Origin: an uncultured Opitutia bacterium
GTDB taxonomy: Bacteria > Verrucomicrobiota > Verrucomicrobiia > Opitutales > Opitutaceae
NCBI GenBank assembly: GCA_903896015.1
Contig: CAITWF010000026.1
Coordinates: forward strand, 1-64,000
DNA: 64,000 nt
Direction: 5' to 3'
Below, piece after piece: positions 1 through 64,000 of this stretch (the first letter of the stretch is position 1; each line of letters opens with the position of its first letter). Under the pieces are notes generated by a model that was not told the DNA's origin, did not search any database, and saw only the letters and a program-made list of their open reading frames with translations. A program made the translations under genes and the position numbers.

Positions 1-91
1 ATTGCTCCCGCGTGCGTGGAAAAACGCGCGCGTGGCGACGCCCACCGCCATCACGTCTCCTGCCGTCGTCGCCTGATTCCATCAGCAGAGT

Positions 92-703
92 CTAACCGAA
101 ATCGCTCGCGGCGTCCCCCTGTCGGAGTTGAACGCTTACGACGTAGCTGCCAGCAGTCATGGCGCCGCAATGGGCCACCAGATCCATTTCCATTTCGCCA
201 ATACGGGCGCCACCCCACTCGGCAAACGTTCGCACCGGCATCTTTCGGTGAAGTTGCGATGGAGCGCGGCGTTTCCGCCGGCCGCTCGCCACAGCCCGTG
301 TCGGTGCCAACAACCGATCCATCGTCGCCGCACTCAGCGCCAAGAGTGACGCCTTCACCTTCGGGTCCACCGCCATGTGCCCGTGTTTTTCCAGCGCGGC
401 GAGCAGGACCGGCAGCAGCGCCTTGAGCCGCTTGCCGCAAACTCGATCGGAGGCCTCCCAGAGGGTGACCAGCCCTTGTTGCACCGCCTGATCGTAGAGG
501 CGGGGCCGACCCGCACGCTTCATCGGCGGCTCTGGTTCCGCCACCGCATTCAACACCCGGATCGCCGATTTGCGATGCAGTCCGCTGACCGAGGTAAACT
601 CCGAAAGGATGCTCATCTTCGCCTCTCGAGTTGCCGCCGCGTATCGCCGCCGCAACGCCTCCACTAATTCGCGGCGCGCTGGCGCCGTCATCGAAGCACT
701 CAC
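92..703 (-). pseudogene. 5' fragment of an integrase-core (DDE) transposase
   Basis: The frame encodes 203 residues resembling the N-terminal part of transposases usually annotated as integrase catalytic region proteins. It has an N-terminal helical segment, the phrase GLHRKSAIRVL, then a GRPRLYDQAV segment followed by LWEASDRVCGKRLKALLP, and near the end EMDLVAHCG, where the RNase H-like DDE core should begin. Resemblance stops at about base 130, just after the first catalytic-core strand, and the frame runs on for about 13 unrelated residues to a stop. The rest of the core with the remaining acidic residues is absent, so the protein cannot be active. It lies beside an IS110 fragment, which points to repeated insertion and deletion here. 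The family assignment is from memory of the motif string and is only moderately secure. Confidence 0.6.
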
Positions 704-824
704 GAATCACCTCCAGTTTGTTATTCCGCCGGGAGTTGTTCCCGTCGGTAACATCCATTTTGAGGCAACACCGTCCTCTCGGTAACAATAATTCCGCGGC
801 AAGGCGCGGGGAGGTATGAGTGTC

Positions 825-957
825 GTTGTGCGTCCGGGTTGGCGTCCAGTGTTCCCGTCTCCGTCTTGTTCATCGCCACGAAGTGGCGCGCAAACGCATG
901 CGTCTTGTCGGCCCAGTCCAGAGCCACAAACGCGACATAATCGTCGGTGGTCTTCAT
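825..957 (-). pseudogene. N-terminal fragment of an IS110-family transposase
   Basis: Starting from an ATG at 957 the frame reads MKTTDDYVAFVALDWADKTH, the typical start of IS110-type DEDD recombinases, in which the first catalytic Asp lies in the VALDWAD segment. It continues for about 43 residues to LDANPDA and then diverges at about base 825, so the RuvC-like core and the C-terminal Tnp-20 serine domain are missing. The fragment is a clear remnant. No terminal repeats are expected for IS110, so the element's outer limits cannot be set from the sequence. Confidence 0.65.
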
Positions 958-1288
958 GATGTTTTTTCGAGTTGGCGGGCCCGGCTTGCAGGAAGTATTG
1001 TACGAGGCGTGGTGAGGCCTGTAGCTGTAGCTGAGCATGCATAGCCGAACCCAATGCTGTCCGACCGGGGGCGAACGATTGAAACATGTTCCTCGAGGGA
1101 ACCCAAAGCAATGTTCGTACCCCAGCCGGGCAGCAAATTATCCGCGGACCACGGCGCGCGCAATCGGCTTTCACGCACGTCGCCGGCGTTGTTCACACCC
1201 GGAGCTCTCCCGTTCTTTAGACGTCCGATCTCCGGGTGTGAACAACCCCGGTTATCCAATACAATAGCCAACCCATTTAGGACGACGA
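958..1288. other. Non-coding stretch upstream of the IS110 fragment
   Basis: No convincing protein is seen here. The stretch lies directly upstream of the IS110-type start codon. In IS110-group elements that position is the non-coding left end, which encodes the bridge RNA. Its only distinct structure is the long inverted repeat at 1188-1246, listed separately. The rest shows no recognisable gene or repeat. Confidence 0.4.
1188..1246. repeat. Perfect 17-bp inverted repeat with 25-bp loop
   Basis: The arms GTTGTTCACACCCGGAG (1188-1204) and CTCCGGGTGTGAACAAC (1230-1246) are exact reverse complements and would form a strong hairpin in RNA or single-stranded DNA. There is no T-tract after either arm, so it is not a classical intrinsic terminator. 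It sits between the MazF-like toxin gene and the IS110 fragment. It could be a bridge-RNA stem, an insertion-element end or a REP-like repeat; the sequence does not decide. Confidence 0.7.
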
Positions 1289-1627
1289 TCAGCCAAGACC
1301 GAGGTAACCCCGAATGCCGCGCTGAATCTGTTGGCGGCGATGAACGGTTACCAACCCGCCAGAGCGAAGGATCGAGGATTTGCGAGCGACATAGACAAGC
1401 GAGCAATCGACTAACGTCTGGAATTCGAGGCCGTCCGCCGCATCGAGGATTACCTGATGGTGGCGAGTCTGCTCTGCCGGTTGCTTCTTGGTCCCCGTGA
1501 CGACGTTGAAGCGTTGCTGTTTGTCATCGGCCATGACGTCGTCAGACGAGAGGATGACCGCTGGATGACCGTCACGGTCCTTCTCATCCGTGCGGAGAAA
1601 AACAATGTCCCAACGGCGGAAGTTCAC
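1289..1627 (-). CDS. MazF/PemK-like toxin (endoribonuclease)
   Basis: A 112-residue protein of normal MazF length. The N-terminus RWDIVFLRTDEKDRDGHPAV resembles the PemK/MazF beta-barrel start, with the conserved G-H-P-A/V turn after strand 2. The middle holds an FNVVTGTKK strand and the C-terminal half a VDCSLVYVARKSSI strand. MazF toxins cleave mRNA in the cytoplasm and are neutralised by a co-transcribed antitoxin. The start is GTG, and its GTGA overlaps the TGA stop of the antitoxin by 4 nt, which favours translational coupling. The gene appears complete even though its surroundings are full of broken elements. Cleavage specificity cannot be inferred. Confidence 0.75.
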   Translation of the reverse strand: MNFRRWDIVFLRTDEKDRDGHPAVILSSDDVMADDKQQRFNVVTGTKKQPAEQTRHHQVILDAADGLEFQTLVDCSLVYVARKSSILRSGGLVTVHRRQQIQRGIRGYLGLG

Positions 1628-1854
1628 AGCGTTTCTCCAAAGGTATTGTGCAGTTCGAGTTCACGGGGAAGCAGCTTCAGGCTGCCTTGCGGCGCCGCGG
1701 GCACTTCTTCTGGCAACTCATACGGCGCAATCTGAATGAAGCCATTCGGCACGCGCACGATTACCGGCCGCTTTGAGCGCACAACCTTGCGCGCGATACC
1801 GCTAAATTGGGCTTTTGCCTTGGAGACAGTGAGCAAGTTCATCGCACTAGTCAT
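1624..1854 (-). CDS. Phd/YefM-like antitoxin paired with the MazF-like toxin
   Basis: A 76-residue protein beginning MTSAMNLLTVSKAKAQFS, the pattern of prevent-host-death (Phd/YefM) antitoxins, in which an early strand is followed by a helix containing A-K-x-x-F. The basic phrase KVVRSKRPVIVRVPNGF follows, and an acidic or hydrophobic tail presumably binds the toxin. It comes first in the operon, as antitoxins usually do, and overlaps the toxin by 4 nt. The ATG at 1854 was chosen because the longer frame upstream does not resemble the family; an ATG at 1842 is also possible. A small palindrome at 1861-1875 could be its autoregulatory operator. Confidence 0.7.
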   Translation of the reverse strand: MTSAMNLLTVSKAKAQFSGIARKVVRSKRPVIVRVPNGFIQIAPYELPEEVPAAPQGSLKLLPRELELHNTFGETL

Positions 1855-1860
1855 AGGTAT

Positions 1861-1875
1861 GACCAAAAGGTGGTC
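1861..1875. promoter_or_regulatory. Candidate operator of the Phd/MazF-like module
   Basis: GACCAAAAGGTGGTC contains GACCA and TGGTC arms around a 5-bp centre and lies 6 bp upstream of the chosen antitoxin ATG. Phd-type antitoxins bind short palindromes at the start of their own operons. The position fits, but 5-bp arms can occur by chance. Confidence 0.35.
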
Positions 1876-2010
1876 AAGCAAAGTGCAGATGCCATGTAGC
1901 CCTGTCAGCCGCAACGCCTCGCAAATGCGCTTCGCCGACTCCGCATTTTGGGACGCCTAGCCTAGGGAAAACGGCCCGATTGAACGAACCTGGCTGGCTA
2001 CGCGCGCAGG

Positions 2011-2094
2011 CTAATGGCGTAGAGCGAAAGTCTCTGCCCGCCGGTCACGGCGGCGCAGCAACTCAGTCGCGCCCGTATCAACGAGGATCGCCAC
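2011..2094 (-). pseudogene. N-terminal remnant of a PIN-domain (VapC-type) toxin
   Basis: On the minus strand a GTG at 2094 opens a 27-codon frame, AILVDTGATELLRRRDRRAE and a few more residues, ending at a TAG at 2011-2013. VDTG followed by a Leu-rich basic helix is the first strand and helix of a PIN nuclease, with the first catalytic Asp in VDT. The other three acidic positions are missing, so this is a remnant. No antitoxin could be recognised upstream in the 2095-2264 stretch, which holds only a partial copy of the repeat found in the IS21 gene. Confidence 0.5.
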
Positions 2095-2198
2095 GGGAAG
2101 CAGCGTTCAGTCGCACGCTTACAAAATTTCCCAGCAGCCAAGTCCCAGCGTCGTCTAATTGTCGGCGGTCAGGTGAATCCCGCCAGGTAGGGTCAGGT

Positions 2199-2212
2199 TC
2201 AAAACCAGCCAC
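2199..2212 (+). repeat. Upstream partial copy of the IS21-associated repeat
   Basis: TCAAAACCAGCCAC here is identical to the start of the repeat that occurs in the IS21-type gene at 2394, and matches the copies at 2442 and 2490 with one or two changes. It is preceded by GGGTCAGGTT, the reverse complement of the AACCTGACCC segment inside the genic copy at 2394, so the two halves are arranged head to head. It lies outside any gene. Confidence 0.7.
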
Positions 2213-2264
2213 CGTGAGAGGTTAGTTTACGCCGACGGCGAAGGTCGTTTTCGCAGTCGGCGCC

Positions 2265-2846
2265 ATGAACCAACTCCCGGTGAGTCTACAACAAACCATC
2301 ATCACGCTCAGCGGCCACGGCTGGTCGCAGCGCCGCATTGCGCAGGAACTCGCGCTGGACCGCGGGACCGTCGCCAAGTATCTGCGCGCGGAGTCAAAAC
2401 CAGCCACGAACCTGACCCTCGGCTCGGGCGAGCAGGATCCGCCAAAACCAGCCACGAACCCGACCCTCGGCTCGGAGGCGGTGGCGGAGTCAAAACCAGC
2501 CAGTGACCTGACCCTCGGCTCGAAGCCCGGTCCAGCGAGCCGGAGCGCCCCGTTTGCCGAGCAGATCAAGGCGGGCTTGGCCGCCGGCCTTTCGGCGCAA
2601 CGGATCTATCAGGATTTGGTGCGCGAACATGCCTTTGCCGGCGGCTACCAATCGGTGAAGCGCTTCGCCCGGTCGTTGGCGCACAAGTTCGCGTTGCCGT
2701 TTCGCCGGATGGAGTGTGAGCCCGGCGCCGAGTTGCAGGTCGACTTCGGCACCGGCGCCTGGGTCGTGGCCGAGGGCAACCGCCGGCACTACCCGGAAAA
2801 CAGGCGACTCACTCCGAGTAATCCGAGCAGTCCAAAAGCAAGCTGA
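2265..2846 (+). pseudogene. N-terminal fragment of an IS21-family transposase (IstA)
   Basis: The first 45 residues form a helix-turn-helix (LSGHGWSQRRIAQELALDRG then TVAKYLR) as in IstA. After a repeat-rich insert comes the second typical segment (GLSAQRIYQDLVREHAFAGG then YQSVKRFAR), and then GAELQVDFGTGAWVV, the first strand of the DDE core. IstA similarity ends near base 2790 after EGNRR; the remaining residues are unrelated, and the rest of the core and the partner istB are absent. The gene is therefore dead. Residues 44-91 consist of three tandem 16-residue units, described in the separate repeat entry. Confidence 0.75.
2394..2537 (+). repeat. Three tandem 48-bp units inside the IS21-type gene
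   Basis: Units start at 2394, 2442 and 2490, exactly 48 bp apart. Each opens with about 33 nearly identical bases, from TCAAAACCAGCC to CCCTCGGCTCG, and ends in a variable 15 bp. They keep the reading frame and encode the peptides SKPATNLTLGS, PKPATNPTLGS and SKPASDLTLGS. The exact spacing shows duplication in register with the coding frame. Confidence 0.85.
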
Positions 2847-2946
2847 ACCACTTTGCGCCCTCTTTCGAACCCGATTGATGATGGCACCATTTGGAGGCCA
2901 CTTAGATAAAACTACGTCCGTAGTTGACCCGGAGAGGCTCCACTTT

Positions 2947-3171
2947 ATGGTTTCCGACATGAAAGAATTTCCCGTTTCCACTCGCTACACTTCTGAGGAG
3001 CTGCGGCAACTTGACCGCACCGCACGGTTGGTGAATCTGTCACGCTCCGAACTGATCCGTGTCCGTTCTCTTGGAAAGTTCGTGACGACGCACGAACTCG
3101 CCAACTGGGCAGAGGCGGCGTTGGTGAAGAATGCGGTCCGCAAACATCGCCGTGCCCCCCGCGCTGCTTGA
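2947..3171 (+). CDS. Antitoxin of a VapBC-type module
   Basis: About 75 residues. The middle (RYTSEELRQLDRTARLVNLS then RSELIR) resembles a ribbon-helix-helix fold, where a short strand is followed by a helix and by the N-LSRSELIR second helix. RHH antitoxins bind DNA as dimers and sequester the toxin with their C-terminus, which here is basic. The start at ATG 2947 is supported by GGAGAG at 2931-2936; ATG 2959 is an alternative. The 3' end overlaps the toxin gene by 41 nt, so the two are translated from one message. The pair directly follows a broken IS21 gene. Confidence 0.6.
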   Translation: MVSDMKEFPVSTRYTSEELRQLDRTARLVNLSRSELIRVRSLGKFVTTHELANWAEAALVKNAVRKHRRAPRAA

Positions 3172-3553
3172 TGCCTCCTTTCTAATCGATCTCGAACGCG
3201 AGATTGAGTCAGGCGCCGCTGGTCCAGCGATGGCGTGGTTGCGACGCAATCGCGGGATGCCCGATCGACCCCTTGTGGTCTCAAGCGTATCGATCGCCGA
3301 GTTTCTCGAGGGATTCGCTGACGAGAAACGCGGCCTAGAATTCGTAAATCGATTTATTCCGCAAACGCTCGGGTTCAAGCACGCTAGGAAATGCGCATCG
3401 GTACAGCGCCGCGCACGCCAAGCCGGTAGGCGGTTCGGTGAAAACGATGCTTGGCAGATCGCATGCGCTGAATGCGCTAACGCAATCATAGTGGCTCGCG
3501 ACCGCCGCGCATTTTCTCACCTCGGGAGCCGTTACGAGCAATATGCGGAGTAG
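3131..3553 (+). CDS. VapC-type PIN-domain toxin (ribonuclease)
   Basis: A 140-residue protein of typical VapC size. The four conserved acidic PIN positions can be placed: D14 in LLDASFLIDLE, E57 in SIAEFLEG, D106 in GENDAWQIA and D124 in IVARDRRAF. VapC toxins use these to bind Mg2+ or Mn2+ and cleave tRNA or rRNA. ATG 3131 gives the full length; a GTG at 3152 would also leave the PIN fold whole. It overlaps the antitoxin gene, as in most vapBC operons. All key residues are present, so it is probably functional. The target RNA cannot be inferred. Confidence 0.8.
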   Translation: MRSANIAVPPALLDASFLIDLEREIESGAAGPAMAWLRRNRGMPDRPLVVSSVSIAEFLEGFADEKRGLEFVNRFIPQTLGFKHARKCASVQRRARQAGRRFGENDAWQIACAECANAIIVARDRRAFSHLGSRYEQYAE

Positions 3554-3850
3554 CGTACTCGAGGGCGTCGTTGCTAATATCTACCTTTGAAACGGCGATT
3601 TTGCAGCAATCTTCTATCAACGAGTTTTGCAATACACGAGGTTGCGTAAGTCGTTAATTGTAGTTTGTTGTCTAATACGGTTGATATTGAAGCGGGCCAG
3701 ATTAGCGCGGGTCGCCAGAGATTTGTTAATTCAAAGGTTGCAGCAATCGACTTCGGGAGTCCCGGCGGTAGTTAGACTGAAAAATTTCTTGCTCTTTTGG
3801 GCGCGGAGTCGGTGCCACTTCGGACGGACGGGTTCTGCAATCCAGTGCTT
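3554..3850. other. Non-coding, relatively AT-rich stretch
   Basis: Between the VapC stop and the end of the PAS gene there is about 300 bp of noticeably lower GC than the neighbours. I see no gene remnant, clear hairpin or repeat in it. The composition fits foreign or decayed DNA. Confidence 0.5.
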
Positions 3851-4945
3851 TCAGGAACTCTCCGGCAGATCGATTCCTGGGAAATACTTCTTGAGGCAAT
3901 CCGGGCAGTAGCCGTGCGAAAACTTCGCGTCGGTGTGCTTCATGACATAAACCTCTACTTGCTCCCAGTAATTCTTGTCATTCCTGATCTTCTTGCAGCT
4001 GCAGCAAATGGGCAGCAGACCGCTCAATGTCCGCACATGGGCCAAGGCTGAGCTTAGCTCCGCGTTCTTCGTCCGAAGTGCATCCTCCACCTGCTTACGC
4101 GCGGTGATGTCTTGGACTGTCCCGGTGACCTTCGCCAAGCGACCATCGGAGGCGAACTGGCGTTGAGCGCGAATTTGAAGCCATTTGATCTGGCCCTCGA
4201 CAACGATGCGGTGCTCCCAGTCGTCGGATGCCTCTCCACGCAGAAAAGAATGCCAGTGCTCTGCCAGCAATTTTCGGTCGTCGGGGTGCACGAGGTCGAT
4301 GCCCGATTGCATCGTCAACTGCTTGTCAGGCGGATACCCATAAATGCTACGAAGCTCGGTAGAACCACTCCAATGCGTGCCGGTTTGGTGGAAGATCAAT
4401 TCCCAGTTCCCGATATGAGCCATCGCCTGCGCCCTATTCAGAGCTAACGCGCTCTCATAAAGCTGTTTTGTCCGTTCGGCAACGATCCGTTCCAGCGCCC
4501 GATTGCGATCAGCCAGCTCATTCAACGGATAGACCTCGCCATCGCGAACCCCGTAGTAGGGAATGGAAATGCTACTGTGTGAGATTTTCCATCCGGAGGG
4601 TTCCCTGCGAAAAATCAACACCAAGCGAGCGGTCTCCCTAGAAAGGACGTGATCTTTGATTGGCAGGTGGATCGTAAAGAAGCTCGTGGCGACCGCGACC
4701 GTCTCGCCCAGCGACTGGATGGCCACATCCTTAAGCTCGAGCCGAAGGGGTTCTTTAACTTGGGAAAAATCCTGTCGGGTAATCCCAACCCAGCGCTCCC
4801 TATCCTTGACGAGAAAATCTCCACCCCCGGTAAAACCTGAAAAATCTTCGCTGAATTGTGTGGTTAGTTTGTCGTCCCGCGAGGCATACATCCGCAGGTA
4901 TTCGTCCAATAGCCGTCGGAGTTGCCGGTAGGTGTCTGCATCCAT
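3851..4945 (-). CDS. PAS-domain sensor protein with SnoaL-like N-terminus and C-terminal Cys motif
   Basis: 364 residues with no signal peptide or membrane segment. Residues 1-130 look like a SnoaL/NTF2-like domain (LLDEYLRMYASRDDKL then a beta-rich part ending WKISHSSISIPYYG). A short coiled coil follows (ADRNRALERIVAERTKQLYE). Residues 175-285 are a PAS_3/PAC domain (IGNWELIF, YGYPPDKQL, VTGTVQDITARKQ). The end carries LPICCSCKKIRND, YWEQVEVYV and FSHGYCPDCLKKYFPG, a Cys-rich tail found at the end of many PAS proteins from environmental bacteria. There is no kinase, GGDEF or other output domain, so it may signal through partners. It stands alone among decayed genes. The ligand is unknown. 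Confidence 0.75.
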   Translation of the reverse strand: MDADTYRQLRRLLDEYLRMYASRDDKLTTQFSEDFSGFTGGGDFLVKDRERWVGITRQDFSQVKEPLRLELKDVAIQSLGETVAVATSFFTIHLPIKDHVLSRETARLVLIFRREPSGWKISHSSISIPYYGVRDGEVYPLNELADRNRALERIVAERTKQLYESALALNRAQAMAHIGNWELIFHQTGTHWSGSTELRSIYGYPPDKQLTMQSGIDLVHPDDRKLLAEHWHSFLRGEASDDWEHRIVVEGQIKWLQIRAQRQFASDGRLAKVTGTVQDITARKQVEDALRTKNAELSSALAHVRTLSGLLPICCSCKKIRNDKNYWEQVEVYVMKHTDAKFSHGYCPDCLKKYFPGIDLPESS

Positions 4946-5323
4946 GGTTGATTGGAAACCGGATATGTCTGGAGCTGGGTGAACCGGGAAAGCATAGACG
5001 ACCCCCTCCGCCTTTACTCCGCACTTCTTGGATTAAGGCGCGCAGATGGTGGTGGCTACCAGCCCAAAGCCGGAAGCCCCCACAAGCGCCCAACGCGAGC
5101 GAGCAGGCCAAAACGGCGGTTTCTTTAATCAAAATCTTGGGGACAAGCAAATGGCACGGTACTTCCGCGAACCAACTACTGCGATGCTGTCGATAGAGTC
5201 TCATTCAACGCATGAAACTTCGATCTGGCGACGGTGAGTTCGGAGGCATTGGAGGGCTTGCTGGAAGACGCCGGCGACGAGGCGTGATCGACCGCGCCAC
5301 TCGCATCCTGCGTAAAGGCGCGT
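4946..5323. other. Non-coding stretch between PAS and cytochrome genes
   Basis: No protein-coding gene or recognisable remnant is seen on either strand. It contains one copy of the 54-bp direct repeat (5071-5124) whose partner lies beyond the cytochrome gene. The promoters of both diverging genes must lie here, but no convincing -35/-10 pair was found. Confidence 0.5.
5071..5124 (+). repeat. Direct repeat copy A flanking the cytochrome c gene
   Basis: This 54-bp stretch aligns without gaps to 6371-6424, with 42 of 54 positions identical by hand count. The best conserved blocks are CGGAAG, CCCACAAGCG and AGGCCAAAACGG. It lies about 200 bp before the cytochrome gene, in the same orientation as copy B after it. 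Confidence 0.65.
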
Positions 5324-6277
5324 GTGACTGAAATCGCCGTTGACGAAGTGAGATTCCAATCTTTTTTTCCGCGGGCAGTGCGCAATTTTTTCAAGATCGT
5401 CCTCCGTGTGTTGGTTGGCTTGGTCGCCCTGATCGCGGTGCTGGTCGTTTTTGTCTACTGGCGATCGAGCGCGCGCCTGCACCGCATCTATCAGGTGACG
5501 GTACCCTCTCCGGCCCTGCCCGCCGACGTAGCGGCGCTCGAGCGAGGACACCACTTGGCGGCGACTCGCGGATGCTTGGATTGTCATGGCACCGACCTAG
5601 GGGGAGCCAAGGTCATCGACGATCCGGCGATGGGGCTGATCTTCGGGCCGAACCTGACGCACGGTCGTGGCGGGCTGCCGCCGAACTACTCCGATCAGGA
5701 TTTTGTGCGGGCCGTCCGCCACGGGGTGGCTGCCGATGGCCACGGGCTTTTCCTGATGCCGTCCGACGACTACAAGGAATTCACGGAGTCCGACATGGCC
5801 GACCTCATTGCTTTTGTAAAATCCGTGCCTCCGGTCGACCGCGAAAGCGTGGCGCCGCGCGTTGGCCCGGTCGCACGGGTCTTGCTCGTGGCCGGCAAGA
5901 TCAAGCTGGCAGCGGACGTGATCGATCATGCCGGGCTGAAACCGTCGGTCGTCAGACCGGGGGCGACAGTTGCTTACGGGCGCTACGTCGCGGCCAGCTG
6001 CACCGGCTGCCACGGAGCCAATTTTTCGGGCGGTAAGATTGACGCCGGGCCGCCGAACTGGCCGCCCGCCGCCAACCTCACCCCCCATCCCTCGGGCCGG
6101 CTGGCGCGCTGGACGGAAAGCGACTTTTTCGCGGCTATCCGAACGGGGCGCCGGCCGGACGGCACACCGCTCGATCCGGTGATGCCGCGTGCCTTCGCCC
6201 AGCTGAACGACACCGAATTGAAAGCGATCTGGGCCTTCCTACAAACTCTGCCATCGGTGCCGACGAGCACGCGCTGA
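5324..6277 (+). CDS. Membrane-anchored di-haem cytochrome c
   Basis: A 317-residue protein with one N-terminal membrane helix (residues about 24-46) and two c-type haem sites, CLDCH at 84-88 and CTGCH at 226-230. Each site sits in its own class I-like cytochrome domain, with later Met candidates for the sixth ligand (FLMPSDDY in the first, PVMPRAF in the second). It would transfer electrons on the periplasmic side, resembling the mono- and di-haem subunits that pair with alcohol or sugar dehydrogenases. The start is GTG 5324; no better start lies close upstream. No dehydrogenase or oxidase gene is adjacent. The gene is flanked by related direct repeats, so it may have moved as a unit. Confidence 0.8.
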   Translation: MTEIAVDEVRFQSFFPRAVRNFFKIVLRVLVGLVALIAVLVVFVYWRSSARLHRIYQVTVPSPALPADVAALERGHHLAATRGCLDCHGTDLGGAKVIDDPAMGLIFGPNLTHGRGGLPPNYSDQDFVRAVRHGVAADGHGLFLMPSDDYKEFTESDMADLIAFVKSVPPVDRESVAPRVGPVARVLLVAGKIKLAADVIDHAGLKPSVVRPGATVAYGRYVAASCTGCHGANFSGGKIDAGPPNWPPAANLTPHPSGRLARWTESDFFAAIRTGRRPDGTPLDPVMPRAFAQLNDTELKAIWAFLQTLPSVPTSTR

Positions 6278-6370
6278 CACCCGCAGGGCCACCAGCAAAG
6301 CCAGAGCGGGGGACGCGTTCAAACAATCGTGATCTGCTTCAGCACCAATCGTGCGCCGACGAGTCACAAG

Positions 6371-6424
6371 CGGAAGGACCCACAAGCGACCGATGATAGC
6401 GACTAGGCCAAAACGGGCGTTTCC
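6371..6424 (+). repeat. Direct repeat copy B flanking the cytochrome c gene
   Basis: The partner of 5071-5124, in the same orientation, about 95 bp after the cytochrome stop codon. It shares the blocks CGGAAG, CCCACAAGCG and AGGCCAAAACGG with copy A. No third copy was noticed in the window. Confidence 0.65.
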
Positions 6425-6467
6425 GAAGGCAAGCTCAGGGAAACGACCAAGTGATCGAAAAGGGAGC

Positions 6468-7046
6468 TTAACGCGGTGCAGCTTCCCAGCGAGCCATCAT
6501 CGACGAGGTGCCGGCGACCGGCATGAACAGAACGACGCCAGCGCCGTATTGCCGCACCTGCGCGTAGAGCGCGTGGTCGCTCCCGATCTGGAGCCGCGCG
6601 CTCCTAGTCGATGCCACCGCTCCGAACTCATCGAGTTTGTCTGATACTGGAATCGATTTTACGACCAGAGCCCCCGTCTCACGATCAAATTCAGTGTCGA
6701 ACGTTTCAGTGAGGACAACCGTATCGCCCAAAAACCCGGTAAAGGTGAGCCGACCAGAATCAGCCAGATGCAATTCGCCACGGTCAAGCTGCGGTTCATG
6801 CCTGCTCAAATAGCGGCCTGGAAAAAACAAGTCTACGAGTGTCCAGTCTACCACTTTGCCGTCGCTCCGGACGACTTGGCCATTGCCGAAATACCGGCCA
6901 TTCACGTCAGTCCGTTTGGCGGATTTTGGCGACATCGCTTGGCGCCAAGCGGCGGGCACTTGGTCGTCCTCAACCGACTTAACAGAGACGCAGGACGTGC
7001 CGAGGGCTCCCGCGGCGAGCAATGTAAGGAGTGCAGCAAACTTCAT
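6468..7046 (-). CDS. Predicted lipoprotein of unknown function
   Basis: 192 residues beginning MKFAALLTLLAAGALGTSCV, a signal peptide with a lipobox-like GTSC, so Cys19 is probably lipidated and the protein held in a membrane facing the periplasm. The rest is predicted mainly beta (GRYFGNGQVVRSDGKVVDWT, then RLTFTGFLGDTVVLTETF). I recognise no family. It stands alone, convergent with the cytochrome gene, and no operon partner is visible. Confidence 0.6.
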   Translation of the reverse strand: MKFAALLTLLAAGALGTSCVSVKSVEDDQVPAAWRQAMSPKSAKRTDVNGRYFGNGQVVRSDGKVVDWTLVDLFFPGRYLSRHEPQLDRGELHLADSGRLTFTGFLGDTVVLTETFDTEFDRETGALVVKSIPVSDKLDEFGAVASTRSARLQIGSDHALYAQVRQYGAGVVLFMPVAGTSSMMARWEAAPR

Positions 7047-7216
7047 GTCGCGAAGGTTGCGACGGCGCCGATTAAAGCGAGTCCGGTTTCGGGCTTAATA
7101 TCGTGATCATATAAACCACGCACATGGCTGACCGCGATTTTCACCTGTGCCTAAATTCAATGACAGGAAACACGTCGATTTTTGAATTCACGACTTCCCG
7201 CAACGGAGCTAGCGCA

Positions 7217-7312
7217 ATGCATTGCAGAATGGTTACGGCTATCCCACTTACTAAGCGCGGCAGTTTGACATTGCCACCAGCTCTGCGGCGAAAAATGGGT
7301 CTCGATAAGTTC
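7217..7312 (+). pseudogene. Remnant of an AbrB/MazE-like antitoxin
   Basis: The frame from ATG 7217 (or 7229) reads MVTAIPLTKRGSLTLPPALR then RKMGLDKF, the swapped-hairpin DNA-binding motif of AbrB/SpoVT proteins (T-KRGSLTLP-ALRRK-GL). Similarity stops after about 30 residues and the frame continues into unrelated sequence up to a stop at 7396. The C-terminal half and any toxin partner are missing. It abuts the broken radC gene. Confidence 0.5.
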
Positions 7313-7416
7313 AGACCTCCTGACATGGGCACCCGTCAAAATGTCCGCTTTTTGTTCACGGCTGGCCGGCAACCGAGAAGCGAAGCCGTAACATGATCTA
7401 TGCGATGCATCACATA

Positions 7417-7963
7417 GGTTGTTCACGCACAAGATGGCCGCGGCTGACTCTTGGATCGCGGCGCGAAACACTTCCAGCGGGTGCGCCAGTGCGGCCGTCG
7501 CGATGCCCGAATTGATCTCGACCCGCTTGATGAGCCGGTTTTTTCGATTCAGGCAAAACACGTAGAATTTTTCGATCGGGAGCCCCGCCACAATCGGTTG
7601 CAAATATACCGCCACGAGTTCGGGGCGGTTCAGCAGCGGTGCCTCGCCGGCCTGTTGCCCCAGGACACGGCGCGCTACCTCCATGACAGCCACGAGCTGC
7701 AATGCCTTCACGCGGCCGATGCCCTTGAGTTTTTCGAAATCCGCCGCGCTTCACCCGATCAATCCGGCGAGTGAACCCGCCTCGGCGATAAGTTGCGATG
7801 CGAGCGAGAGCACGTCGTGGCCGCGCGCCGCTGCCTAGAATCAGGGTAAGCAACTCGGTGTCGCTCAACGCGCGAGCGCCAAATTTTCCAGCCACTCCTG
7901 CGGGCGCTCGCCGACGGCAGTCGCGCGCAGCCGGTTGGCGACGGGGTATTCGGGGGCATCGGG
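7417..7963 (-). pseudogene. radC: Decayed radC (JAMM/RadC protein)
   Basis: RadC sequence can be followed across three reading frames. The N-terminus is PDAPEYPVANRLRATAVGER (from 7963), then comes KFGARALSDTELLTLILGSG (about 7886-7827), then VLSLASQLIAEAGSLAGLIG in another frame. An in-frame TGA at 7751-7753 stands where a Trp codon would fit. The last part is SAADFEKLKGIGRVKALQLV continuing through FYVFCLNRKNRLIKRVEI to AILCVNN, where homology ends at 7417. Intact RadC would continue with the JAMM metal-binding motif H-x-H-P-S-G-D, which is gone. At least two frameshifts, one nonsense change and a 3' truncation make it a pseudogene. Confidence 0.8.
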
Positions 7964-8019
7964 CACAGCCTGAGTTGAACGGTTCTCGCGCGTCTGCCAA
8001 CTCTCATGGCAGCGTGTGA

Positions 8020-8036
8020 CTGGGAGTTTTTCCCAG
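8020..8036. repeat. Small hairpin upstream of the S26-like gene
   Basis: CTGGGAGTTTTTCCCAG has 6-bp perfect arms around a 5-bp loop. It lies about 60 bp before the likely start of the S26-like gene. It could be an operator or the end of the old radC region; the function is unknown. Confidence 0.3.
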
Positions 8037-8093
8037 CGGCGAAGCAAGGTATGTCCCTATGGGCTCCGACGACCGGTCCGTCTACACTGTGCC

Positions 8094-8564
8094 ATGTCCT
8101 CCCGCTTGCAGGCGTGGCGTGTAGTTTTGCCTTTCGCCGCGCTTTTCTCTGTCTGCTCGCTACAGGCTGCGGAGACCAACGCCCGTTCTCCCGTGGCGGA
8201 ACCGGTGGCTGCAGTGCTTGATGGCTGGCGGCTGGCCGAGGCCTATGCCGCCGTGCATTCGGGCTGTGAAGTGTTTGTCGGTCGCGGCGATTCCATGCTT
8301 CCGCTCTACCGCGATCGCACGGTCTTGGTTGTGCGTGAGATTGCGATGAGGGATCTTTGCATCGGCATGACGGTCGTGTTTACCGGCGATCGCGGCAACT
8401 TGGTTGCACACCGCTTGGTCCAGTCCACGTCCGACGGCTGGCTGGCCATGGGCGATGGAAACCGCGAGCCCGATCGCACCCTGGTCAACCGCCGCAATTT
8501 TGTCGGCGTGGTCGTAAAAGCCTACGCGACACCGCTGCCCGGCGCCGCCGTGGCGCTTCAATAG
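8094..8564 (+). CDS. Secreted S26-type (signal peptidase-like) protein
   Basis: 156 residues from ATG 8094, chosen because it begins directly with a signal peptide (MSSRLQAWRVVLPFAALFSV, cleavage near LQA-AE). The core GRGDSMLPLYRDRTVLVV carries the S24/S26 nucleophile motif with Ser67. Further on, NLVAHRLV places His106 where S26B (SipW/SEC11-type) peptidases have their catalytic His rather than Lys, followed by a GDGNREPD turn. Unlike real signal peptidases it seems to lack a membrane anchor after the N-terminus. It may process a periplasmic substrate or be a degenerate relative. Its end overlaps the convergent SurA-like gene by 7 bp. Confidence 0.65.
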   Translation: MSSRLQAWRVVLPFAALFSVCSLQAAETNARSPVAEPVAAVLDGWRLAEAYAAVHSGCEVFVGRGDSMLPLYRDRTVLVVREIAMRDLCIGMTVVFTGDRGNLVAHRLVQSTSDGWLAMGDGNREPDRTLVNRRNFVGVVVKAYATPLPGAAVALQ

Positions 8565-9565
8565 TGCTTCACGTAGCCGTTGCGCCGCAACCGCTCGAGC
8601 CAACGTTCCTGACTCTGCTGCGTCATCTGCGTCAGCAGCATCCGCTCAATCTGATCGCGGACTTCGTCGATGGGCTGGATGCCGGCGTATTTACGATCTT
8701 CGGCGAACAGAATAAAGCAGCCCTCGGGCAAAATGATCGCGTTGGTCGCTTCGCCTTTTTTCAGGGCAAACAGCGGCTCGCTATAGGCCGGCTGCAACTC
8801 CGAACGCTTCATGTAGCCCCAGTCGCCGCCCTTGGAGCGACGGCCGTCGCGGCTGAATTCCTTCGCGAGGTCCTCGAATTTTTCTCCCTTGTGAAACCGC
8901 TCCAAAATCGTCGTAGCCTGCGACTTTAGTTGCTCGTCGGTTTCTCCCTCGCTGCGGGTGAGTTGGATCATGCGCAGGTGGACTTTGTCTTCCTGGTAAA
9001 ACTGATCCTTGTTTTCACTGTAAAACGTCTCGATGCGGACCGGGCTCACGAGGCTCTGCGACTTCCGCTGCTGCTGCTTCATGTAGCCGTAAATCATGTC
9101 CTCTTCGATCTCCCGGCGAAACTCCTTGATGGTTGTGCCGCGGGAGCGGAGGTATGCGAGGAACTTCGAGCGATCGTTGTCGAACTGGTCGGCCAGGCGG
9201 TTGGCGAGTTCACTATCGATGTAGCTCTCAGGGATCTTGCGCTCGTTGTCACCGTCCTTCTTCTTGCGAAATTCTTTGATGATGAGCACGCGGTCGATCA
9301 GATCCTGAATGACGCTGTCCTGCAGTTGCTCGATCTTCTGATTGAGTTCGGCCTCGCTGCGCGCCTCACGCTGGAGCTGCGCAATGAGCGGATAAACTTC
9401 GCGGTTCACATCCGCGACCGTGATGATTTTGTCCTCCGCGACGGCGACGATGCCGTTGGCGAACCGCTGGTTCAAATCGCCAGCCGCAGGCGCGGTCTGG
9501 GCACGGGCCGCGACGCCGGTGGCAACGGCAAGACTGACGAGGGCGAGAGAGCGGCGGAGCATCAT
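8558..9565 (-). CDS. SurA-like periplasmic peptidyl-prolyl isomerase/chaperone
   Basis: 335 residues with a signal peptide (ending near ARAQ). Residues about 35-190 are the helical SurA N-terminal chaperone region (GIVAVAEDKIITVADV, then ELNQKIEQLQDSVIQDLIDR). Residues about 195-295 are one PpiC/parvulin domain (KVHLRMIQL, then EFSRDGRRSKGGDWGYMKR and EPLFALKKGE). A C-terminal helix returns to the chaperone core, as in SurA. It would help fold outer-membrane proteins in the periplasm. SurA of Escherichia coli has two parvulin domains; this has one, as in many other phyla. The start ATG overlaps the mfd stop by 4 nt, so it is the last gene of the operon. Confidence 0.85.
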   Translation of the reverse strand: MMLRRSLALVSLAVATGVAARAQTAPAAGDLNQRFANGIVAVAEDKIITVADVNREVYPLIAQLQREARSEAELNQKIEQLQDSVIQDLIDRVLIIKEFRKKKDGDNERKIPESYIDSELANRLADQFDNDRSKFLAYLRSRGTTIKEFRREIEEDMIYGYMKQQQRKSQSLVSPVRIETFYSENKDQFYQEDKVHLRMIQLTRSEGETDEQLKSQATTILERFHKGEKFEDLAKEFSRDGRRSKGGDWGYMKRSELQPAYSEPLFALKKGEATNAIILPEGCFILFAEDRKYAGIQPIDEVRDQIERMLLTQMTQQSQERWLERLRRNGYVKHY

Positions 9566-12500
9566 GGGTTCGGCAAATTATTCAGAAACGAAAGGATTTC
9601 CCTCAAACGTAGAAGCGGCTTCGGGGCGGTCAACCTTGGAAACCGGGTGCCAACCTGCACCCAGTCGTCGCGGCGGCCGCTGTTGCGCAGACACTTCAGG
9701 CGCGTGGACTCGGTTTCGACGGAAACGATGCCCTTTTGTTCCGCCCGGATCCGAATCTCGGTGATGAGCACAAGAGCCTTCACTTCGTCGCCAAACTTCC
9801 CGAACCGATCGCGCAAATCGCCCTCGATTTGCTTCAGCGCGGCCGTTGAGTCGGCCATCGCGAGCTTTCGGTAAAAATCGATCCGCAGCCTCGTCTCAGC
9901 CAGATAAGTCGAAGGAATACGTGCTTGGATCCGGGCGACCTCGTTGCCGACTTCGGCGTTTTCCGCATCGCGGATCGCGGTGTAGCCGTCGGCATGCCGG
10001 CCGCGAGCCGCGGCCGGATCGGTCGCGCTCTCGCCGACGAACACAAAATCGAGTTTTACGTTGGCCCGGATCGCCGCGGCGGTCTTTTCGCCACGCAGCC
10101 GCGCCACCGACTGCCGCAGCAGTTGGCAATACAACTCGAACCCCACGCCCACGATGTGGCCGCTCTGCTCCGCACCGAGGAGGTTGCCCGCCCCGCGCAG
10201 TTCGAGATCGCGCATCGCGATGCGGAAACCGGCGCCGAGTTGGTTGTGCTGGCGCATCGCCGTCAGCCGCTGACGCGCAACTTCAAGCAATCGTGTATGG
10301 CGATGGAGCAAAAGATACGCGTAGGCCTGATGCTTGAACCGGCCCACGCGTCCCCGGAGCTGATAAAGCTGCGACAATCCAAATCGATCTGCGCCCTCGA
10401 TAATAATCGTGTTGCAGTTCGGGATATCGAGGCCGCTCTCAATGATCGTCGTGCAGACGAGCACGTGGTATCTACCGGCGACGAAATCGGTCATGGCGCG
10501 CTCCAATTCGTCCGCGTCCATCTGCCCGTGCCCGACGCCGATATTGAGGTTCGGCAACAATTCGCGGAGCCGCGCCGCCACGAGCTCGATGGTTTGCACG
10601 CGGTTGTGCAGGTAAAACACCTGCCCTCCGCGCCGGATTTCGTGATGGATCGCATCGACGATGATTTTCTCGTCGTAAGTCTTCACGATCGTCTGAATCG
10701 GGTGGCGGTTGGTCGGCGCCGTTTCGATCACGCTGAGATCCCGCGCGCCGGTGAGCGCCATATAAAGCGTGCGCGGGATGGGCGTGGCGCTCATCGAGAG
10801 CACGTCGACGGTCGCGCGCATGGCCTTGAAGCGCTCCTTGTGTTTCACGCCGAACCGCTGTTCCTCATCGATCACGACGAGGCCGAGCTCGCGGAAATTC
10901 ACGTCGGCCTGAAGCACCCGGTGCGTGCCGACGAGAATATCGACCTGCCCGGCGGCCACCGCTTCGAGGATTTTTTTCAACTCCGCGCGCGTGCGAAACC
11001 GCGAGAGCATCTCGATCGCGATCGGGTAGCCCGCCATGCGTTCGCGAAATGTGTTGAGGTGCTGCTGCGCGAGAACCGTCGTCGGAACAAGCACGGCGAC
11101 CTGTCGACCGCCCTGCACCGCTTTGAAGGCCGCCCGGATTGCGACCTCGGTCTTGCCGAACCCGACGTCTCCGCAAATGAGTCGATCCATCGGGCGCGTT
11201 CTTTCCATGTCGGCCTTCGTGTCGGTAATCGCGCGAAGTTGGTCCCGCGTTTCGGTGAAAGGAAACGACGCCTCGAACTCCTTCTGCCACGTGTTGTCCT
11301 CGGCAAAGGCATGGCCTGGCTGAGCCTCGCGCGCCGCGTGGATGCGCAGCAACTCTGCCGCAAGATCGACGGTTGCGCGCTCAGCGGCCGCGCGGGCTTT
11401 TTCCCAGCGGCCCGAACCGATTCGGCCGAGCTGCGGGCGCGCTTTGCTCAGGCCGACGTAGCGACTGATGAGGTGCGACTCCTGCAACGGCACGTGCAGC
11501 GTGACGTGATCGTCGAACTCGAGCGAGATGACCTCGCGGATGCCCTGCGCCGTGTCCAGTTTCGTGAGCCCGCGGAAGAGCGCGATGCCGTGCTGGAGGT
11601 GAACGACGAAGTCGCCCTCCACGAGTTCCGAGAAATCGAGCAACTGATCGATCTGGGCGCGTTGGGCGATGGCGCGCGGGTTGATCGACGGACGGCGCTG
11701 ACGTTGGCGGCCGAAGATTTCGGTTTCGGTGACGACGACGAGTCCGACGGCGGTTCTTTCCCCACTAAGTTTCGCGCCGTCGCGAAACGTGACGCGAAAA
11801 CCCTCGTTGAGCGTGCCGCGTAGGAAGCGCGGCCGGATCGTTTTCAGCACGGGGTCGCCGGCGAGGATTTCCTGGATGCGCTGCTCCTCGCCGTCCTTCG
11901 AGGCGACGATCGCGACGGCGAAGCCGGCTTTGCGCCATGTGGCGACTAGCAGCAGAAATTTTTGCCGCGCGTCTTCCTCGACCTGCAATCGCTCATGCGC
12001 GACGAGCGCGTCGTCGGGGTAACTGCGGTGATGCGCGAGGCTCTCACTGTCCCACGTTGCCTCGGACGTCGCGGGATCGAAAAGTGCGCTCGCCTCGTCG
12101 AGATCGCTGAGGCCGAAGAGCGCGGCGCATTTCTCAAGGAGCGGGGAAAGCGGATCGGTGCCTTCGCGCGCGAACGCGCTGAATTCCTCGTCGAGCGACG
12201 CCGGTTCAATAAACACGAGATGCGTCGTGGGCGAGAGATAGTCAGCGAGTCCGGTGCGCGATTCGCCGAGCTTCACGCGGGGCGAGGCCGGGAGTCTGAT
12301 CTGCTCCACCGTAGCGCCGGAGCGCTGCGTGACCGGGTCGAATTCACGGATCGATTCAATCTCGTCGCCGAAAAAATCGAGACGATAGGGCGTGGTCGCG
12401 GTGATCGGATAGACGTCGATGATGCCGCCGCGGATCGCGTAGTGGCCCGGCGCTTCGCAGACGGCTTCGGAGTCGTAGTCGAGTTGTTGGAGTTGTTCGA

Positions 12501-12942
12501 GGAGAGCTTGAAAAGGCTGGGTCTGGCCGCAGGTGAGCTTCAGTTCGCGCGTCGCAAATTCCTCAAGTGCGGGCACGGATTGTAGCAGGGCGGCGGGCGT
12601 GGTGACGACGACCAGCGTATCGGGCGTCACGGTGAGCCCGCGCGTCGCGCGCAACCGCGAAAGCACGGTCAGCCGATCGCTTGAGGCGGCGAAGGCTTCG
12701 CGCATGTCACGTGCGTCGGTGAGGGATTCCGGAAATACGAGCGTGGCGCACGGCCGCGGATCGCCGGAGGCGGCGTGGAAGAACGCAAAATCCTCCGCGA
12801 GGTGTTCGGCGGCTTTAAGCTCCTCGGCGACGATGAGCCAGACCGGCGCCGGTTGCGTCCGCGCGAGCTCAGCTAGCACTGCGCCGCGGGCGGGCGGGCA
12901 GATGCCGGTGAGCTTGGTGCGCTGAAGAGAAGGGACGGACAT
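9562..12942 (-). CDS. mfd: Transcription-repair coupling factor Mfd
   Basis: 1126 residues, the usual length. The N-terminal third is the UvrB-homology module. The RNA polymerase-interacting domain follows (FSELVEGDFVVHLQHGIALF near residues 440-465). The SF2 translocase has Walker A GDVGFGKT at about 591-598, DEEQ at about 692, SATPIPRTL, and the C-terminal helicase motif QLRGRVGR. The C-terminal TRCF domain ends the protein. Mfd removes RNA polymerase stalled at DNA lesions and recruits UvrA. The gene lies between rnc (68 bp upstream) and the SurA-like gene (4-nt ATGA overlap), consistent with one transcript. Confidence 0.97.
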   Translation of the reverse strand: MSVPSLQRTKLTGICPPARGAVLAELARTQPAPVWLIVAEELKAAEHLAEDFAFFHAASGDPRPCATLVFPESLTDARDMREAFAASSDRLTVLSRLRATRGLTVTPDTLVVVTTPAALLQSVPALEEFATRELKLTCGQTQPFQALLEQLQQLDYDSEAVCEAPGHYAIRGGIIDVYPITATTPYRLDFFGDEIESIREFDPVTQRSGATVEQIRLPASPRVKLGESRTGLADYLSPTTHLVFIEPASLDEEFSAFAREGTDPLSPLLEKCAALFGLSDLDEASALFDPATSEATWDSESLAHHRSYPDDALVAHERLQVEEDARQKFLLLVATWRKAGFAVAIVASKDGEEQRIQEILAGDPVLKTIRPRFLRGTLNEGFRVTFRDGAKLSGERTAVGLVVVTETEIFGRQRQRRPSINPRAIAQRAQIDQLLDFSELVEGDFVVHLQHGIALFRGLTKLDTAQGIREVISLEFDDHVTLHVPLQESHLISRYVGLSKARPQLGRIGSGRWEKARAAAERATVDLAAELLRIHAAREAQPGHAFAEDNTWQKEFEASFPFTETRDQLRAITDTKADMERTRPMDRLICGDVGFGKTEVAIRAAFKAVQGGRQVAVLVPTTVLAQQHLNTFRERMAGYPIAIEMLSRFRTRAELKKILEAVAAGQVDILVGTHRVLQADVNFRELGLVVIDEEQRFGVKHKERFKAMRATVDVLSMSATPIPRTLYMALTGARDLSVIETAPTNRHPIQTIVKTYDEKIIVDAIHHEIRRGGQVFYLHNRVQTIELVAARLRELLPNLNIGVGHGQMDADELERAMTDFVAGRYHVLVCTTIIESGLDIPNCNTIIIEGADRFGLSQLYQLRGRVGRFKHQAYAYLLLHRHTRLLEVARQRLTAMRQHNQLGAGFRIAMRDLELRGAGNLLGAEQSGHIVGVGFELYCQLLRQSVARLRGEKTAAAIRANVKLDFVFVGESATDPAAARGRHADGYTAIRDAENAEVGNEVARIQARIPSTYLAETRLRIDFYRKLAMADSTAALKQIEGDLRDRFGKFGDEVKALVLITEIRIRAEQKGIVSVETESTRLKCLRNSGRRDDWVQVGTRFPRLTAPKPLLRLREILSFLNNLPNP

Positions 12943-13010
12943 AACGATCAGTTCAGAAGCTAGGAAACCAGGGACGGCAAATCCGGGAGGTTGGCTTCCC
13001 AGCTAGTGGA

Positions 13011-13712
13011 TTAGGCGGGATTGTTTTCCGTGAGTGCGCGCAACGCTTCGCGCGCGGCGGCTTCCTCGGCGAGTTTCTTCGAGGTGCCGCGGCCGCGGCC
13101 CAGATCGCGGTCGAGTAGTCGGACGACTACCTCATAGGCGCGCGCGTGGTCGGCGCCGTCGGTCGCGACGACCTCGTATCGCAGCGCGTCGTTGCCGTGG
13201 AGCGGCTGGATGCGCTCCTGCAGCCGGCCCTTGGGATTGTCGCCGTCGCCGACAGTAGCGAGCCGCACCGGGAGATCGCCGTAAAGGCCGAGGACGACGC
13301 GGCGCGCAATCGCGAAATCGCTATCGAGAAAGACGGCGCCGATGACGGCCTCCAGAGCGTCGCCAAGCGCGGAGGCGCGCTGGCGGCCGCCAGTACTTTC
13401 CTCGCTAGTGCCGAGTTGCAAGGCGGGATCGAGCCCGAGGTCGCGCGCGAGCTGCGCGAGAAACGGTCCGTTCGCGAGCGTTGCGCGCCGTCGCGAAAGC
13501 GGCCCCTCGCGATCGGTGGGGAAAAGTTGAAACAGCGTTTCGGTCAGGACGAGTTGCAGCACGGCGTCACCGAGAAATTCGAGCCGCTGGTTGCTCTCGG
13601 TGCCGGGATGCTCAGGGATGAATGACGGATGCGTGAGCGCGCAGTCGAGGAGCGCCGCGTTGCGAAACGTGTAGCCGAGGCGCGCCTGAAGTTTTTCCCG
13701 CGCCTCGCTCAT
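13011..13712 (-). CDS. rnc: Ribonuclease III
   Basis: 233 residues from ATG 13712, where MSEAREKLQARLGYTFRN matches the family start. The signature NQRLEFLGDAVLQL contains the catalytic Glu and Asp, and GDALEAVIGAVFLD supplies the second acidic pair. A double-stranded-RNA-binding domain fills the last 70 residues (NPKGRLQERIQPLHGN, then GTSKKLAEEAAAREALRAL). It cleaves double-stranded RNA during rRNA maturation and mRNA turnover. Its ATG overlaps the TGA of the upstream permease gene by 4 nt, and mfd follows after 68 bp. Confidence 0.96.
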   Translation of the reverse strand: MSEAREKLQARLGYTFRNAALLDCALTHPSFIPEHPGTESNQRLEFLGDAVLQLVLTETLFQLFPTDREGPLSRRRATLANGPFLAQLARDLGLDPALQLGTSEESTGGRQRASALGDALEAVIGAVFLDSDFAIARRVVLGLYGDLPVRLATVGDGDNPKGRLQERIQPLHGNDALRYEVVATDGADHARAYEVVVRLLDRDLGRGRGTSKKLAEEAAAREALRALTENNPA

Positions 13713-14506
13713 GAACTCGCGCTCGAGTAGCGGCGCAGGCCGCGGTGAAACACAAAGACCGCGAGCGCGAACCACGCGGCGGCGAAGACCAAAAGCGCGC
13801 CGGCCCATTTCCAGTCGAAGCCGTAGCGCGGGAGCAGCAGGCGCGCGGGGGCGTTGCTGATCACCACGACCGGCAGCAGCCACACGAAGAGCACACGCGT
13901 GACGACGCCCTTGAACGCCTCTTTCGGCAAGCGCGAAAATTCCGTGAGCGTGAAATAACTGCCCTCGATCCCCTGTGCGCTAGTCAGCCAGAACGCGATC
14001 GCGATCGAGAGCACGAGGATGCTGTAGTGCACCACGAGACCGGACAGCACCATGCAGAGATAAAGCGCGACGTCGCCCACACCGGGATGCAGCCCGAGCT
14101 TGTGTGTCGCGTATATGACCACGGCCCCGGCGACGAAGGAGTTGAGGATTCCGTCGGGGTCGAGCTTGCGCGTCGTGGCCATGAACATAACGTTGCCGGG
14201 CTGCGCGAGAAAAAAGTCGAAGTAGCCGGTGCGGATGTTGCGGCCCATCTCAAAGATGCTGCTCCAGAAGAAGCCCATGAGGAAACGCTGGATGAGCATC
14301 GACGTCCCCACGAGCAGCACCATCTCGTATTTGCTCCAGCCGGCGATTGATTTTGTGTGCTCGTAGATCACCGAAATCAGCAGGAGATTTACGGTCATCC
14401 AGAGCAGTTCCACGAGCGACCAGATGATGAAATCACCGCGAAACATCAGCGTCCGCACGATCGAGTACCGGGCGGTGGCTAGCCAGATGCGAAGGTAGTG
14501 GAGCAT
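13709..14506 (-). CDS. ABC-2 type transporter permease (second subunit)
   Basis: 265 residues from ATG 14506 (MLHYLRIWLATARYSIVRTL). About six hydrophobic membrane segments are visible, with the cytoplasmic phrase FEMGRNIRTGYFDFFLAQPG, typical of the permeases once grouped as DUF990/COG3694. Such proteins form the membrane part of an exporter together with a partner permease and an ATPase. The partner permease lies 17 bp upstream; the 3' end overlaps rnc by 4 nt. No ATPase gene of this system is present in the window, so it must be encoded elsewhere. The substrate is unknown. Confidence 0.8.
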   Translation of the reverse strand: MLHYLRIWLATARYSIVRTLMFRGDFIIWSLVELLWMTVNLLLISVIYEHTKSIAGWSKYEMVLLVGTSMLIQRFLMGFFWSSIFEMGRNIRTGYFDFFLAQPGNVMFMATTRKLDPDGILNSFVAGAVVIYATHKLGLHPGVGDVALYLCMVLSGLVVHYSILVLSIAIAFWLTSAQGIEGSYFTLTEFSRLPKEAFKGVVTRVLFVWLLPVVVISNAPARLLLPRYGFDWKWAGALLVFAAAWFALAVFVFHRGLRRYSSASS

Positions 14507-14523
14507 CGATAAAAAACAAACGC

Positions 14524-15336
14524 TCAGCCACCGACCGCCGTGTGGCGTCGCAGGCCGCGCACCCAGAGCAGTTGGTTGAGCGCTAGGAGCGCGAGCACCC
14601 AGCACAGTTGGATGCCGAGCCCTTGGATGATTTGTGCAGGTTCGTTGATCCGGCCGGAGAGAATCGCGCCGGGGAAATACATCTGGTAGAAAAACGGGAG
14701 AAACTTCGCGATGTTGAAGATCCACGCCGGCATCAGATCGAGGGGGAACATCTGGCCGCCGAGCACCGTTTCCACCGCCATCGAGAGGATGACGAAGCCC
14801 TGGATTTCAAGAAACCAAAACGTCAGCATGCCGAAACAGTAGGCGATGCTAAACTGGATGAGCGCTGACATCATGATTGCGGGCAACCCGAGCGCGAGGC
14901 GCCACCATTCATGCGGAAACGTGAGGTAGCCGCCGAGGATCGGCCACGCGACGAGCAGCGGCAGGAAAATCAGCGCGCCCGACACCAGCCGCGCCGCCAA
15001 ATAGATGCTGAAGCGGTAGGCGAAGTAATTGATCGGTTTGAGCAGGAACTGGTTGATGAGTCCGTTGCGGATCTCCTCGCTGATCTGGTAGTCCTCATTG
15101 AACGCACCGATGAAAAACTGGAGCACGAGCAGCGTGACGAAGTAGGTGAGCGTCTGCGCGAAATCGAAGCCGCCGATGTTGGTCGAGCCGGCAAACGCCG
15201 CGCCCCACAGGATGAACACGACCGTCAGGTGAAACAGCGAAAAGAACCCGCGCACGGCGAAGTTCATCCGGTAAACCAGATTGCTCTGGAGCCCGACGAG
15301 GAAGGCGTGGCGGTATTTGTTCAGCGCAGCGACCAT
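14524..15336 (-). CDS. ABC-2 type transporter permease (first subunit)
   Basis: 270 residues with about six membrane helices. The N-terminus (YRHAFLVGLQSNLVYRMNFA) and the loop ISEEIRNGLINQFLLKPINY match permeases of the COG4587 type, which always pair with a COG3694 permease such as the next gene. The loop with L-KP-NY is the family's coupling region. It is the second gene of the parA-to-SurA operon, 40 bp after parA. The matching ATPase is not nearby. The export substrate is unknown. Confidence 0.8.
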   Translation of the reverse strand: MVAALNKYRHAFLVGLQSNLVYRMNFAVRGFFSLFHLTVVFILWGAAFAGSTNIGGFDFAQTLTYFVTLLVLQFFIGAFNEDYQISEEIRNGLINQFLLKPINYFAYRFSIYLAARLVSGALIFLPLLVAWPILGGYLTFPHEWWRLALGLPAIMMSALIQFSIAYCFGMLTFWFLEIQGFVILSMAVETVLGGQMFPLDLMPAWIFNIAKFLPFFYQMYFPGAILSGRINEPAQIIQGLGIQLCWVLALLALNQLLWVRGLRRHTAVGG

Positions 15337-15376
15337 GCGGGCGAGTCAGTTCACTTTTCGCGTTCTGTCCACGTGC

Positions 15377-16162
<786 letters not shown>

Positions 16163-16276
16163 GAACGTGCGGAATGGCTAAGGGCGAAAGGTGCGCGGCG
16201 GCAAGCGCGGGCGCAAAGTGATTTCGGCGCTTGCGCGGGGATTTTTTTTCCTGCAACGTCCGCGACTCTTGCGTCC

Positions 16277-16351
16277 GGTGCGGTAGCCAAGTGGTAAGGC
16301 CGAGCTCTGCAAAAGCTCTATCCGGCGGTTCGATTCCGCCCCGCACCTCCA
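16277..16351 (+). tRNA. tRNA-Cys (anticodon GCA)
   Basis: A complete cloverleaf is visible: acceptor GGTGCGG pairs with CCGCACC, followed by T and an encoded CCA. The anticodon stem GAGCT/AGCTC encloses CTGCAAA with anticodon GCA. The T arm is GGCGG-TTCGATT-CCGCC. It stands between parA and the cytochrome-dehydrogenase gene. Confidence 0.96.
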
Positions 16352-16423
16352 AGTCTGCGATGGGCGTCGGCTATTAGCCGCGGACCCGGCGCGCGTTTCC
16401 CACCCACGTTCCCCCCTCAGCCC

Positions 16424-18154
16424 ATGCGTTACTCGTTCCCTCGTTCTGAATCGACTTCCCACGTCTTGCTGCTGGCCGCTCTCGGCCTCGTTACCGCGGC
16501 TGTCGCGCAGACGACGCCCGCGGGCAACGCCGATCGCGGAAAGAGCCTATTCGTGCAAAGCTGCGCGACCTGTCACGCCACTGGAACCGACACCCGCGCG
16601 GTCGCCGGGCAGGGGCCGATGATCGCAGGCGTGATGGGGCGGCGCGCGGCATCGCTCACCAATTTCAGTTATACTCCCGCGATGACGGCCTCGGGCCTGA
16701 CGTGGGATGTGGCGACGCTCGATCGGTTTCTCGCGGCCCCGACGACGGTCGTGCCTGGCTCAACCATGGTGGTGCCCGTGGCGACGCCGTCCGATCGGGC
16801 CGACATCATCGCGTTTCTTTCGACGCTGAAACCTGTTGCCGCGCCGACGGCGGCTGAAGTTGCCGCAGCGGCCGTGCATGATCGGACGCCTGGCGACTGG
16901 CAGAACGATGCGCCGGGCGCGAAACACCGCATCAGTGTTGCTGACCTGCCGCCGCCGTTCGCGACCAAGTCCGCCGGCAACAATCCGCGCACCGTCGATC
17001 GTCCGGTAGACGCGAAGCTCTCCGTGCCGCCCGGTTTTCAAATCAAATTGTTCGCGTCGGGTCTGTCGGGACCGCGTCTGCTGCGCACGGCGCCGAACGG
17101 TGACATCTTCATCGCCGAGACCCGCGCGGGACAAATCCGCGTGCTGCGCGCGCCGGACGGTGCGGATGCGCCGATGGAAAACGTGGTCTTCGCGACGAAT
17201 CTGAAAGGGCCGTTCGGCATCGCGTTTTATCCGGCGGGCGACAGCCCGCAGTGGATCTACGTGGGCAATCTCAACTCCGTCGTGCGCTTCCCGTATCGCA
17301 ACGGTGATCTGCAGGCGCGCGGGCCGGCGGAGACTGTGGTCGCTCAACTGGCGGAAACGACCGGCGGGCACACGACGCGCGATGTGGCGTTTTCACTCGA
17401 TGGCAAGCGTATGTTCATCTCGGTCGGCTCCGGGTCGAATGTTGCGGAAAGCATGGGCAAGAAATCACCCGACGAAGTCCGCGACTGGGAAGCCACACAC
17501 CTTCGCGGCTCGACGTGGGGTAACGAGGCCAACCGCGCCGACGTGCTCGTCGCCGATCCGGAAGGAAAGGGTTTAAAAAATTTTGCGGCCGGCATCCGCA
17601 ATGCCGTGGGGCTCGCGGTGCATCCGCGCACCGGCGAGCTGTGGGTCTCGACCAATGAACGCGACGGTCTCGGCGACGATCTCGTGCCCGACTACATTTC
17701 GCACATCCAAGAGGGAGGCTATTACGGCTGGCCGTGGTATTACATGGGGAACCATGAGGACCCGCGACACAAGGGCGCGCGCCCCGATCTCGCGGGCGTG
17801 GCGATCGTGCCGGACGTGCCGGTGCAGGCGCACTCGGCTTCGCTGGAGCTGACGTTTTATCCGCAGGAGGTTTCCGGTCCCTCGGCGTTCCCCGCGGAAT
17901 ATCGCGGCGAGATTTTCGCGGCCTTTCACGGTTCGTGGAACCGCACCGGCCGCACGGGCAGCAAGGTGGTTCGTGTCCACATGAAGGACGGCAAGGCGAC
18001 CGGCGACTACGAGGACTTCGTAACTGGCTTCGTCGTCGACGACGGCAAAGTTTGGGGCCGTCCCGTTGGGGTGACGGTCGCGCATGACGGTGCCCTGCTC
18101 ATGACGGACGACGCCAAGGGCACCCTCTGGCGCATCGCCCACACTAGCCGCTAA
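16424..18154 (+). CDS. Cytochrome c fused to a sorbosone/glucose dehydrogenase-type beta-propeller
   Basis: 576 residues: a signal peptide (ending near AVAQ), a class I cytochrome c domain with CATCH at 47-51 and a later Met ligand in GSTMVVP, then from about residue 200 a six-bladed propeller. The propeller begins FQIKLFASGLSGPRLL and contains NGDIFIAETRAGQIRVL and LWVSTNERDGLGDDL, as in PQQ-dependent sorbosone or aldose dehydrogenases. The fusion suggests that a periplasmic sugar or alcohol is oxidised and electrons pass directly to the attached haem. PQQ binding is assumed, not visible. The cytochrome part resembles c550-like domains (TWDVATLDRFLAAPTTVVPG). It stands alone downstream of tRNA-Cys. 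Confidence 0.85.
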   Translation: MRYSFPRSESTSHVLLLAALGLVTAAVAQTTPAGNADRGKSLFVQSCATCHATGTDTRAVAGQGPMIAGVMGRRAASLTNFSYTPAMTASGLTWDVATLDRFLAAPTTVVPGSTMVVPVATPSDRADIIAFLSTLKPVAAPTAAEVAAAAVHDRTPGDWQNDAPGAKHRISVADLPPPFATKSAGNNPRTVDRPVDAKLSVPPGFQIKLFASGLSGPRLLRTAPNGDIFIAETRAGQIRVLRAPDGADAPMENVVFATNLKGPFGIAFYPAGDSPQWIYVGNLNSVVRFPYRNGDLQARGPAETVVAQLAETTGGHTTRDVAFSLDGKRMFISVGSGSNVAESMGKKSPDEVRDWEATHLRGSTWGNEANRADVLVADPEGKGLKNFAAGIRNAVGLAVHPRTGELWVSTNERDGLGDDLVPDYISHIQEGGYYGWPWYYMGNHEDPRHKGARPDLAGVAIVPDVPVQAHSASLELTFYPQEVSGPSAFPAEYRGEIFAAFHGSWNRTGRTGSKVVRVHMKDGKATGDYEDFVTGFVVDDGKVWGRPVGVTVAHDGALLMTDDAKGTLWRIAHTSR

Positions 18155-18170
18155 AGAAAGCGCGGCCGGC

Positions 18171-18989
18171 TTATTTTCCGGCCGATGCGATCATCGCATC
18201 GAAAAATTTTTGGCCCTCGGAAACGAGTTGGTTCGGATCGGCCTGGAAGGCGCGGTTGTCGGTCTCGATTGCCATCACGCCGGACCACTTCGACTTTTTG
18301 ATCGCGGCGAAAAGACCGACGTAGTTGGCGGCGCCGGTGCCGAGCGCAACGTCGAGGACCACTTCTTTTCCGTCGGCGCCTTTTTCGATTTTTTTGTCCT
18401 TAAAGTGGATGTCGTAAACGCGGTCGCCATAGTCGCGGAAGAGCTGCGCGGCGTCGTAGCCGGCGGCGGTCGCCCAGCCGACATCGAGGCACACGCCGAT
18501 GCGATGGTCGCGCTTGGCGAGCACGCCCTTCACGGTGTCGGTGTTGCCGTAGGTCGAGCCCTTGCCGTGATTGTGGATCGCGAGCTTGATGTCGTATTCC
18601 TTCACGAGCACCTCGAGCCCGTCCCACTCGGCCTGATCCTTCGGCTCGACCACGATGACTTTTGCGCCAACGAGTTTCGCGAACTCGAACAGCTTCCGGT
18701 TCTCCTCCGGCTTCATCGACGTCTTGCTGACGCCAAACGTGTAGCACGAGAGCCCTTTGGCATCGAGGATCGCCTTCTTGCGGAGCGTTTCCTCCTTCGT
18801 GCCCTTCGGATCGAATTGCGAATCGATGAACTGCACCTGCGTGATGTGATGGGCGACCGCGAAGTCGACGACTTGATCAAACGTCATCTTGTTCGCGGTC
18901 CACGTTTGCAGTCCGAGTTGGACGCCGGCCGCGCGAAGCGAGGTCAGCGAAAGGAGGCCGAGGGCGAGGAGGGTAAGGAGTTTTTTCAT
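18171..18989 (-). CDS. Secreted sugar phosphate isomerase/epimerase-like (AP endonuclease 2 fold) protein
   Basis: 272 residues: a signal peptide (MKKLLTLLALGLLSLTSLRA) followed by a xylose-isomerase-like TIM barrel. Recognisable strands and metal-site segments are VQLGLQTW, IHNHGK, IGVCLDVGWA, YDIHFKDKK and MAIETDN, giving the His, Asp and Glu positions that bind divalent metal in this superfamily. Exported members are common in Verrucomicrobia and Planctomycetes and often sit beside DUF1080 proteins, as here (39 bp after the DUF1080 gene). It probably acts on a sugar or keto-sugar in the periplasm. The substrate is not known. Confidence 0.8.
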   Translation of the reverse strand: MKKLLTLLALGLLSLTSLRAAGVQLGLQTWTANKMTFDQVVDFAVAHHITQVQFIDSQFDPKGTKEETLRKKAILDAKGLSCYTFGVSKTSMKPEENRKLFEFAKLVGAKVIVVEPKDQAEWDGLEVLVKEYDIKLAIHNHGKGSTYGNTDTVKGVLAKRDHRIGVCLDVGWATAAGYDAAQLFRDYGDRVYDIHFKDKKIEKGADGKEVVLDVALGTGAANYVGLFAAIKKSKWSGVMAIETDNRAFQADPNQLVSEGQKFFDAMIASAGK

Positions 18990-19028
18990 CGGAAATTCTA
19001 GGACGCCGGCGGTGGGGTTGCGATTACG

Positions 19029-19661
19029 TCAGTTCAACTCGGCGAGGCGGATGTTGCGGTATTCCACTTTCATTTTCACGCCCGGGTGGATTTGGAGGCC
19101 GATCGTGGCGGCGCCGGCAAATCTGGCGTCGGTATATTCGGACGCCTTGGTGCCGTTGATCCAGCACATGAAGGTATTGCCCTTCGCATGAATGCGGAAC
19201 GTGTTCCACTCGCCCTCGGGCTTCATCAGCTTCTTGAACTCCTTGGCTTGACCGGCCTCGGGGTAAGCCGGCTTGCCGCCGGTGTAGAATGAGCCGGTCA
19301 TGTCGACCAGCAGGCTGCCGGACACGCCGAGCTGGAGCTGGATTCGCGGTTTGCGCATGTCGATGCCGGTGTCGAGGCCGCGGGGGAGTGGGCCGCTCTT
19401 CCACCGCACGTCGAACTCGATCACGAAGTCGCCGTAGTCTTTGTCCGTGAGCAGATAGTTTCCCTTCAGCGCGGCGTCGTTTTCGCCGACAAGGATGCCG
19501 TTCTCCACGCGCCAGAATTTGTTGCCGACGGGGTCTTTCCAGCCGGTGAGGTCCTTGCCGTTGAAGATCGGCTTGAGCTCGGGCATGGGGTCGGCGCCGA
19601 AAATCGGCAGCGCGAGAAACAGGGAAAGCAGGGCGAGGGTGACGGAGGGGAGGGGTTTCAT
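19029..19661 (-). CDS. Secreted DUF1080 (3-keto-disaccharide hydrolase-like) protein
   Basis: 210 residues from ATG 19661, which starts a signal peptide (MKPLPSVTLALLSLFLALPI, cleavage near FGA). The rest is a concanavalin-like DUF1080 domain with the diagnostic start FNGKDLTGWKDP, FWRVENGILVGEN, GDFVIEFDVRWKSG and the end IGLQIHPGVKMKVEYRNIRL. Some DUF1080 proteins have been shown to hydrolyse 3-keto-glycosides. The co-directional sugar isomerase-like gene 39 bp downstream supports a role in extracytoplasmic sugar breakdown. Confidence 0.85.
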   Translation of the reverse strand: MKPLPSVTLALLSLFLALPIFGADPMPELKPIFNGKDLTGWKDPVGNKFWRVENGILVGENDAALKGNYLLTDKDYGDFVIEFDVRWKSGPLPRGLDTGIDMRKPRIQLQLGVSGSLLVDMTGSFYTGGKPAYPEAGQAKEFKKLMKPEGEWNTFRIHAKGNTFMCWINGTKASEYTDARFAGAATIGLQIHPGVKMKVEYRNIRLAELN

Positions 19662-19812
19662 CTCGGGCACGTTGCGCGATCTGATGGCATTTGAGAAGGC
19701 GTTTGTTCGTGGCCACGTCGTGCCTGAAATTTTTTTGAGGAAACGTTCAGGTGGCCTTAATCCGCGAGTGAGATTCTCATGTGTGCCGCCGAACGCGCGG
19801 CCGTTACCCCCG

Positions 19813-20922
19813 ATGAAACCGATCCGCTTGGTCCACGCCTTTCTCATCGTGCTGTGCGCCGTCATTGGCGCGCGCGCTCAGACGGCCCGCCCGCTGCCGA
19901 AGCCGCCGACTCCCACGGAGACCGCGAACTGGAAAGAGCAAGGCCGCACGCTCCCGACGCCCGAACTGCTCCAGCCCACACTCGATCCGGCGCTGCCCGC
20001 GTTTGTGCCGCGCACTGACCTCGAGATCGCCGGCCACTTCAAGGGCGCGTCGTCCGACGTGCTCGCCGTGCTCACCAAAAACTGGATCGCGGCGTTTCAG
20101 AAATTTTACCCGAAGGTCAGCTTCGATCTGCCGCCGCCTTATGCCGGCAGCCTCGGCGCCGTCGAACTCGCGAAAGGCGGACTCGATTTTGTGATGGTCT
20201 CGCGCGAACTGCGCCCAGCCGACATCACCGAGTTTCGCAAGAACTTCAGCTACGATCCGACGAGCCTGCCGATTTCCGGCGGCACTTACCGCCACTTCGG
20301 ATTCCTTGATGCGCTCGGCGTCTTCGTTAATCAGGACAACCCACTCAAACAGATTTCGTTCGCGCAACTCGACGCGATCCTTTCGACGACCCATCATCGC
20401 GGAGGCGCGGCGATCACGACCTGGGGTCAGCTCGGCCTGACGGGTGAATGGGCCGACAAACCGATCCATGTGTGGGGGGTGAAGCCGTGGAATGGCTTCG
20501 AGGAATTCGTCCGCCAGCGCGTGCTGAGCGTCGGCGACAAACGCGGCGAGTGGCGCACCGACATCAATTTCGTCGAAACCGTCTTTCCTGTTTCGCCCGC
20601 CGTCGCGAAAGACCGCTATGCGATCGGTTATGCGGGACTCGCCTATGTCGGCGACGGCGTGAAGTTGTTGCCGCTGGCGGCGGAAGAAAGCGCACCGGCC
20701 GTGCCGCCGAGCTACGAGGATGTCGCGCGCGCGACCTATCCGTTGAGCCGACTGGTTTTCGTTAACCTCAACAAAGCCCCGGGCAAGCCGCTCCCGCCCG
20801 CGCTCGCGGAATTCGTGCGCTTCATTGTGAGCCACGAAGGCCAGCAGGTAATCCTCGACCAGAAAATTTTCCTGCCGTTGCGGGCGGAACAGACGGCAGT
20901 CACGCGTGCGGCGCTTCAGTAA
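19813..20922 (+). CDS. PstS-like periplasmic binding protein
   Basis: 369 residues from ATG 19813, which begins a signal peptide (ending ARAQ). The body is a type 2 periplasmic-binding fold of the PstS-like kind: SSDVLAVLTKNWIAAFQKFY, DFVMVSRELRPADI, GVFVNQDNPLKQISFAQLDA, AITTWGQLGLTGEW and YAIGYAGLAYVGDG. PstS delivers phosphate to an ABC transporter, but no pst permease or ATPase gene is in the window, so the ligand is uncertain. It shares the WGQLGLTGEWA segment with the genes at 20929 and 24797. It diverges from the DUF1080 gene and meets the tandem PstS-like gene tail to tail, 6 bp apart. Confidence 0.8.
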   Translation: MKPIRLVHAFLIVLCAVIGARAQTARPLPKPPTPTETANWKEQGRTLPTPELLQPTLDPALPAFVPRTDLEIAGHFKGASSDVLAVLTKNWIAAFQKFYPKVSFDLPPPYAGSLGAVELAKGGLDFVMVSRELRPADITEFRKNFSYDPTSLPISGGTYRHFGFLDALGVFVNQDNPLKQISFAQLDAILSTTHHRGGAAITTWGQLGLTGEWADKPIHVWGVKPWNGFEEFVRQRVLSVGDKRGEWRTDINFVETVFPVSPAVAKDRYAIGYAGLAYVGDGVKLLPLAAEESAPAVPPSYEDVARATYPLSRLVFVNLNKAPGKPLPPALAEFVRFIVSHEGQQVILDQKIFLPLRAEQTAVTRAALQ

Positions 20923-20928
20923 GTGCGG

Positions 20929-22707
20929 CTAGCGCGAGCCGAGTTTTGCCAACTCCGCAGCGATCTCGGATTCGTTGAGCGGCAGATAGCCGAGCGTGCC
21001 TTGGGCGATGAGGGACTGGCCTTCGCGTGAGAGCGCGAAACGCAGAAACTCCCGCGTAAGTGGCTCGACCGCTCGGCGCGTGCAGATGAGGAGATGGCGA
21101 TCGAGGGGATAGCGTCCGGCGACAAGCGTTTCCTTGGTGAGTGGGACGGGTGCGTCGCCGGGGTGCGGCGCGAGCGCGAGGATTTTGACGTCGGGACTTA
21201 CGCGCATCGCGGCTGCGAATCCAATCGCGTGCGGGTCGGCACCGACGCGCTTTACCACTTCGGCCGACTGCGCAAAACCGGCGAAGTCTGCCGCGAGCGC
21301 TCGCCGGCCGAGCACGCGATCGCGAAAGAAGAGGCCGAGTGCCGTTTCGGGCGCGAGGCCGCACGGATGGAGGTCGCGCGCCGACGCTGCGCCGGAGAAA
21401 ATGGCGGCGACCTCGTCGAGTATGACGGAAGCGAGCGGGTTGGTGCGATGGACGAAAATCGCGAGCGGTCCGCTCAGCGCGTGCGGATCGAGCGAGGCGT
21501 GGGCGACTCGAAAGACTTGCGGCGCATCTCCCGTCGCCGCGCGGTAAGTGGCGAGTTCTTGCGCGGAAAACTCCGCACCCATCGGCGCGAACAGCGAGCG
21601 ACCGGCGGCGAGTGCCGGCGGCCCCGTGCGCGTGCCCTTGAGGTCCAGGGCGAAGCGGATGTCGGGATGGCGAAACGAAAATTCCGTGGCGAGCGCGCCA
21701 AGCATTTCCTGCATGTCGTTGTAGCCGACGACCGCGGTGGCGTCGCTGGGCGTGATGTAGCCGCCGGCTGGCACGGAGGAGATTGGAGGTGGCAGCGGAA
21801 AAAATTTCTCCGCGTCGGCGGCCACGGCACGCTGGCCGGCCTCGCTTTGGGCGAAGCGCACAAACTCGTGCGTGGCGGTGTCGGGCTTCGGTGCGACGCA
21901 CAGATAGAGCGTCCGCGCGAGTGGATAGTCGCGGCGCGCGACATCGTCCGCGGTGCCGGAGAAAGGTTCTCCGCCGTCTATGGTGGCGAGCGCGAGCGCC
22001 TTGGTGCCCGGCTGGGCGTACGCAAAGCCGCTGTAGCCGATCGCGGTTTCGTCGGCAGCGACGGCGCGCACGATGAGTTCAAGGGCCTGCGGGCCTCCGG
22101 CGACATCGGCGTGGGCGACGAGGTCGGTGCGCCACGCGCGACCGTTGAGCAGGCGATTGTCGAGGTAGTTTACAATGCCCGGTGGATTGCCGGTTTCGCG
22201 GCGGACGAGCATCCCGTGCGCGGAGACTTTCTTCGCCGCCCACTCGCCGGTGAGACCGAGTTGGCCCCACCTGGTAATTTCACCATCGGCGGAAAAGAGA
22301 TCGCGGAGCTGCGGGAGCGTGAGGCGGGCGATCGGATTCCTTTCGTTCACGAAGATCGCGATCGCGTGGGTGCCGCCCTTCGTGGCACGACTGCCAGTCG
22401 CGATTGGCACGAGCGTCGGTGGGACACCAAATTTTTCGAAGTAGCGTGCGCGTTCACTCGGAAACAACTCACGCGAGAACGGCGCGACCTGCACGTCGCC
22501 GCGAAGCAGCGCGTCAAACGCCTCGGCGGAAAATTTCGCGCGGAGCGTGACGCGTGCGGGCGTGTCAGGATGTGTTGTCGTGAAATCGCGCGTCCACGCA
22601 TCCATCAACCCCGCCATGCTGTCGGCGCTGGCGCACGCGACGTCGGCGCGAGAAGCGCGGAAGAGGCCGAGTGTGAGCAAAGCCGCGAAGACGAGGCGCG
22701 AGTTCAT
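20929..22707 (-). CDS. Tandem PstS-like protein with two binding-protein domains
   Basis: 592 residues with an N-terminal signal peptide (MNSRLVFAALLTLGLFRASR). Two PstS-like halves follow one another. The first (about 25-305) has AIAIFVNERNPIARLTLPQL, ITRWGQLGLTGEWA and ETAIGYSGFAYA. The second (about 325-590) repeats the plan with PLAIFVHRTNPLASVILDEV, ADPHAIGFAAAMRVSPDVKI and REFLRFALSREGQSLIAQG. The second half lacks the WGQLGLTGEWA segment and is more diverged. Two binding lobes pairs in one chain suggest a secreted or cell-surface binder, not a classical transporter component. It lies 28 bp after the YncE-like gene and could share its transcript. Confidence 0.75.
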   Translation of the reverse strand: MNSRLVFAALLTLGLFRASRADVACASADSMAGLMDAWTRDFTTTHPDTPARVTLRAKFSAEAFDALLRGDVQVAPFSRELFPSERARYFEKFGVPPTLVPIATGSRATKGGTHAIAIFVNERNPIARLTLPQLRDLFSADGEITRWGQLGLTGEWAAKKVSAHGMLVRRETGNPPGIVNYLDNRLLNGRAWRTDLVAHADVAGGPQALELIVRAVAADETAIGYSGFAYAQPGTKALALATIDGGEPFSGTADDVARRDYPLARTLYLCVAPKPDTATHEFVRFAQSEAGQRAVAADAEKFFPLPPPISSVPAGGYITPSDATAVVGYNDMQEMLGALATEFSFRHPDIRFALDLKGTRTGPPALAAGRSLFAPMGAEFSAQELATYRAATGDAPQVFRVAHASLDPHALSGPLAIFVHRTNPLASVILDEVAAIFSGAASARDLHPCGLAPETALGLFFRDRVLGRRALAADFAGFAQSAEVVKRVGADPHAIGFAAAMRVSPDVKILALAPHPGDAPVPLTKETLVAGRYPLDRHLLICTRRAVEPLTREFLRFALSREGQSLIAQGTLGYLPLNESEIAAELAKLGSR

Positions 22708-22735
22708 GGTCCCGAACCGGCGCCGCGTGCGGCGA

Positions 22736-23695
22736 TCAGTTTTGCAGCCAGGACTTCGCGAACGAGTCCTTGCCGTCGGTAAACGTGGTCCACACCGCGT
22801 GGGTCGTCGGATCGACGGCGACGTTTTTGGCGGTCGCGTTGGTTTCGATTTTGCCGAGCGAAGTCAGGCCTGCGTCGGTCGCCTGCACGACGGACATGGC
22901 GCCCGGGCCGGCGCAGAAGATGCGGCGCGTGGTCGCGTCGAACGCGATTTGATCTACGTGTTCGACGATGGGAGCCCGCGCGACGATTTTGCCAGTCTTG
23001 GTGTCCAGGGCGATGAGGAGCGCGTTGTCGCCAGAGACGAATACGCGGCTGTGTGCGGCGTCGAGCACGAGGCCGTGCGGGCCGGTTGCGGGTGCGGTGG
23101 GCCAGGTCGTGACGACGGAGTTGGTCGTCGTGTCGATCACGACGACGTGGTTCGTGACCTTGCTGTTTAGATAGAGGCGATTCGCGGCGGGATCGAAGGC
23201 CATGCACTCGGGGCCTTCGGGCACGGTGATCGTGGCGATGATCTTGCCGCTGTCGGGATCGACGGCCCAGAGGGCTTTGCCGTTGTCATTGGTGATGTAG
23301 ATGCGGCGGTCTTTCGCGTCGAAGAGGATCGCATCACTCTCGCCGGGCAGGGCGATCGAGCTGATTTCCGTGAGTGATTTCCGATCGATTACAGCGATGC
23401 GTTTGTCGTCCTGCACGCTCGCGAAATAAGTCCCGGTCTTCGGATCAACGGTGACCCCGACGGACGGGCCGGTCTTCACGCGGCTGATGAGTTTGTTTGT
23501 GGTGAGATCGAAGAAGTCGGCGGTCTCGTCCTTTTCATGGCCAGCGAGCAACCGGTGCGCCGCAGGATCGACTTCGAGGAAGTCGAATTTTCCGGGCGAG
23601 CCGGGGATCGTGATGGTGGCGCCGGGTTTGAGCGGCGGCTGGGCAAGGGCCGTGACGGTGGCGCAGAGCGCGAACGGAAGAAGGAGCGAGCGCAT
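22736..23695 (-). CDS. Secreted YncE-like beta-propeller protein
   Basis: 319 residues from ATG 23695, starting a signal peptide (MRSLLLPFALCATVTALAQ). The body repeats blades of about 42 residues with phrases such as HRLLAGHEKDETADFFDLTT, GTYFASVQDDKRIAVIDRKS and NRLYLNSKVTNHVVVIDTTT, the YVTN/YncE pattern of seven-bladed propellers. The molecular role of most YncE-like proteins is unknown; they are periplasmic or surface proteins. It sits 13 bp downstream of one small paralogous secreted protein and 28 bp upstream of the tandem PstS-like gene, so the minus-strand genes 25876 to 20929 probably form one operon. Confidence 0.8.
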   Translation of the reverse strand: MRSLLLPFALCATVTALAQPPLKPGATITIPGSPGKFDFLEVDPAAHRLLAGHEKDETADFFDLTTNKLISRVKTGPSVGVTVDPKTGTYFASVQDDKRIAVIDRKSLTEISSIALPGESDAILFDAKDRRIYITNDNGKALWAVDPDSGKIIATITVPEGPECMAFDPAANRLYLNSKVTNHVVVIDTTTNSVVTTWPTAPATGPHGLVLDAAHSRVFVSGDNALLIALDTKTGKIVARAPIVEHVDQIAFDATTRRIFCAGPGAMSVVQATDAGLTSLGKIETNATAKNVAVDPTTHAVWTTFTDGKDSFAKSWLQN

Positions 23696-23708
23696 GGCGG
23701 GAATCCGA

Positions 23709-24203
23709 TCAGAGTTTTGCGGGCGCAAAGAGCGCGGCAAGGTTGGGAATTTTTTTGGAGAGTGCGTCGCGGAGGACGACACCCTTGCGGTGCAACTCGA
23801 CCTCGTCGTCGCCAGCTTTGTAGAGAAACACGAAGCCGTAGGCTCCGATGATCGCGCCGGTGGCGTCCTTCATCGGGACTTGCACTTCAAACTTGTTTGA
23901 TTCCTTCGCGTTGGGGACGCAGATCGTTTTGCGCTCGGTGACGACGGCCTTGTCATCGTCATCGTCATCCTTGCCGATGCGATCAAGGTTCGAGGCGATC
24001 ATTTTCTGCTCAGTGGTGCCGGGGGAGATGGCGTGGAAGCCGACGACGAGGAGGTCGGGATTTTTCGCCATGAGCTCGTTTACGAGTTTCTGGGCGTAGA
24101 TTTTATTGTCGGCGGCCTTGCCAAGGGCCGGTGTGGCGGGTTCGGCGGCGCGCATGACAGCGAAACAAGCGATGAGCGCGGCGAGGACGGGGAGTTTTTT
24201 CAT
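23709..24203 (-). CDS. Small secreted protein of unknown function (paralogue 1)
   Basis: 164 residues: a signal peptide (MKKLPVLAALIACFAVMRA), then a domain with KIYAQKLVNELMAKNPDLLV, the acidic loop LDRIGKDDDDDDKAVV, VQVPMKDATGAIIGAYGFVF and a C-terminal helix RDALSKKIPNLAALF. The layout of helix, beta sheet with V-V-P-L/M-D and G-x-x-x-x-Y/V resembles extracytoplasmic PAS/Cache sensor domains, but there is no membrane anchor or output domain. It is clearly paralogous to the next gene (24225-24743), from which it is separated by 21 bp. The run of six Asp might bind divalent metal. The function is unknown. Confidence 0.6.
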   Translation of the reverse strand: MKKLPVLAALIACFAVMRAAEPATPALGKAADNKIYAQKLVNELMAKNPDLLVVGFHAISPGTTEQKMIASNLDRIGKDDDDDDKAVVTERKTICVPNAKESNKFEVQVPMKDATGAIIGAYGFVFLYKAGDDEVELHRKGVVLRDALSKKIPNLAALFAPAKL

Positions 24204-24224
24204 GGAGCGAAAGCAGCGGACGGG

Positions 24225-24743
24225 TTACTTCGCCTTCTCGTAGAGCCCGGTGTAGGTTGGGATCTTTTTCGCGAGGGCGTCGCGGATTGCGTAGGAGGAT
24301 TTGTAGAAATCCATTTCCGTGCTCGGGTCGTTTGCCTCGTGGTGGTAGGCGAGGACGAGCAGGCCGCAATTTTCGCCGGCGGCGTCGCGCAGCGGCACCA
24401 TCATCACGAACTTCTTGATCGGATCCTTCGGGCGGTGCCATCGGGGATCGATGATGGTGATGCCGGACTTGGTGACCATGATATCGTCGTCGTCATCGGG
24501 GTTGCCGATGCGGTCCAGGTAGGAGCCGGCGAACATCGTGTAGACATCCTTCAGGCCGGGGGGCACGCCGTGAAAGGTGACGCTGATGAGCTCCGGGTGC
24601 GCGGCCATGATCTCGTCGGAGAGCGACTGCGCGTAGATTTTGTAGGACGGCGGCGTCCAATTTTTCTTGGGTGGAGTGGGCGTTTGGGCGCCGAGGGCCG
24701 CGACGCCAAACGCAAACGCGAGGAACAGGAAGAGTTTTTTCAT
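24225..24743 (-). CDS. Small secreted protein of unknown function (paralogue 2)
   Basis: 172 residues from ATG 24743, which begins a signal peptide (MKKLFLFLAFAFGVAALGAQ). The mature part aligns end to end with the 23709 product: KIYAQSLSDEIMAAHPELIS, YLDRIGNPDDDDDIMV, FVMMVPLRDAAGENCGLLVL and YAIRDALAKKIPTYTGLY. The pair arose by tandem duplication. Placement between two PstS-like genes and the propeller suggests a shared extracytoplasmic process, possibly ligand sensing. I recognise no named family with certainty. Confidence 0.6.
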   Translation of the reverse strand: MKKLFLFLAFAFGVAALGAQTPTPPKKNWTPPSYKIYAQSLSDEIMAAHPELISVTFHGVPPGLKDVYTMFAGSYLDRIGNPDDDDDIMVTKSGITIIDPRWHRPKDPIKKFVMMVPLRDAAGENCGLLVLAYHHEANDPSTEMDFYKSSYAIRDALAKKIPTYTGLYEKAK

Positions 24744-24796
24744 GGAAGGATGAGTCGAGCGGGACGGAGGGGGCGAATGAAGTACGCGAGGAGGCA

Positions 24797-25876
24797 TCAG
24801 TTGAGTTTCGCGAGTTCTTCTGCGACGACCTCCGGCAACAGCGGCATGAAGACGCCTTCCGCGGCGACGACGTCCTGGCCCTGTTTGCTCAGCACGCACT
24901 TAAGGAACTCCTTGATTTTGGGCTCAAGCGGTTTGCCCGGTGGGCGGTTGACGTAGATGTAGACGTAACGTGAGAGCGGGTAGGTGTGTTTATAGACCGT
25001 CTCGATCGTCGGCGTGATGAACGGATCGCCGTCCTTCTCGGCGAGCGGCACGACGCGGACGTCGGGCGTGACGTTGGCGAGCAGCGCGTAGGTGAGGCCG
25101 CCGATCTGCGTGTGCATGTCGTTCGACGCGACGGTGAACGCGTGCGTGAAGCCAATGCCCTTGACGTTCTGGATGCCGTCGCGCCACTCGCCGTTTTGCA
25201 GCACCTTCCACTTTACGAACTGTTCGATGCCGTTCGGTGGCTTGAGGCCGTAGGCGTGGATTTCGCGATTGGCCCATTCGCCCGTGAGGCCGAGCTGGCC
25301 CCAAGTGGTGATCGCTTCGCCGCCGCGGTTGTGCGACTTCGAGTAAATCTGATCTAGCTGCTTGAACGTGAGGCCCTTGATCGGGTTGTCCTTCGCGACG
25401 AGAATGATCGAGGTCGCGGTCTTGCCGAGGGAGCCGAGCGAGCCGGTGGCGACCTTGATGGCGAAGGGCTCATAGCCGAATTTTTTCACGAAGGCGTCGT
25501 GCTCCGAGGGCAGCGCTTCGCGTCCGACGGGAGCCATGTGCGCCTTGTGCTTCTCATCATCGGTGGTGAGCGCTGGCACGCCGGTTCCGGAGGCGCGGGC
25601 TTCCATCGTGACGCTGAGGCGCGGATAGGCGGGCCGGAACAGTTTGATCCAGCCGAGCGTGATCTCATCCATGATGTCGGCGCCGACGAGGTTCAATTCC
25701 TCTTCGGGCACGGACTCGACGGGACCGGGCTTCCACGCGGGAATGGCCTGATCCGCTTTGAGATGATGCTCGACGGCGGCGTATTTCAGCGCGAAGACGG
25801 GCGTCGCGGCGAGCACGAGGGCGGCAAGACAAACGAGGGTCCGTCCAGGGGACGGTGGCAAACAGGGGGTGATCAT
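24797..25876 (-). CDS. PstS-like periplasmic binding protein
   Basis: 359 residues from ATG 25876, giving a signal peptide (MITPCLPPSPGRTLVCLAAL, cleavage near VFA). The fold features are LVGADIMDEITLGWIKLFRP, ASGTGVPALTTDD, VAKDNPIKGLTFKQLDQIYS, AITTWGQLGLTGEWANREI and LSRYVYIYVNRPPGKPLEPK, matching the PstS-like family. The A-S-G-T-G phrase is close to the ligand-contacting S-G-S/T-G of true PstS, so it is the best phosphate-binding candidate of the three. It is the first gene of the minus-strand run that continues to 20929. No PhoB box was recognised in the 160 bp upstream. Confidence 0.8.
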   Translation of the reverse strand: MITPCLPPSPGRTLVCLAALVLAATPVFALKYAAVEHHLKADQAIPAWKPGPVESVPEEELNLVGADIMDEITLGWIKLFRPAYPRLSVTMEARASGTGVPALTTDDEKHKAHMAPVGREALPSEHDAFVKKFGYEPFAIKVATGSLGSLGKTATSIILVAKDNPIKGLTFKQLDQIYSKSHNRGGEAITTWGQLGLTGEWANREIHAYGLKPPNGIEQFVKWKVLQNGEWRDGIQNVKGIGFTHAFTVASNDMHTQIGGLTYALLANVTPDVRVVPLAEKDGDPFITPTIETVYKHTYPLSRYVYIYVNRPPGKPLEPKIKEFLKCVLSKQGQDVVAAEGVFMPLLPEVVAEELAKLN

Positions 25877-26038
25877 GGGGAGTTTCGAAAGGCGATTGCG
25901 ATCGAACCCAAATCTTGCCCGCACGAAGTTAAACAAACCTGAAGCTTCCCTTAATTTTTGGTAATGAGGCTTGGAGCTACCATCGTCCGAAAAACAGTGC
26001 CCCTAGATTTCCACTCGCACCGCGCAGGGTGGCGAAAA

Positions 26039-26114
<76 letters not shown>

Positions 26115-26271
26115 ATCGATAGGAAGGGTCAGAGCAAATGGCGCAGGCCGGGCGCGTCAACGGGAATTTCGGAAAGGTTTTCTGAGCCGCTCTCGGACGC
26201 CGGAGCGACCGATCGATCCGTCGCTGCGCGCTTGACTCGCCTCGCGTCGCGAAGTGCCGTGGCGCACTCCC

Positions 26272-28791
26272 ATGTGCCCGGTCTGGTCCTCCTCGCGGTT
26301 TGCGTTCGCGCTTGCGCTTGGCGTTGTCGCCTCCCGCGCCGAGACCGTCGATTTTAAACGGCAGATCCTTCCCATCCTGTCCGATGCATGCTTCCGCTGT
26401 CACGGACCCGATGGCGAGAAGCGCAAGGCCAAGCTGCGGCTCGATGAGCATGACGGACTGTTTCGCACGGTCGACGGTCTGACGGTCGTCGCGCCCGGCC
26501 AGCCGACTGAGAGCGAACTGATTTTTCGAATCACAGACGCCGATCCGGAGGAAGTGATGCCGCCGAGCGATTCGACGCGCCAGCTCACGAAGACCGAAAT
26601 CGAACTGCTGCGGACGTGGGTGAAGGAGGGCGCGCACTGGGAGCGGCACTGGGCCTACGTGGCGCCGCAACGTCCCGAAGTGCCGGCCGTGACGGAGGCC
26701 GCGGCGCGGAAGCGCGTGCACAACCCGATCGATGCGTTTGTGTTTACGCGGCTCGCGAAGGAAGGCCTGACGCCGGCGCCCGAGGCGGATCCAGCGACGT
26801 TGCTGCGGCGGGTGTCGCTCGATCTCACTGGGCTGCCGCCGACGCCCGCGGAGCTGGACGCGTTCCTCGCCGACGAGAAACCCGATGCTTACGAGCGCGC
26901 GGTCGATCGGTTGATTGCCTCGCCGCGCTACGGCGAACGGTGGGCTTGGGACTGGCTCGATGTGGCGCGCTACGCGGACACGAGTGGCTACCAAGGCGAT
27001 CCCGATCGCACAATGTGGCCGTGGCGCGACTGGGTCGTGAATGCGCTCAACGCGAACCTGCCCTACGATCAGTTTTCGCTGGAGCAGCTCGCGGGCGATC
27101 TGCTGCCGGGCGCGACGACGGAGCAGAAGCTGGCGACGGCGTTTCACCGGAACAATATGTTTAACGGCGAGGGTGGCCGGATCGACGAGGAGACGCGCGT
27201 GGAAAACATTTTCGATCGCGTGGAGTCGACCGCGACCGTGTGGATGGGGGCGACCTTCACCTGCGCGCGCTGCCACGATCACAAATACGATCCGTTTACG
27301 CAGCGCGACTACTACTCGCTCTTCGACGTGTTCAACCAGATGTCCGAGACGGGCCGGGGCGGCAACGGCCAGATTCCGCCCGTGCTCGATCTCTCGACGG
27401 CGGCGGAGAAGGCGGCCGTGGCCGAGGCGCAGGCACGGCTCGGAGCCACCGCGAAAGAGGTCGACGATTTTGAATGGAAGAAATTCGCGCGCGCGCCCGG
27501 CAAGCCGCTTACCGAATCCGACGCGGACAAACTGCCCGGAAACCTCCCGCGCTACATCGCGCGCACGGAGCCACGTAAGCGCACGGTCGACACGCTGCTC
27601 GAAGCGGTCCGCTATTTTCAGGCAAACGATCCGGCTTACGCGGCGGTTTTGGAGAAGTTGCTCAGCGCCGTGCGGGTAAAGGACGAAGCGGCGGGTCGCG
27701 TGACGCGCGTGATGGTCATGGATCAGATCAAGCAGCCGCGCGAGACGGTCGTGCTGGCCAAGGGCAACTACGAGGCCAAGACGGAGACGAAGGCGTGGGG
27801 TGCGGTGCCGGCAATCTTCCGGCCGGCGGCGGGCGCATTCGCCGCGGGGGAGCGGCTCAATCGGCTTGATCTCGCGAAGTGGCTCGTGTCGCCGTCGAAT
27901 CCGCTGGCGGCCCGCACGGCCGTGAACCGCGCATGGCAGTCGTTCTTTGGCACGGGGATCGTGAAGACGGCGGAGGATTTCGGAGTGCAGGGCGAGCCAC
28001 CGTCGCACCCGGAGTTACTCGACTGGCTCGCGACGGAATTCGTGGGGAGCGGGTGGGACGTAAAGGCGCTGCACCGGCTGATCGTCACGAGCTCGACCTA
28101 CCGGCAGTCGTCGCGGGTGTCGCCGGAAATGGCCGAGCGCGACCCCTCGAACCGGTTGCTGGCGCGCGGGCCGAGGCATCGGCTGCCCTCGTGGATGCTC
28201 CGCGATCAGGCGCTGGCGGTGAGCGGATTGCTGGTTGAGCAGCGTGGCGGGCCGGCGGTCAAACCGTATCAGCCGGCGGGTATCTGGGAGGAGGCCACGT
28301 TTGGCAAAAAGACCTACCAGCAGGATCATGGCGAGGCGCTTTATCGGCGGAGTTTGTATGTGTTCTGGCGGCGCATCGTGGGGCCGACGACGTTCTTCGA
28401 TGCGGGGGTGCGGCAGGTGTGCTCCGTGAAGCTCGCACACACGAACACCCCGCTGCACGCGCTCGTGACGTTGAACGATCCGGCGTTTGTCGAGGCGGCG
28501 CGGGTGATGGCGCAACGCGTGATTGCCGAGAGCTCAGGTGATGATGCACGGATCGAGCAGGCGTTTCGGCTGGCGACGGCGCGAGCCCCGACGCGCGAGG
28601 AGAAAGGCATTCTGCGCGGTCGGCTAAAGAAGCTGCGCGTTGAATATGCCGCGGAGCCGGCCGCGGCGAAGGCGTTGGCGGCGACCGGCGAGGCCGTGCG
28701 ACCGGCCGACCTCGATCCGATCGAGCACGCGGCCTGGGCGGGCGTGTGCCTCTTGATTCTCAATCTCGACGAAACGCTTTCGAAACAATGA
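26272..28791 (+). CDS. DUF1549/DUF1553 protein with planctomycete-type cytochrome c domain
   Basis: 839 residues from ATG 26272; a GTG at 26254 is possible, but the ATG starts the signal peptide better. A PSCyt1 domain has one haem site CFRCH at 40-44. DUF1549 follows (about 130-350; RRVSLDLTGLPPTPAELDAF, WAWDWLDVARYADTSGYQGD, TCARCHDHKYDPF with a further CxxCH). DUF1553 fills the C-terminal 250 residues (AARTAVNRAWQSFFGTGIV). The PSD1/DUF1501 gene pairs are an abundant, poorly understood trait of Planctomycetes and Verrucomicrobia, often linked to polysaccharide or sulfated-sugar degradation loci. Its TGA overlaps the ATG of the DUF1501 gene by 4 nt. Confidence 0.9.
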   Translation: MCPVWSSSRFAFALALGVVASRAETVDFKRQILPILSDACFRCHGPDGEKRKAKLRLDEHDGLFRTVDGLTVVAPGQPTESELIFRITDADPEEVMPPSDSTRQLTKTEIELLRTWVKEGAHWERHWAYVAPQRPEVPAVTEAAARKRVHNPIDAFVFTRLAKEGLTPAPEADPATLLRRVSLDLTGLPPTPAELDAFLADEKPDAYERAVDRLIASPRYGERWAWDWLDVARYADTSGYQGDPDRTMWPWRDWVVNALNANLPYDQFSLEQLAGDLLPGATTEQKLATAFHRNNMFNGEGGRIDEETRVENIFDRVESTATVWMGATFTCARCHDHKYDPFTQRDYYSLFDVFNQMSETGRGGNGQIPPVLDLSTAAEKAAVAEAQARLGATAKEVDDFEWKKFARAPGKPLTESDADKLPGNLPRYIARTEPRKRTVDTLLEAVRYFQANDPAYAAVLEKLLSAVRVKDEAAGRVTRVMVMDQIKQPRETVVLAKGNYEAKTETKAWGAVPAIFRPAAGAFAAGERLNRLDLAKWLVSPSNPLAARTAVNRAWQSFFGTGIVKTAEDFGVQGEPPSHPELLDWLATEFVGSGWDVKALHRLIVTSSTYRQSSRVSPEMAERDPSNRLLARGPRHRLPSWMLRDQALAVSGLLVEQRGGPAVKPYQPAGIWEEATFGKKTYQQDHGEALYRRSLYVFWRRIVGPTTFFDAGVRQVCSVKLAHTNTPLHALVTLNDPAFVEAARVMAQRVIAESSGDDARIEQAFRLATARAPTREEKGILRGRLKKLRVEYAAEPAAAKALAATGEAVRPADLDPIEHAAWAGVCLLILNLDETLSKQ

Positions 28792-30263
28792 ACCCGCTCG
28801 ATCACGGACAGGCTCTCTACACACGCCGGCAGTTTTTCGGCAAGAGCGCGCTGGGGCTCGGCACGGCTGCGCTGGCATCGCTGATCGGCAAGGAGGCGTG
28901 GGCGGCGGCGAGTGCGATGCCATCCATGCGGCACGGCGTCCCGGGGTTGCCGGACCTGCCGCATTTCGCTCCGAAGGCGAAGCGCGTCATTTACCTTTTC
29001 CAAAACGGCGCGCCGTCGCACGTGGACCTATTCGACTATAAACCGAAGTTGCGCCAGATGCACGGCCAGCAAATCCCCGAGGCGGTCCTGGGTGGAAAAC
29101 GTTTCTCGACGATGCTCGACGGCCAGACCGCGCGGCCGGTGCTCGGCGAAATCACGCACTTCGCGCAACACGGGAAGTCGCGCGCGTGGGTGTCGGATTT
29201 CCTCCCGCAGACCGCCGGGATCGTGGACGACCTCTGCTTCGTGAAGTCGATGTATACGGAGGCGGTCAATCACGCGCCAGCGATCACGTTTTTACTGACC
29301 GGCTCCGAGATGCCGGGGCGGCCGTCGATGGGCTCATGGTTGACGTATGGCCTCGGGAGCGAGACCGAGGAATTGCCGGCGTTTGTGGTGATGACGTCGC
29401 GCGACAAAGAGGCGAGCTGCGGCCAGATTTTCTACGATTTCTACTGGGGCAGCGGATTTTTACCAACGAAATATCAGGGCGTGAATTTCCGGGGCAGCGG
29501 CGATCCGGTGCTGTATTTGTCGAACCCCGAGGGCATGAGCCGGGCGGTGCGGCGCGGGCTGCTCGACGACCTCGCGCAGTTGAACGAGATCAACCAGCAG
29601 GATTTCGGCGACCCGGAGATCGCGACCCGGATCGCGCAATACGAGATGGCCTACAAAATGCAGGCGAGCGTGCCGGAGCTGACGGATTTTTCCCAGGAAT
29701 CGGAGGCGACGCTGGCGATGTATGGCCCGGAAGTGCGCCGGCAGGGCAGCTACGCCTACAATTGTCTCATGGCGCGCCGGCTCGCGGAGCGCGGCGTGCG
29801 GTTTATTCAAGTGATGCACGCGGGCTGGGACCAGCATCGGAATCTCAACACGCAGCTCAAGATTCAGTGCGACGACACCGACGCGCCGTCGGCCGCGCTC
29901 ATCCGCGATCTTAAGCAACGCGGCCTGCTTGAGGATACGCTCGTGATCTGGGGCGGCGAGTTTGGCCGGACGCCGTTCTTGCAGGGCAAGATCGAGGACA
30001 CGAAGCAGTGGGGCCGCGATCATCACCCGTATGGCTTTACGGTCTGGATGGCGGGGGCAGGCGTGAAGCCGGGGCTCTGCTACGGCAGCACGGACGAATT
30101 CGGCTTCAACGCGGTAGACAAAAAAGTGCACGTGCACGACCTGCAGGCGACGATCCTCCACCTGATGGGCGTAGATCACGAACGGCTGACCTACAAGTTC
30201 CAGGGCCGGCATTTCCGGTTGACCGACGTTCACGGAAACGTTGTGCGCGACTTGTTCGCGTGA
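28788..30263 (+). CDS. DUF1501 protein with Tat signal
   Basis: 491 residues from ATG 28788. The N-terminus YTRRQFFGKSALGLGTAALA is a twin-arginine signal, so it is exported folded. The body is DUF1501, an alkaline-phosphatase/sulfatase-like fold: RVIYLFQNGAPSHVDLFDYK, a metal-site-like GWDQHRNL, VIWGGEFGRTPFLQG and DHHPYGFTVWMAGAGVKPG near the C-terminus. It is translationally coupled to the upstream DUF1549/1553 gene. Members of the family are hypothesised to act on esters in polysaccharides, but no activity is established. It meets the SNF2 gene tail to tail. Confidence 0.9.
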   Translation: MNPLDHGQALYTRRQFFGKSALGLGTAALASLIGKEAWAAASAMPSMRHGVPGLPDLPHFAPKAKRVIYLFQNGAPSHVDLFDYKPKLRQMHGQQIPEAVLGGKRFSTMLDGQTARPVLGEITHFAQHGKSRAWVSDFLPQTAGIVDDLCFVKSMYTEAVNHAPAITFLLTGSEMPGRPSMGSWLTYGLGSETEELPAFVVMTSRDKEASCGQIFYDFYWGSGFLPTKYQGVNFRGSGDPVLYLSNPEGMSRAVRRGLLDDLAQLNEINQQDFGDPEIATRIAQYEMAYKMQASVPELTDFSQESEATLAMYGPEVRRQGSYAYNCLMARRLAERGVRFIQVMHAGWDQHRNLNTQLKIQCDDTDAPSAALIRDLKQRGLLEDTLVIWGGEFGRTPFLQGKIEDTKQWGRDHHPYGFTVWMAGAGVKPGLCYGSTDEFGFNAVDKKVHVHDLQATILHLMGVDHERLTYKFQGRHFRLTDVHGNVVRDLFA

Positions 30264-30266
30264 CGG

Positions 30267-32774
30267 CTACGTCAGGAGCGACTTGAGATCGGCGAGCGAG
30301 AGCTTGGCGGCCGCGGCGTCGCTGGCTTCAAACACGTCGGCGAGGAGGGCGCGTTTCTCGGCCTGGAGGGCGAGGACTTTTTCTTCGACGGTGCCGGCGG
30401 CGATCAGTTTGTAGCTCGTGACGGTGCGCGTCTGGCCGATGCGGTGAGCGCGATCGGTGGCTTGGGCTTCGGCGGCGGGATTCCACCACGGATCAAAGTG
30501 CACCACGGTGTCGGCGCCGGTGAGGTTGAGCCCGGTGCCGCCGGCTTTCAGCGAAAGCAAGAAAAGCGGAATGTCGGGCGAGGCTTGAAAGCGGTCGACT
30601 TCGGCCTGGCGGGCGCGGGCGGTCATCGAGCCGTCGAGGTAGCAGTGGGCGATCTGTTGCTCGGCGAGATCGGCGCGGAGGAGGGCGAGCAGCGAGGTGA
30701 ACTGGGAGAACACGAGCACGCGGTGGCCATCGTCGATCGCTTCGGCGAGGAGTTCGTTGAAGCTGTCGAGCTTCGTCGAGAGATCGGCGGAAGATTCGGG
30801 CGCAACGAGGCGAGGGTCACAGCAGATTTGGCGGAGGCGGAGAAGTTGCGTGAGCGCGGCGAAGGTGAGCTTGCCTTCGCTCGCGCCCCTGGCGGCGAGA
30901 TCGAGGAGTTCGCGTTCGGAGCGTTCCTGCGTCTCGCGGTAGAGCTTGGCCTGCGCGGGGGTGAGTTCGCACCAGACGGTTTGCTCAAGCTTTTCGGGGA
31001 GTTCGGGCGCGACGGCTTTTTTCGTGCGGCGCAAAATGTAGGGGGCGGTTTGCGCGCGGAGCTTTTGATCGAACCAGACGCGTTCCTCGCCGCGCGTGCC
31101 CGTGGGCACTTGGGTGAGATAGCCGGGCAGGAGAAATTCGAAGAGCGAGCGGAGATCGTCGAGGGAGTTTTCGAGCGGGGTGCCGGTGAGGAGGAAGCGC
31201 GCGCGGGCGCGGAGGGCGCGGAGGGCGGCGGCGTTTTGCGAGCGGCGGTTCTTGATGTGCTGGGCTTCGTCGGCGATCACGCAGGCGAACTCGACGGACG
31301 CAAACAGCAGCTGATCGCGGGCGAGCGTGCCGTAGCTGGTGATGATCAGATCGTGGGCGGCGAAATCGGCGGCGGAAGCAAGGCGGTGATCGGCGTGGTG
31401 GACGAAGACGTGGAGTTGGGGCGCGAATTTCGCGGCTTCGCGACGCCAGTTTTCGAGGAGGGAGGCGGGGCAGACCACGAGGCTGGGGCCGGGTGGCGAG
31501 CAGAGAGTTGACGGTGGAAGGTTGGAAGACGGAGACAAAGCCGGAGTGCGGCGAAGGTGAGGTGGCGGAGGCTCGGGCTCTTTCAACGCGGGAGCTCCAC
31601 CTTTCACCTGCGGGTTGGCTGCGCTGAGCAACGCGAGCGCCTGAAGCGTTTTGCCGAGGCCCATCTCGTCGGCGAGGATGCCGCCGAGTTGATTGCGGTG
31701 GAGATGCCAGAGCCACGCGGTGCCGAGGCGTTGGTAGGGCCGGAGGAGAGTGTTGAGCGCTTCCGGGATCGGCGCGGCGGGGAGCGTGGTGAGGTTCTTC
31801 AGCGCGGTGCTGCGTTCTTTCCAGGCGGTGGGCGCGGCGAAGTTTGGAGAGAGTTCCTCGAGGATTTCCTGCGCCTCGGCGGCTCCGGCGGCGCTGACGC
31901 GCAGGGTGCGGCGCGGGGCGATGCCAGCCTTGGGATCTCCGGAGAGCTGGCGCTGGGCCGTGGCAAGGTTTTTGAGCTTGGCGGGGTTGAGGAGGAAAAC
32001 TTTGCCCTCGGATTCGAGGTAGCCGCGATTCGAGGCGACGGCTGAGCGGAGGGCGGATTCGTCGGCGGTGCCGGCGCGCAGACCGACCGTGACGGCAAAC
32101 TCGTTGCCCGTCGGCGCGATGTCGGTGGTGATTTCGGCTTCGCGGAGGTGGGCGGTGTTTTTCTCGAAGTTCGGAGTAAAGTCGGCGTCGAGCGATTCGC
32201 GGAGGCGCGCGCCGTGGTGCGCGAGAAAGTTGAGCGTCTTGTGGCGATCGCGGAGCCACCATTTGCGGTTGGAGGGTTCAAGGGTGAAGCCGCTTGTCTT
32301 GAGCAATTCGAGCAGCGAGCCGTAGGAAACCGAGTCGCGCGAGGGCAGGGTGATCGCGAGGAAGTGTTCGCTGCCGTCAACGGTGAGCGGCACGCCGGTG
32401 GCGGAGAGCTCGCGGGCCCGCTCCTTTTGGTAGGCGATCTTCGCGGCTTCCTTCGCCGCCTCCGCCGCGGGCGGCTTGATAAAGATCGATACGCCGGAGA
32501 GTTCGTCTTCGTTCCACGCGATGGGGGCGGCAGGGCCGTTGACCCAAAAAAAGACGGGTTCGCCGCGGAGTGCCGCGACGAGTTCGCGGAGCTTGGCGCG
32601 GTTGAGCTGGACAAACTTCGGGGGGCTGGAGGCGCCGCTCCAGCGCTGGAGGAGGGCGAGCGCGGGGAACCACGCGGGTGCGGGCGGCTCCGCCAGATCG
32701 ATCTCAACGCGCACGGCGATCGCATCCCGCGGGGCGGCGGCAGAGAGGTTGGGCGGGAGCAAGAGACGGAGCAT
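30267..32774 (-). CDS. SNF2-family helicase/ATPase
   Basis: 835 residues from ATG 32774. The N-terminal 330 residues form an uncharacterised domain seen in bacterial SNF2 proteins. The ATPase core has RPYQRLGTAWLWHLHRNQLG, Walker A DEMGLGKT at about 369-376, LIITSYGTLARDQ, DEAQHIKN at about 502 and LLTGTPLENSLDDL. The helicase C domain has VLVFSQFTSLLALL and the final AHRIGQTRTV. Such proteins translocate on double-stranded DNA and remodel protein-DNA complexes; the RapA-like type recycles RNA polymerase. A proline-rich insert (about 415-450) separates motifs I and Ia. It diverges from the ECF sigma gene. Confidence 0.9.
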   Translation of the reverse strand: MLRLLLPPNLSAAAPRDAIAVRVEIDLAEPPAPAWFPALALLQRWSGASSPPKFVQLNRAKLRELVAALRGEPVFFWVNGPAAPIAWNEDELSGVSIFIKPPAAEAAKEAAKIAYQKERARELSATGVPLTVDGSEHFLAITLPSRDSVSYGSLLELLKTSGFTLEPSNRKWWLRDRHKTLNFLAHHGARLRESLDADFTPNFEKNTAHLREAEITTDIAPTGNEFAVTVGLRAGTADESALRSAVASNRGYLESEGKVFLLNPAKLKNLATAQRQLSGDPKAGIAPRRTLRVSAAGAAEAQEILEELSPNFAAPTAWKERSTALKNLTTLPAAPIPEALNTLLRPYQRLGTAWLWHLHRNQLGGILADEMGLGKTLQALALLSAANPQVKGGAPALKEPEPPPPHLRRTPALSPSSNLPPSTLCSPPGPSLVVCPASLLENWRREAAKFAPQLHVFVHHADHRLASAADFAAHDLIITSYGTLARDQLLFASVEFACVIADEAQHIKNRRSQNAAALRALRARARFLLTGTPLENSLDDLRSLFEFLLPGYLTQVPTGTRGEERVWFDQKLRAQTAPYILRRTKKAVAPELPEKLEQTVWCELTPAQAKLYRETQERSERELLDLAARGASEGKLTFAALTQLLRLRQICCDPRLVAPESSADLSTKLDSFNELLAEAIDDGHRVLVFSQFTSLLALLRADLAEQQIAHCYLDGSMTARARQAEVDRFQASPDIPLFLLSLKAGGTGLNLTGADTVVHFDPWWNPAAEAQATDRAHRIGQTRTVTSYKLIAAGTVEEKVLALQAEKRALLADVFEASDAAAAKLSLADLKSLLT

Positions 32775-32880
32775 CGCGAAAGAGCTAAAGGGATTGCTTC
32801 GCCGCTTGCGCTCCTCGCAACGACAAAATGTCCTTTCGGTGGGAATAAACCCACGCGTCCGCCCTCTGAACAGCAGACAC

Positions 32881-33432
32881 ATGAGCAACGAGCCATTCAC
32901 GCAGCTGGTGGACGCGCATTACACGCCGCTCTACCGCTTTGCCCTCAGCCTCGCCCGGCGCGAGGCGGACGCGTGCGATCTCGTGCAGCAGACGTTCTAC
33001 ATCTGGGCGACGAAGGGCGAGGCGTTGCGCGAGGTGTCGAAGGCGAAGTCGTGGCTCTTCACGACGCTGTATCGCGAATTTCTGCGCGGGCGCCGGCGCG
33101 ACACGCGGATGACGGCGATCGAGGATTTGCCGCCCGGCGAGCAGGACATCGCGGCGGAGGAAGTCGATTGCGTGGCAAAGATGGACGCGGCCGGCGTGGT
33201 CGCCGCGCTGCAATCGGTCGACGAAGTCTTCCGAGCCCCGCTCACATTATTTTATTTGGAGGATCTTTCTTATCTGGAAATCGCGGAGGCGCTCGACGTG
33301 CCGATCGGGACGGTGATGTCGCGGCTCTCGCGAGGCAAAACGCAGCTGCGCACCGCACTGGCGCGGGAGGAAAGCGCGGCGAAGAGCAAAGTCGTTTCGT
33401 TCCCCGCGGCCAAAGGAGGGAAGTTAGCATGA
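32881..33432 (+). CDS. ECF-type RNA polymerase sigma factor
   Basis: 183 residues from ATG 32881. Region 2 reads LVDAHYTPLYRFALSLARRE, then DLVQQTFYIWATKG. Region 4 has APLTLFYLEDLSYLEIAEAL and DVPIGTVMSRLSRGK, the -35-recognising helix-turn-helix. Region 3 is absent, as expected for ECF sigmas. The next gene, overlapping by ATGA and preceded by a strong AAAGGAGGG ribosome-binding site, is a membrane anti-sigma candidate. The signal that releases the sigma factor is unknown. Confidence 0.9.
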   Translation: MSNEPFTQLVDAHYTPLYRFALSLARREADACDLVQQTFYIWATKGEALREVSKAKSWLFTTLYREFLRGRRRDTRMTAIEDLPPGEQDIAAEEVDCVAKMDAAGVVAALQSVDEVFRAPLTLFYLEDLSYLEIAEALDVPIGTVMSRLSRGKTQLRTALAREESAAKSKVVSFPAAKGGKLA

Positions 33433-34193
33433 ACAACACCGAGGCAAAATTCATTCTCAACGCCTACCGGCCGAACGGCCGCGATGCGGGCGACGCCACG
33501 TTTCGTGCCGCGCTCGATCAGGCAAAGTCTGATCCGGCGCTCGGCGCGTGGTTCGCGCGCGAGCAGGCACACGGGATCGCGGTGGCCGCGAAGCTGCGCG
33601 AGATCACGCCTCCGGCTGGCTTGCGCGAGGCGATTCTCGCGGGCGGAAAAGTCAGCGGTGGAGTATCCTCATTCAAGGCGGAACCGGCGACGGCGAAGCG
33701 GGCGTTTTGGAATCAACCAGTCTGGCTCGCGGCCGCCGCGGCGATTGCCGTGCTGGCGACGGTGAGCGTTTCGCTCTGGCCGGCACGCGGCGTGGCGTCG
33801 GGCGCGCTCACCGATTTCGCGCTAGTCGACGCGGTGGAGGAGGGAACTCACGGCGGCCATGGCGAAATGACGGCAGCATTCGAGGCGTCGTTGGAGAAGG
33901 ACACGACACGGCTCGCCGGCGCGATGCCGGTAGATTTTGCGGCGTTGAAGGGCAATGGCTGCCGCACGGTCAGTGTGGCGGGTCACGACGTGCTCGAAGT
34001 GTGCTTCAAGCGGGATGGGGCGTGGTTTCACTGCTACGTGGCGCGCGTCCAGGATTTCCCCGGTGACCCCGCGAAATTCGCGCCGATGTTTGCGCAGCAC
34101 GGCAAGGCTGTCGCGGCGACTTGGGCTGACGGCACGCACCGGTTTGTGGTTGCGGGCGAAGCCGGCCGTGCGGTGTTGCAGCGGCTGCTGTAG
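33429..34193 (+). CDS. Membrane-anchored anti-sigma factor (predicted)
   Basis: 254 residues. A cytoplasmic N-terminal part of about 90 residues (TEAKFILNAYRPNGRDAGDA, then KLREITPPAGLREAIL) precedes one membrane helix (QPVWLAAAAAIAVLATVSVS) and a periplasmic domain of about 125 residues that ends GTHRFVVAGEAGRAVLQRLL. The N-terminal part lacks the H-x3-C-x2-C zinc motif of ZAS proteins. Identification as an anti-sigma factor rests on topology and on translational coupling to the ECF sigma gene. The periplasmic domain keeps two Cys (CRTVSVAGHDVLEVCF) that could be redox-sensitive. Confidence 0.75.
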   Translation: MNNTEAKFILNAYRPNGRDAGDATFRAALDQAKSDPALGAWFAREQAHGIAVAAKLREITPPAGLREAILAGGKVSGGVSSFKAEPATAKRAFWNQPVWLAAAAAIAVLATVSVSLWPARGVASGALTDFALVDAVEEGTHGGHGEMTAAFEASLEKDTTRLAGAMPVDFAALKGNGCRTVSVAGHDVLEVCFKRDGAWFHCYVARVQDFPGDPAKFAPMFAQHGKAVAATWADGTHRFVVAGEAGRAVLQRLL

Positions 34194-34295
34194 CTTGGTA
34201 TCGGCCCAGCGGGGCGACTCCGGCGTGCAAGCTTGCGCTGACTCGCGCGATGACGAAGCGTGAGAGCGCGTTTCGTTCCTACGTTTCCATTCATC

Positions 34296-36278
34296 ATGCG
34301 CCGATTCATCGCCCTGCTCGCGTGGCTGCCGCTCGCGGCGCTCGCGTCACCCAAAGAAACGATCGATCTTCTCTTTGCCGTCAAAGGGATCGACGAGACG
34401 GCGCTCGCGCCCGACGGCCGGCGGCTCGCCTACGTCGAGCATCAGCACAACGCCGACCGCACCGAGTCGCGCGACACGCTCCTTTACGTGCTCGACGGCG
34501 ACAACGCGAAGCCGCGGCGCGTAACGGCCGGCAACGGCACGGCCGCGCACGCCGAAAAGAATGTCCGTTGGTCGCCCGACGGGGCGCAGATCGCATTTTT
34601 GTCGGACGCACAAAAGACGAAGCAACTCCAGCTCTACGTCGTGCCCGCGGGCGGCGGCGCGGCAAAAAAACTCACGTCGCTCAACGGCCAGGTCGCGCGC
34701 CCGCGTTGGTCGCCCGACGGCAAGACCATCGCGTTGCTCGTGATCGAGGGCCAGACGCAGGCGGCGGGCGCGGTCGAGGCGGCGGCGCGCGATGCGGGCG
34801 AAGTGCAGGAAACGTTCTTCGAGCAGCGCATCCTGCTCGTCGAGACGGCGACGGGAAAAACGCGTTTCGCTTCACCCGCGGACAGCTACGTTTACGAGTG
34901 CGAGTGGTCGCCCGATGGAAAGCAACTCGCCTACGTCGCCGCGCCCGGCAACGGCGACAACAACTGGTGGATTGCGCGGCTTTACGCGGTTGAGACCGAG
35001 AGCGGCCGCGTGCGCGAAGTCTTCAAACCCACCACGCAGATCGCTGTGCCGCGCTGGTCACCGGACGGACGGAGCATCGCCTTCATCCAGGGTCTCATGA
35101 GCGATCAGGGATCGACGGGCGGCGACATCTATAGCGTGCCCGCCGAGCGTCCGACCGACGCCGATCCGGCGGCGAGTGCTGCGAAGAATCTCACGCCGAA
35201 TCGTGCAAGCTCGCCGGCGTGGATTTCGTGGCACGCGTCGGAGGAAATTGTTTTCAGCGAAAATGTCCGCGGCCGCATCACCGTCGGCACGCTCGATCCG
35301 GCGACGGGAAAATCCGCGGCACTCTGGACGGCCGAGGAATCGATCGGGACCGGCGGCGATGTTTCGAGCATTTCGCTTTCGGATGATGGCAAGATGGCGG
35401 CACTGATCCGTTCGTCGTGGACGCAGCCACCCGAAGTCTGGTCCGGCCGGATCGGATCGTGGACGCAGCGCACGCACGTGAACGACGCGCTCAAGGCGGC
35501 GTGGCGTAAAACCGAAAGTGTCGAGTGGACCAGCGATGGCCAGGCGGTGCAGGGCTGGCTGCTTTACCCGAGAGACTTTGACGCGGCGAAACATTACCCG
35601 ATGATCGTCTCGATTCATGGCGGGCCGGCCAGCATGGCGAAGCCCGCGTGGCCGGGGGCGGGGCTGAATCTCGCAGCGCTCGCGGCCGAGGGTTATTTTG
35701 TTTTCTTCCCGAACCCGCGCGGCAGTTACGGTCAGGGCGAGGCGTTCACCGGAGCCAACGTGAAGGATTTTGGCTACGGCGATCTGCGCGACGTGCTGAC
35801 GGGCGTCGATGCTGTGCTAAAAATCGCGCCCGTCGATCCGGCGCGTCTCGGCGTTGGCGGCTGGAGCTACGGCGGGTTCATGACGATGTGGACGGTGACA
35901 CAAACGACTCGGTTCAAAGCGGCCGTGGCGGGCGCGGGGATTTCCAACTGGCAAAGTTACTACGGCCAAAACTTGATCGATCAGTGGATGATCCCGTATT
36001 TCGGCGCGTCGGTTTACGACGATCCGGCGGTCTACGCGAGGAGTTCGCCGATCACGTTTATCAACGCGGTGAAGACGCCGACGCTCATTCTCGTCGGCGA
36101 TAGCGACAAGGAGTGTCCCGCGCCGCAGAGCCACGAATTCTGGCACGCGTTGAAGGCGCGGGGCGTGGAGACGAAATTCGTCGTCTACCCGGACGAAGGC
36201 CACCATTTCCGCAACCCCGCGCACATCGAAGACATGGTCGTGCGGACGATCGGGTGGTATGATGCGCGGCTGAAGTGA
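34296..36278 (+). CDS. S9 family prolyl oligopeptidase/acylaminoacyl peptidase
   Basis: 660 residues from ATG 34296, starting a signal peptide (MRRFIALLAWLPLAALASP). Residues about 25-390 are a TolB/WD40-like propeller with repeated W/RWSPDGK phrases. The C-terminal alpha/beta hydrolase domain has the nucleophile elbow GGWSYGGFM (Ser524), an Asp in GDSDKECP (about 604) and His636 in DEGHHF. The oxyanion region is SIHGGP. It would cleave short peptides in the periplasm or outside the cell. It stands alone, 24 bp before the GH63-like gene. Confidence 0.93.
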   Translation: MRRFIALLAWLPLAALASPKETIDLLFAVKGIDETALAPDGRRLAYVEHQHNADRTESRDTLLYVLDGDNAKPRRVTAGNGTAAHAEKNVRWSPDGAQIAFLSDAQKTKQLQLYVVPAGGGAAKKLTSLNGQVARPRWSPDGKTIALLVIEGQTQAAGAVEAAARDAGEVQETFFEQRILLVETATGKTRFASPADSYVYECEWSPDGKQLAYVAAPGNGDNNWWIARLYAVETESGRVREVFKPTTQIAVPRWSPDGRSIAFIQGLMSDQGSTGGDIYSVPAERPTDADPAASAAKNLTPNRASSPAWISWHASEEIVFSENVRGRITVGTLDPATGKSAALWTAEESIGTGGDVSSISLSDDGKMAALIRSSWTQPPEVWSGRIGSWTQRTHVNDALKAAWRKTESVEWTSDGQAVQGWLLYPRDFDAAKHYPMIVSIHGGPASMAKPAWPGAGLNLAALAAEGYFVFFPNPRGSYGQGEAFTGANVKDFGYGDLRDVLTGVDAVLKIAPVDPARLGVGGWSYGGFMTMWTVTQTTRFKAAVAGAGISNWQSYYGQNLIDQWMIPYFGASVYDDPAVYARSSPITFINAVKTPTLILVGDSDKECPAPQSHEFWHALKARGVETKFVVYPDEGHHFRNPAHIEDMVVRTIGWYDARLK

Positions 36279-36302
36279 GCGAGCCGAGTGTCACGAAACC
36301 CC

Positions 36303-39035
36303 ATGCCCCGCCGCGAACCTGAAACGCCCGAACACGGCCGCCTCGCCGAGGACGGGCGGAGGGAGAAAAACTGGACGCGCTGGGGGCCGTATTTGGCGGA
36401 GCGGCAGTGGGGCACGGTGCGCGAAGATTATTCGGCGGACGGCGAGAGCTGGAAATATTTCACGCACGAGCACGCGCGCTCGCGCGCCTACCGCTGGGGT
36501 GAGGACGGCCTTCTCGGCATCACCGATCGTGAGTGCCGGCTCTGTTTCGCGCTCGCGCTGTGGAACGGCCGCGATCCGATCCTGAAGGAGCGGCTCTTCG
36601 GGCTCACTGGGCCCGAGGGCAATCACGGGGAAGACGTGAAGGAGTGCTATTTTTATACGGACGCGACGCCGACGGCGTCATGGCTGCGCGGACTCTACAA
36701 ATATCCGCAGGCCGAGTTTCCATATGAGCTGTTGCGGGCGGAGAATCGCCGGCGCGGGCGCGGCGAGCCCGAGTTCGAGCTGCTCGATACGGGCGTTTTC
36801 GACGGCGAAAAGTATTTCGATGTGAGTGCGAGCTACGCGAAGGCGGGGCCGAACGACGTGTGCATTGAGATTACCATTGCGAATCGCGGGCCGGAGGCGG
36901 CGACGTTGCACGTGCTGCCGACGCTGTGGTTTCGCAACACCTGGTCGTGGGGCTGCAAACACGAGGGCTGCGAAGTGAAACCGAAGCTGCGCGCGATCGG
37001 TGATGGCCTCGTGCAATGCGACCACGCGACGCTCGGAAGATACTTTTTCGAGATCGAGGCCGATCGGCGCGAGGGGCCGGTGCCGTTGCTGTTTACGGAG
37101 AACGAGACTAACGCCGAGCGGCTGTGGCCGGACGGGAAGAATGCTTCGCCCTTCACGAAGGATGCGCTGCATGAGTGTGTCGTTGGTGGGCGGCACGACG
37201 CGGTGAATCCGACGCGTGTCGGCACGAAGTGCGCGGCGCATCACGTCCTCCTGCTTGCGCCGGGCGAGGAGCGCGTGTTGCGGATACGCCTCTATGCGGC
37301 TGACGAGCAGCCGAAGGAATCGTTTGGGAGAGAATTTGCCGCGACGATGGCGGCCAGGCGCGACGAGGCGGATTGGTTTTACGCGGCGCTCCTGGGTGGC
37401 GCGAACCGGTTCGAGACGCAGTCGCCGTTTGCGGTCGCGGCGAAAAAGGAAATGCGCGACGGCCTCGACTGCGAGGCGGCGCGGTGCGTCGCGCGGCATG
37501 CATACGCGGGGCTGATCTGGTCCAAGCAGTTCTATCACCTCGTTGTACGCGACTGGCTCGACGGCGATCCTGAGCAGCCGGCGCCGCCGGCGGCGCGCAA
37601 GACGGGGCGCAATTCCGACTGGCCGCAGGTCTTCGCGCGCGACGTGCTGTCGATGCCGGACAAATGGGAATACCCGTGGTTCGCGGCGTGGGATCTGGCG
37701 TTTCACATGGTGCCGATGGCGCGGATCGATCCGGCGTTTGCGAAGGCGCAGCTCAATCTCCTCCTGCGCGAGTGGTATATGCACCCGAACGGGCAGATCC
37801 CCGCCTACGAGTGGAATTTTTCCGACGTGAATCCGCCCGTGCACGCGTGGGCGTGCTGGCGCGTTTATAAAATGACCGGCCCGCGCGGCGCGCGCGATCG
37901 CGTGTGGCTCGCGCGCGTCTTTCAAAAACTGCTGCTCAACTTCACGTGGTGGGTGAACCGCAAGGATCCGAGCGGGAAGCATCTGTTCGGCGGCGGGTTT
38001 CTCGGGCTGGACAACATCGGTGTCTTCGATCGATCGAAACCGCTGCCGACCGGCGGCGCGCTGGAGCAGGCGGACGGCACGGCGTGGATGGCGTTTTACT
38101 GCGGCACGATGCTCTCGATCGCGCTTGAGCTGGCCGAGGGCGATCCCAGCTACGAGGACATCGCGTCGAAATTTTTTGAGCACTTCGTAGCGATCGCAGA
38201 TGCGATGAACACGCTTGGTGGCTCGGGCCTCTGGCACGAAGAGGATGGATTTTACTACGACCAACTGCTCCTCGACGGCCGCTCCGAGCCGCTGCGGCTG
38301 CGCTCGATCGTGGGGGTGATTCCGCTGTTCGCCGTCGAATTGATCGATGAGGCGCGGATGGCTAAGCTGCCGGGGTTCGCGAAGCGTACGCGGTGGTTTT
38401 TGGAAAACCGGAAGGATCTGGCGTCGTCGATCTCGCATCTCGTGCAGCATGGCGGGAAGGGGAAATTCCTCCTCGCGATCCCTTCGCGCGTGCGGCTTGA
38501 GCGCGTGCTGCGCTACGTGCTCGACGAGGCGGAATTTCTGTCGGACCACGGTGTGCGATCGCTATCGCGCGCGTATCGCGACCGGCCGTTTACGCTCCAA
38601 GTGAACGGCGGCGACTGGCGCGTGAACTACGTGCCGGGCGACAGCGACAGCGGGTTGTTCGGCGGCAACTCCAACTGGCGCGGACCGGTGTGGATGCCGA
38701 TGAACTATCTCCTCATTGAGGCCCTTGAGCGTTACCATCATTTCTACGGCGACAGTTTTCAGCTGGAGTTTCCGACGGGCAGTGGACGGAGGATGAACCT
38801 TGCGCAGATCGCGCGCGAGCTGGCGCGACGGATGGTGACGTTGTTTTTGCCGAATGGCGGTGGCCGGCGGCCGGCGCTCGGGATGGAGCCGCGATTCGTA
38901 AACGATCCGCACTGGCGGGAGCTCGTGTGGTTTCATGAATATTTCCACGGCGAGACGGGGCAGGGACTGGGCGCAAGCCACCAGACCGGGTGGACGGCGC
39001 TGGTGGCTCGGTTGATTGAGGAGTTCAGTTCCTGA
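36303..39035 (+). CDS. GH63-like glucosidase (MGH1-type glycoside hydrolase)
   Basis: 910 residues from ATG 36303 (an in-frame GTG lies at 36288). No signal peptide is visible, so it should be cytoplasmic. The N-terminus (WTRWGPYLAERQWGTVREDY) and the middle (DKWEYPWFAAWDLAFHMVPM, NGQIPAYEWNFSDVNPPVHA, GGSGLWHEEDGFYYDQLLLD) match the bacterial branch of glycoside hydrolase family 63/MGH1-like alpha-glucosidases. The (alpha/alpha)6 barrel acids probably lie in the W-D-L-F and E-W-N-F-S-D segments. Natural substrates are likely alpha-glucosides such as glucosylglycerate-type solutes or oligosaccharides, but this is not shown by sequence. Confidence 0.85.
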   Translation: MPRREPETPEHGRLAEDGRREKNWTRWGPYLAERQWGTVREDYSADGESWKYFTHEHARSRAYRWGEDGLLGITDRECRLCFALALWNGRDPILKERLFGLTGPEGNHGEDVKECYFYTDATPTASWLRGLYKYPQAEFPYELLRAENRRRGRGEPEFELLDTGVFDGEKYFDVSASYAKAGPNDVCIEITIANRGPEAATLHVLPTLWFRNTWSWGCKHEGCEVKPKLRAIGDGLVQCDHATLGRYFFEIEADRREGPVPLLFTENETNAERLWPDGKNASPFTKDALHECVVGGRHDAVNPTRVGTKCAAHHVLLLAPGEERVLRIRLYAADEQPKESFGREFAATMAARRDEADWFYAALLGGANRFETQSPFAVAAKKEMRDGLDCEAARCVARHAYAGLIWSKQFYHLVVRDWLDGDPEQPAPPAARKTGRNSDWPQVFARDVLSMPDKWEYPWFAAWDLAFHMVPMARIDPAFAKAQLNLLLREWYMHPNGQIPAYEWNFSDVNPPVHAWACWRVYKMTGPRGARDRVWLARVFQKLLLNFTWWVNRKDPSGKHLFGGGFLGLDNIGVFDRSKPLPTGGALEQADGTAWMAFYCGTMLSIALELAEGDPSYEDIASKFFEHFVAIADAMNTLGGSGLWHEEDGFYYDQLLLDGRSEPLRLRSIVGVIPLFAVELIDEARMAKLPGFAKRTRWFLENRKDLASSISHLVQHGGKGKFLLAIPSRVRLERVLRYVLDEAEFLSDHGVRSLSRAYRDRPFTLQVNGGDWRVNYVPGDSDSGLFGGNSNWRGPVWMPMNYLLIEALERYHHFYGDSFQLEFPTGSGRRMNLAQIARELARRMVTLFLPNGGGRRPALGMEPRFVNDPHWRELVWFHEYFHGETGQGLGASHQTGWTALVARLIEEFSS

Positions 39036-39211
39036 CTGTCAGGCTGGGGAAAGTTCGAGTGCGCCGTTTGGGCCCGGATCGCGTAAGTTGACCCCCGGTG
39101 GGCGGGTTTAAATCACTGCATTTTGCACGGTGGGGAAGGTTCCCAACTGTGAGTAATTTTTCCACTCGGCAAAGGGTGAACGCTAGCTTGTCTGCGCGGT
39201 CCGTTTTTCCC

Positions 39212-39808
39212 GTGAAGACAAACATCCAACAAACATCGTGGCGTGCAGCACGACTCCTGACCTGGGTCGTGGCGGCGCTGATCTTGAGTACAAGTGCGGC
39301 CCGTGCGTCGATGCGTTGGGCGACGCTCGAGGCGATCCATCAGCTGGAAAATCCTACCGATCGGACGACGCCGGGCCGTTACGGAGAGCTCGGGGCTTAT
39401 CAGTTTCGCGAGATGACGTGGCGGATGCACACGAGCGCGCCGTTTCGCCGTGCACTCGATCGTTCGGCATCGGACGACGTCGCGGTCCGGCATTACGAGT
39501 GGATCAAGCAGGGGCTCGAGCAAGCGGGGATTAAGCCGACATCCTATCGGATCGCGCTCGCTTGGAACGGCGGGCTCGATGCCGCCGTGCGCGATTCGGC
39601 GCCACGAGCGGCGTATGCATATGCGGAGCGCGCAGCGAATCTCGCGAGCCAGTTGGATCGTTCGGCACCGGCGGCGGTTGCGCCGGCCTCCGTGCCGGTC
39701 CCGGTAATCGAGCCGCTGGCTGAGCCTCGTGGAGTCACCGGTGAGCCGAAGATTATTCCGCCGCCACGGGCGTTCCCGAACCAGCGGTTCGTCATTGGCA
39801 CGAATTGA
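39212..39808 (+). CDS. Secreted lysozyme-like (transglycosylase fold) protein
   Basis: 198 residues from GTG 39212, selected because it directly yields a signal peptide (KTNIQQTSWRAARLLTWVVA, cleavage near ARA). The mature part holds LEAIHQLENPTDRTTPGRYG, AYQFREMTWRMH and RIALAWNGGLDAAV, where an early Glu, a G-A-Y-Q-F strand and an A-W-N-G-G segment resemble lytic-transglycosylase or lysozyme-like folds. The tail is proline-rich (AAVAPASVPVPVIEPLAEP). Catalysis is uncertain. It is 82 bp upstream of the CHASE2 cyclase gene on the same strand. Confidence 0.55.
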   Translation: MKTNIQQTSWRAARLLTWVVAALILSTSAARASMRWATLEAIHQLENPTDRTTPGRYGELGAYQFREMTWRMHTSAPFRRALDRSASDDVAVRHYEWIKQGLEQAGIKPTSYRIALAWNGGLDAAVRDSAPRAAYAYAERAANLASQLDRSAPAAVAPASVPVPVIEPLAEPRGVTGEPKIIPPPRAFPNQRFVIGTN

Positions 39809-39890
39809 TGGCGCGGGTGGCGGCGGGCCGTGAGCGCCGGAAAATTCGCCTTGGTTGTGCGTCCCGATGTGCGCAGGCTCGTGGACGCGC

Positions 39891-42098
39891 ATGAAGTCCC
39901 GCCTCGCGTTTTTTAAGCAGCACATGTTGCCAGCGCTCGTGTGCTTCGTGCTGGCGCTGGCGTTTGCCCAGACGGATTGGCTGAAGCGATTTGAAAATGT
40001 TACCTTCGACTCGCGTGCGCAGGTGAGAGCGCGATTCTTCCCGACGCACCCACGCGATGACGTCGTGCTCATCGGAATTGATCAGGCGAGCTTGAACAAT
40101 CCGGGCTTGGGTCGCTGGCCGTGGAAACGTAGCGTGCATGGAGATTTTCTGCAGCTGGTTGGGCGCGTGAAGCCCAGCGTCGTGACGTGGGATATTTTGT
40201 TCGACGATCCAAGTGAGGAAGACGCGCTGTTCGCCAGAGGGATCAAGCGCGGTAACCTCGAGGTCGTCCTAGGCGGCGCACGGGGTGAAACCGATCAAGG
40301 TTTTAAGCCCGGCGCGCCGGAATTGAGCAAGATTCGGATTGCGCCGCTGCCGCACGTCGAGGGCGATCGAACGACGATGGTGAGCAGCGAAACGATGTCG
40401 GTGCCGCTTTTGCCGCTCGGCGAGGTCGCCGACATCGCCTTTGTGGACGCACCGCCGGCGGCCGATGGCGTCTTGCGCGAGGTGCCGATGGTGGTGCGCA
40501 TCGGCGATCAGGTTTATCCGGGGTTAGCGCTGCGCAGTCTCATGCATCACTGGCACGTCACGCCCGAGGAGGTCGTGGTGAAATTGGGTGACGCGGTTGT
40601 GATCAAGAACGACTTCGTCAACCACCGCATCCCGATCGACGCGAGCGGGAGATACCTGATTAATTACCGGCACTCCGTTCTCGAGGAGTTTTCGAGTGCC
40701 GGTTACAGCGAGACCTACTCGGCACTCCATCACAAATTCGTCGAGAAAAAAGATGTGCCGGTTCCTGAACTCACAGGACGCATCCTGCTCGTCGGACAGA
40801 CCGCGGATGCCTTGACCGATTTCGGGCCGACTCCCCTCGCGCCGCACACCCCTCTCGTTTTCGTGCACGCGAATGTGCTGGAAAACGTCCTCAACGGCGA
40901 CTTCGCGCGGCGCGCGGCAACTTGGCCGATCTGGTGCGGGGGATTTGTGATCACGGCGGCGAGCCTCGCGCTGTTTGCGCAGCGGAAATTCTGGCAGCAG
41001 GTGGCGTTTGCGATCGGTGTGCCGGCGGCTTTCGCGATCGTCGCGACGCTCGCGTGGGCGAAGTTCAGCCTGTGGGTGCCGGTGGTTTGGCCGACGCTGG
41101 GGTTTGCGGGCGCGCAGATTTTCATGCTGGGGCGTCGCGTGCTCGCGGAGCAGCGCGCGAAGGAGCAGATCAAGGGGATGTTTGGCACGTATCTCGCGCC
41201 GGAGTTGGTCGACCGGATGGCGGCGTCGGGGGTATCGCCGCAACTCGGCGGCCACGAAGAGGAGATCACGGCGTATTTTTCGGACATCCAGGGTTACTCG
41301 ACGTTTTCGGAAAAACTGCCGCCGGAGCAATTGGTGGAGTTGTTAAACGAGTATCTTACCGCGTGCACCGACATCGTGCAGGAGGAGGGCGGCACGCTCG
41401 ATAAATATATCGGCGATGCGATCGTCGCGATGTTTGGGGCGCCGATCGCGCTGCCGGATCACGCTTATCGCGCGTGCGTGGCCGCCTTGCGCGTGCAGCA
41501 GCGACTGGATGAGCTGCGCGTGAAATGGCAGGTCGAGGGCGCGCGGTGGCCTGAGGGCGTGCGCCAGATGCGGTCGCGCATCGGGCTCAACACTGGCTCC
41601 GCCATCGTCGGCAACATGGGCAGTCGCACGCGTTTCAACTACACGATGACCGGCGACAACGTAAATCTGGCGGCGCGCATGGAGAGCGGCGCGAAGCAAT
41701 GGGGCGCCTACACGATGACGACTGAGGCGACGAAGCGCGCGTGCGAAAAGCACGGAGGCGATCGCATCCTGTTTCGTCCGCTGGGCCGCATCGTCGTGAA
41801 GGGCCGCACACAGGCGGTCCCGCTTTTCGAGGTGGTCGGCTTGAAGGAAACCGCCACTTCCGCGATGCGCGAGTGCCTCGAGCTGTTCGCGCAAGGTTTG
41901 GAAAAATACTATGCGCGGGATTGGGATGGCGCGCTCAGTTTTTTCGCACGCAGCCGCGACCTTGAACCGAATATTCCGGGGCGCTCGCCAGGGGTCGCGG
42001 GCAATCCGTCCCTAGTTTATGTCGACTTGGTGGCCCGGATGAAGGCGAACCCGCCGCCGGCCAACTGGGAGGGTGTTTTCGTGATGGCCGACAAGTAG
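39891..42098 (+). CDS. CHASE2-domain class III adenylate cyclase
   Basis: 735 residues from ATG 39891. An N-terminal membrane segment leads to an extracytoplasmic CHASE2 domain (about 40-320; RDDVVLIGIDQASLNNPGLG, VTWDILFDDPS). Three membrane helices follow (about 325-410) and then the cyclase catalytic domain (about 450-640). Asp465 (FSDIQGYS) and Asp509 (KYIGDAI) are the two metal-binding residues, and Lys505 is in the adenine-specifying position. YTMTGDNVNLAARM holds the transition-state Asn and Arg. A short TPR-like tail ends the protein. It should make cAMP in response to a periplasmic signal. The FecR-domain gene downstream is a candidate partner, a combination seen in other bacteria. 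Confidence 0.92.
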   Translation: MKSRLAFFKQHMLPALVCFVLALAFAQTDWLKRFENVTFDSRAQVRARFFPTHPRDDVVLIGIDQASLNNPGLGRWPWKRSVHGDFLQLVGRVKPSVVTWDILFDDPSEEDALFARGIKRGNLEVVLGGARGETDQGFKPGAPELSKIRIAPLPHVEGDRTTMVSSETMSVPLLPLGEVADIAFVDAPPAADGVLREVPMVVRIGDQVYPGLALRSLMHHWHVTPEEVVVKLGDAVVIKNDFVNHRIPIDASGRYLINYRHSVLEEFSSAGYSETYSALHHKFVEKKDVPVPELTGRILLVGQTADALTDFGPTPLAPHTPLVFVHANVLENVLNGDFARRAATWPIWCGGFVITAASLALFAQRKFWQQVAFAIGVPAAFAIVATLAWAKFSLWVPVVWPTLGFAGAQIFMLGRRVLAEQRAKEQIKGMFGTYLAPELVDRMAASGVSPQLGGHEEEITAYFSDIQGYSTFSEKLPPEQLVELLNEYLTACTDIVQEEGGTLDKYIGDAIVAMFGAPIALPDHAYRACVAALRVQQRLDELRVKWQVEGARWPEGVRQMRSRIGLNTGSAIVGNMGSRTRFNYTMTGDNVNLAARMESGAKQWGAYTMTTEATKRACEKHGGDRILFRPLGRIVVKGRTQAVPLFEVVGLKETATSAMRECLELFAQGLEKYYARDWDGALSFFARSRDLEPNIPGRSPGVAGNPSLVYVDLVARMKANPPPANWEGVFVMADK

Positions 42099-42298
42099 AC
42101 CTGGGGGATTTTTTGGGATGTTCCCGGTGTGAATCCTGCGGAAACCACCGTGACCTGAACGGCGTCATAGCGTTGTTGCTCTCATTTTTGGAGATTGCAA
42201 TCAGCTTGCCAGAGGTAAGATTTCATCTTGTTTTATCGTAAATGTCCTTTGGTCTTCCTAATCATTTCGTAGGCATTTTCACCCAATTCGTCGTCACC

Positions 42299-43636
42299 AT
42301 GAGATTCCTCACCAGCAAACTTCTCTCTTCGATCGCTTTGGGCGCCTTGGCGCTCGGGCTGTCTGCCGCCGTCGCGCACGCGCAGGGCGCAAAAATTATC
42401 AAGATCGTCGGCAACAGCGCTAATGCGACGCTCACGCACAATGGCGCTGACAGCCAGCTGTCCGAGGGGGCGACCGTTCAAGTGTCCGACGTGATTAACA
42501 CGGGCGTGGGCGTCGAAGTGTATGTCGCTCCTTATCCGGGAGTGGTGGCAACGGTGAAGCAAAACTCGCACGCCGCGCTCTCCAAACTGGCTGCAAACGA
42601 TGCGGAACTGGACCTCTCCTCCGGCGGCAGCGTCGTGACTCAGATTGAGCCAAACAAGAACCACAAGTTCGGCGTGCGCACGCCCAAGGGCGTCGCGGCG
42701 GCCAAGGGCACGGTTTATGTGACCACGGTTGATGGGGTGCAATACAGCGTCTCGGTCTTGGCTGGCAGCGTTTCGGTTACTCCGATTTTGGCGGGCGGCG
42801 CTTTGGGCGCACCCGTGCAGGTCGTGGGCGGTAGCACGAGCACGAATGGTGGTGCCGCTTCGACCGGCCTTACCGGTAATGTGGCCGCCGCCGCGCTCTC
42901 GGCCGTGGCTGTCGCGAAGGGCGATCCGACCTCAGGCCTTTCGGCGGATGCTTCGGCCTCGCTGCTCGCTTCGACAACGAGTACGATTGTCGCGACTGGT
43001 AATACTGCCACGATCGCGCAGGCGACGGCAGCGGCCGCGGCGGCTGCGCCGAGTCAGGCTGCGGCTGTCGTCACCGCTGCGGTGACCGCGGCTGCGGCTG
43101 CTCCGAATTCCTCGGCAACTACAGTGATGGATGTGGCCAAGACGGTGACCCAAGCCGCCGCGCAGGGCGCCGCTCAGGCGGCTGCAACGATCGCGGCACA
43201 GACCACTGCTTCCGGCGGCAACTCGTCCACTGCCGCAACTACGGCTACGAACACCGCGGCGACCGCGGCTTCAGATGTCGCCAAGGCGGCAACCGCTGCG
43301 CTGACCACCGCGCTCGGTTCGACTGCGGCCCAAGCTGCTACCCAGACAATCGCGACCGCAGCCACATCGGGGGCGACGGCGGGTGTGACCTCTTCTGCGG
43401 TTGCCGGTAATCCGGTCTCTAACTCCGGTGCCTCATCGGTGGCCACGACCATTGCGAATCAAGCGTCAACTGGCGCGAACACAGGTTCGGGCGCCACGGG
43501 TTCGTCTGCGGCGAGTGCGACCACAACCGCCTCCCAGAGCACCACGACCACATCGACGGGCACCACGACGACCGTTACTCCGGTCACACCGGTCGACCCG
43601 TCGATCACTGTAAAGGTCAGCCCCTCGGGTGACTGA
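42299..43636 (+). CDS. Secreted FecR-domain protein with long Ala/Thr/Ser-rich tail
   Basis: 445 residues from ATG 42299, starting a signal peptide (MRFLTSKLLSSIALGALALG to AHAQ). Residues about 35-150 are a FecR-like beta domain: SEGATVQVSDVINTGVGVEV, then VKQNSHAALSKL, ELDLSSGGSVVTQI and FGVRTPKGVAAAKGTVYVT. From about 175 the sequence is low-complexity Ala/Thr/Ser/Gly, with runs such as AQATAAAAAAAPSQAAAV. It ends VTPVDPSITVKVSPSGD; the KVSP-S/A-G-D/E ending recurs in the next gene. There is no membrane anchor, so it is secreted or surface-bound, and unlike true FecR it is not an anti-sigma. A terminator follows at once. Confidence 0.75.
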   Translation: MRFLTSKLLSSIALGALALGLSAAVAHAQGAKIIKIVGNSANATLTHNGADSQLSEGATVQVSDVINTGVGVEVYVAPYPGVVATVKQNSHAALSKLAANDAELDLSSGGSVVTQIEPNKNHKFGVRTPKGVAAAKGTVYVTTVDGVQYSVSVLAGSVSVTPILAGGALGAPVQVVGGSTSTNGGAASTGLTGNVAAAALSAVAVAKGDPTSGLSADASASLLASTTSTIVATGNTATIAQATAAAAAAAPSQAAAVVTAAVTAAAAAPNSSATTVMDVAKTVTQAAAQGAAQAAATIAAQTTASGGNSSTAATTATNTAATAASDVAKAATAALTTALGSTAAQAATQTIATAATSGATAGVTSSAVAGNPVSNSGASSVATTIANQASTGANTGSGATGSSAASATTTASQSTTTTSTGTTTTVTPVTPVDPSITVKVSPSGD

Positions 43637-43661
43637 GTCTGGCTCGCAATAAATTCTATCG

Positions 43662-43695
43662 AACGCGTCGACCGCCCGGTCGGCGCGTTTTTTTT
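43662..43695 (+). terminator. Intrinsic terminator after the FecR-domain gene
   Basis: AACGCGTCGACCG and CGGTCGGCGCGTT form a long GC-rich stem with one mismatch around a 2-nt loop, followed by a run of eight or more T. It lies 26 bp after the stop codon and separates this gene from the next Ala-rich gene, which therefore needs its own promoter. Confidence 0.9.
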
Positions 43696-43794
43696 GAGGC
43701 CCGCTGGTTGGTGCGCAGTGCGCCTTCAACCTCCAGTCTTGCTTTGGCAGGGAAATTGCATCAGTCATGCGTGTGGGCCGAACCCACTTTTTCT

Positions 43795-44517
43795 ATGAAA
43801 ACTCGCTCCCTGATGTTTGCTTTGGCCGCCGTCGTTGGCGCGCCCTTCTCGGTTGCCCAGGCTCAGACGCTGCCGACCCAAGTCGCGGCGGACGTGCAAA
43901 CAGCGGTCGCCGCTGGCGACACGGCCAAACTCGAGCAGTTGGTTAAGGATAATCCCACGCTCGCTGCCCCAATCGCCCAAGCTGCCGCCAGGCAGGCCGC
44001 GAGCATCGCCACGAGCAGTCCTGCTGCCGCCGCGTCTGTCGCGACGTTCGCCAACGGTGTCGCCGCCAATATCGCAGGCAGCAACCCGTCCGCCGCCTCC
44101 GCGATCGTAGTGGCCACGGCGCAGGTGGCCTCGACCGCGGCGGTCATGTTCTCTGTGCCAGCCGCCGCTGCCTCGGTCGCCTCGGGTGCCGCCTCGATCG
44201 CTTCCCAGTCCGCCGTGGCTGCCGCCAATCCCGGCGCTGCCGCGACGATTGCGCAGCAGGTCGTCACCGTCGCCTCGAATGCGGGCGTCATTGCCGCCGC
44301 GCCCGGTATGGCAGGTCAGGCTGCCACTAACGCCGCCGCCGTAGTCGCACTTTCAAGCGTCTCCCAAGCCGCGCCGACGATTGCCTCGCAGGTGACGACG
44401 GCGGCCCAGACGGTGAAGAGCAATCCCCTCGTGGCCAACGCGCCGGTGGTGACCCCCGTGGGTGATTCTTTCAATGCGGGCCAAAATGCCAACAAGGTGA
44501 GCCCCGCCGGTGAGTGA
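43795..44517 (+). CDS. Secreted Ala-rich low-complexity protein
   Basis: 240 residues from ATG 43795, beginning a signal peptide (MKTRSLMFALAAVVGAPFSV, cleavage near AQA). The mature protein starts TLPTQVAADVQTAVAAGDTA and then becomes a long Ala/Val/Ser/Thr-rich sequence with irregular repeats of AxxVA and ASxA type, probably helical. It ends NAPVVTPVGDSFNAGQNANK and then VSPAGE, matching the KVSPSGD ending and the nearby VTPV phrase of the previous gene. No catalytic motif is visible. A structural or surface role, or a ligand for the CHASE2 sensor, is conceivable but unproven. Confidence 0.65.
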   Translation: MKTRSLMFALAAVVGAPFSVAQAQTLPTQVAADVQTAVAAGDTAKLEQLVKDNPTLAAPIAQAAARQAASIATSSPAAAASVATFANGVAANIAGSNPSAASAIVVATAQVASTAAVMFSVPAAAASVASGAASIASQSAVAAANPGAAATIAQQVVTVASNAGVIAAAPGMAGQAATNAAAVVALSSVSQAAPTIASQVTTAAQTVKSNPLVANAPVVTPVGDSFNAGQNANKVSPAGE

Positions 44518-44543
44518 GTAGCTCCGATTCTTTTTCCGTAACG

Positions 44544-44575
44544 AAACGCGCCTAAATTCCGGCGCGCGTTTTCTT
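44544..44575 (+). terminator. Intrinsic terminator after the Ala-rich gene
   Basis: AAACGCGCC and GGCGCGCGTT form a GC-rich stem around an 8-nt loop, followed by TTTCTT. It starts 26 bp after the stop codon, like the terminator of the preceding gene. It may serve both strands, since a minus-strand gene ends close by at 44599. Confidence 0.8.
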
Positions 44576-44598
44576 GAATCCCATGCAGGAGTGAGCGC

Positions 44599-45621
44599 TC
44601 AGAGAAACGAGCCTTGCTTCGGCATCTTCGCGGCGCGCTTTGCTGCTTCCTCCTCGGGCGTCGCCGTCAGATGCCGCGGGGGTTTTGAGGCCTTCAGCGC
44701 CACCGCCGCCTCACGATCGGCTACGATCCGATCGCAGATTTGATGGATGTGCAGCCGCAGCCACTGCGCCGTGCTACTCGTCGAAGTGTAGTCAGCTGGT
44801 CCGTAGCCGTGGATGCGTCCGCTCTGCAGCAGCCGATCGTTTTGCTCGAACTCCGCCTGCTTCTCCGGGTTGTAGACGGCGTAGGCGCGGCCACCGCCGC
44901 CTTTGACGACGGAGAAACTCGGCACGTCGCTCGGACCGTCCGCGATGTAGATCATGTTCTGCACCGGGATGCGCCGATCCTCGGGCGCCATCTTCGCGTT
45001 CACATCGATCGCGGGATTCTTGTTGGAGCCCTTGTTGATTTCGAAAATCGCGCGCGTCTTGCCCGTGTTGTCGATCATCATGCCGATCTGTGCGATTTCG
45101 GCCGGTGCATCGATCGCGAATTCCTTCTGCTTGAGGAAGCCGGGTTGCAGCGGGTTTTCGATGAACTCCGCGGCCCAGATGCCGTCGACGTACTTCGCAA
45201 TCGCGCTGCCGCGCACCATCGGTGCGATGCCGGTGCTGACGATGTAGTGCTCGAGTGAGATGTCGTGCTCGAGGTATTTCGGCTTCTCCTGCACGAAGCC
45301 CTTCGCGCGATCGAAGAAGTCGGGCAGGCCGGGATAAAACTTAATGTCCGCCCCGCACTCCTGCAGGATCTTGTTGTTGAGCCCGCGCATCGGGCCTTCC
45401 TTCACGTAAGTCAAGAGGTGGTTGAGGTAGCCGAGTTCGCCGGCGAGCGCATAGCCGCGCTTGCGGTATTGCTCCATCAGCGCGTTGGTTTCAGCCCAGA
45501 AATTTGCCTCGTCGATCCCGTAGCGCCGGAAGAGCGGCGACTGCATGTAATCTGGGATTAAGGTCTTGTCGAAATCCCAGATGAGGGCGATGGTGTTTTG
45601 CGTGAAGAGGGTCGTGGCCAT
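44599..45621 (-). CDS. HAD-superfamily phosphatase
   Basis: 340 residues, no signal peptide. The first HAD motif is ALIWDFDKTLIPDYM, with Asp16 and Asp18. Motif II is probably YIVSTG, with a Ser/Thr. Motif III/IV is FIYIADGPSD-like (MIYIADGPSDVPSFSVVKGG), with the metal-binding acidic pair. The insert between motifs is large and helical, as in phosphoserine phosphatase-like members, and a basic tail (KASKPPRHLTATPEEEAAKR) ends the protein. The substrate is not identifiable. It diverges from prfA. Confidence 0.8.
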   Translation of the reverse strand: MATTLFTQNTIALIWDFDKTLIPDYMQSPLFRRYGIDEANFWAETNALMEQYRKRGYALAGELGYLNHLLTYVKEGPMRGLNNKILQECGADIKFYPGLPDFFDRAKGFVQEKPKYLEHDISLEHYIVSTGIAPMVRGSAIAKYVDGIWAAEFIENPLQPGFLKQKEFAIDAPAEIAQIGMMIDNTGKTRAIFEINKGSNKNPAIDVNAKMAPEDRRIPVQNMIYIADGPSDVPSFSVVKGGGGRAYAVYNPEKQAEFEQNDRLLQSGRIHGYGPADYTSTSSTAQWLRLHIHQICDRIVADREAAVALKASKPPRHLTATPEEEAAKRAAKMPKQGSFL

Positions 45622-45729
45622 TCTTGATCAGCATCGCTAGGCGAATCGCCTGGCGAGTTTTTGGCTGCCACCAAAGCCGCGATTCGCGGCCCGCGCAATG
45701 TCCAAAACACGCCCGCGCCCTCCCGTATC

Positions 45730-46848
45730 ATGGACGAACTTCCCGATCTTTTTCGATTCCAACTCCGCCTCGACGAACTCGCGGCGCAGATGGCGGAGCC
45801 GTCATTTTACGCGAATCCGCGCCGCGCTGCGGACGTAACCCGAGAGCACCAGAAACTCTCCCAACTCGCCGCCGATCACCGCGAGTTTACGCGTCTCGAG
45901 CGCGAACTCGCGGAGGCCGTCGCCCTGGCAAAAGATCCCGCCGCCGAAGCCGCGATGCGGGAGCTTGCCACCGCCGAACTTCCCGCACTCGAGTCGCGTC
46001 GCGCCGCGCTGAAAAAGTCCGTACTGCTCGCGATGATCCCGCCGGACCCGACCGACTCGCGCAACACCGTCATGGAAATCCGCGCCGGCACCGGCGGCGA
46101 CGAAGCCACGCTGTTTGCCGCGGACCTTTTCCGGCTGTTTTCGAAATACGCCGATGCCCACGGGTGGAAGATTCAGCCGATGAGCAGTAGCATGAGCGAG
46201 CGCGGCGGGTTCAAGGAAGTGATCTTCCTCATCACCGGCACCGATGTTTATAAGCAGCTCAAGTTTGAAAGCGGCGTGCACCGCGTGAAACGCGTGCCCG
46301 TCACCGAGGCGAGCGGCCGCATCCACACCTCGACCGTCACTGTGGCCGTATTGCCCGAGGCCGAGGAGGTCGACGTCCAGATTGATCCCGCCGATCTCGA
46401 AATCACAGTCGCCCGTGCAAGTGGGCCAGGTGGGCAGGGCGTTAACACCACCGATTCCGCCGTGCAGATTGTGCACCGGCCCACCGGCCTCCTCGTCACG
46501 TGCGCCGACGAGCGCTCGCAGCTCAAGAATAAGGCGAAGGCGCTGACCGTGCTGCGTTCGCGCCTGCTCCAGCGCCGTGAGGACGAGGAGCGCGCCAAAT
46601 ACGCCGCGCAGCGCCGCAGCCAGATTGGCACCGGTGATCGCAGCGAGCGTATTCGCACCTACCATTATCTCCAGAACCGCGTAACCGATCACCGCATCGG
46701 CCTCACGCTCTACAGCCTCCCGCAAATCATGGAAGGCGATCTCGATCCTTTCATCGCGGCGCTGCAGAAGGCCGATTTCGAAATGAAACTCGCGGCGCTC
46801 ACGGGCCAGACCTATGTGCTTAAGCGCGCGACCGACGACGAGGACTGA
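45730..46848 (+). CDS. prfA: Peptide chain release factor 1
   Basis: 372 residues from ATG 45730. Key parts are the GGQ motif at 234-236 (ASGPGGQGVNTTDSAVQI) that triggers peptidyl-tRNA hydrolysis, and the RVPVTEASGRIHTS segment, whose P-x-T (190-192) marks RF1 (UAA/UAG reading) as opposed to RF2's SPF. The N-terminal helical domain is typical. prmC follows 1 bp after the stop codon, and PrmC methylates the Gln of this GGQ, so the two form a functional operon. Confidence 0.96.
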   Translation: MDELPDLFRFQLRLDELAAQMAEPSFYANPRRAADVTREHQKLSQLAADHREFTRLERELAEAVALAKDPAAEAAMRELATAELPALESRRAALKKSVLLAMIPPDPTDSRNTVMEIRAGTGGDEATLFAADLFRLFSKYADAHGWKIQPMSSSMSERGGFKEVIFLITGTDVYKQLKFESGVHRVKRVPVTEASGRIHTSTVTVAVLPEAEEVDVQIDPADLEITVARASGPGGQGVNTTDSAVQIVHRPTGLLVTCADERSQLKNKAKALTVLRSRLLQRREDEERAKYAAQRRSQIGTGDRSERIRTYHYLQNRVTDHRIGLTLYSLPQIMEGDLDPFIAALQKADFEMKLAALTGQTYVLKRATDDED

Positions 46849-46849
46849 C

Positions 46850-47698
46850 ATGCTAACGGTCCTCGAAATCATCAAAAAGAGCACCGAATTTTTTTCGGGC
46901 AAGGGCATCGACTCTCCGCGGCTCCAGGCCGAATTGATCATCGGACACGCGCTCGGGTTGAAGCGGATGCAGCTCTACTTGCAGTTCGAGCGGTTGCTCG
47001 CTGAGGCGGAGCTGGATAAAATTCGACCACTGGTACGGCGGCGCGGTCAGCGCGAACCCCTGCAATACATCCTCGGCGAGACGGAATTTCACGGCCTGAA
47101 ACTCAAGGTCGATAGGCGCGTGCTGATTCCGCGGCCGGAAACGGAACTCCTCGTTGAGTTTGCCGCCGGCGCGTGTGCGGCGCCGCCGCAGCGCGTGCTT
47201 GATCTCGGCACGGGCAGCGGAGCAATCGCGCTGGCGCTGGCGACAAAATTTCCGAACACAGCGGTAACGGCGATCGATGCGAGCGAAGACGCACTGGCTT
47301 TGGCGCGGGAAAATGCCGCGACGCTTACGGTCGCTGAGCGCGTGGCGTTCCTGAACTCCAACTGGTTTACGGCGCTGCCCGCCGATATGCGCTTCGATTT
47401 GATTGTGGCGAATCCGCCGTATCTTTCGACGGAAGAGACGGCGGCGACGACGCCGGAAGTCCACGCCCACGAACCGGCGAGCGCGCTCACGGCAGCAGAG
47501 GGCGGTCTCGCGGATCTAAGAAGGATTCTCGCGGATGCGCCGCGGTGGCTCGCGCCGGGCGGAGTGCTCGCGCTCGAGACGGGCATCGCGCACCACGCGG
47601 ACTTGCTGCGCCTCGCCCGGGAAGCGGGCTTCGTAAGGATCGAATCGCGCCAAGATTTGGCCGGACGCGATCGCTTTGTGATCGTGTGGCGTGCGTAA
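46850..47698 (+). CDS. prmC: Release factor glutamine methyltransferase PrmC
   Basis: 282 residues. The N-terminal five-helix domain includes RRRGQREPLQYILGETEFHG. The methyltransferase core has the SAM-binding VLDLGTGSGAIALALA (116-131) and the catalytic NPPY at 188-191, which marks glutamine or adenine methyltransferases; VLIPRPETELL is a PrmC signature. It methylates the GGQ glutamine of release factors using S-adenosylmethionine. Its ATG lies 1 bp after the prfA stop, so the two are co-translated. Confidence 0.96.
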   Translation: MLTVLEIIKKSTEFFSGKGIDSPRLQAELIIGHALGLKRMQLYLQFERLLAEAELDKIRPLVRRRGQREPLQYILGETEFHGLKLKVDRRVLIPRPETELLVEFAAGACAAPPQRVLDLGTGSGAIALALATKFPNTAVTAIDASEDALALARENAATLTVAERVAFLNSNWFTALPADMRFDLIVANPPYLSTEETAATTPEVHAHEPASALTAAEGGLADLRRILADAPRWLAPGGVLALETGIAHHADLLRLAREAGFVRIESRQDLAGRDRFVIVWRA

Positions 47699-47704
47699 GC
47701 GAAC

Positions 47705-50002
47705 TCAGCCGCCGTTGGTGGCGGTGAGGGGCGGCCGGTTGCTCGCCCAGAGTTCCTTGTTTTTTCCGAGTGCGACAGCGTCGTTCACGATGCGGAGCGC
47801 TTCGCGGAGATGCACGTCGGCCTTCACATAGGTGTCGTTCTCGTCGCCGAGTTCGTCGTCCTCGTCGTCTTCGCCGTCCTTCTTGGGCGCTTTGATCTTG
47901 GGCGGGGGCGGCGGACCGAGGCGGAAATCCTTGAAGGCGAAATCGCTCTTCGCGATCACTTCCTTTTCAGCCTTCATTTCCTTGCGGAAGGCATCGTCGG
48001 CGTCTTTTTGCTTTTTGCGTTCGTCGAGGTTGAGCGAGATGAGTTTTTGCTCCTGGCGGGCTTTGAACCACTCAATGTTTTTCCGGAGATAGGCGAACTC
48101 ATCGAGCTTGGCTTGGCGCTCGACGCTCGCTTGGCGGAGCGGAGTGAGGACTTTCGCGTCGAGGGGTGCACCGTCGAAGAAGCTCGTGGGAATCTTATCC
48201 CAGACCAGCGCGTGGGGTAAGTCGGACTCGCCGATGTTGGGAATATAGTCATCGATCGACGGCAGGATGATGTCGGGGATGACGCCCTTGAGCTGGGTCG
48301 AGTCGCCGCTCGGCAGATAGTATTTCTGAATCGTGAACTTCGTTGCGCCGGTCTTTTCCTTCGAGGCGGCGAGTTCGCGGGTGACTTGTTTCATCTCGAC
48401 GACCTGCTGCACGGAGCCCTTGCCGTGCGTCGAGCTGTCACCGACGACGATCGCGCGTCCGTAGTTTTGCAGCGCGCCCGTGACGATCTCCGAGGCGGAC
48501 GCGCTAAACCGATCGACGAGGACGGCGAGCGGGCCGGTGTAGGCGATTTTGTCGTTCTCGTCGTTGTCGACTTGAATCGCTCCGTCGTAATTTTTCACCT
48601 GCACGACTGGGCCGCTCTTGATGAACAGGCCGGCGAGATCGATCGCTTCGGTGAGGTAGCCGCCACCGTTGTGGCGCAGGTCGAGGACGATGCCTTGGAC
48701 GTTCTGCTGCTTCAGCTGCTCGATGAGGCGGGCGACGTCCTTGGAAGCGCTGGTCTTTTCTGAGTCGGTGTCGCCGTCATCGGATGGCCCGTAAAAGGCG
48801 GGCAGCGTGATGACGCCCATGGGCTGGAGCTTGCCCTCGGTGCCGGGCACTTGAAACACGGCGGCACGGGCACGGGCGGAGTTGAGCTTCACGACATCGC
48901 GGGTGATGACGATTTCCTTGCGCGTCGAGGGATCAGTGGCGTCGGCGGGCTGCACGAGCAGGTGGACTTCGGTGCCTTTTTCGCCGCGGATCATTTCCAC
49001 GATCTTGCGGAGCTTCATGCCGATGATTTCGACGGGCTCGCCGTTGGTCTGCGCGACTGAGATGATTTTGTCGTTTGGCTTGAGCACGCGGCCGATGTCG
49101 GCGGGGCCGCCGGGGACGATTTCCTTGACGACGCAGTTGTCGTCTTCGAGTCCGAGGAGCGCGCCGATGCCGACGAGCGAGAGTTTCATCTGGATCGCGA
49201 AGTCTTCAAACGTGTCGGCGGAGAAATAAGTGGTGTGCGGATCGTAGAGGTGGGCGATGGTGCTGAGGTAGATCTCGGCGAGGTTGGGGCCGTCAATGTC
49301 CTCAAGGTTTTTTAGCATGCGCTCGTAGCGTTTGCGGATGGTATCCTTGGCGTCCGCGGCAGTCTTCTTGTTGAGCATTTCTCCGACGACTTCGAATTTG
49401 AGGCGCTTCGTCCAGAGTTCGTCCGCGGCGGCGTTGCCGGAGGGCCACTCGGACTTGGTGCGATCGACGCGGTAGGTTTCGTTGCCGCTGAGATTGATGT
49501 CTTTCTTGAGCTCGCCGAAGATCCAGTTGAGGCGGTCGACGACGCGCTTCTGGTAGATGTCGTAAATTTCGTAGGCGGCGTTGATGTTTCCGAGGAAGGA
49601 GACGTTGTAGTAGACGCTCTTGCCGTATTTGTCGGCGAATGCGGTCTTGTCGGTGCCGAGGAAAAACATGTGCTGGCCGTCGAGCTCGGCCATATAGTCG
49701 GGCACGACCTGCGCATAGTCGGCGCTGCGGACGGCGTCGTGGTTGTAATGCAGCTGCTCAAGGAGCTTAACGAACGTGCTCGCTTCGCGCTGAAGGGTGG
49801 GCGAAGTGCTGAATTTGCGGTCGGCGAGCCGGCGCTCGGTCTGCTCGACCTGTATGGCGGATGCCGGCGCGGCGGGGACGGACGGCGTGGCCGCGACCGG
49901 AGTCTCCGGCGAAGCGGGCTTCGCAGGATCGGCCGCAAGGAGCGGGGCGAGGCTCAGCAGCAGCGAAAGGGCGACAGGACGGAAAAAGGGAACGCGAAGC
50001 AT
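47705..50002 (-). CDS. Carboxy-terminal processing protease (Prc/S41 type)
   Basis: 765 residues: a signal peptide (MLRVPFFRPVALSLLLSLAP), an N-terminal helical region with LEQLHYNHDAVRSADY and LAEIYLSTIAHLYDPHTTYF, a PDZ domain (about 265-355; LEDDNCVVKEIVPGGPADIG, LKPNDKIISVAQ), and the S41 core. The core has GIVLDLRHNGGGYLTEAIDL, the Ser in RFSASASEIV (500-506) and Lys528 in HGKGSVQQ. The C-terminal third is the DUF3340-like region of Prc/Tsp, with a charged linker near GEDDEDDELGDEND. It would degrade or trim periplasmic proteins from their C-termini. Confidence 0.93.
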   Translation of the reverse strand: MLRVPFFRPVALSLLLSLAPLLAADPAKPASPETPVAATPSVPAAPASAIQVEQTERRLADRKFSTSPTLQREASTFVKLLEQLHYNHDAVRSADYAQVVPDYMAELDGQHMFFLGTDKTAFADKYGKSVYYNVSFLGNINAAYEIYDIYQKRVVDRLNWIFGELKKDINLSGNETYRVDRTKSEWPSGNAAADELWTKRLKFEVVGEMLNKKTAADAKDTIRKRYERMLKNLEDIDGPNLAEIYLSTIAHLYDPHTTYFSADTFEDFAIQMKLSLVGIGALLGLEDDNCVVKEIVPGGPADIGRVLKPNDKIISVAQTNGEPVEIIGMKLRKIVEMIRGEKGTEVHLLVQPADATDPSTRKEIVITRDVVKLNSARARAAVFQVPGTEGKLQPMGVITLPAFYGPSDDGDTDSEKTSASKDVARLIEQLKQQNVQGIVLDLRHNGGGYLTEAIDLAGLFIKSGPVVQVKNYDGAIQVDNDENDKIAYTGPLAVLVDRFSASASEIVTGALQNYGRAIVVGDSSTHGKGSVQQVVEMKQVTRELAASKEKTGATKFTIQKYYLPSGDSTQLKGVIPDIILPSIDDYIPNIGESDLPHALVWDKIPTSFFDGAPLDAKVLTPLRQASVERQAKLDEFAYLRKNIEWFKARQEQKLISLNLDERKKQKDADDAFRKEMKAEKEVIAKSDFAFKDFRLGPPPPPKIKAPKKDGEDDEDDELGDENDTYVKADVHLREALRIVNDAVALGKNKELWASNRPPLTATNGG

Positions 50003-50084
50003 GGGCGGTTAGAGGGAGACGGGGCGGAAATGTTTCACGCAATTAAGCGCGGTTCAAGTAGGGCGAGGCGGGTGAGCGGGGCGA

Positions 50085-50969
50085 TCATCGCCGACTTAGC
50101 GAGTCCTTCGCTTCGTCGAGCACGCGCTTTTCCTGAGGCGTGAGCGAGCCAAAGCCGTGACTGTTGATCTTGTCGAGGATGCGATCGACCTCGGCGCGGA
50201 GGTCGCGAGCCGGCGCCTTGCTTGAGGAGGCTGTGGATTCATCCGCTGGCTCGGTGGCATCGATGTCGGCGGCGCGTTGGAGGCGCGGGAAGGCGCGCCA
50301 CCGCGCCTCGTGAACAAAGCGAAAATAGATCCAGCCCGCCGCCATGCCGCCAAGGTGGGCTGAGTGAGCGAGCGTGAATTCCGCGAAGGGCCGCGCGGCA
50401 CCCATGAATTCGTAGGCCACGAGCCCGACCAGATCGAAAACAATCAGGCTGATGACGACGTGTTTCGGCCGCAGCCGGACGGGCAGGACGAAGAAGAGCA
50501 GGAAGTCCCACTGGCGATTCGGATAAAAGCATGCGAACACCACGAGCATTGCATCCACCGCAGCCATCGCGCCGACGTGCGATCCGCCGAGTCGCCAGTG
50601 AACCGACGTCCACGCCAACCCGCCGGCAATCGTCGCGCTGAAAAAAAGCCCGAGCAGACGCCGCGCTCCGATCAGCGGCTCCAGTTCGCGGCCGATGAAA
50701 TAGACGCAGAACACAATCCCCGCAGCATGGAAGAGATAGCCGGGCTCGCTGAGAAACGCGTGCGTGGCGAGCGTCCAAATCCAGCCCTGGCGAAGGGCGT
50801 GAATCGAGAGGGCGAAGTCGTTTTCGAGCACGCGCCGGCCCCCGAGCCAGTCGGCCCCGAGCGCGAGTTGCAGGGCAAACCCGCCCACGATCGCGCAGAG
50901 CAGCCAAGTGAGCGCCGACGTGCGTTCCCGCGGGTAGTCGTGGCGCATGTAAGGGCGGTCGGAAAGCAT
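50085..50969 (-). CDS. Rhomboid-fold membrane protein lacking the catalytic serine
   Basis: 294 residues from ATG 50969 (ATG 50948 also possible). Six or so membrane helices are visible, with the rhomboid-like order: TLATHAFLSEPGYLFHAAGI, GRELEPLIGARRLLGLFFSA, then the GxSG position, then AHSAHLGGMAAGWIYFRF with the conserved His205. At the nucleophile site the usual G-A-S-G is VGAMAAV (132-138), so the Ser is replaced by Met135. The C-terminal tail is soluble and ends with a coiled region (EVDRILDKINSHGFGSLTPQ). It probably acts as a non-proteolytic rhomboid relative. Confidence 0.75.
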   Translation of the reverse strand: MLSDRPYMRHDYPRERTSALTWLLCAIVGGFALQLALGADWLGGRRVLENDFALSIHALRQGWIWTLATHAFLSEPGYLFHAAGIVFCVYFIGRELEPLIGARRLLGLFFSATIAGGLAWTSVHWRLGGSHVGAMAAVDAMLVVFACFYPNRQWDFLLFFVLPVRLRPKHVVISLIVFDLVGLVAYEFMGAARPFAEFTLAHSAHLGGMAAGWIYFRFVHEARWRAFPRLQRAADIDATEPADESTASSSKAPARDLRAEVDRILDKINSHGFGSLTPQEKRVLDEAKDSLSRR

Positions 50970-51115
50970 CCGTGGGAAACGTAGCTCGTGCCGCGCCAAA
51001 TACAAGCCGGGGAGCAGATCGCAAGAAGTGCGAAAGAATGGACAATCCACGGAGCGTTTTGCCGGTGCCGCCGCTTGACACGTGCGCGAATAATTTCCCT
51101 TGTTCTCGTTCACCT

Positions 51116-51352
51116 ATGGCAAACAAAGCTGACAAATGGGCCCCTAACGTGCCGGGAAAATTCTTCGTCGATCAACAATGCATCGACTGTGACTTGTGCC
51201 GCGAAACTGCTCCCTCGTTTTTCACGCGCAACGACGAAGGCGGTTATTCGTTTGTCCACAAGCAACCGAGCACCGAGGAAGAGGTAGCCCAATGCATGGA
51301 GGCCCTCGAAGGATGCCCCGTCGAGGCGATCGGCAACGACGGCGACACCTGA
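51116..51352 (+). CDS. Single-cluster [4Fe-4S] ferredoxin
   Basis: 78 residues from ATG 51116. CIDCDLCRE supplies three cluster Cys (C-x2-C-x2-C) and GCPVEAIGND the fourth, as in one-cluster bacterial ferredoxins. The acidic composition also fits. It is a cytoplasmic electron carrier. Its partner enzyme is not evident in the neighbourhood. A strong intrinsic terminator follows the stop codon within 35 bp. Confidence 0.92.
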   Translation: MANKADKWAPNVPGKFFVDQQCIDCDLCRETAPSFFTRNDEGGYSFVHKQPSTEEEVAQCMEALEGCPVEAIGNDGDT

Positions 51353-51382
51353 GTCTGATCGCGAGACTTCCGCGCCCGCCAC

Positions 51383-51409
51383 AAGCCCCCGGGAATTTGG
51401 GGGCTTTTT
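51383..51409 (+). terminator. Intrinsic terminator after the ferredoxin gene
   Basis: AAGCCCCC and GGGGGCTT form an 8-bp perfect stem around GGGAATTT, followed by TTT. It lies about 30 bp after the ferredoxin stop. Confidence 0.92.
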
Positions 51410-51420
51410 CGTGCACCTGG

Positions 51421-51435
51421 ATGCTTGTTAAGCAT
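51421..51435. promoter_or_regulatory. Small palindrome upstream of the TonB receptor gene
   Basis: ATGCTTGTTAAGCAT has perfect 6-bp arms around a 3-bp centre, 62 bp before the receptor's ATG. It could be an operator for a metal or nutrient regulator, but it fits no consensus I can name. Confidence 0.3.
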
Positions 51436-51497
51436 GACGCACATTATTTCAAACAGTGGACTTGTTTTCCGGTGGGCGGCTGCTACCCGTCTCGCGC

Positions 51498-53339
51498 ATG
51501 AATTTCAAACCCCTTGTCCGCCTCTTCGGCGTCGGCAGTTGTCTGGTCGGGCTCCGGGCCCAGCCAGAAGCGGTGACGCTGCCAGAGTTGACAGTTAACT
51601 CGCCGCGGGTGGCGAACCAGTCGCCCACGGGAACGTTTGCGATGCCGGTGTCGGCCCTGCGATACGATCCGCGCGTCGATCTCGAGGGTCGCAATCTCGC
51701 CGAAGCGCAGGCCGACGTCACGCTACGCGGCGGGATTTTTGAGAATACCGGGTTCCGGCTCGGCGCCGTGTCGTTGAGCGATCCCCAGACGGGGCATTAC
51801 TTCGCGGAAATTCCGATCGCGCCCGCGATGCTCGGAACTCCGGAAATCCTGACGGGTGCTGAACACGCGCTCCAGGCGAGCAACTCGACCGTCGGTGCGA
51901 TCGCTTATGGCTGGCGACCAATACGCACGGGTGGAATGGCGGCGGTGGGTTTTGGGCAGTATCATCTGGACCGCGAGGAGTTCTACCAAGGCGCCGCGGG
52001 TGGCTCGGAAACCGCGGGACAGCGACTAGCGGGCGATATCGCGTGGGCGCACTCGCGGTCGGATGGCTCGGTGCCACTCGGCGAGAGTCGCTTCGATCGC
52101 GCGAATGTTCGGCTGCAACTCGCGGGCGCGAATTCGCAGACCGATCTTTTTGCGGGCTATCAGGCGAAGTTCTTCGGCTGGCCGAATCTCTACACCCCGT
52201 TCAATTCGGACGAGACGGAAAACCTCGAATCGCTCCTCTACGGGATTAATCACCGCACGAGCCTAGGCCACGGTGACTTCGTGGAAGCGGGTATTTTCCG
52301 CCGGCGGAATAAGGACGACTATGCGTTCAACCGTTTCGCGCCACTCGGCGCGGTGCATCCCTTTCAGCATACGACCTGGGAGGGCGGCGCGGCAGCCGGC
52401 GGCCGGTCCACCTTCGACGCTCTCTCGCTCAACTACCGCGCGGAGATTTCCACGGACGAACTTCGTTCGACGTCGTTGACGTTCGGGCGATTCAACACGC
52501 GCACGATCGGCAAGTTTTCGCTCGTGCCGGAAAAATCGTGGGCCATCGATGGGCACAGTCAGCTAGTCGTGAAGGCCGGCGCAGCCCTTGATCATTCGGA
52601 TCGCAACGGCGGCGCGACTTCACCGATCGTGGAGATTGCGCGCGAGTGGGCGGGCGGGGCGGTGCGGCGCATCTATGCTAGCTACGCGGAGTCGACGCAG
52701 CTGCCGAGCTACACGGCGCTCAATTCGAGTGCGACCTCCGGTCTGTTCCGCGGCAACCCGAACCTCGGACGCGAGACGAGTCGCAACACCGAACTTGGCG
52801 CGCGCGGTGAACTCGCTGGGTGGAACGCGGAGGCGGCCGTATTTTATCGGCGCGATGATTCACTCGTCGATTGGACGTTTAAGCGCGGCGTGACCGCGCG
52901 CAGCGCGAATGCCGTCAATCTTCAGACGACCGGCGCGGAGTTGGTGGCGCGGCGCTCGTGGGGTGCCTTCGACCTGGTGCTTGGCTACACGGCGCTCGGC
53001 AAGTCGTCTGATTATCGCGGCGCGCCGGTCGACGCCAGTTTCTACGCGCTCAACTATGCCCGCCAGCGGCTCACCGCCGCGATTGTCGCGCGGATTGGGC
53101 GTGGGTTTGAGCTGCGGTTCGACAACGTGGCGCGCGTGCAGGCGTCGAACTTGCTCCGCACCGCGGGTGGCGACTCGGCCCTGACGAGTGCGCTCGGACT
53201 AGCCTATCGGCCGACTGCATGGCGCGGGGTGATGTTTACAGCGCAGGCGGACAATCTTTGGAGTTCTCCCTTCCAAGAAATTCCAGCAGTGCCTGCGGCG
53301 TCGCGCCAAGTTTCGTTAGGCGCTGGCTATACGTGGTAA
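51498..53339 (+). CDS. TonB-dependent outer-membrane receptor
   Basis: 613 residues from ATG 51498 (MNFKPLVRLFGVGSCLVGLR), a signal peptide. The plug domain starts at AVTLPELTVNSPRV, with DVTLRGGIFENTGFRLGAVS and PEILTGAEHALQASNSTVGA. The rest is a beta-barrel rich in alternating aromatic strands, with YASYAESTQLPSYTALNSSA and RGNPNLGRETSRNTELGARG in the usual receptor order, ending SRQVSLGAGYTW. Such receptors import large scarce nutrients across the outer membrane using TonB energy. The size is close to BtuB-type cobalamin receptors, but no riboswitch or cobalamin gene is near, so the ligand is open. Confidence 0.85.
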   Translation: MNFKPLVRLFGVGSCLVGLRAQPEAVTLPELTVNSPRVANQSPTGTFAMPVSALRYDPRVDLEGRNLAEAQADVTLRGGIFENTGFRLGAVSLSDPQTGHYFAEIPIAPAMLGTPEILTGAEHALQASNSTVGAIAYGWRPIRTGGMAAVGFGQYHLDREEFYQGAAGGSETAGQRLAGDIAWAHSRSDGSVPLGESRFDRANVRLQLAGANSQTDLFAGYQAKFFGWPNLYTPFNSDETENLESLLYGINHRTSLGHGDFVEAGIFRRRNKDDYAFNRFAPLGAVHPFQHTTWEGGAAAGGRSTFDALSLNYRAEISTDELRSTSLTFGRFNTRTIGKFSLVPEKSWAIDGHSQLVVKAGAALDHSDRNGGATSPIVEIAREWAGGAVRRIYASYAESTQLPSYTALNSSATSGLFRGNPNLGRETSRNTELGARGELAGWNAEAAVFYRRDDSLVDWTFKRGVTARSANAVNLQTTGAELVARRSWGAFDLVLGYTALGKSSDYRGAPVDASFYALNYARQRLTAAIVARIGRGFELRFDNVARVQASNLLRTAGGDSALTSALGLAYRPTAWRGVMFTAQADNLWSSPFQEIPAVPAASRQVSLGAGYTW

Positions 53340-53384
53340 CGATTGCGGTTTGACAAACGCCGCGCGGCGCGGGTCTTTCGGCGC

Positions 53385-55436
53385 GTGTCCGATCAACCCT
53401 TTCTCGATTCCGCGTTTCACATCCTATGGTCGCGGCTCACGCCCGAGCACATCATACCCGATATCGAGGCCGCGCTTGCCCGTGCCCAGTCTGCCGTCGA
53501 TAGGATCGCGACGAGTGATCCTGTGGCGCTGACCTATGAGAACACGTTCCTGGCTCTGGAAAAGTCGACCGAGGAGCTAAATGCCGCGTGGGGTAAGGTC
53601 TCGCACCTGCAGTCCGTCGCCGACTCGCCCGCGCTGCGCGACGCGCACAACGCGATGCTGCCAAAAGTATCGGCTTTCTACGCGACGATACCGCTGAACG
53701 CGGCACTTTGGGGGCGATTGAAGGCATTTTCTGCAACGCCGGCGGCGAAATCGCTTACCGGCATCCACCGGCGATTTCTCGACGAGACCGCGAAGGATTT
53801 TCTGCAAGCCGGCGCGGATTTGCCCGCGGAAAAACGCACGCGGCTCGAAACGCTGCAAACCGAGCTCGCGCAGGTCACGCAGAAATATTCCGAGAACGTG
53901 CTCGATGCGACCAACGCGTGGCAACTGGTCGTGACCGACGAAGCGCGGCTTGCGGGCCTGCCCGCGCAGGCGAAGGCCGCGGCGTGCGCGGGCGCCGAGA
54001 GGAAAGGTGTGGCCGGCTGGCGGTTCACGTTGCACCAGCCCTCGCTGGAGCCGTTCATGACCTACTTGGAAGACGATGCGTTGCGTCGCGAGATGTGGAC
54101 GGCGAGCGCCGCGCTCGGTTCGCAAGCGCCCCACGATAACACCGCGCTCATTGGCCGCATTCTTACGCTGCGCGCAGAAAAGGCGGCGCTGCTCGGTCAG
54201 CCGCATTTCGCGGACAGCGTGCTCGAGCGCCGCATGGCGAAGAGCGGCGCGCGGGCGCTGGCCTTCGTCGAGGATTTTCAGAAACGCTGCGCGACGGCCT
54301 TTGCGCGCGAGTGCCGCGAGTTGGAAGAGTTCAAGGCGAAGCACGCGGGCGGCGCGGTCGCACCGCTGGCGCCATGGGAAATCATGTTCTGGTCCGAGCG
54401 CCTCCGGAAGGCGCGCTACGATTTCGACGAGGAGGCGCTGCGGCCCTACTTCCCGATGGAGCGCGTGATCGCGGGGTTGTTCGAACTCGTTGGGAAAATC
54501 TTTGGCCTGCGCGTGACCGAGCGCGCGGCGGGCGAGGTTGAAGTCTGGCATCCCGAGGTGAAATTCTACGAGATTCACGATGCGCGCGGCCAGCACGTCG
54601 GATCGTTTTATGCCGACTGGTATCCGCGTGAATCGAAGCGCGGCGGCGCGTGGATGAACTACCTGCTCACGGGCGGTCCCCGCGCCGACGGCTCGCGCGC
54701 GCCACATCTCGGGTTGATGTGCGGCAACATGACGCCGCCCGCCGCCGGCAAGCCCGCGCTCATCACGCACCGCGAAGTGGAAACGGTATTCCACGAGTTC
54801 GGGCACCTGTTGCACCACCTGATGGGCGAGGTCGAAATCAAGTCGCTCAACGGCGTCAACGTCGCGTGGGACTTCGTCGAGCTGCCCTCACAGATCATGG
54901 AGAACTGGACGTGGGAGCGCGGCAGCCTCGATCTATTCGCGCGGCACTTCGAAACCGGCGCGACGATCCCGGAGGACATTTTTGCCAAGATGATCGCGGC
55001 GAAAAACTTTCGGTCGGCGTGCGTGACGATGCGGCAGGTGGCATTTGCCAAGGTCGACTTGCTCATGCACACCCGCACGGCAGAGTTTGCCGCGGCGACG
55101 GACATCGAACCGCTCGCGCGGGCCGCGATCGCGGAGTGCCTCATCCCGACCTCGCCGCCCGCACCGACGATCGTGAAGCGTTTTACCCATATCTTCTCAG
55201 ATCCGGTCGGATATGCGGCAGGTTACTACTCCTACAAATGGGCCGAAGTCCTCGATGCGGATGCGTTCACGCGTTTCAAGCGCGAGGGAATATTCAACGC
55301 GCAAGTCGGCGCCGAGTTCGTCGAAAAGATCCTCAGCAAGGGCAACTCGGCCGATCCGGCGGAATTGTTCCGAGCCTTCATGGGCCGCGACCCCGATCCG
55401 AATGCGCTGCTGGTACGCGCTGGTCTCGCCGGTTAA
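53385..55436 (+). CDS. M3 family oligopeptidase (PrlC/OpdA type)
   Basis: 683 residues from GTG 53385 (a TTG at 53343 extends it by 14 residues, but MSDQPFLDSAFHILWSRLTP is the better family start). The zinc-binding HEFGH motif at 470-474 sits in EVETVFHEFGHLLHHL, with the third ligand Glu in WDFVELPSQIMENW. The C-terminal part (SDPVGYAAGYYSYKWAEVLD) is typical of oligopeptidase A. It degrades short peptides, including cleaved signal peptides, in the cytoplasm. It lies 45 bp downstream of the TonB receptor. Confidence 0.95.
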   Translation: MSDQPFLDSAFHILWSRLTPEHIIPDIEAALARAQSAVDRIATSDPVALTYENTFLALEKSTEELNAAWGKVSHLQSVADSPALRDAHNAMLPKVSAFYATIPLNAALWGRLKAFSATPAAKSLTGIHRRFLDETAKDFLQAGADLPAEKRTRLETLQTELAQVTQKYSENVLDATNAWQLVVTDEARLAGLPAQAKAAACAGAERKGVAGWRFTLHQPSLEPFMTYLEDDALRREMWTASAALGSQAPHDNTALIGRILTLRAEKAALLGQPHFADSVLERRMAKSGARALAFVEDFQKRCATAFARECRELEEFKAKHAGGAVAPLAPWEIMFWSERLRKARYDFDEEALRPYFPMERVIAGLFELVGKIFGLRVTERAAGEVEVWHPEVKFYEIHDARGQHVGSFYADWYPRESKRGGAWMNYLLTGGPRADGSRAPHLGLMCGNMTPPAAGKPALITHREVETVFHEFGHLLHHLMGEVEIKSLNGVNVAWDFVELPSQIMENWTWERGSLDLFARHFETGATIPEDIFAKMIAAKNFRSACVTMRQVAFAKVDLLMHTRTAEFAAATDIEPLARAAIAECLIPTSPPAPTIVKRFTHIFSDPVGYAAGYYSYKWAEVLDADAFTRFKREGIFNAQVGAEFVEKILSKGNSADPAELFRAFMGRDPDPNALLVRAGLAG

Positions 55437-55481
55437 ACGTTTTCTTCTCCTCAATACAAAAAGCTCACCCTCATTCCGCTC

Positions 55482-55937
55482 ATGATTATCGCCGATCTCG
55501 CCAAAATTCCTGGAGGCACTTTTCCCGCGCGCCGTTGGGGCCGCGGCCTCGTCGGACAGCTCGGGCAGCCGATTCCCGCGAAAGGGTTTTCGATGGGCTA
55601 CTCGATTCTCGAGCCGCGCGGCGGCCAAGTGCCGTGGCACAACCAGGAGCAGGAGGAGGTTTATTTCATCGTACAGGGCGAGGGGGAAATCTGCGTAGGC
55701 GACGAGCGCAGTCCGATCAAGGCGGGGCAGGCGGTGTTCATGCCGCCGACAAAATTCCACCAGCTCACCAACACTGGCGATGAGCCGATGCACATGATCT
55801 ATGTCTACTGCCCGGGTGGTGATGTCGCGCACTGGCGCCAAGAATTGGCCGGTACATTGCCGAAGGCGGGGGAGGGCGGAATTCCTCCGTTGCCGGAGGG
55901 TGCGCAGCCGCAGTGCACGAAGAAGCCGGGCGAGTGA
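55482..55937 (+). CDS. Cupin-domain protein
   Basis: 151 residues forming one cupin barrel. Motif 1 is VPWHNQEQEEVYFIVQGEGE (with His and Glu metal ligands), motif 2 is PIKAGQAVFMPPTKFHQLTN, with a further His. It probably binds a divalent metal and could be an isomerase, dioxygenase or small-ligand binder; the single domain does not reveal which. It starts 45 bp after the M3 peptidase and meets the AraC gene tail to tail. Confidence 0.85.
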   Translation: MIIADLAKIPGGTFPARRWGRGLVGQLGQPIPAKGFSMGYSILEPRGGQVPWHNQEQEEVYFIVQGEGEICVGDERSPIKAGQAVFMPPTKFHQLTNTGDEPMHMIYVYCPGGDVAHWRQELAGTLPKAGEGGIPPLPEGAQPQCTKKPGE

Positions 55938-55944
55938 AAGGCGC

Positions 55945-56706
55945 TCAGTGCCGCCACGCGCTCGGCGTGCGGCCGGTTTGCTGACGGAACCAACGGGCGA
56001 AATAATTGGGATCGTCGAAGCCGGCGCGCGTCGCGGCTTCGGCGATGGTCGACTCGCTGCGCAGGGCGGTTTGTGCGGTTTCGAGTCGAACGCGATCGCG
56101 CAGCGCCTGGAGGCCAAGGCCGGACTCGCGTTTGAGTTTCCGGCTAAGGTGATCGGGGTGGTAGCCGAGTTCGCGCGCGATGACCGAGAGAGGGCCCGGG
56201 GTTAGGACGTGATTGCGGAGTTTCTCAAACAGGCCTGGCGCCGGCGCGGGTGTGGCGGGGGAGTGTTCTAGCAGGCGCGCCACCACCGCGAGGATCGCCG
56301 GATAGTCGCCGAGCGTGAGCCGGCCCTTGCGGGGGAGGCGCGAGAGCAGGGTGTGAAGCTCGTTGAGAGTGGCGGGGGAGAGTGTGCGGTGCGCAGCCCG
56401 GACGCGGCTGGAGCCCTCGAGTTCGTAGTCGAGCACGAGGCACAGCGGCCGGCTGTGCCCGGCGACCGAAAACCCGTGCGGTGTTTTCGCGGGGATCACA
56501 AAAAGATCGCCGGCGCGGGCGCGGCGCCGACGGCCGTTGACGGTCTGCACGCCCTCGCCGGTGAGGTAGAGGATGAGCTGGGCGTAGTCATGGCCATGGG
56601 GCGCGACCTCGGCGTCGCGGTGGCGGTTGAGCTGAAGTTTACGCAGGACGAAGCCCAGCGCGTGGATTTCGATTTGCTGGATCAGGAGTGGGCTCCAGGC
56701 GCGCAT
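55945..56706 (-). CDS. AraC-family transcriptional regulator
   Basis: 253 residues from ATG 56706 (an in-frame TTG at 56727 would add 7 residues). The N-terminal cupin-like sensor domain has APHGHDYAQLILYLTGEGVQ and FVIPAKTPHGFSV. The C-terminal two helix-turn-helix domain reads PGPLSVIARELGYHPDHLSR, KLKRESGLGLQALRDRVRL and IAEAATRAGFDDPNYFARWF, the AraC signature. It diverges from a Gfo/Idh/MocA oxidoreductase gene, its likely target. Two direct half-sites lie between them. Confidence 0.9.
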   Translation of the reverse strand: MRAWSPLLIQQIEIHALGFVLRKLQLNRHRDAEVAPHGHDYAQLILYLTGEGVQTVNGRRRRARAGDLFVIPAKTPHGFSVAGHSRPLCLVLDYELEGSSRVRAAHRTLSPATLNELHTLLSRLPRKGRLTLGDYPAILAVVARLLEHSPATPAPAPGLFEKLRNHVLTPGPLSVIARELGYHPDHLSRKLKRESGLGLQALRDRVRLETAQTALRSESTIAEAATRAGFDDPNYFARWFRQQTGRTPSAWRH

Positions 56707-56716
56707 CGGTCGGTTC

Positions 56717-56747
56717 TGTGCTAGCAAAAGGCGGAAATGTGCTAACG
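56717..56747. promoter_or_regulatory. Candidate AraC-type half-sites in the divergent promoter region
   Basis: TGTGCTAGCA at 56717 and TGTGCTAACG at 56738 are direct repeats sharing 8 of 10 bases and spaced exactly 21 bp apart, two turns of the DNA helix. This is the usual arrangement for AraC-type dimers. They lie in the 98-bp gap between the regulator and the oxidoreductase, favouring autoregulation and control of the target. Confidence 0.6.
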
Positions 56748-56804
56748 CAAGCCACCACTTTCACGTAAACTCACGGGCAACCTTAACCCCCCGTTTTTCT
56801 CACC

Positions 56805-57953
56805 ATGACCACGCACAAAGTCGGCATCATCATGAACGGCGTCACGGGACGCATGGGCACCAACCAGCACCTGCTGCGCTCGATTAAGGCCATCATCGAT
56901 CAGGGCGGCATCAAGCTCGGCGACACCGAGGTGATTATGCCCGATCCGATTTTGATCGGGCGGAGCGAGTCGAAGCTCGCAGCGCTCGCGGCCCGGGCGA
57001 ACGTGAAGCGCTACTCGACCAATCTAGATGCGGCGCTCGCCGACCCGGCGAACCTGATCTATTTCGACGCGACGCTCACGGGGCAGCGGCCCGTCGGCGT
57101 GCGCAAAGCGATCGCGGCGAAGAAACACATTTACTGCGAGAAGCCGACTGCCACGTGTTCGGCTGAGGCTCTCGCGCTGGCGAAAGAAGTCACGGCGGCG
57201 GGACTCAAGAACGGCGTGGTGCAGGACAAGCTCTGGTTGCCGGGCCTGTTGAAGCTGAAGTATCTGATCGATACGGGATTCTTCGGGAAGATTTTGTCGG
57301 TGCGCGGCGAGTTCGGCTACTGGGTGTTTACCGGCGAGCACGAGAAGTTGCAGCGGCCTTCGTGGAACTACCGCAAGGAGGAAGACGGCGGCATCATCGT
57401 CGATATGCTCTGCCACTGGCAGTATGTGATCCAGAATCTTTTCGGCGAAGTGAAGTCGCTGACCTGCCTCGGCGCGACGCACATCCCGCAGCGCTGGGAC
57501 GAGGCGGGCAAACCCTACAAATGCACGGCGGATGATTCGGCCTATGCGACGTTTGAGCTGATCAACGGCGTGGTCTGTCACTTCAACTCGTCGTGGGACG
57601 TGCGCGTGCGGCGTGACGATTTGCTGACGTTGCAGGTCGACGGCACGCACGGCTCGGCGGTGGCGGGCCTGCGCGACTGCACGGCGCAGCATCTGTCGGC
57701 GACGCCGCGCTGCCTGTGGAATCCCGACGTCGACAGCCCAATCAAATATTTCGACGGCTGGACGCGTGTGCCCGACCAGGGCGTTTACGACAACGCGTTC
57801 AAGGTGCAGTGGGAGCTCTTCTTGCGCCACGTGGTGAAGGGCGATCCTTTCCCCTGGTCGTTGCTGGAGGGTGCGAAAGGAGTTCAGCTCGCGGAGCTCG
57901 GCCTCAAGTCGTGGGCAGAGCGCCGGTGGGTCGACGTGCCGAAGCTGGGGTGA
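56805..57953 (+). CDS. Gfo/Idh/MocA family oxidoreductase
   Basis: 382 residues. The N-terminal Rossmann domain (TTHKVGIIMNGVTGRMGTNQ) binds NAD(P). The conserved EKPT of the family appears in KHIYCEKPTATCS (about 115), where the Lys helps catalysis. The C-terminal part has the alpha/beta dimer domain (YWVFTGEHEKLQRPSWNYRK, IIVDMLCHWQYVIQNLFGEV). Such enzymes oxidise or isomerise sugars and inositols, and the AraC regulator next door suggests induction by a sugar or its derivative. A strong terminator ends the transcript. Confidence 0.88.
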   Translation: MTTHKVGIIMNGVTGRMGTNQHLLRSIKAIIDQGGIKLGDTEVIMPDPILIGRSESKLAALAARANVKRYSTNLDAALADPANLIYFDATLTGQRPVGVRKAIAAKKHIYCEKPTATCSAEALALAKEVTAAGLKNGVVQDKLWLPGLLKLKYLIDTGFFGKILSVRGEFGYWVFTGEHEKLQRPSWNYRKEEDGGIIVDMLCHWQYVIQNLFGEVKSLTCLGATHIPQRWDEAGKPYKCTADDSAYATFELINGVVCHFNSSWDVRVRRDDLLTLQVDGTHGSAVAGLRDCTAQHLSATPRCLWNPDVDSPIKYFDGWTRVPDQGVYDNAFKVQWELFLRHVVKGDPFPWSLLEGAKGVQLAELGLKSWAERRWVDVPKLG

Positions 57954-58013
57954 GATAGCGTCATTTCACTGAGCTGTCCCTCCCCTGCGCTAGAAAATCC
58001 TCGCTTCGTTTCC

Positions 58014-58051
58014 AAACGCGCGATTTGCACTGGCAAATCGCGCGTTTTGTT
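58014..58051 (+). terminator. Strong intrinsic terminator after the oxidoreductase gene
   Basis: AAACGCGCGATTTGC and GCAAATCGCGCGTTT are perfect 15-bp arms around ACTG, followed by TTGTTT. The symmetric A and T runs could let it act in both directions. Confidence 0.93.
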
Positions 58052-58125
58052 TAAGGTGTGGGGCGCGGTCCGCTCGCGGCTGCACCCTTCGAAACAATTC
58101 AATCCACTCTCTGTCTTTTTCCACC

Positions 58126-58854
58126 ATGATCGCTTCCACCTTCTTTGCCGCCTCGCTGCTCAGCGGAGGTTTCCTGTCCCCGACGGTATTGCTCATCCTC
58201 GTCTTCGTGATGATCCCGGTTTCGCTGTGGGCGCAGTTTCGCGTCTCCAGCACCTATAACAAGAATGCCGCGATTCCCTCGCGCGGGGGCATCACCGGCA
58301 AGGAAGCGGCCGAGGCCGTGATGAATCGAGCGGGCATCACCGATGTCACGATCGAAATCACGGACGGACACCTCACCGATCACTACGATCCGATCAATAA
58401 ACAGCTCGTGCTTTCGGCGGAGAACTACAACGGGACGAGCCTGGCGGCGCTCGGGGTGGCGGCGCACGAAGCGGGCCATGCGATTCAGCACAAGGTCGGT
58501 TACTCGATGCTGCACTTGAGAATGGCGCTCGTGCCGGCGACGAATTTTGTGTCGCGTGCGGTGCCGATCCTGATGCTGGCAGGATTCTTCCTGGCGCGCG
58601 GGCTGACGGGGATGTTTCTCGACATCGCGATCATCTGCTACGCGGTGATCACGCTGTTTCAGCTCGTGACGTTGCCGGTGGAATTCGATGCGAGCCGCCG
58701 GGCAAAAGTGCAGCTCGTCGAGCTGGGCATCCTCGATCGCGACGAAATGGGCGGAGTGGAGGAGACGCTCGACGCCGCGGCGCTCACCTACGTGGCGGCG
58801 TTTGTCAGTTCGCTGCTCTATCTGCTCTACTTGATCTCGGCGCGACGCGACTGA
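58126..58854 (+). CDS. YugP-type membrane zinc metallopeptidase
   Basis: 242 residues with membrane segments at the N-terminus (PTVLLILVFVMIPVSLWAQ), around 150-190 and at the end. The zinc site HEAGH is at 114-118 in VAAHEAGHAIQHK, with LPVEFDASRRAK downstream, where the third ligand Glu lies. This is the DUF2268-like YugP family, often next to chaperone or peptidase genes. Its substrates are unknown; membrane-protein turnover is plausible. It lies tail to tail with an M48 peptidase gene, 9 bp apart. Confidence 0.85.
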   Translation: MIASTFFAASLLSGGFLSPTVLLILVFVMIPVSLWAQFRVSSTYNKNAAIPSRGGITGKEAAEAVMNRAGITDVTIEITDGHLTDHYDPINKQLVLSAENYNGTSLAALGVAAHEAGHAIQHKVGYSMLHLRMALVPATNFVSRAVPILMLAGFFLARGLTGMFLDIAIICYAVITLFQLVTLPVEFDASRRAKVQLVELGILDRDEMGGVEETLDAAALTYVAAFVSSLLYLLYLISARRD

Positions 58855-58863
58855 GTCGGCGAA

Positions 58864-59685
58864 TTACTTGATGATCGTCGGGGGCGGTGCGGCAATGCTG
58901 TTCCGCTCACGCACCTTAAGGGCTTCCGGCATCAGGTCGCGCAGTTGCTGGATGCGCTCCGGGTTTGACGGGTGGGTGGAGAGAAAGCTCGACGTAGAGG
59001 CGCCCTGCGACTGCATCTCCTCGTCGAGATGTTCGAGGACTTTCACCCCTTCCTCGGGATCGTAGCCGGCCTTGGCCATATACATGATGCCGATGTGATC
59101 GGCTTCCTTTTCCTTGTTTCGATCGAAGGCGGCACCGGCTCCGGCAGCGCCGAGGCCGTAGGCGGACATGACGGCCTCGGTGCCGAGCAGTCCCGCCCCG
59201 GTGCCCAGCATGGCGATGCCGCCGATCAGTCCGCCCGTCTGCATTGCCAGCTGTTGCGAAAGGTTTTCGTTGATGTGCTTCGCGGTGACGTGCGCGATTT
59301 CGTGGCCGATGACCGAGGCGAGCTGGTCGTCGTTTTCGACAATTTTGAAGAGTCCCATGAAGACGCCTACTTTGCCGCCGGCCATGGCGAAGGCGTTGAT
59401 ATCGGGCGAATCGAAGAGCACGAACTCCCAATCCGCATCCGGCATCTGCCAATACGGCACGGCGTGCTGAATGCGTTCGCCGACGCGCTGCAGTTGCTCG
59501 TTGCGCGCCTTGTCGTTGGAGATGCGGGTGTGGGCCTTCATGTCATCGAAGGCGGCGATGCTCATCTTGGTCACTTCCTTGTCATCAACGAGGCTGAGGG
59601 CATGGCGGCCGGTGACCGGGACTTCGGAGCAGCCGGCGAGCAGCGCGGCAAACGTGGCAGCAATGCAAGCGGAGAGCATTTTCAT
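58864..59685 (-). CDS. M48 family metallopeptidase lipoprotein
   Basis: 273 residues from ATG 59685, giving a lipoprotein signal with lipobox LAGC (16-19). The catalytic motif HEIAH is at 128-132 in ASVIGHEIAHVTAKHINE, and the third zinc ligand Glu lies in NKEKEADHIGIMYMAKAGYD. The product ends with a proline-containing tail after STHPSNPERIQQLRDLMPEA. It resembles periplasmic quality-control proteases of the LoiP/BepA type, which act on outer-membrane proteins. No TPR domain like that of BepA is present. Confidence 0.9.
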   Translation of the reverse strand: MKMLSACIAATFAALLAGCSEVPVTGRHALSLVDDKEVTKMSIAAFDDMKAHTRISNDKARNEQLQRVGERIQHAVPYWQMPDADWEFVLFDSPDINAFAMAGGKVGVFMGLFKIVENDDQLASVIGHEIAHVTAKHINENLSQQLAMQTGGLIGGIAMLGTGAGLLGTEAVMSAYGLGAAGAGAAFDRNKEKEADHIGIMYMAKAGYDPEEGVKVLEHLDEEMQSQGASTSSFLSTHPSNPERIQQLRDLMPEALKVRERNSIAAPPPTIIK

Positions 59686-59960
59686 GGGTGAGAGAGCCTT
59701 CGCCGCAAGGCGGAAGCGCGGGCGGTGCGCGAACGAATAGCCGGGCCGGCGCGTTTGGCAAGTGTGCGGCACAGAGACGGTGCGACGCGCAGCTGCACGA
59801 TAAGTTTCACGTCTGTTACGAATATGCCCTTTGCAATTTTTTGGGAACTTGGCATCGTGGCCGCTGTAACCCCTCGACTGAATTGAACGCGCCGGACGCG
59901 CATCAGTCCGTCGCGCCAGTTTCACTCAATTGCAACCAACGCCAAGCGTCCCTTTCACCC

Positions 59961-61670
59961 ATGGCTGAGCAAAACGATTCGAACATGGCCAAGAAGCGTC
60001 GCGTGATTCATTGGAACCCGGATGCTGATCGCGAGCCGGCAAAGTCGGCGTGGACGGCCAAGCGCATCGCGCTTTGGACAGTCGGTGGATTTTTTGGGCT
60101 GTTGTTCGCGGCGGGGATCGTCATCCGTGCGGCGAAGCTCGTGCTTGGTCCGGATATTTTCAAACCGCAGGCGGAGCTTGTCGCCGGTCAGGAGTCGGCG
60201 GCCGACGCCAACTCCGGCTACATCAGTGAGACGAAAGCGCAGTTTGCGCATGAGACCTCAGGGAAACAGCTCGTGGCGCTGCGCCGGCTTCCGACCGATC
60301 ATCCGCGGCAATTGTCGGCGCTCATCCTGCTGGAGAAAAATTTTCAGGACGCCGAGGCGTTGCTCCGCGGGCGCGAATTTTCCCGGGCGTTCGCTGCTTT
60401 CCAGTCCCTCGATCGCGACATCGATGCTTTTGTGAAAAATGTGAAGGCCCGTCAGGAAGCGCAGCAAGCCGACGGCGCCATTCAGGTTAAAATGAAAGAC
60501 CTCGAGGTTGCGCGCAGCCTCGCGCCCGGTGCGCTCGATGCCGCGATGAGTAACGCCGCTGAGGCGCACCGACTCCTGAGCGACGGCAATTTCGCCGAGG
60601 CGAAGGAAGTCTTCGATCGGGGATTCGGCGAGTTGAAGAAAGCGTCGGACGCCCTCGCGCGCCACGTGCAGGAAAATCTCGTCAAGGGCCAGCAGGCGCT
60701 CGCGAAGGGCCAGCGCGACGCCGCGAAGGATGCATTTAACGCTGCGCTCGAAAAGTCCCCCGGTAACGAGGATGCGATGCGCGGCCTCAAGCGCGCGGAA
60801 AACATTGATCGGGTATTCGCGCTTTTGCTCCAAGGCGACGAACTGGAGAAAAAGGCGCAATACGCTCAGGCCGCTGAATCCTACGGCAAGGCATTCACGC
60901 TCGATTCGATGTCGGCCATCGCACAGCAGGGGCAGGCGCGGGCGATGCGGCTCGAAAAGGAAACAAAATTCGAAGCGGCCTTTTCGGCGGCGCAGGCTGC
61001 CTTCAAGCGCCGCGAATGGGAGAAAGCGATCGCAGAGTGCCAAAACGCCCTCCGGGTCGATGCAAAACGCAGCGATGTCTCGGCCATGCTCAAGTCTGCG
61101 CGCGAAAACGCCCACGCCGACGCAGTAAAGAAATCTCTCGCCAAAGGCTATGCCTACGAGAACGAGCATCAGTGGAAGGAAGCGCGCGACGCCTACAACC
61201 AGACCCTCCAGCTTGAGCCCGATCAGCCTGATGCAAAGGAGGGCTACATCCGCGCCGGAACGATGATTCGCACGCTCCTCCAATACGAGCGCTACATCGC
61301 CGACGCCGAGCAATTTGCCGCGAAGGCCGAATTTCAGGCCGGGATTCGCGTCTTCAATCAGGCCATGTCGGTCAAGCCCGCCTATCTCGTGAACAACGAC
61401 AAAGTGCAGCAGCTTCACGAAATGCTGATGGCGCAAAACAAGCCCGTTGAGGTCACCTTCAAGTCCGACGGCAAGACTTGGTTTTCCATCGAAAATTATC
61501 GGCTCCCGAGCCAGTTCGAAACCAATACGATTAAAATGCTCCCGGGCGACTACGCGGTTATTGGCCGGCGCAAAGGCTATCAGGACGTGCACATTCTTCT
61601 ACAGGTGCGGAACGGCACGCCGCTGCAACCGGTGACGGTTGTCTGTAATTATCAGTCGAACGGACTCTGA
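59961..61670 (+). CDS. Membrane-anchored tetratricopeptide-like repeat protein
   Basis: 569 residues from ATG 59961, preceded by a long leader without a family match. Residues 30-60 contain one membrane helix (ALWTVGGFFGLLFAAGIVIR) after a basic cytoplasmic start, so the rest faces the periplasm. A helical repeat region follows, with TPR-like units: FSRAFAAFQSLDRDIDAFVK, GNFAEAKEVFDRGFGELKKA, GQRDAAKDAFNAALEKSPGN, REWEKAIAECQNALRVDAKR and HQWKEARDAYNQTLQLEPDQ. A PEGA-like beta end (VTFKSDGKTWFSIENYRLPS, then DYAVIGRRKGYQDVHILLQV) closes it. It starts an operon with two Gly-rich secreted proteins. Confidence 0.75.
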   Translation: MAEQNDSNMAKKRRVIHWNPDADREPAKSAWTAKRIALWTVGGFFGLLFAAGIVIRAAKLVLGPDIFKPQAELVAGQESAADANSGYISETKAQFAHETSGKQLVALRRLPTDHPRQLSALILLEKNFQDAEALLRGREFSRAFAAFQSLDRDIDAFVKNVKARQEAQQADGAIQVKMKDLEVARSLAPGALDAAMSNAAEAHRLLSDGNFAEAKEVFDRGFGELKKASDALARHVQENLVKGQQALAKGQRDAAKDAFNAALEKSPGNEDAMRGLKRAENIDRVFALLLQGDELEKKAQYAQAAESYGKAFTLDSMSAIAQQGQARAMRLEKETKFEAAFSAAQAAFKRREWEKAIAECQNALRVDAKRSDVSAMLKSARENAHADAVKKSLAKGYAYENEHQWKEARDAYNQTLQLEPDQPDAKEGYIRAGTMIRTLLQYERYIADAEQFAAKAEFQAGIRVFNQAMSVKPAYLVNNDKVQQLHEMLMAQNKPVEVTFKSDGKTWFSIENYRLPSQFETNTIKMLPGDYAVIGRRKGYQDVHILLQVRNGTPLQPVTVVCNYQSNGL

Positions 61671-61685
61671 ACTCCCTCAAACCCC

Positions 61686-62495
61686 ATGCGCTCGCGAATA
61701 TTTCTCCTGTGTTTTGCGTCGCTGCTGATCGCTTCGCTGCGCGCGCAAACGACATCGTCGGGTTCGGCTGCAAACGGCTCGCGCACGGCTGCGCGCGCGC
61801 CGGCGAAAGGTCCGTTACCCGATCCGGCGTTGCTCGACGGCTCGGCGCAGCCCGTGGAAAAACATCCGGACTACGGCATGCTCGGGGACTTCGAACTTCC
61901 CGGCGATGACAACGCGAAGAGCGGAAAAATGGGCGGCCAGCAAAACCCGGAACAGAAGGGAGGCGGAGGCGGCCAGCAGCAACAGAATCAATCTCAAAAC
62001 GGCGGCGGTGGCCAGATGGCGGGCCTTCCCGCCGGTTCCACGGGCGGTGGCGGTGCGCAATCGTCCACGCCGCAGATGCCCGGCGCGCAGCAGGGCGGGG
62101 GCGCCGCCGGCGGTGCGCAGCAAGGCGGCCAGCAATCCAACGCCCAGGGCGCGGGCGGCGCAGGTGCCGCGGGCGCGGCGGGCGATCCGAATGCGAAGGC
62201 GGACGGTATCCAAGTCGCCGGCCTCGATGGCGATTCCTCCGCGGCGGGCGCCGCCGGTGCAGGTGGCTCGGGCGACAATGTGCCCAAGCCCCAGCAAGTC
62301 GCGATCGGCGACAAGGCATCGCAAATCACGCCTGTAGCCAATGCTCCGGGGGTCGTTGGTCAGCAGGCGGCGGTGGCCAACAGCACCCAGCAGATGGAGT
62401 CGAAGATCGGCAAGGGTGCGGGAGCTGGACCTAGCGGGGGCAACGGTGGTGGCCGCGCGGTCGAAAAGGGGCGGACGATGCCTTCGGGCCTTTGA
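61686..62495 (+). CDS. Secreted Gly/Gln/Ala-rich low-complexity protein
   Basis: 269 residues with a signal peptide (MRSRIFLLCFASLLIASLRA). A short ordered part has GPLPDPALLDGSAQPVEKHP and YGMLGDFELPGDD. The rest is low complexity with GGQ, GGAQQGG and QQQ runs and ends GGGRAVEKGRTMPSGL. There is no membrane anchor or catalytic motif. It is 15 bp after the TPR-like gene, and the following gene begins within 10 bp, so all three are probably co-transcribed. It may be an assembled or intrinsically disordered surface component, but I recognise no family. Confidence 0.6.
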   Translation: MRSRIFLLCFASLLIASLRAQTTSSGSAANGSRTAARAPAKGPLPDPALLDGSAQPVEKHPDYGMLGDFELPGDDNAKSGKMGGQQNPEQKGGGGGQQQQNQSQNGGGGQMAGLPAGSTGGGGAQSSTPQMPGAQQGGGAAGGAQQGGQQSNAQGAGGAGAAGAAGDPNAKADGIQVAGLDGDSSAAGAAGAGGSGDNVPKPQQVAIGDKASQITPVANAPGVVGQQAAVANSTQQMESKIGKGAGAGPSGGNGGGRAVEKGRTMPSGL

Positions 62496-62503
62496 GTTTT
62501 TCG

Positions 62504-63547
62504 ATGCAACCGCTTCTGCTCTGCGTGAAAAATTTTCGCCGTTTCGCTTTTTGCCTACTCGCATTTGCTGCGGTCGTGATCGCGCGCGCGACCACGATGA
62601 TTTATCCGGTCGAAGCGATTGACGACCTGTGGAATCTGCCGGCGGACGATTTCAAAACGAAATATGCCGGCATCAACATCACCGGGCTCGGCCCGAGCGA
62701 CGAAGGCTGGTATGTACGCTATCGCCACGAAAACCTTACTTACCTCTTTGGTCCGCTCGCCGACAGCGAGGCTGCGCAGAAAAAGAAGTGGGATCTCGAA
62801 ACGGTGCGCGATGCGGCGATCCGCAACCGGCCTTCGCTGACCAGCAGCAAGGTCGACTACGTGAAATTCAATTACTCCGGGGTCTACGGCAAGGGTGGCG
62901 GCAATACGCCCTACAAAGGCAAGAAAGGCGATGGCTCCGGTGGCGGCGATGGCGACGACAAGAATGGCAGCGGCTCTGGCGGCGACCGCAAGGATGGCTC
63001 AGGCTCGGGCAAGGACGGTTCGGGCAAAGACGGCACCGGTTCAGGCGATGGTGACAGCTCCGGCAATGGCGACAAACTCGCGGGCGGCGACGGCACCGAT
63101 GGATCGGGCGGCGCTAATGGAGACGGCTCCGGCAACCAGTCGGGCAGTGGCAAAGACGGAAAAGGCGGAAAAGGTGGAAAGGATGGCCAGTCGGGTTCCG
63201 GCGACGGGTCGGGCGATGGCTCTGGCAATGACGATGGAGGAGTCGTGGGCGCCGGCAAAAACGGCGCACTGCAAAAAGTCGCTTCAGCCAAAGGCGGCGG
63301 CAGCAGCAATGGCAGTGGCGGTCAGGGCGGCCAGTCTGGCGGCCAAGGCGGTCAGGGTGGACAGCAGGGCGGCTCTCAGGGTGGCCAGTCCGGACAATCC
63401 GGCGGCGGCTCGCAAGGCGGTGGCAGTTCCTCTGGCGGGCAGGGCGGTCAGCCGGGCGGCGGCTCGCCCGGTGGAGGATCGTCGGGCGGCGGTGGCAACC
63501 CACTCCAGCTCATCGGCACGCTCCTGAAAATGATTTTGGGGATCTGA
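62504..63547 (+). CDS. Secreted protein with short ordered domain and Gly/Ser/Asp-rich tail
   Basis: 347 residues from ATG 62504 (a TTG at 62492 that overlaps the previous stop is possible). After a signal peptide (MQPLLLCVKNFRRFAFCLLA to ARA) an ordered part of about 100 residues reads MIYPVEAIDDLWNLPADDFK, GLGPSDEGWYVRYRHENLTY and VRDAAIRNRPSLTSSKVDYV. From about 125 the tail is almost entirely Gly, Ser, Asp, Lys and Gln, then ends in a hydrophobic segment NPLQLIGTLLKMILGI. That end could be a membrane- or partner-binding helix. It faces the partial vWA-like gene tail to tail. Confidence 0.6.
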   Translation: MQPLLLCVKNFRRFAFCLLAFAAVVIARATTMIYPVEAIDDLWNLPADDFKTKYAGINITGLGPSDEGWYVRYRHENLTYLFGPLADSEAAQKKKWDLETVRDAAIRNRPSLTSSKVDYVKFNYSGVYGKGGGNTPYKGKKGDGSGGGDGDDKNGSGSGGDRKDGSGSGKDGSGKDGTGSGDGDSSGNGDKLAGGDGTDGSGGANGDGSGNQSGSGKDGKGGKGGKDGQSGSGDGSGDGSGNDDGGVVGAGKNGALQKVASAKGGGSSNGSGGQGGQSGGQGGQGGQQGGSQGGQSGQSGGGSQGGGSSSGGQGGQPGGGSPGGGSSGGGGNPLQLIGTLLKMILGI

Positions 63548-63590
63548 TTTTGCTGAGGCGGCCGGCCTCGGAGCGAATGAGCCTTCCGCT

Positions 63591-64000
63591 CTACAAATCC
63601 TGAAGCGCTATGAAGGTGCCACCGTTGCGGTAGCAGATTTCGCGCATCAGATTCGAGTAGCGCAGGCCCGTGTTGCCCATCGAAAACGTGTAGCGGATCG
63701 TCGTGGGAAACGCGACGCAGTTGATGACGACCTTCCGGTTGCCACTCTCGTCGGCGGGGTTGTGCTGATCGACCCAGCGGATGACGTTATCGGCCGTGTC
63801 GCTCTCCGCATATTCGTCGCCGAACACGTAAACGCCGAGTTTCATGTTCGTGTTGTTCTCGTCGTAGAGCGCGGTGAAGACGCGGCGCAGACCCGGCACG
63901 GGGCTGCTGATCGACTCGGCGTTGTAGCGGCGCAGTGTGCGCTTGATATTGTCGCGGGTCTCCTTGGTGTCGGGCAGCCACCCCATCGCGCCGGCTCGGC
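63591..64000 (-). CDS. C-terminal part of a vWA-like domain protein (partial, runs off the window)
   Basis: The frame is open to the window edge; the only internal Met is at 63986, so the real start is beyond 64000. The visible part has GLRRVFTALYDENNTNMKLG, VYVFGDEYAESDTADNVIRW and KVVINCVAFPTTIRYTFSMG, then LMREICYRNGGTFIALQDL. The alternation of hydrophobic strands and helices and the V-F-G-D-E and G-G-T-F-I-A-L end resemble the second half of a von Willebrand factor A domain. The MIDAS D-x-S-x-S would be upstream, outside the window. It ends 43 bp from the Gly-rich protein gene, convergent with that operon. Confidence 0.55.
   Translation of the reverse strand, partial: RAGAMGWLPDTKETRDNIKRTLRRYNAESISSPVPGLRRVFTALYDENNTNMKLGVYVFGDEYAESDTADNVIRWVDQHNPADESGNRKVVINCVAFPTTIRYTFSMGNTGLRYSNLMREICYRNGGTFIALQDL

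Follow-up and report, generated by a model that had tools for sequence, protein, structure and literature searches.

Genes at the end of the window

The window, i.e. the whole stretch of 64,000 nucleotides that was analysed, ends with three consecutive plus-strand genes, TPR, GLY1 and GLY2, which are flanked by the gene of an M48 metallopeptidase and by the 3′ part of a vWA gene, VWA2 (Table 1). The trio forms a tight operon, as the first-pass annotation had claimed for a TPR-like and two Gly-rich exported proteins: GLY1 starts 15 bp past the stop of TPR and GLY2 starts 8 bp past that of GLY1.

Table 1. Features at the end of the window and their coordinates
Feature	Coordinates	Strand	Description
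M48 metallopeptidase	58864..59685	-	PF01435, E 5.8e-39; lipoprotein-like N-terminus; divergent from TPR
TPR	59961..61670	+	569 aa membrane protein; start = conserved ATG at 59961
GLY1	61686..62495	+	269 aa, 23% Gly; exported Gly-rich protein (signal-like N-terminus, alignment, coding test)
GLY2	62504..63547	+	347 aa, 29% Gly; start ATG 62504; an ordered N-domain is joined by a long Gly-rich linker to an amphipathic C-terminal stretch
GLY2 N-domain	62591..62881	+	residues 30-126, profile A8
GLY2 Gly-rich linker	62894..63496	+	thrombospondin-3-type DxDGDG repeats in several relatives
GLY2 C-terminal amphipathic stretch	63497..63544	+	NPLQLIGTLLKMILGI
VWA2, 3′ part	63591..64000	-	full gene = contig C26 63591-64604, 337 aa

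The TPR protein matched the Pfam family TPR_2 (E 2e-10), and its hydropathy profile contained one hydrophobic stretch within residues 36-62. The alignment of 13 sequences (A7) showed a basic N-terminal peptide with an RRVIHWNP motif, followed by the hydrophobic stretch, the TPR repeats and a conserved C-terminal stretch. From the positive-inside rule the repeat part would be placed on the periplasmic side.

Both Gly-rich proteins have a hydrophobic, signal-like stretch at the N-terminus, as judged by hydropathy alone. In GLY1 the conserved parts are a PDPALLDG block near the start and a C-terminus ending in VEKGRTMPSGL (alignment A2, 14 sequences; blocks also in distant families). The comparison of the window with a congener (L034) gave 61, 48 and 147 differences at codon positions 1, 2 and 3 of GLY1, and 69, 53 and 178 at those of GLY2. 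Since most differences fall at the third position, both frames are coding, and the possibility that these Gly-rich reading frames are spurious was dismissed.

The second Gly-rich protein had been said to possess an ordered domain and a hydrophobic end, and both features were recovered. The GLY2 N-domain shows 21 invariant columns across 16 sequences and was modelled by AF2 with a pLDDT of 93.1 in the best of five models (81-86 in the others), and the protein ends in the amphipathic stretch. Profile A8 had no match among PDB sequences, and no known fold was recovered either by Foldseek (best E 1.6) or by the VIA structure comparison (best Z 3.5, rmsd 2.2 over 54 residues, AcrD), although the fold need not be new. 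Being small, conserved and so far unmatched in these structure searches, the N-domain is of interest in its own right.

The expectation of Gly-rich tails in the homologues held in part. A low-complexity tail, mostly Gly-rich, Ser-rich in L060, L061 and L063, is present in 25 of the 33 family genomes, and Pfam detected thrombospondin-3 repeats in 3/16 GLY2 sequences. The remaining 8/33 genomes encode a GLY2 that has neither the tail nor the C-terminal stretch and has kept the N-domain; the tail and the terminal stretch are therefore not essential to the core act. In distant relatives (f22) the end of GLY2 was TM-like in four of five sequences, judged by eye. Together with the amphipathic end of the window's GLY2, this fits a membrane-tethered periplasmic role better than a place in a surface structure or matrix.

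The facing operon

The converging, partial vWA-like gene of the first-pass annotation is indeed present, with the sequence DTSGSM, and was followed past the end of the window, up to contig base 64604. VWA2 closes an operon of four genes, which lies mostly beyond position 64000 and is cut by the window. The operon encodes a channel protein of the MotA/TolQ/ExbB type (MOT), a protein with an Hsp70-type fold (ACT) and two vWA proteins (VWA1 and VWA2), whose genes are adjacent and whose Pfam vWA matches are weak in the case of VWA2. The hydrophobic stretches of VWA1 and VWA2 lie at residues 15-33 and 12-30. In VWA2 an N-terminal helix, FSLAFLDCICCGFGA, precedes a vWA-like domain with the MIDAS motif, and VWA1 is without this metal-site motif. 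The Asp of the N-terminal helix is invariant in 25/25 VWA2 and in 27/27 VWA1 sequences, and an SHLS motif was found in none of them. At Pfam E values up to 0.1, VWA_3 matched 21 of the 27 VWA1 sequences (E 1.8e-8 in the window's genome) and VWA_2 matched 23 of the 25 VWA2 sequences (best E 6.7e-4). In a separate Pfam scan the VWA2 of the window's genome matched VWA_2 at E 0.018, which fails the cut-off. VWA2 is predicted to be a subunit of an inner-membrane motor; the earlier description as an adhesion gene was abandoned in view of the TolR-like helix.

The channel gene, a part of the cluster in most loci that are not truncated, matched Pfam MotA_ExbB (E 2.4e-13), and its Thr199 and Thr232 are invariant in 26/26 sequences. 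Seven MotA_ExbB genes occur in this genome, five of which adjoin an ExbD gene; the exceptions are that of the cluster and another on contig C98. Contig C26 contained no ExbD match. The phmmer comparison of MOT and VWA2 with PDB sequences gave nothing below E 0.25, TolQ chains appearing at E 1.4-1.5.

The AF2 model of ACT (pLDDT 88.9) superimposed on 6nhk with Z 33.6 and rmsd 2.6 over 338 residues, i.e. it has the Hsp70-type nucleotide-binding fold; the Pfam HSP70 family matched none of 30 ACT members at E up to 0.5. Residues after about 375 are scarcely covered by the fold matches. The β-rich C-terminal part of ACT looked FHA-like by eye. The score of ACT is just 13-25 bits in f22, and none was seen in the f2 motor loci. 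The WNP motif in the putatively cytoplasmic peptide of TPR was considered as a docking peptide for ACT and was rejected, as it tracks ACT only partly: f1 and f4 have both the motif and ACT and f2 has neither, and ACT occurs without the motif in f27 (L154) and L235; L095 and L096 are without the WNP letters.

The search of genome contigs with profile A4 also detected the motor in records named after isolates, namely Pelagicoccus mobilis KCTC 13126, Pelagicoccus SDUM812002 and SDUM812005, DG1235 and Puniceicoccaceae bacterium K14.

Co-occurrence and gene order

Among 100 Opitutaceae genomes, 32 contained both VWA2 and the GLY2 N-domain, three VWA2 alone, one GLY2 alone and 64 neither. All 28 carriers that are at least 90% complete have both, and the three genomes with VWA2 and without GLY2 are 80-86% complete. 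The co-occurrence is trivial in 18 of the 32 genomes, because the operons are adjacent there. In the other 14 they lie on different contigs or are separated by 60 kb or more, and the trio is still together. Of 288 genomes of the phylum, 17 had both genes, two and one had a single one, and 268 had neither; the ten pairs outside the family are never adjacent. Fisher tests of the co-occurrence gave p values of 1.4e-21 and 2.7e-24, which are inflated by the relatedness of the genomes. Matches to the TPR profile (E up to 1e-20) were confined to 14 of the 288 genomes, all with VWA2 and/or GLY2, and five f22 genomes have the motor and the GLY2 N-domain without a TPR match at this threshold. In the genome with GLY2 alone (G197, L140) the TPR gene is in two pieces and GLY2 has no C-terminal stretch, as would be expected of a remnant. 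Genome G008 carries a second, diverged motor set with no adjoining GLY2 (L070).

The gene order was studied in 80 named loci with VWA2, GLY2 being sought within the sequence stretch taken for each locus. GLY2 was found in 36 and was convergent with VWA2 in every one, at a distance within 300 bp in 26 and of 1.4-5.2 kb in ten. All seven genes were present in 27 loci, in identical order (27/27), so that the conservation that the first-pass annotation had proposed to check holds in many relatives, and an arrangement by chance was dismissed on account of this recurrence. In 29/80 loci GLY2 is absent despite at least 2.5 kb of downstream sequence, and 15/80 end sooner.

Proposed working and its alternatives

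The co-inheritance of the trio with the predicted vWA motor suggests that TPR, GLY1 and GLY2 are the envelope partners of the motor. They probably form the envelope part of a system encoded by two operons, a proton-driven, trans-envelope force transducer with a periplasmic coupling module of its own. Five channel subunits may surround a VWA1-VWA2 dimer, whose helix Asp is like that of TolR, ExbD and MotB; proton flow would turn the dimer, and the periplasmic vWA heads would hand the force to TPR, GLY1 and GLY2. TPR could serve as the inner-membrane scaffold. GLY2, where the tail is present, would be a flexible leash whose N-domain binds the scaffold or the motor and whose end seats on a membrane, GLY1 another flexible linker, with a conserved docking motif close to each end, and the Hsp70-like ACT a cytoplasmic regulator or assembly factor. 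It is tempting to speculate further, although this picture is rather unlikely, that a proton-driven rotary motor with two different vWA heads pulls disordered Gly-rich ropes: GLY1 and GLY2 would be attached at one end to the TPR scaffold and to the vWA head with the metal site, at the other to a membrane, and turning would wind or pull the leash and so move the outer membrane or some cargo of the envelope. If this were true, the linker would reside in separate exported proteins and not in an arm of the TolA/TonB type.

The M48 protease offers another centre for the system, namely outer-membrane assembly or quality control around a lipoprotein-like protease, with the motor as the energy source. 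Its gene stands divergently beside TPR in 27/38 TPR loci, two more being obscured by overlong reading frames, and is also kept next to the trio where the latter sits away from the motor, so that M48 is possibly an eighth member of the set. A shared promoter region could, however, account for its retention, and a search model built from a single sequence detected no M48 gene next to TPR in the six loci of f2 and f4 nor in L095; a protease-centred function is judged unlikely. Similarly little credit is given to a stand-alone surface or matrix structure, in which TPR would be a scaffold and the Gly-rich proteins secreted disordered components. The export of two Gly-rich proteins and the thrombospondin-3 repeats of some GLY2 speak for it, but the trio accompanies an inner-membrane motor even when the operons are not adjacent, the end of GLY2 is amphipathic or, in f22, TM-like, and the tail is the part that is lost while the N-domain is kept. 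Of the undescribed envelope structure suggested at first, the conserved envelope gene set, for which no description was found, stands, and a membrane-tethered role fits better than the surface or matrix character.

A phage-defence motor resembling Zorya, in which the channel and a periplasmic axle signal to a cytoplasmic effector (the Hsp70-like protein), is quite improbable. The channels belong to the same superfamily (weak similarity to ZorA, E 6e-5) and the distribution is patchy in both cases, carriers and non-carriers occurring inside one genus; yet ZorB, ZorC, ZorD and ZorE had no match among the seven proteins scanned, the putative effector was not seen in the f2 motor loci, and co-conserved exported proteins are not known for Zorya. 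Least probable is a set of the Bat (aerotolerance) type instead of a motor: the membrane vWA pair, the TPR protein and a weak BatC_Lepto match of the latter (E 0.0059) recall the Bat operon, whereas MoxR ATPase, DUF58 and BatD are absent among the cluster genes scanned, and a MotA_ExbB gene and an Asp-bearing helix are present.

Comparison with known motors

Known targets of energised 5:2 motors are the outer membrane, flagella, gliding adhesins and TonB receptors. With the Tol-Pal, Ton and MotAB motors the present set shares the MotA/TolQ/ExbB channel family, the invariant Thr pair and the Asp-bearing partner helix. It differs from them in that the heads of the partners are vWA domains, and TolR, TolA/TonB, TolB and Pal were not found among its genes scanned.

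Genomes and structure models led in 2025 to the proposal of a vWA-headed class of 5:2 motors, TPH-vWA (PMC12204202, Mol Biol Evol). Its first vWA family, of TonB/TolA-like transducers, includes vWA, tolQ-like and TPR genes in PVC bacteria, as here (Fig. 4a,b of PMC12204202), but many members have SHLS and adjoining tolR-like genes, both of which are lacking in this set. Section 8 of that paper states that the function of the first family is unknown and assigns no function to the second, and for the latter it names no Hsp70-like gene and no TPR or Gly-rich partners, unlike the set described here. Our search of literature in PMC found no description of partners of the TPH-vWA motor. The second family, in which a tolQ-like gene lies by a heterologous pair of TM-anchored vWA proteins, is reported from Verrucomicrobia among others (PMC12204202, section 8 and Fig. 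4c,d); as described there it shares with the present set the tolQ-like gene, the heterologous vWA pair and the helix Asp, and both are without tolR/exbD in the cluster and without SHLS. By these described features the predicted channel and vWA pair fit the TPH-vWA class, and the co-inherited partner operon provides the proteins to target when vWA-headed motors are studied.

Organization of the two operons

The three plus-strand envelope genes at the end of the window, encoding a membrane-anchored TPR-repeat protein (TPR) and two exported Gly-rich proteins (GLY1, GLY2), are as tightly spaced as the first-pass annotation claimed. A codon-position comparison with the congener locus L034 showed that all three diverge most at third positions, and the Gly-rich frames of GLY1 and GLY2 are therefore coding. 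Since contig C26 (111,759 bases) extends past the window, which covers bases 1-64000, the vWA gene cut at 64000 could be completed by reading on, as that annotation had proposed. This gene, VWA2, closes a four-gene operon on the minus strand that converges on the trio; the other genes encode a MotA/TolQ/ExbB channel (MOT), an Hsp70-fold protein (ACT) and another vWA protein (VWA1).

Genes of the trio, the motor operon and two neighbours on contig C26
Gene	Position	Strand	Remarks
Zn_peptidase_2 protein	58126-58854	+	near TPR, next to M48 gene
M48 metallopeptidase, lipoprotein-like	58864-59685	-	divergent beside TPR
TPR	59961-61670	+	
GLY1	61686-62495	+	15 bp after TPR
GLY2	62504-63547	+	8 bp after GLY1
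VWA2	63591-64604	-	Pfam VWA_2, only E 0.018
VWA1	64601-65668	-	Pfam VWA_3, E 1.8e-8
ACT	65681-67156	-	
MOT	67168-68025	-	Pfam MotA_ExbB, E 2.4e-13

The predicted motor proteins

VWA1 and VWA2 both carry FSLAFLDCICCGFGA-type helices at the N-terminus, the Asp of which is unchanged in 25/25 VWA2 and 27/27 VWA1 aligned sequences, and Thr199 and Thr232 of MOT are kept in 26/26. The Asp may be read as that of TolR/ExbD and the Thr pair as that of TolQ/ExbB, a reading that draws on PMC12204202 and not on a structure. In the MIDAS motif, all 25 VWA2 sequences keep the first Asp, and all 27 VWA1 sequences have another residue there (Arg in 17, Glu in 10). The window genome has seven matches to MotA_ExbB and six to ExbD. 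Five of the seven MotA_ExbB genes adjoin an ExbD gene, the exceptions being MOT and one on contig C98.

The predicted structure of ACT (AF2 on 30 aligned relatives, pLDDT 88.9) resembles Hsp70 nucleotide-binding domains up to residue ~351 (Z 33.6, rmsd 2.6, 338 aligned, 6nhk; best Foldseek E 4.5e-19), and its C-terminal part is beta-rich. None of the 30 members matched Pfam Hsp70.

Divergent from the motor operon lie the gene of a glycine-zipper protein (Pfam YMGG-like; L002:9289-10812 = C26 68288-69811) and a second small gene of lipoprotein-like type. About 9 kb from the motor (L002:17939-19411 = C26 76938-78410) is the gene of a TIR-like protein that, by eye, has a membrane segment. Genome G008 has, in addition to the ordinary set, a second, diverged set of channel, VWA1-like and VWA2-like genes (L070:6394-11036), with no GLY2 next to it.

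The Gly-rich proteins

The ordered domain and hydrophobic end noted earlier in the second Gly-rich protein were confirmed. The GLY2 N-domain has 21 invariant columns across 16 relatives and an AF2 pLDDT of 93.1 in the best model (81-86 in the remaining four); no PDB match was found by profile against PDB sequences, Foldseek or a second structure comparison. The C-terminus is amphipathic by hydrophobic moments, as in NPLQLIGTLLKMILGI. The low-complexity stretch between them varies in length and is mostly Gly-rich, being Ser-rich in L060, L061 and L063. Pfam found thrombospondin-3 repeats in 3/16 GLY2 sequences; DxDGDGIPN-type (thrombospondin-3-like) repeats replace part of the Gly-rich stretch in L035, L039, L042, L046, L048 and L143. 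The first-pass annotation had staked its reading on Gly-rich tails in homologues: the GLY2 tail is indeed usual, but 8/33 family (Opitutaceae) genomes have a short GLY2 (126-174 aa as listed) with neither tail nor amphipathic end, and there the adjoining GLY1 or GLY1-like gene encodes 12-25% Gly. GLY1 itself is conserved, by alignment, in a PDPxxxDG-like block near the start and a short end.

In two other families, a similar GLY2 C-terminal stretch follows linkers that are not Gly-rich (3/4 proteins of f2, 2/2 of f4; by eye); both conserved GLY1 parts occur in 4/4 f2 proteins and the first in 2/2 f4 proteins. In a third, f22, four of five GLY2 proteins have a linker rich in Pro, Glu or Ser and then a TM-like end (by eye), the fifth being cut by a contig end. 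The f22 loci (L134-L137, L142) place this domain, with long non-Gly linkers, in a different neighbourhood, near TM proteins of 300 aa, MGKALKTFIILNL among them, where no TPR gene adjoins it.

Gene order and co-inheritance

Gene order was compared in the best 80 of 305 named loci with VWA2, a sample overlapping the genomes of the family survey below. GLY2 lies within the fetched stretch in 36 and is convergent with VWA2 in all of these, at a distance of <300 bp in 26 and of 1.4-5.2 kb in the remaining 10; the complete seven-gene set occurs in 27, in identical order. The arrangement recurs in many relatives; its conservation was the check that the earlier annotation had suggested. GLY2 is absent in 29 despite at least 2.5 kb of downstream sequence, and 15 loci end before that distance. 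A VWA2 tree with 32 rows, 30 of them labelled, requires at least 4 changes of the linked state, so the linkage of motor and trio was broken or made several times. One contig (L203) of a MAG labelled Rhodanobacteraceae carries a VWA2 with 75% identity to that of the window and is probably mis-binned Opitutaceae DNA.

One draw of 100 family genomes was scanned for VWA2 (35/100) and the GLY2 N-domain (33/100): both were found in 32, VWA2 alone in 3, GLY2 alone in 1 and neither in 64 (Fisher p 1.4e-21, a value that ignores relatedness). The discordant genomes are 80-86% complete (G032, G033, G036; VWA2 without GLY2) and 75% complete (G091; GLY2 without VWA2), and the carriers with at least 90% completeness are the same 28 for both genes. 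Three genera (g7, g8, g37) comprise concordant carriers and non-carriers; g30 and g32 each have one discordant, less complete genome. The two genes are adjacent in 18 of the 32 genomes and apart in 14, on other contigs or separated by 60 kb (G030), 0.58 Mb (G013) or ~2 Mb (G048, one contig). TPR stays near GLY2 in all 14 (L083-L096). A profile identifies the gene between them as GLY1 in 8; in L088, L089, L091, L093 and L094 it is an unlabelled ORF with 12-25% Gly, and in L087 overlong ORFs hide it.

The M48 gene goes with the trio and not with the motor, in most family loci: it stands divergent beside TPR in 27/38 TPR loci (7 without, 2 obscured by overlong ORFs, 2 cut). A gene like the Zn_peptidase_2 neighbour was seen by eye at the same place in L034, L037, L039 and L098.

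Across 288 phylum genomes GLY2 occurs in 18, VWA2 in 19 and both in 17. Outside the family there are 10 pairs, with the two genes on different contigs or, in G254 and G267, 0.3 and 0.8 Mb apart. VWA2 occurs alone in G213 and G148, the latter match (E 2.5e-4, in a coiled-coil stretch) being probably due to chance, and GLY2 alone in G197. This 1.7-Mb genome has the trio (L140:4294-7198) without a detected motor; perhaps it is a decaying remnant, a reading that fits the TPR gene in two pieces and the loss of the C-terminal stretch, hence of the amphipathic end (by eye), from GLY2. The TPR profile at E 1e-20 matched 14/288 genomes, 12 with VWA2 and GLY2, and G197 and G213 with one of them; it detected no TPR in the five f22 genomes. 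ACT at E 1e-3 was found in 11/288, including a doubtful G224 (7e-4), and its matches at f22 motor loci are weak (13-25 bits). In G213 (family f27) and in L235, from a MAG labelled Deltaproteobacteria, a TPR gene stands upstream of the motor genes and shares their strand, and the link between TPR and motor is therefore broader than the family. In the G213 region L154:607-5001, the TPR part is fused behind a kinase-like N-terminal region, and the next protein has, by eye, PEGA-like repeats and a formylglycine-generating-enzyme-like domain.

Relation to known motors

The two operons form a real and conserved system, which pairs a motor with vWA heads, of a kind proposed only recently, with an envelope module inherited alongside it. 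Its rotation, force transfer, protein contacts and function in the cell are inferred. The first-pass annotation had suspected an undescribed envelope structure: the module is conserved and no other paper was recognized, in a partial literature search, as describing motor and trio together, but the three genes are only part of the set, joined by the motor operon. The module co-inherited with the motor includes the three flagged genes, and that search found no description of it.

The section of PMC12204202 on vWA families describes a second family, mainly in Proteobacteria and Verrucomicrobia, that has a TolR-like Asp helix and adjoins tolQ-like genes, without tolR and mostly as heterologous pairs. 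MOT, VWA1 and VWA2 agree with this account in every feature tested here. The TPR gene in that section belongs to the other vWA family, and the section names no Hsp70-like or Gly-rich partner.
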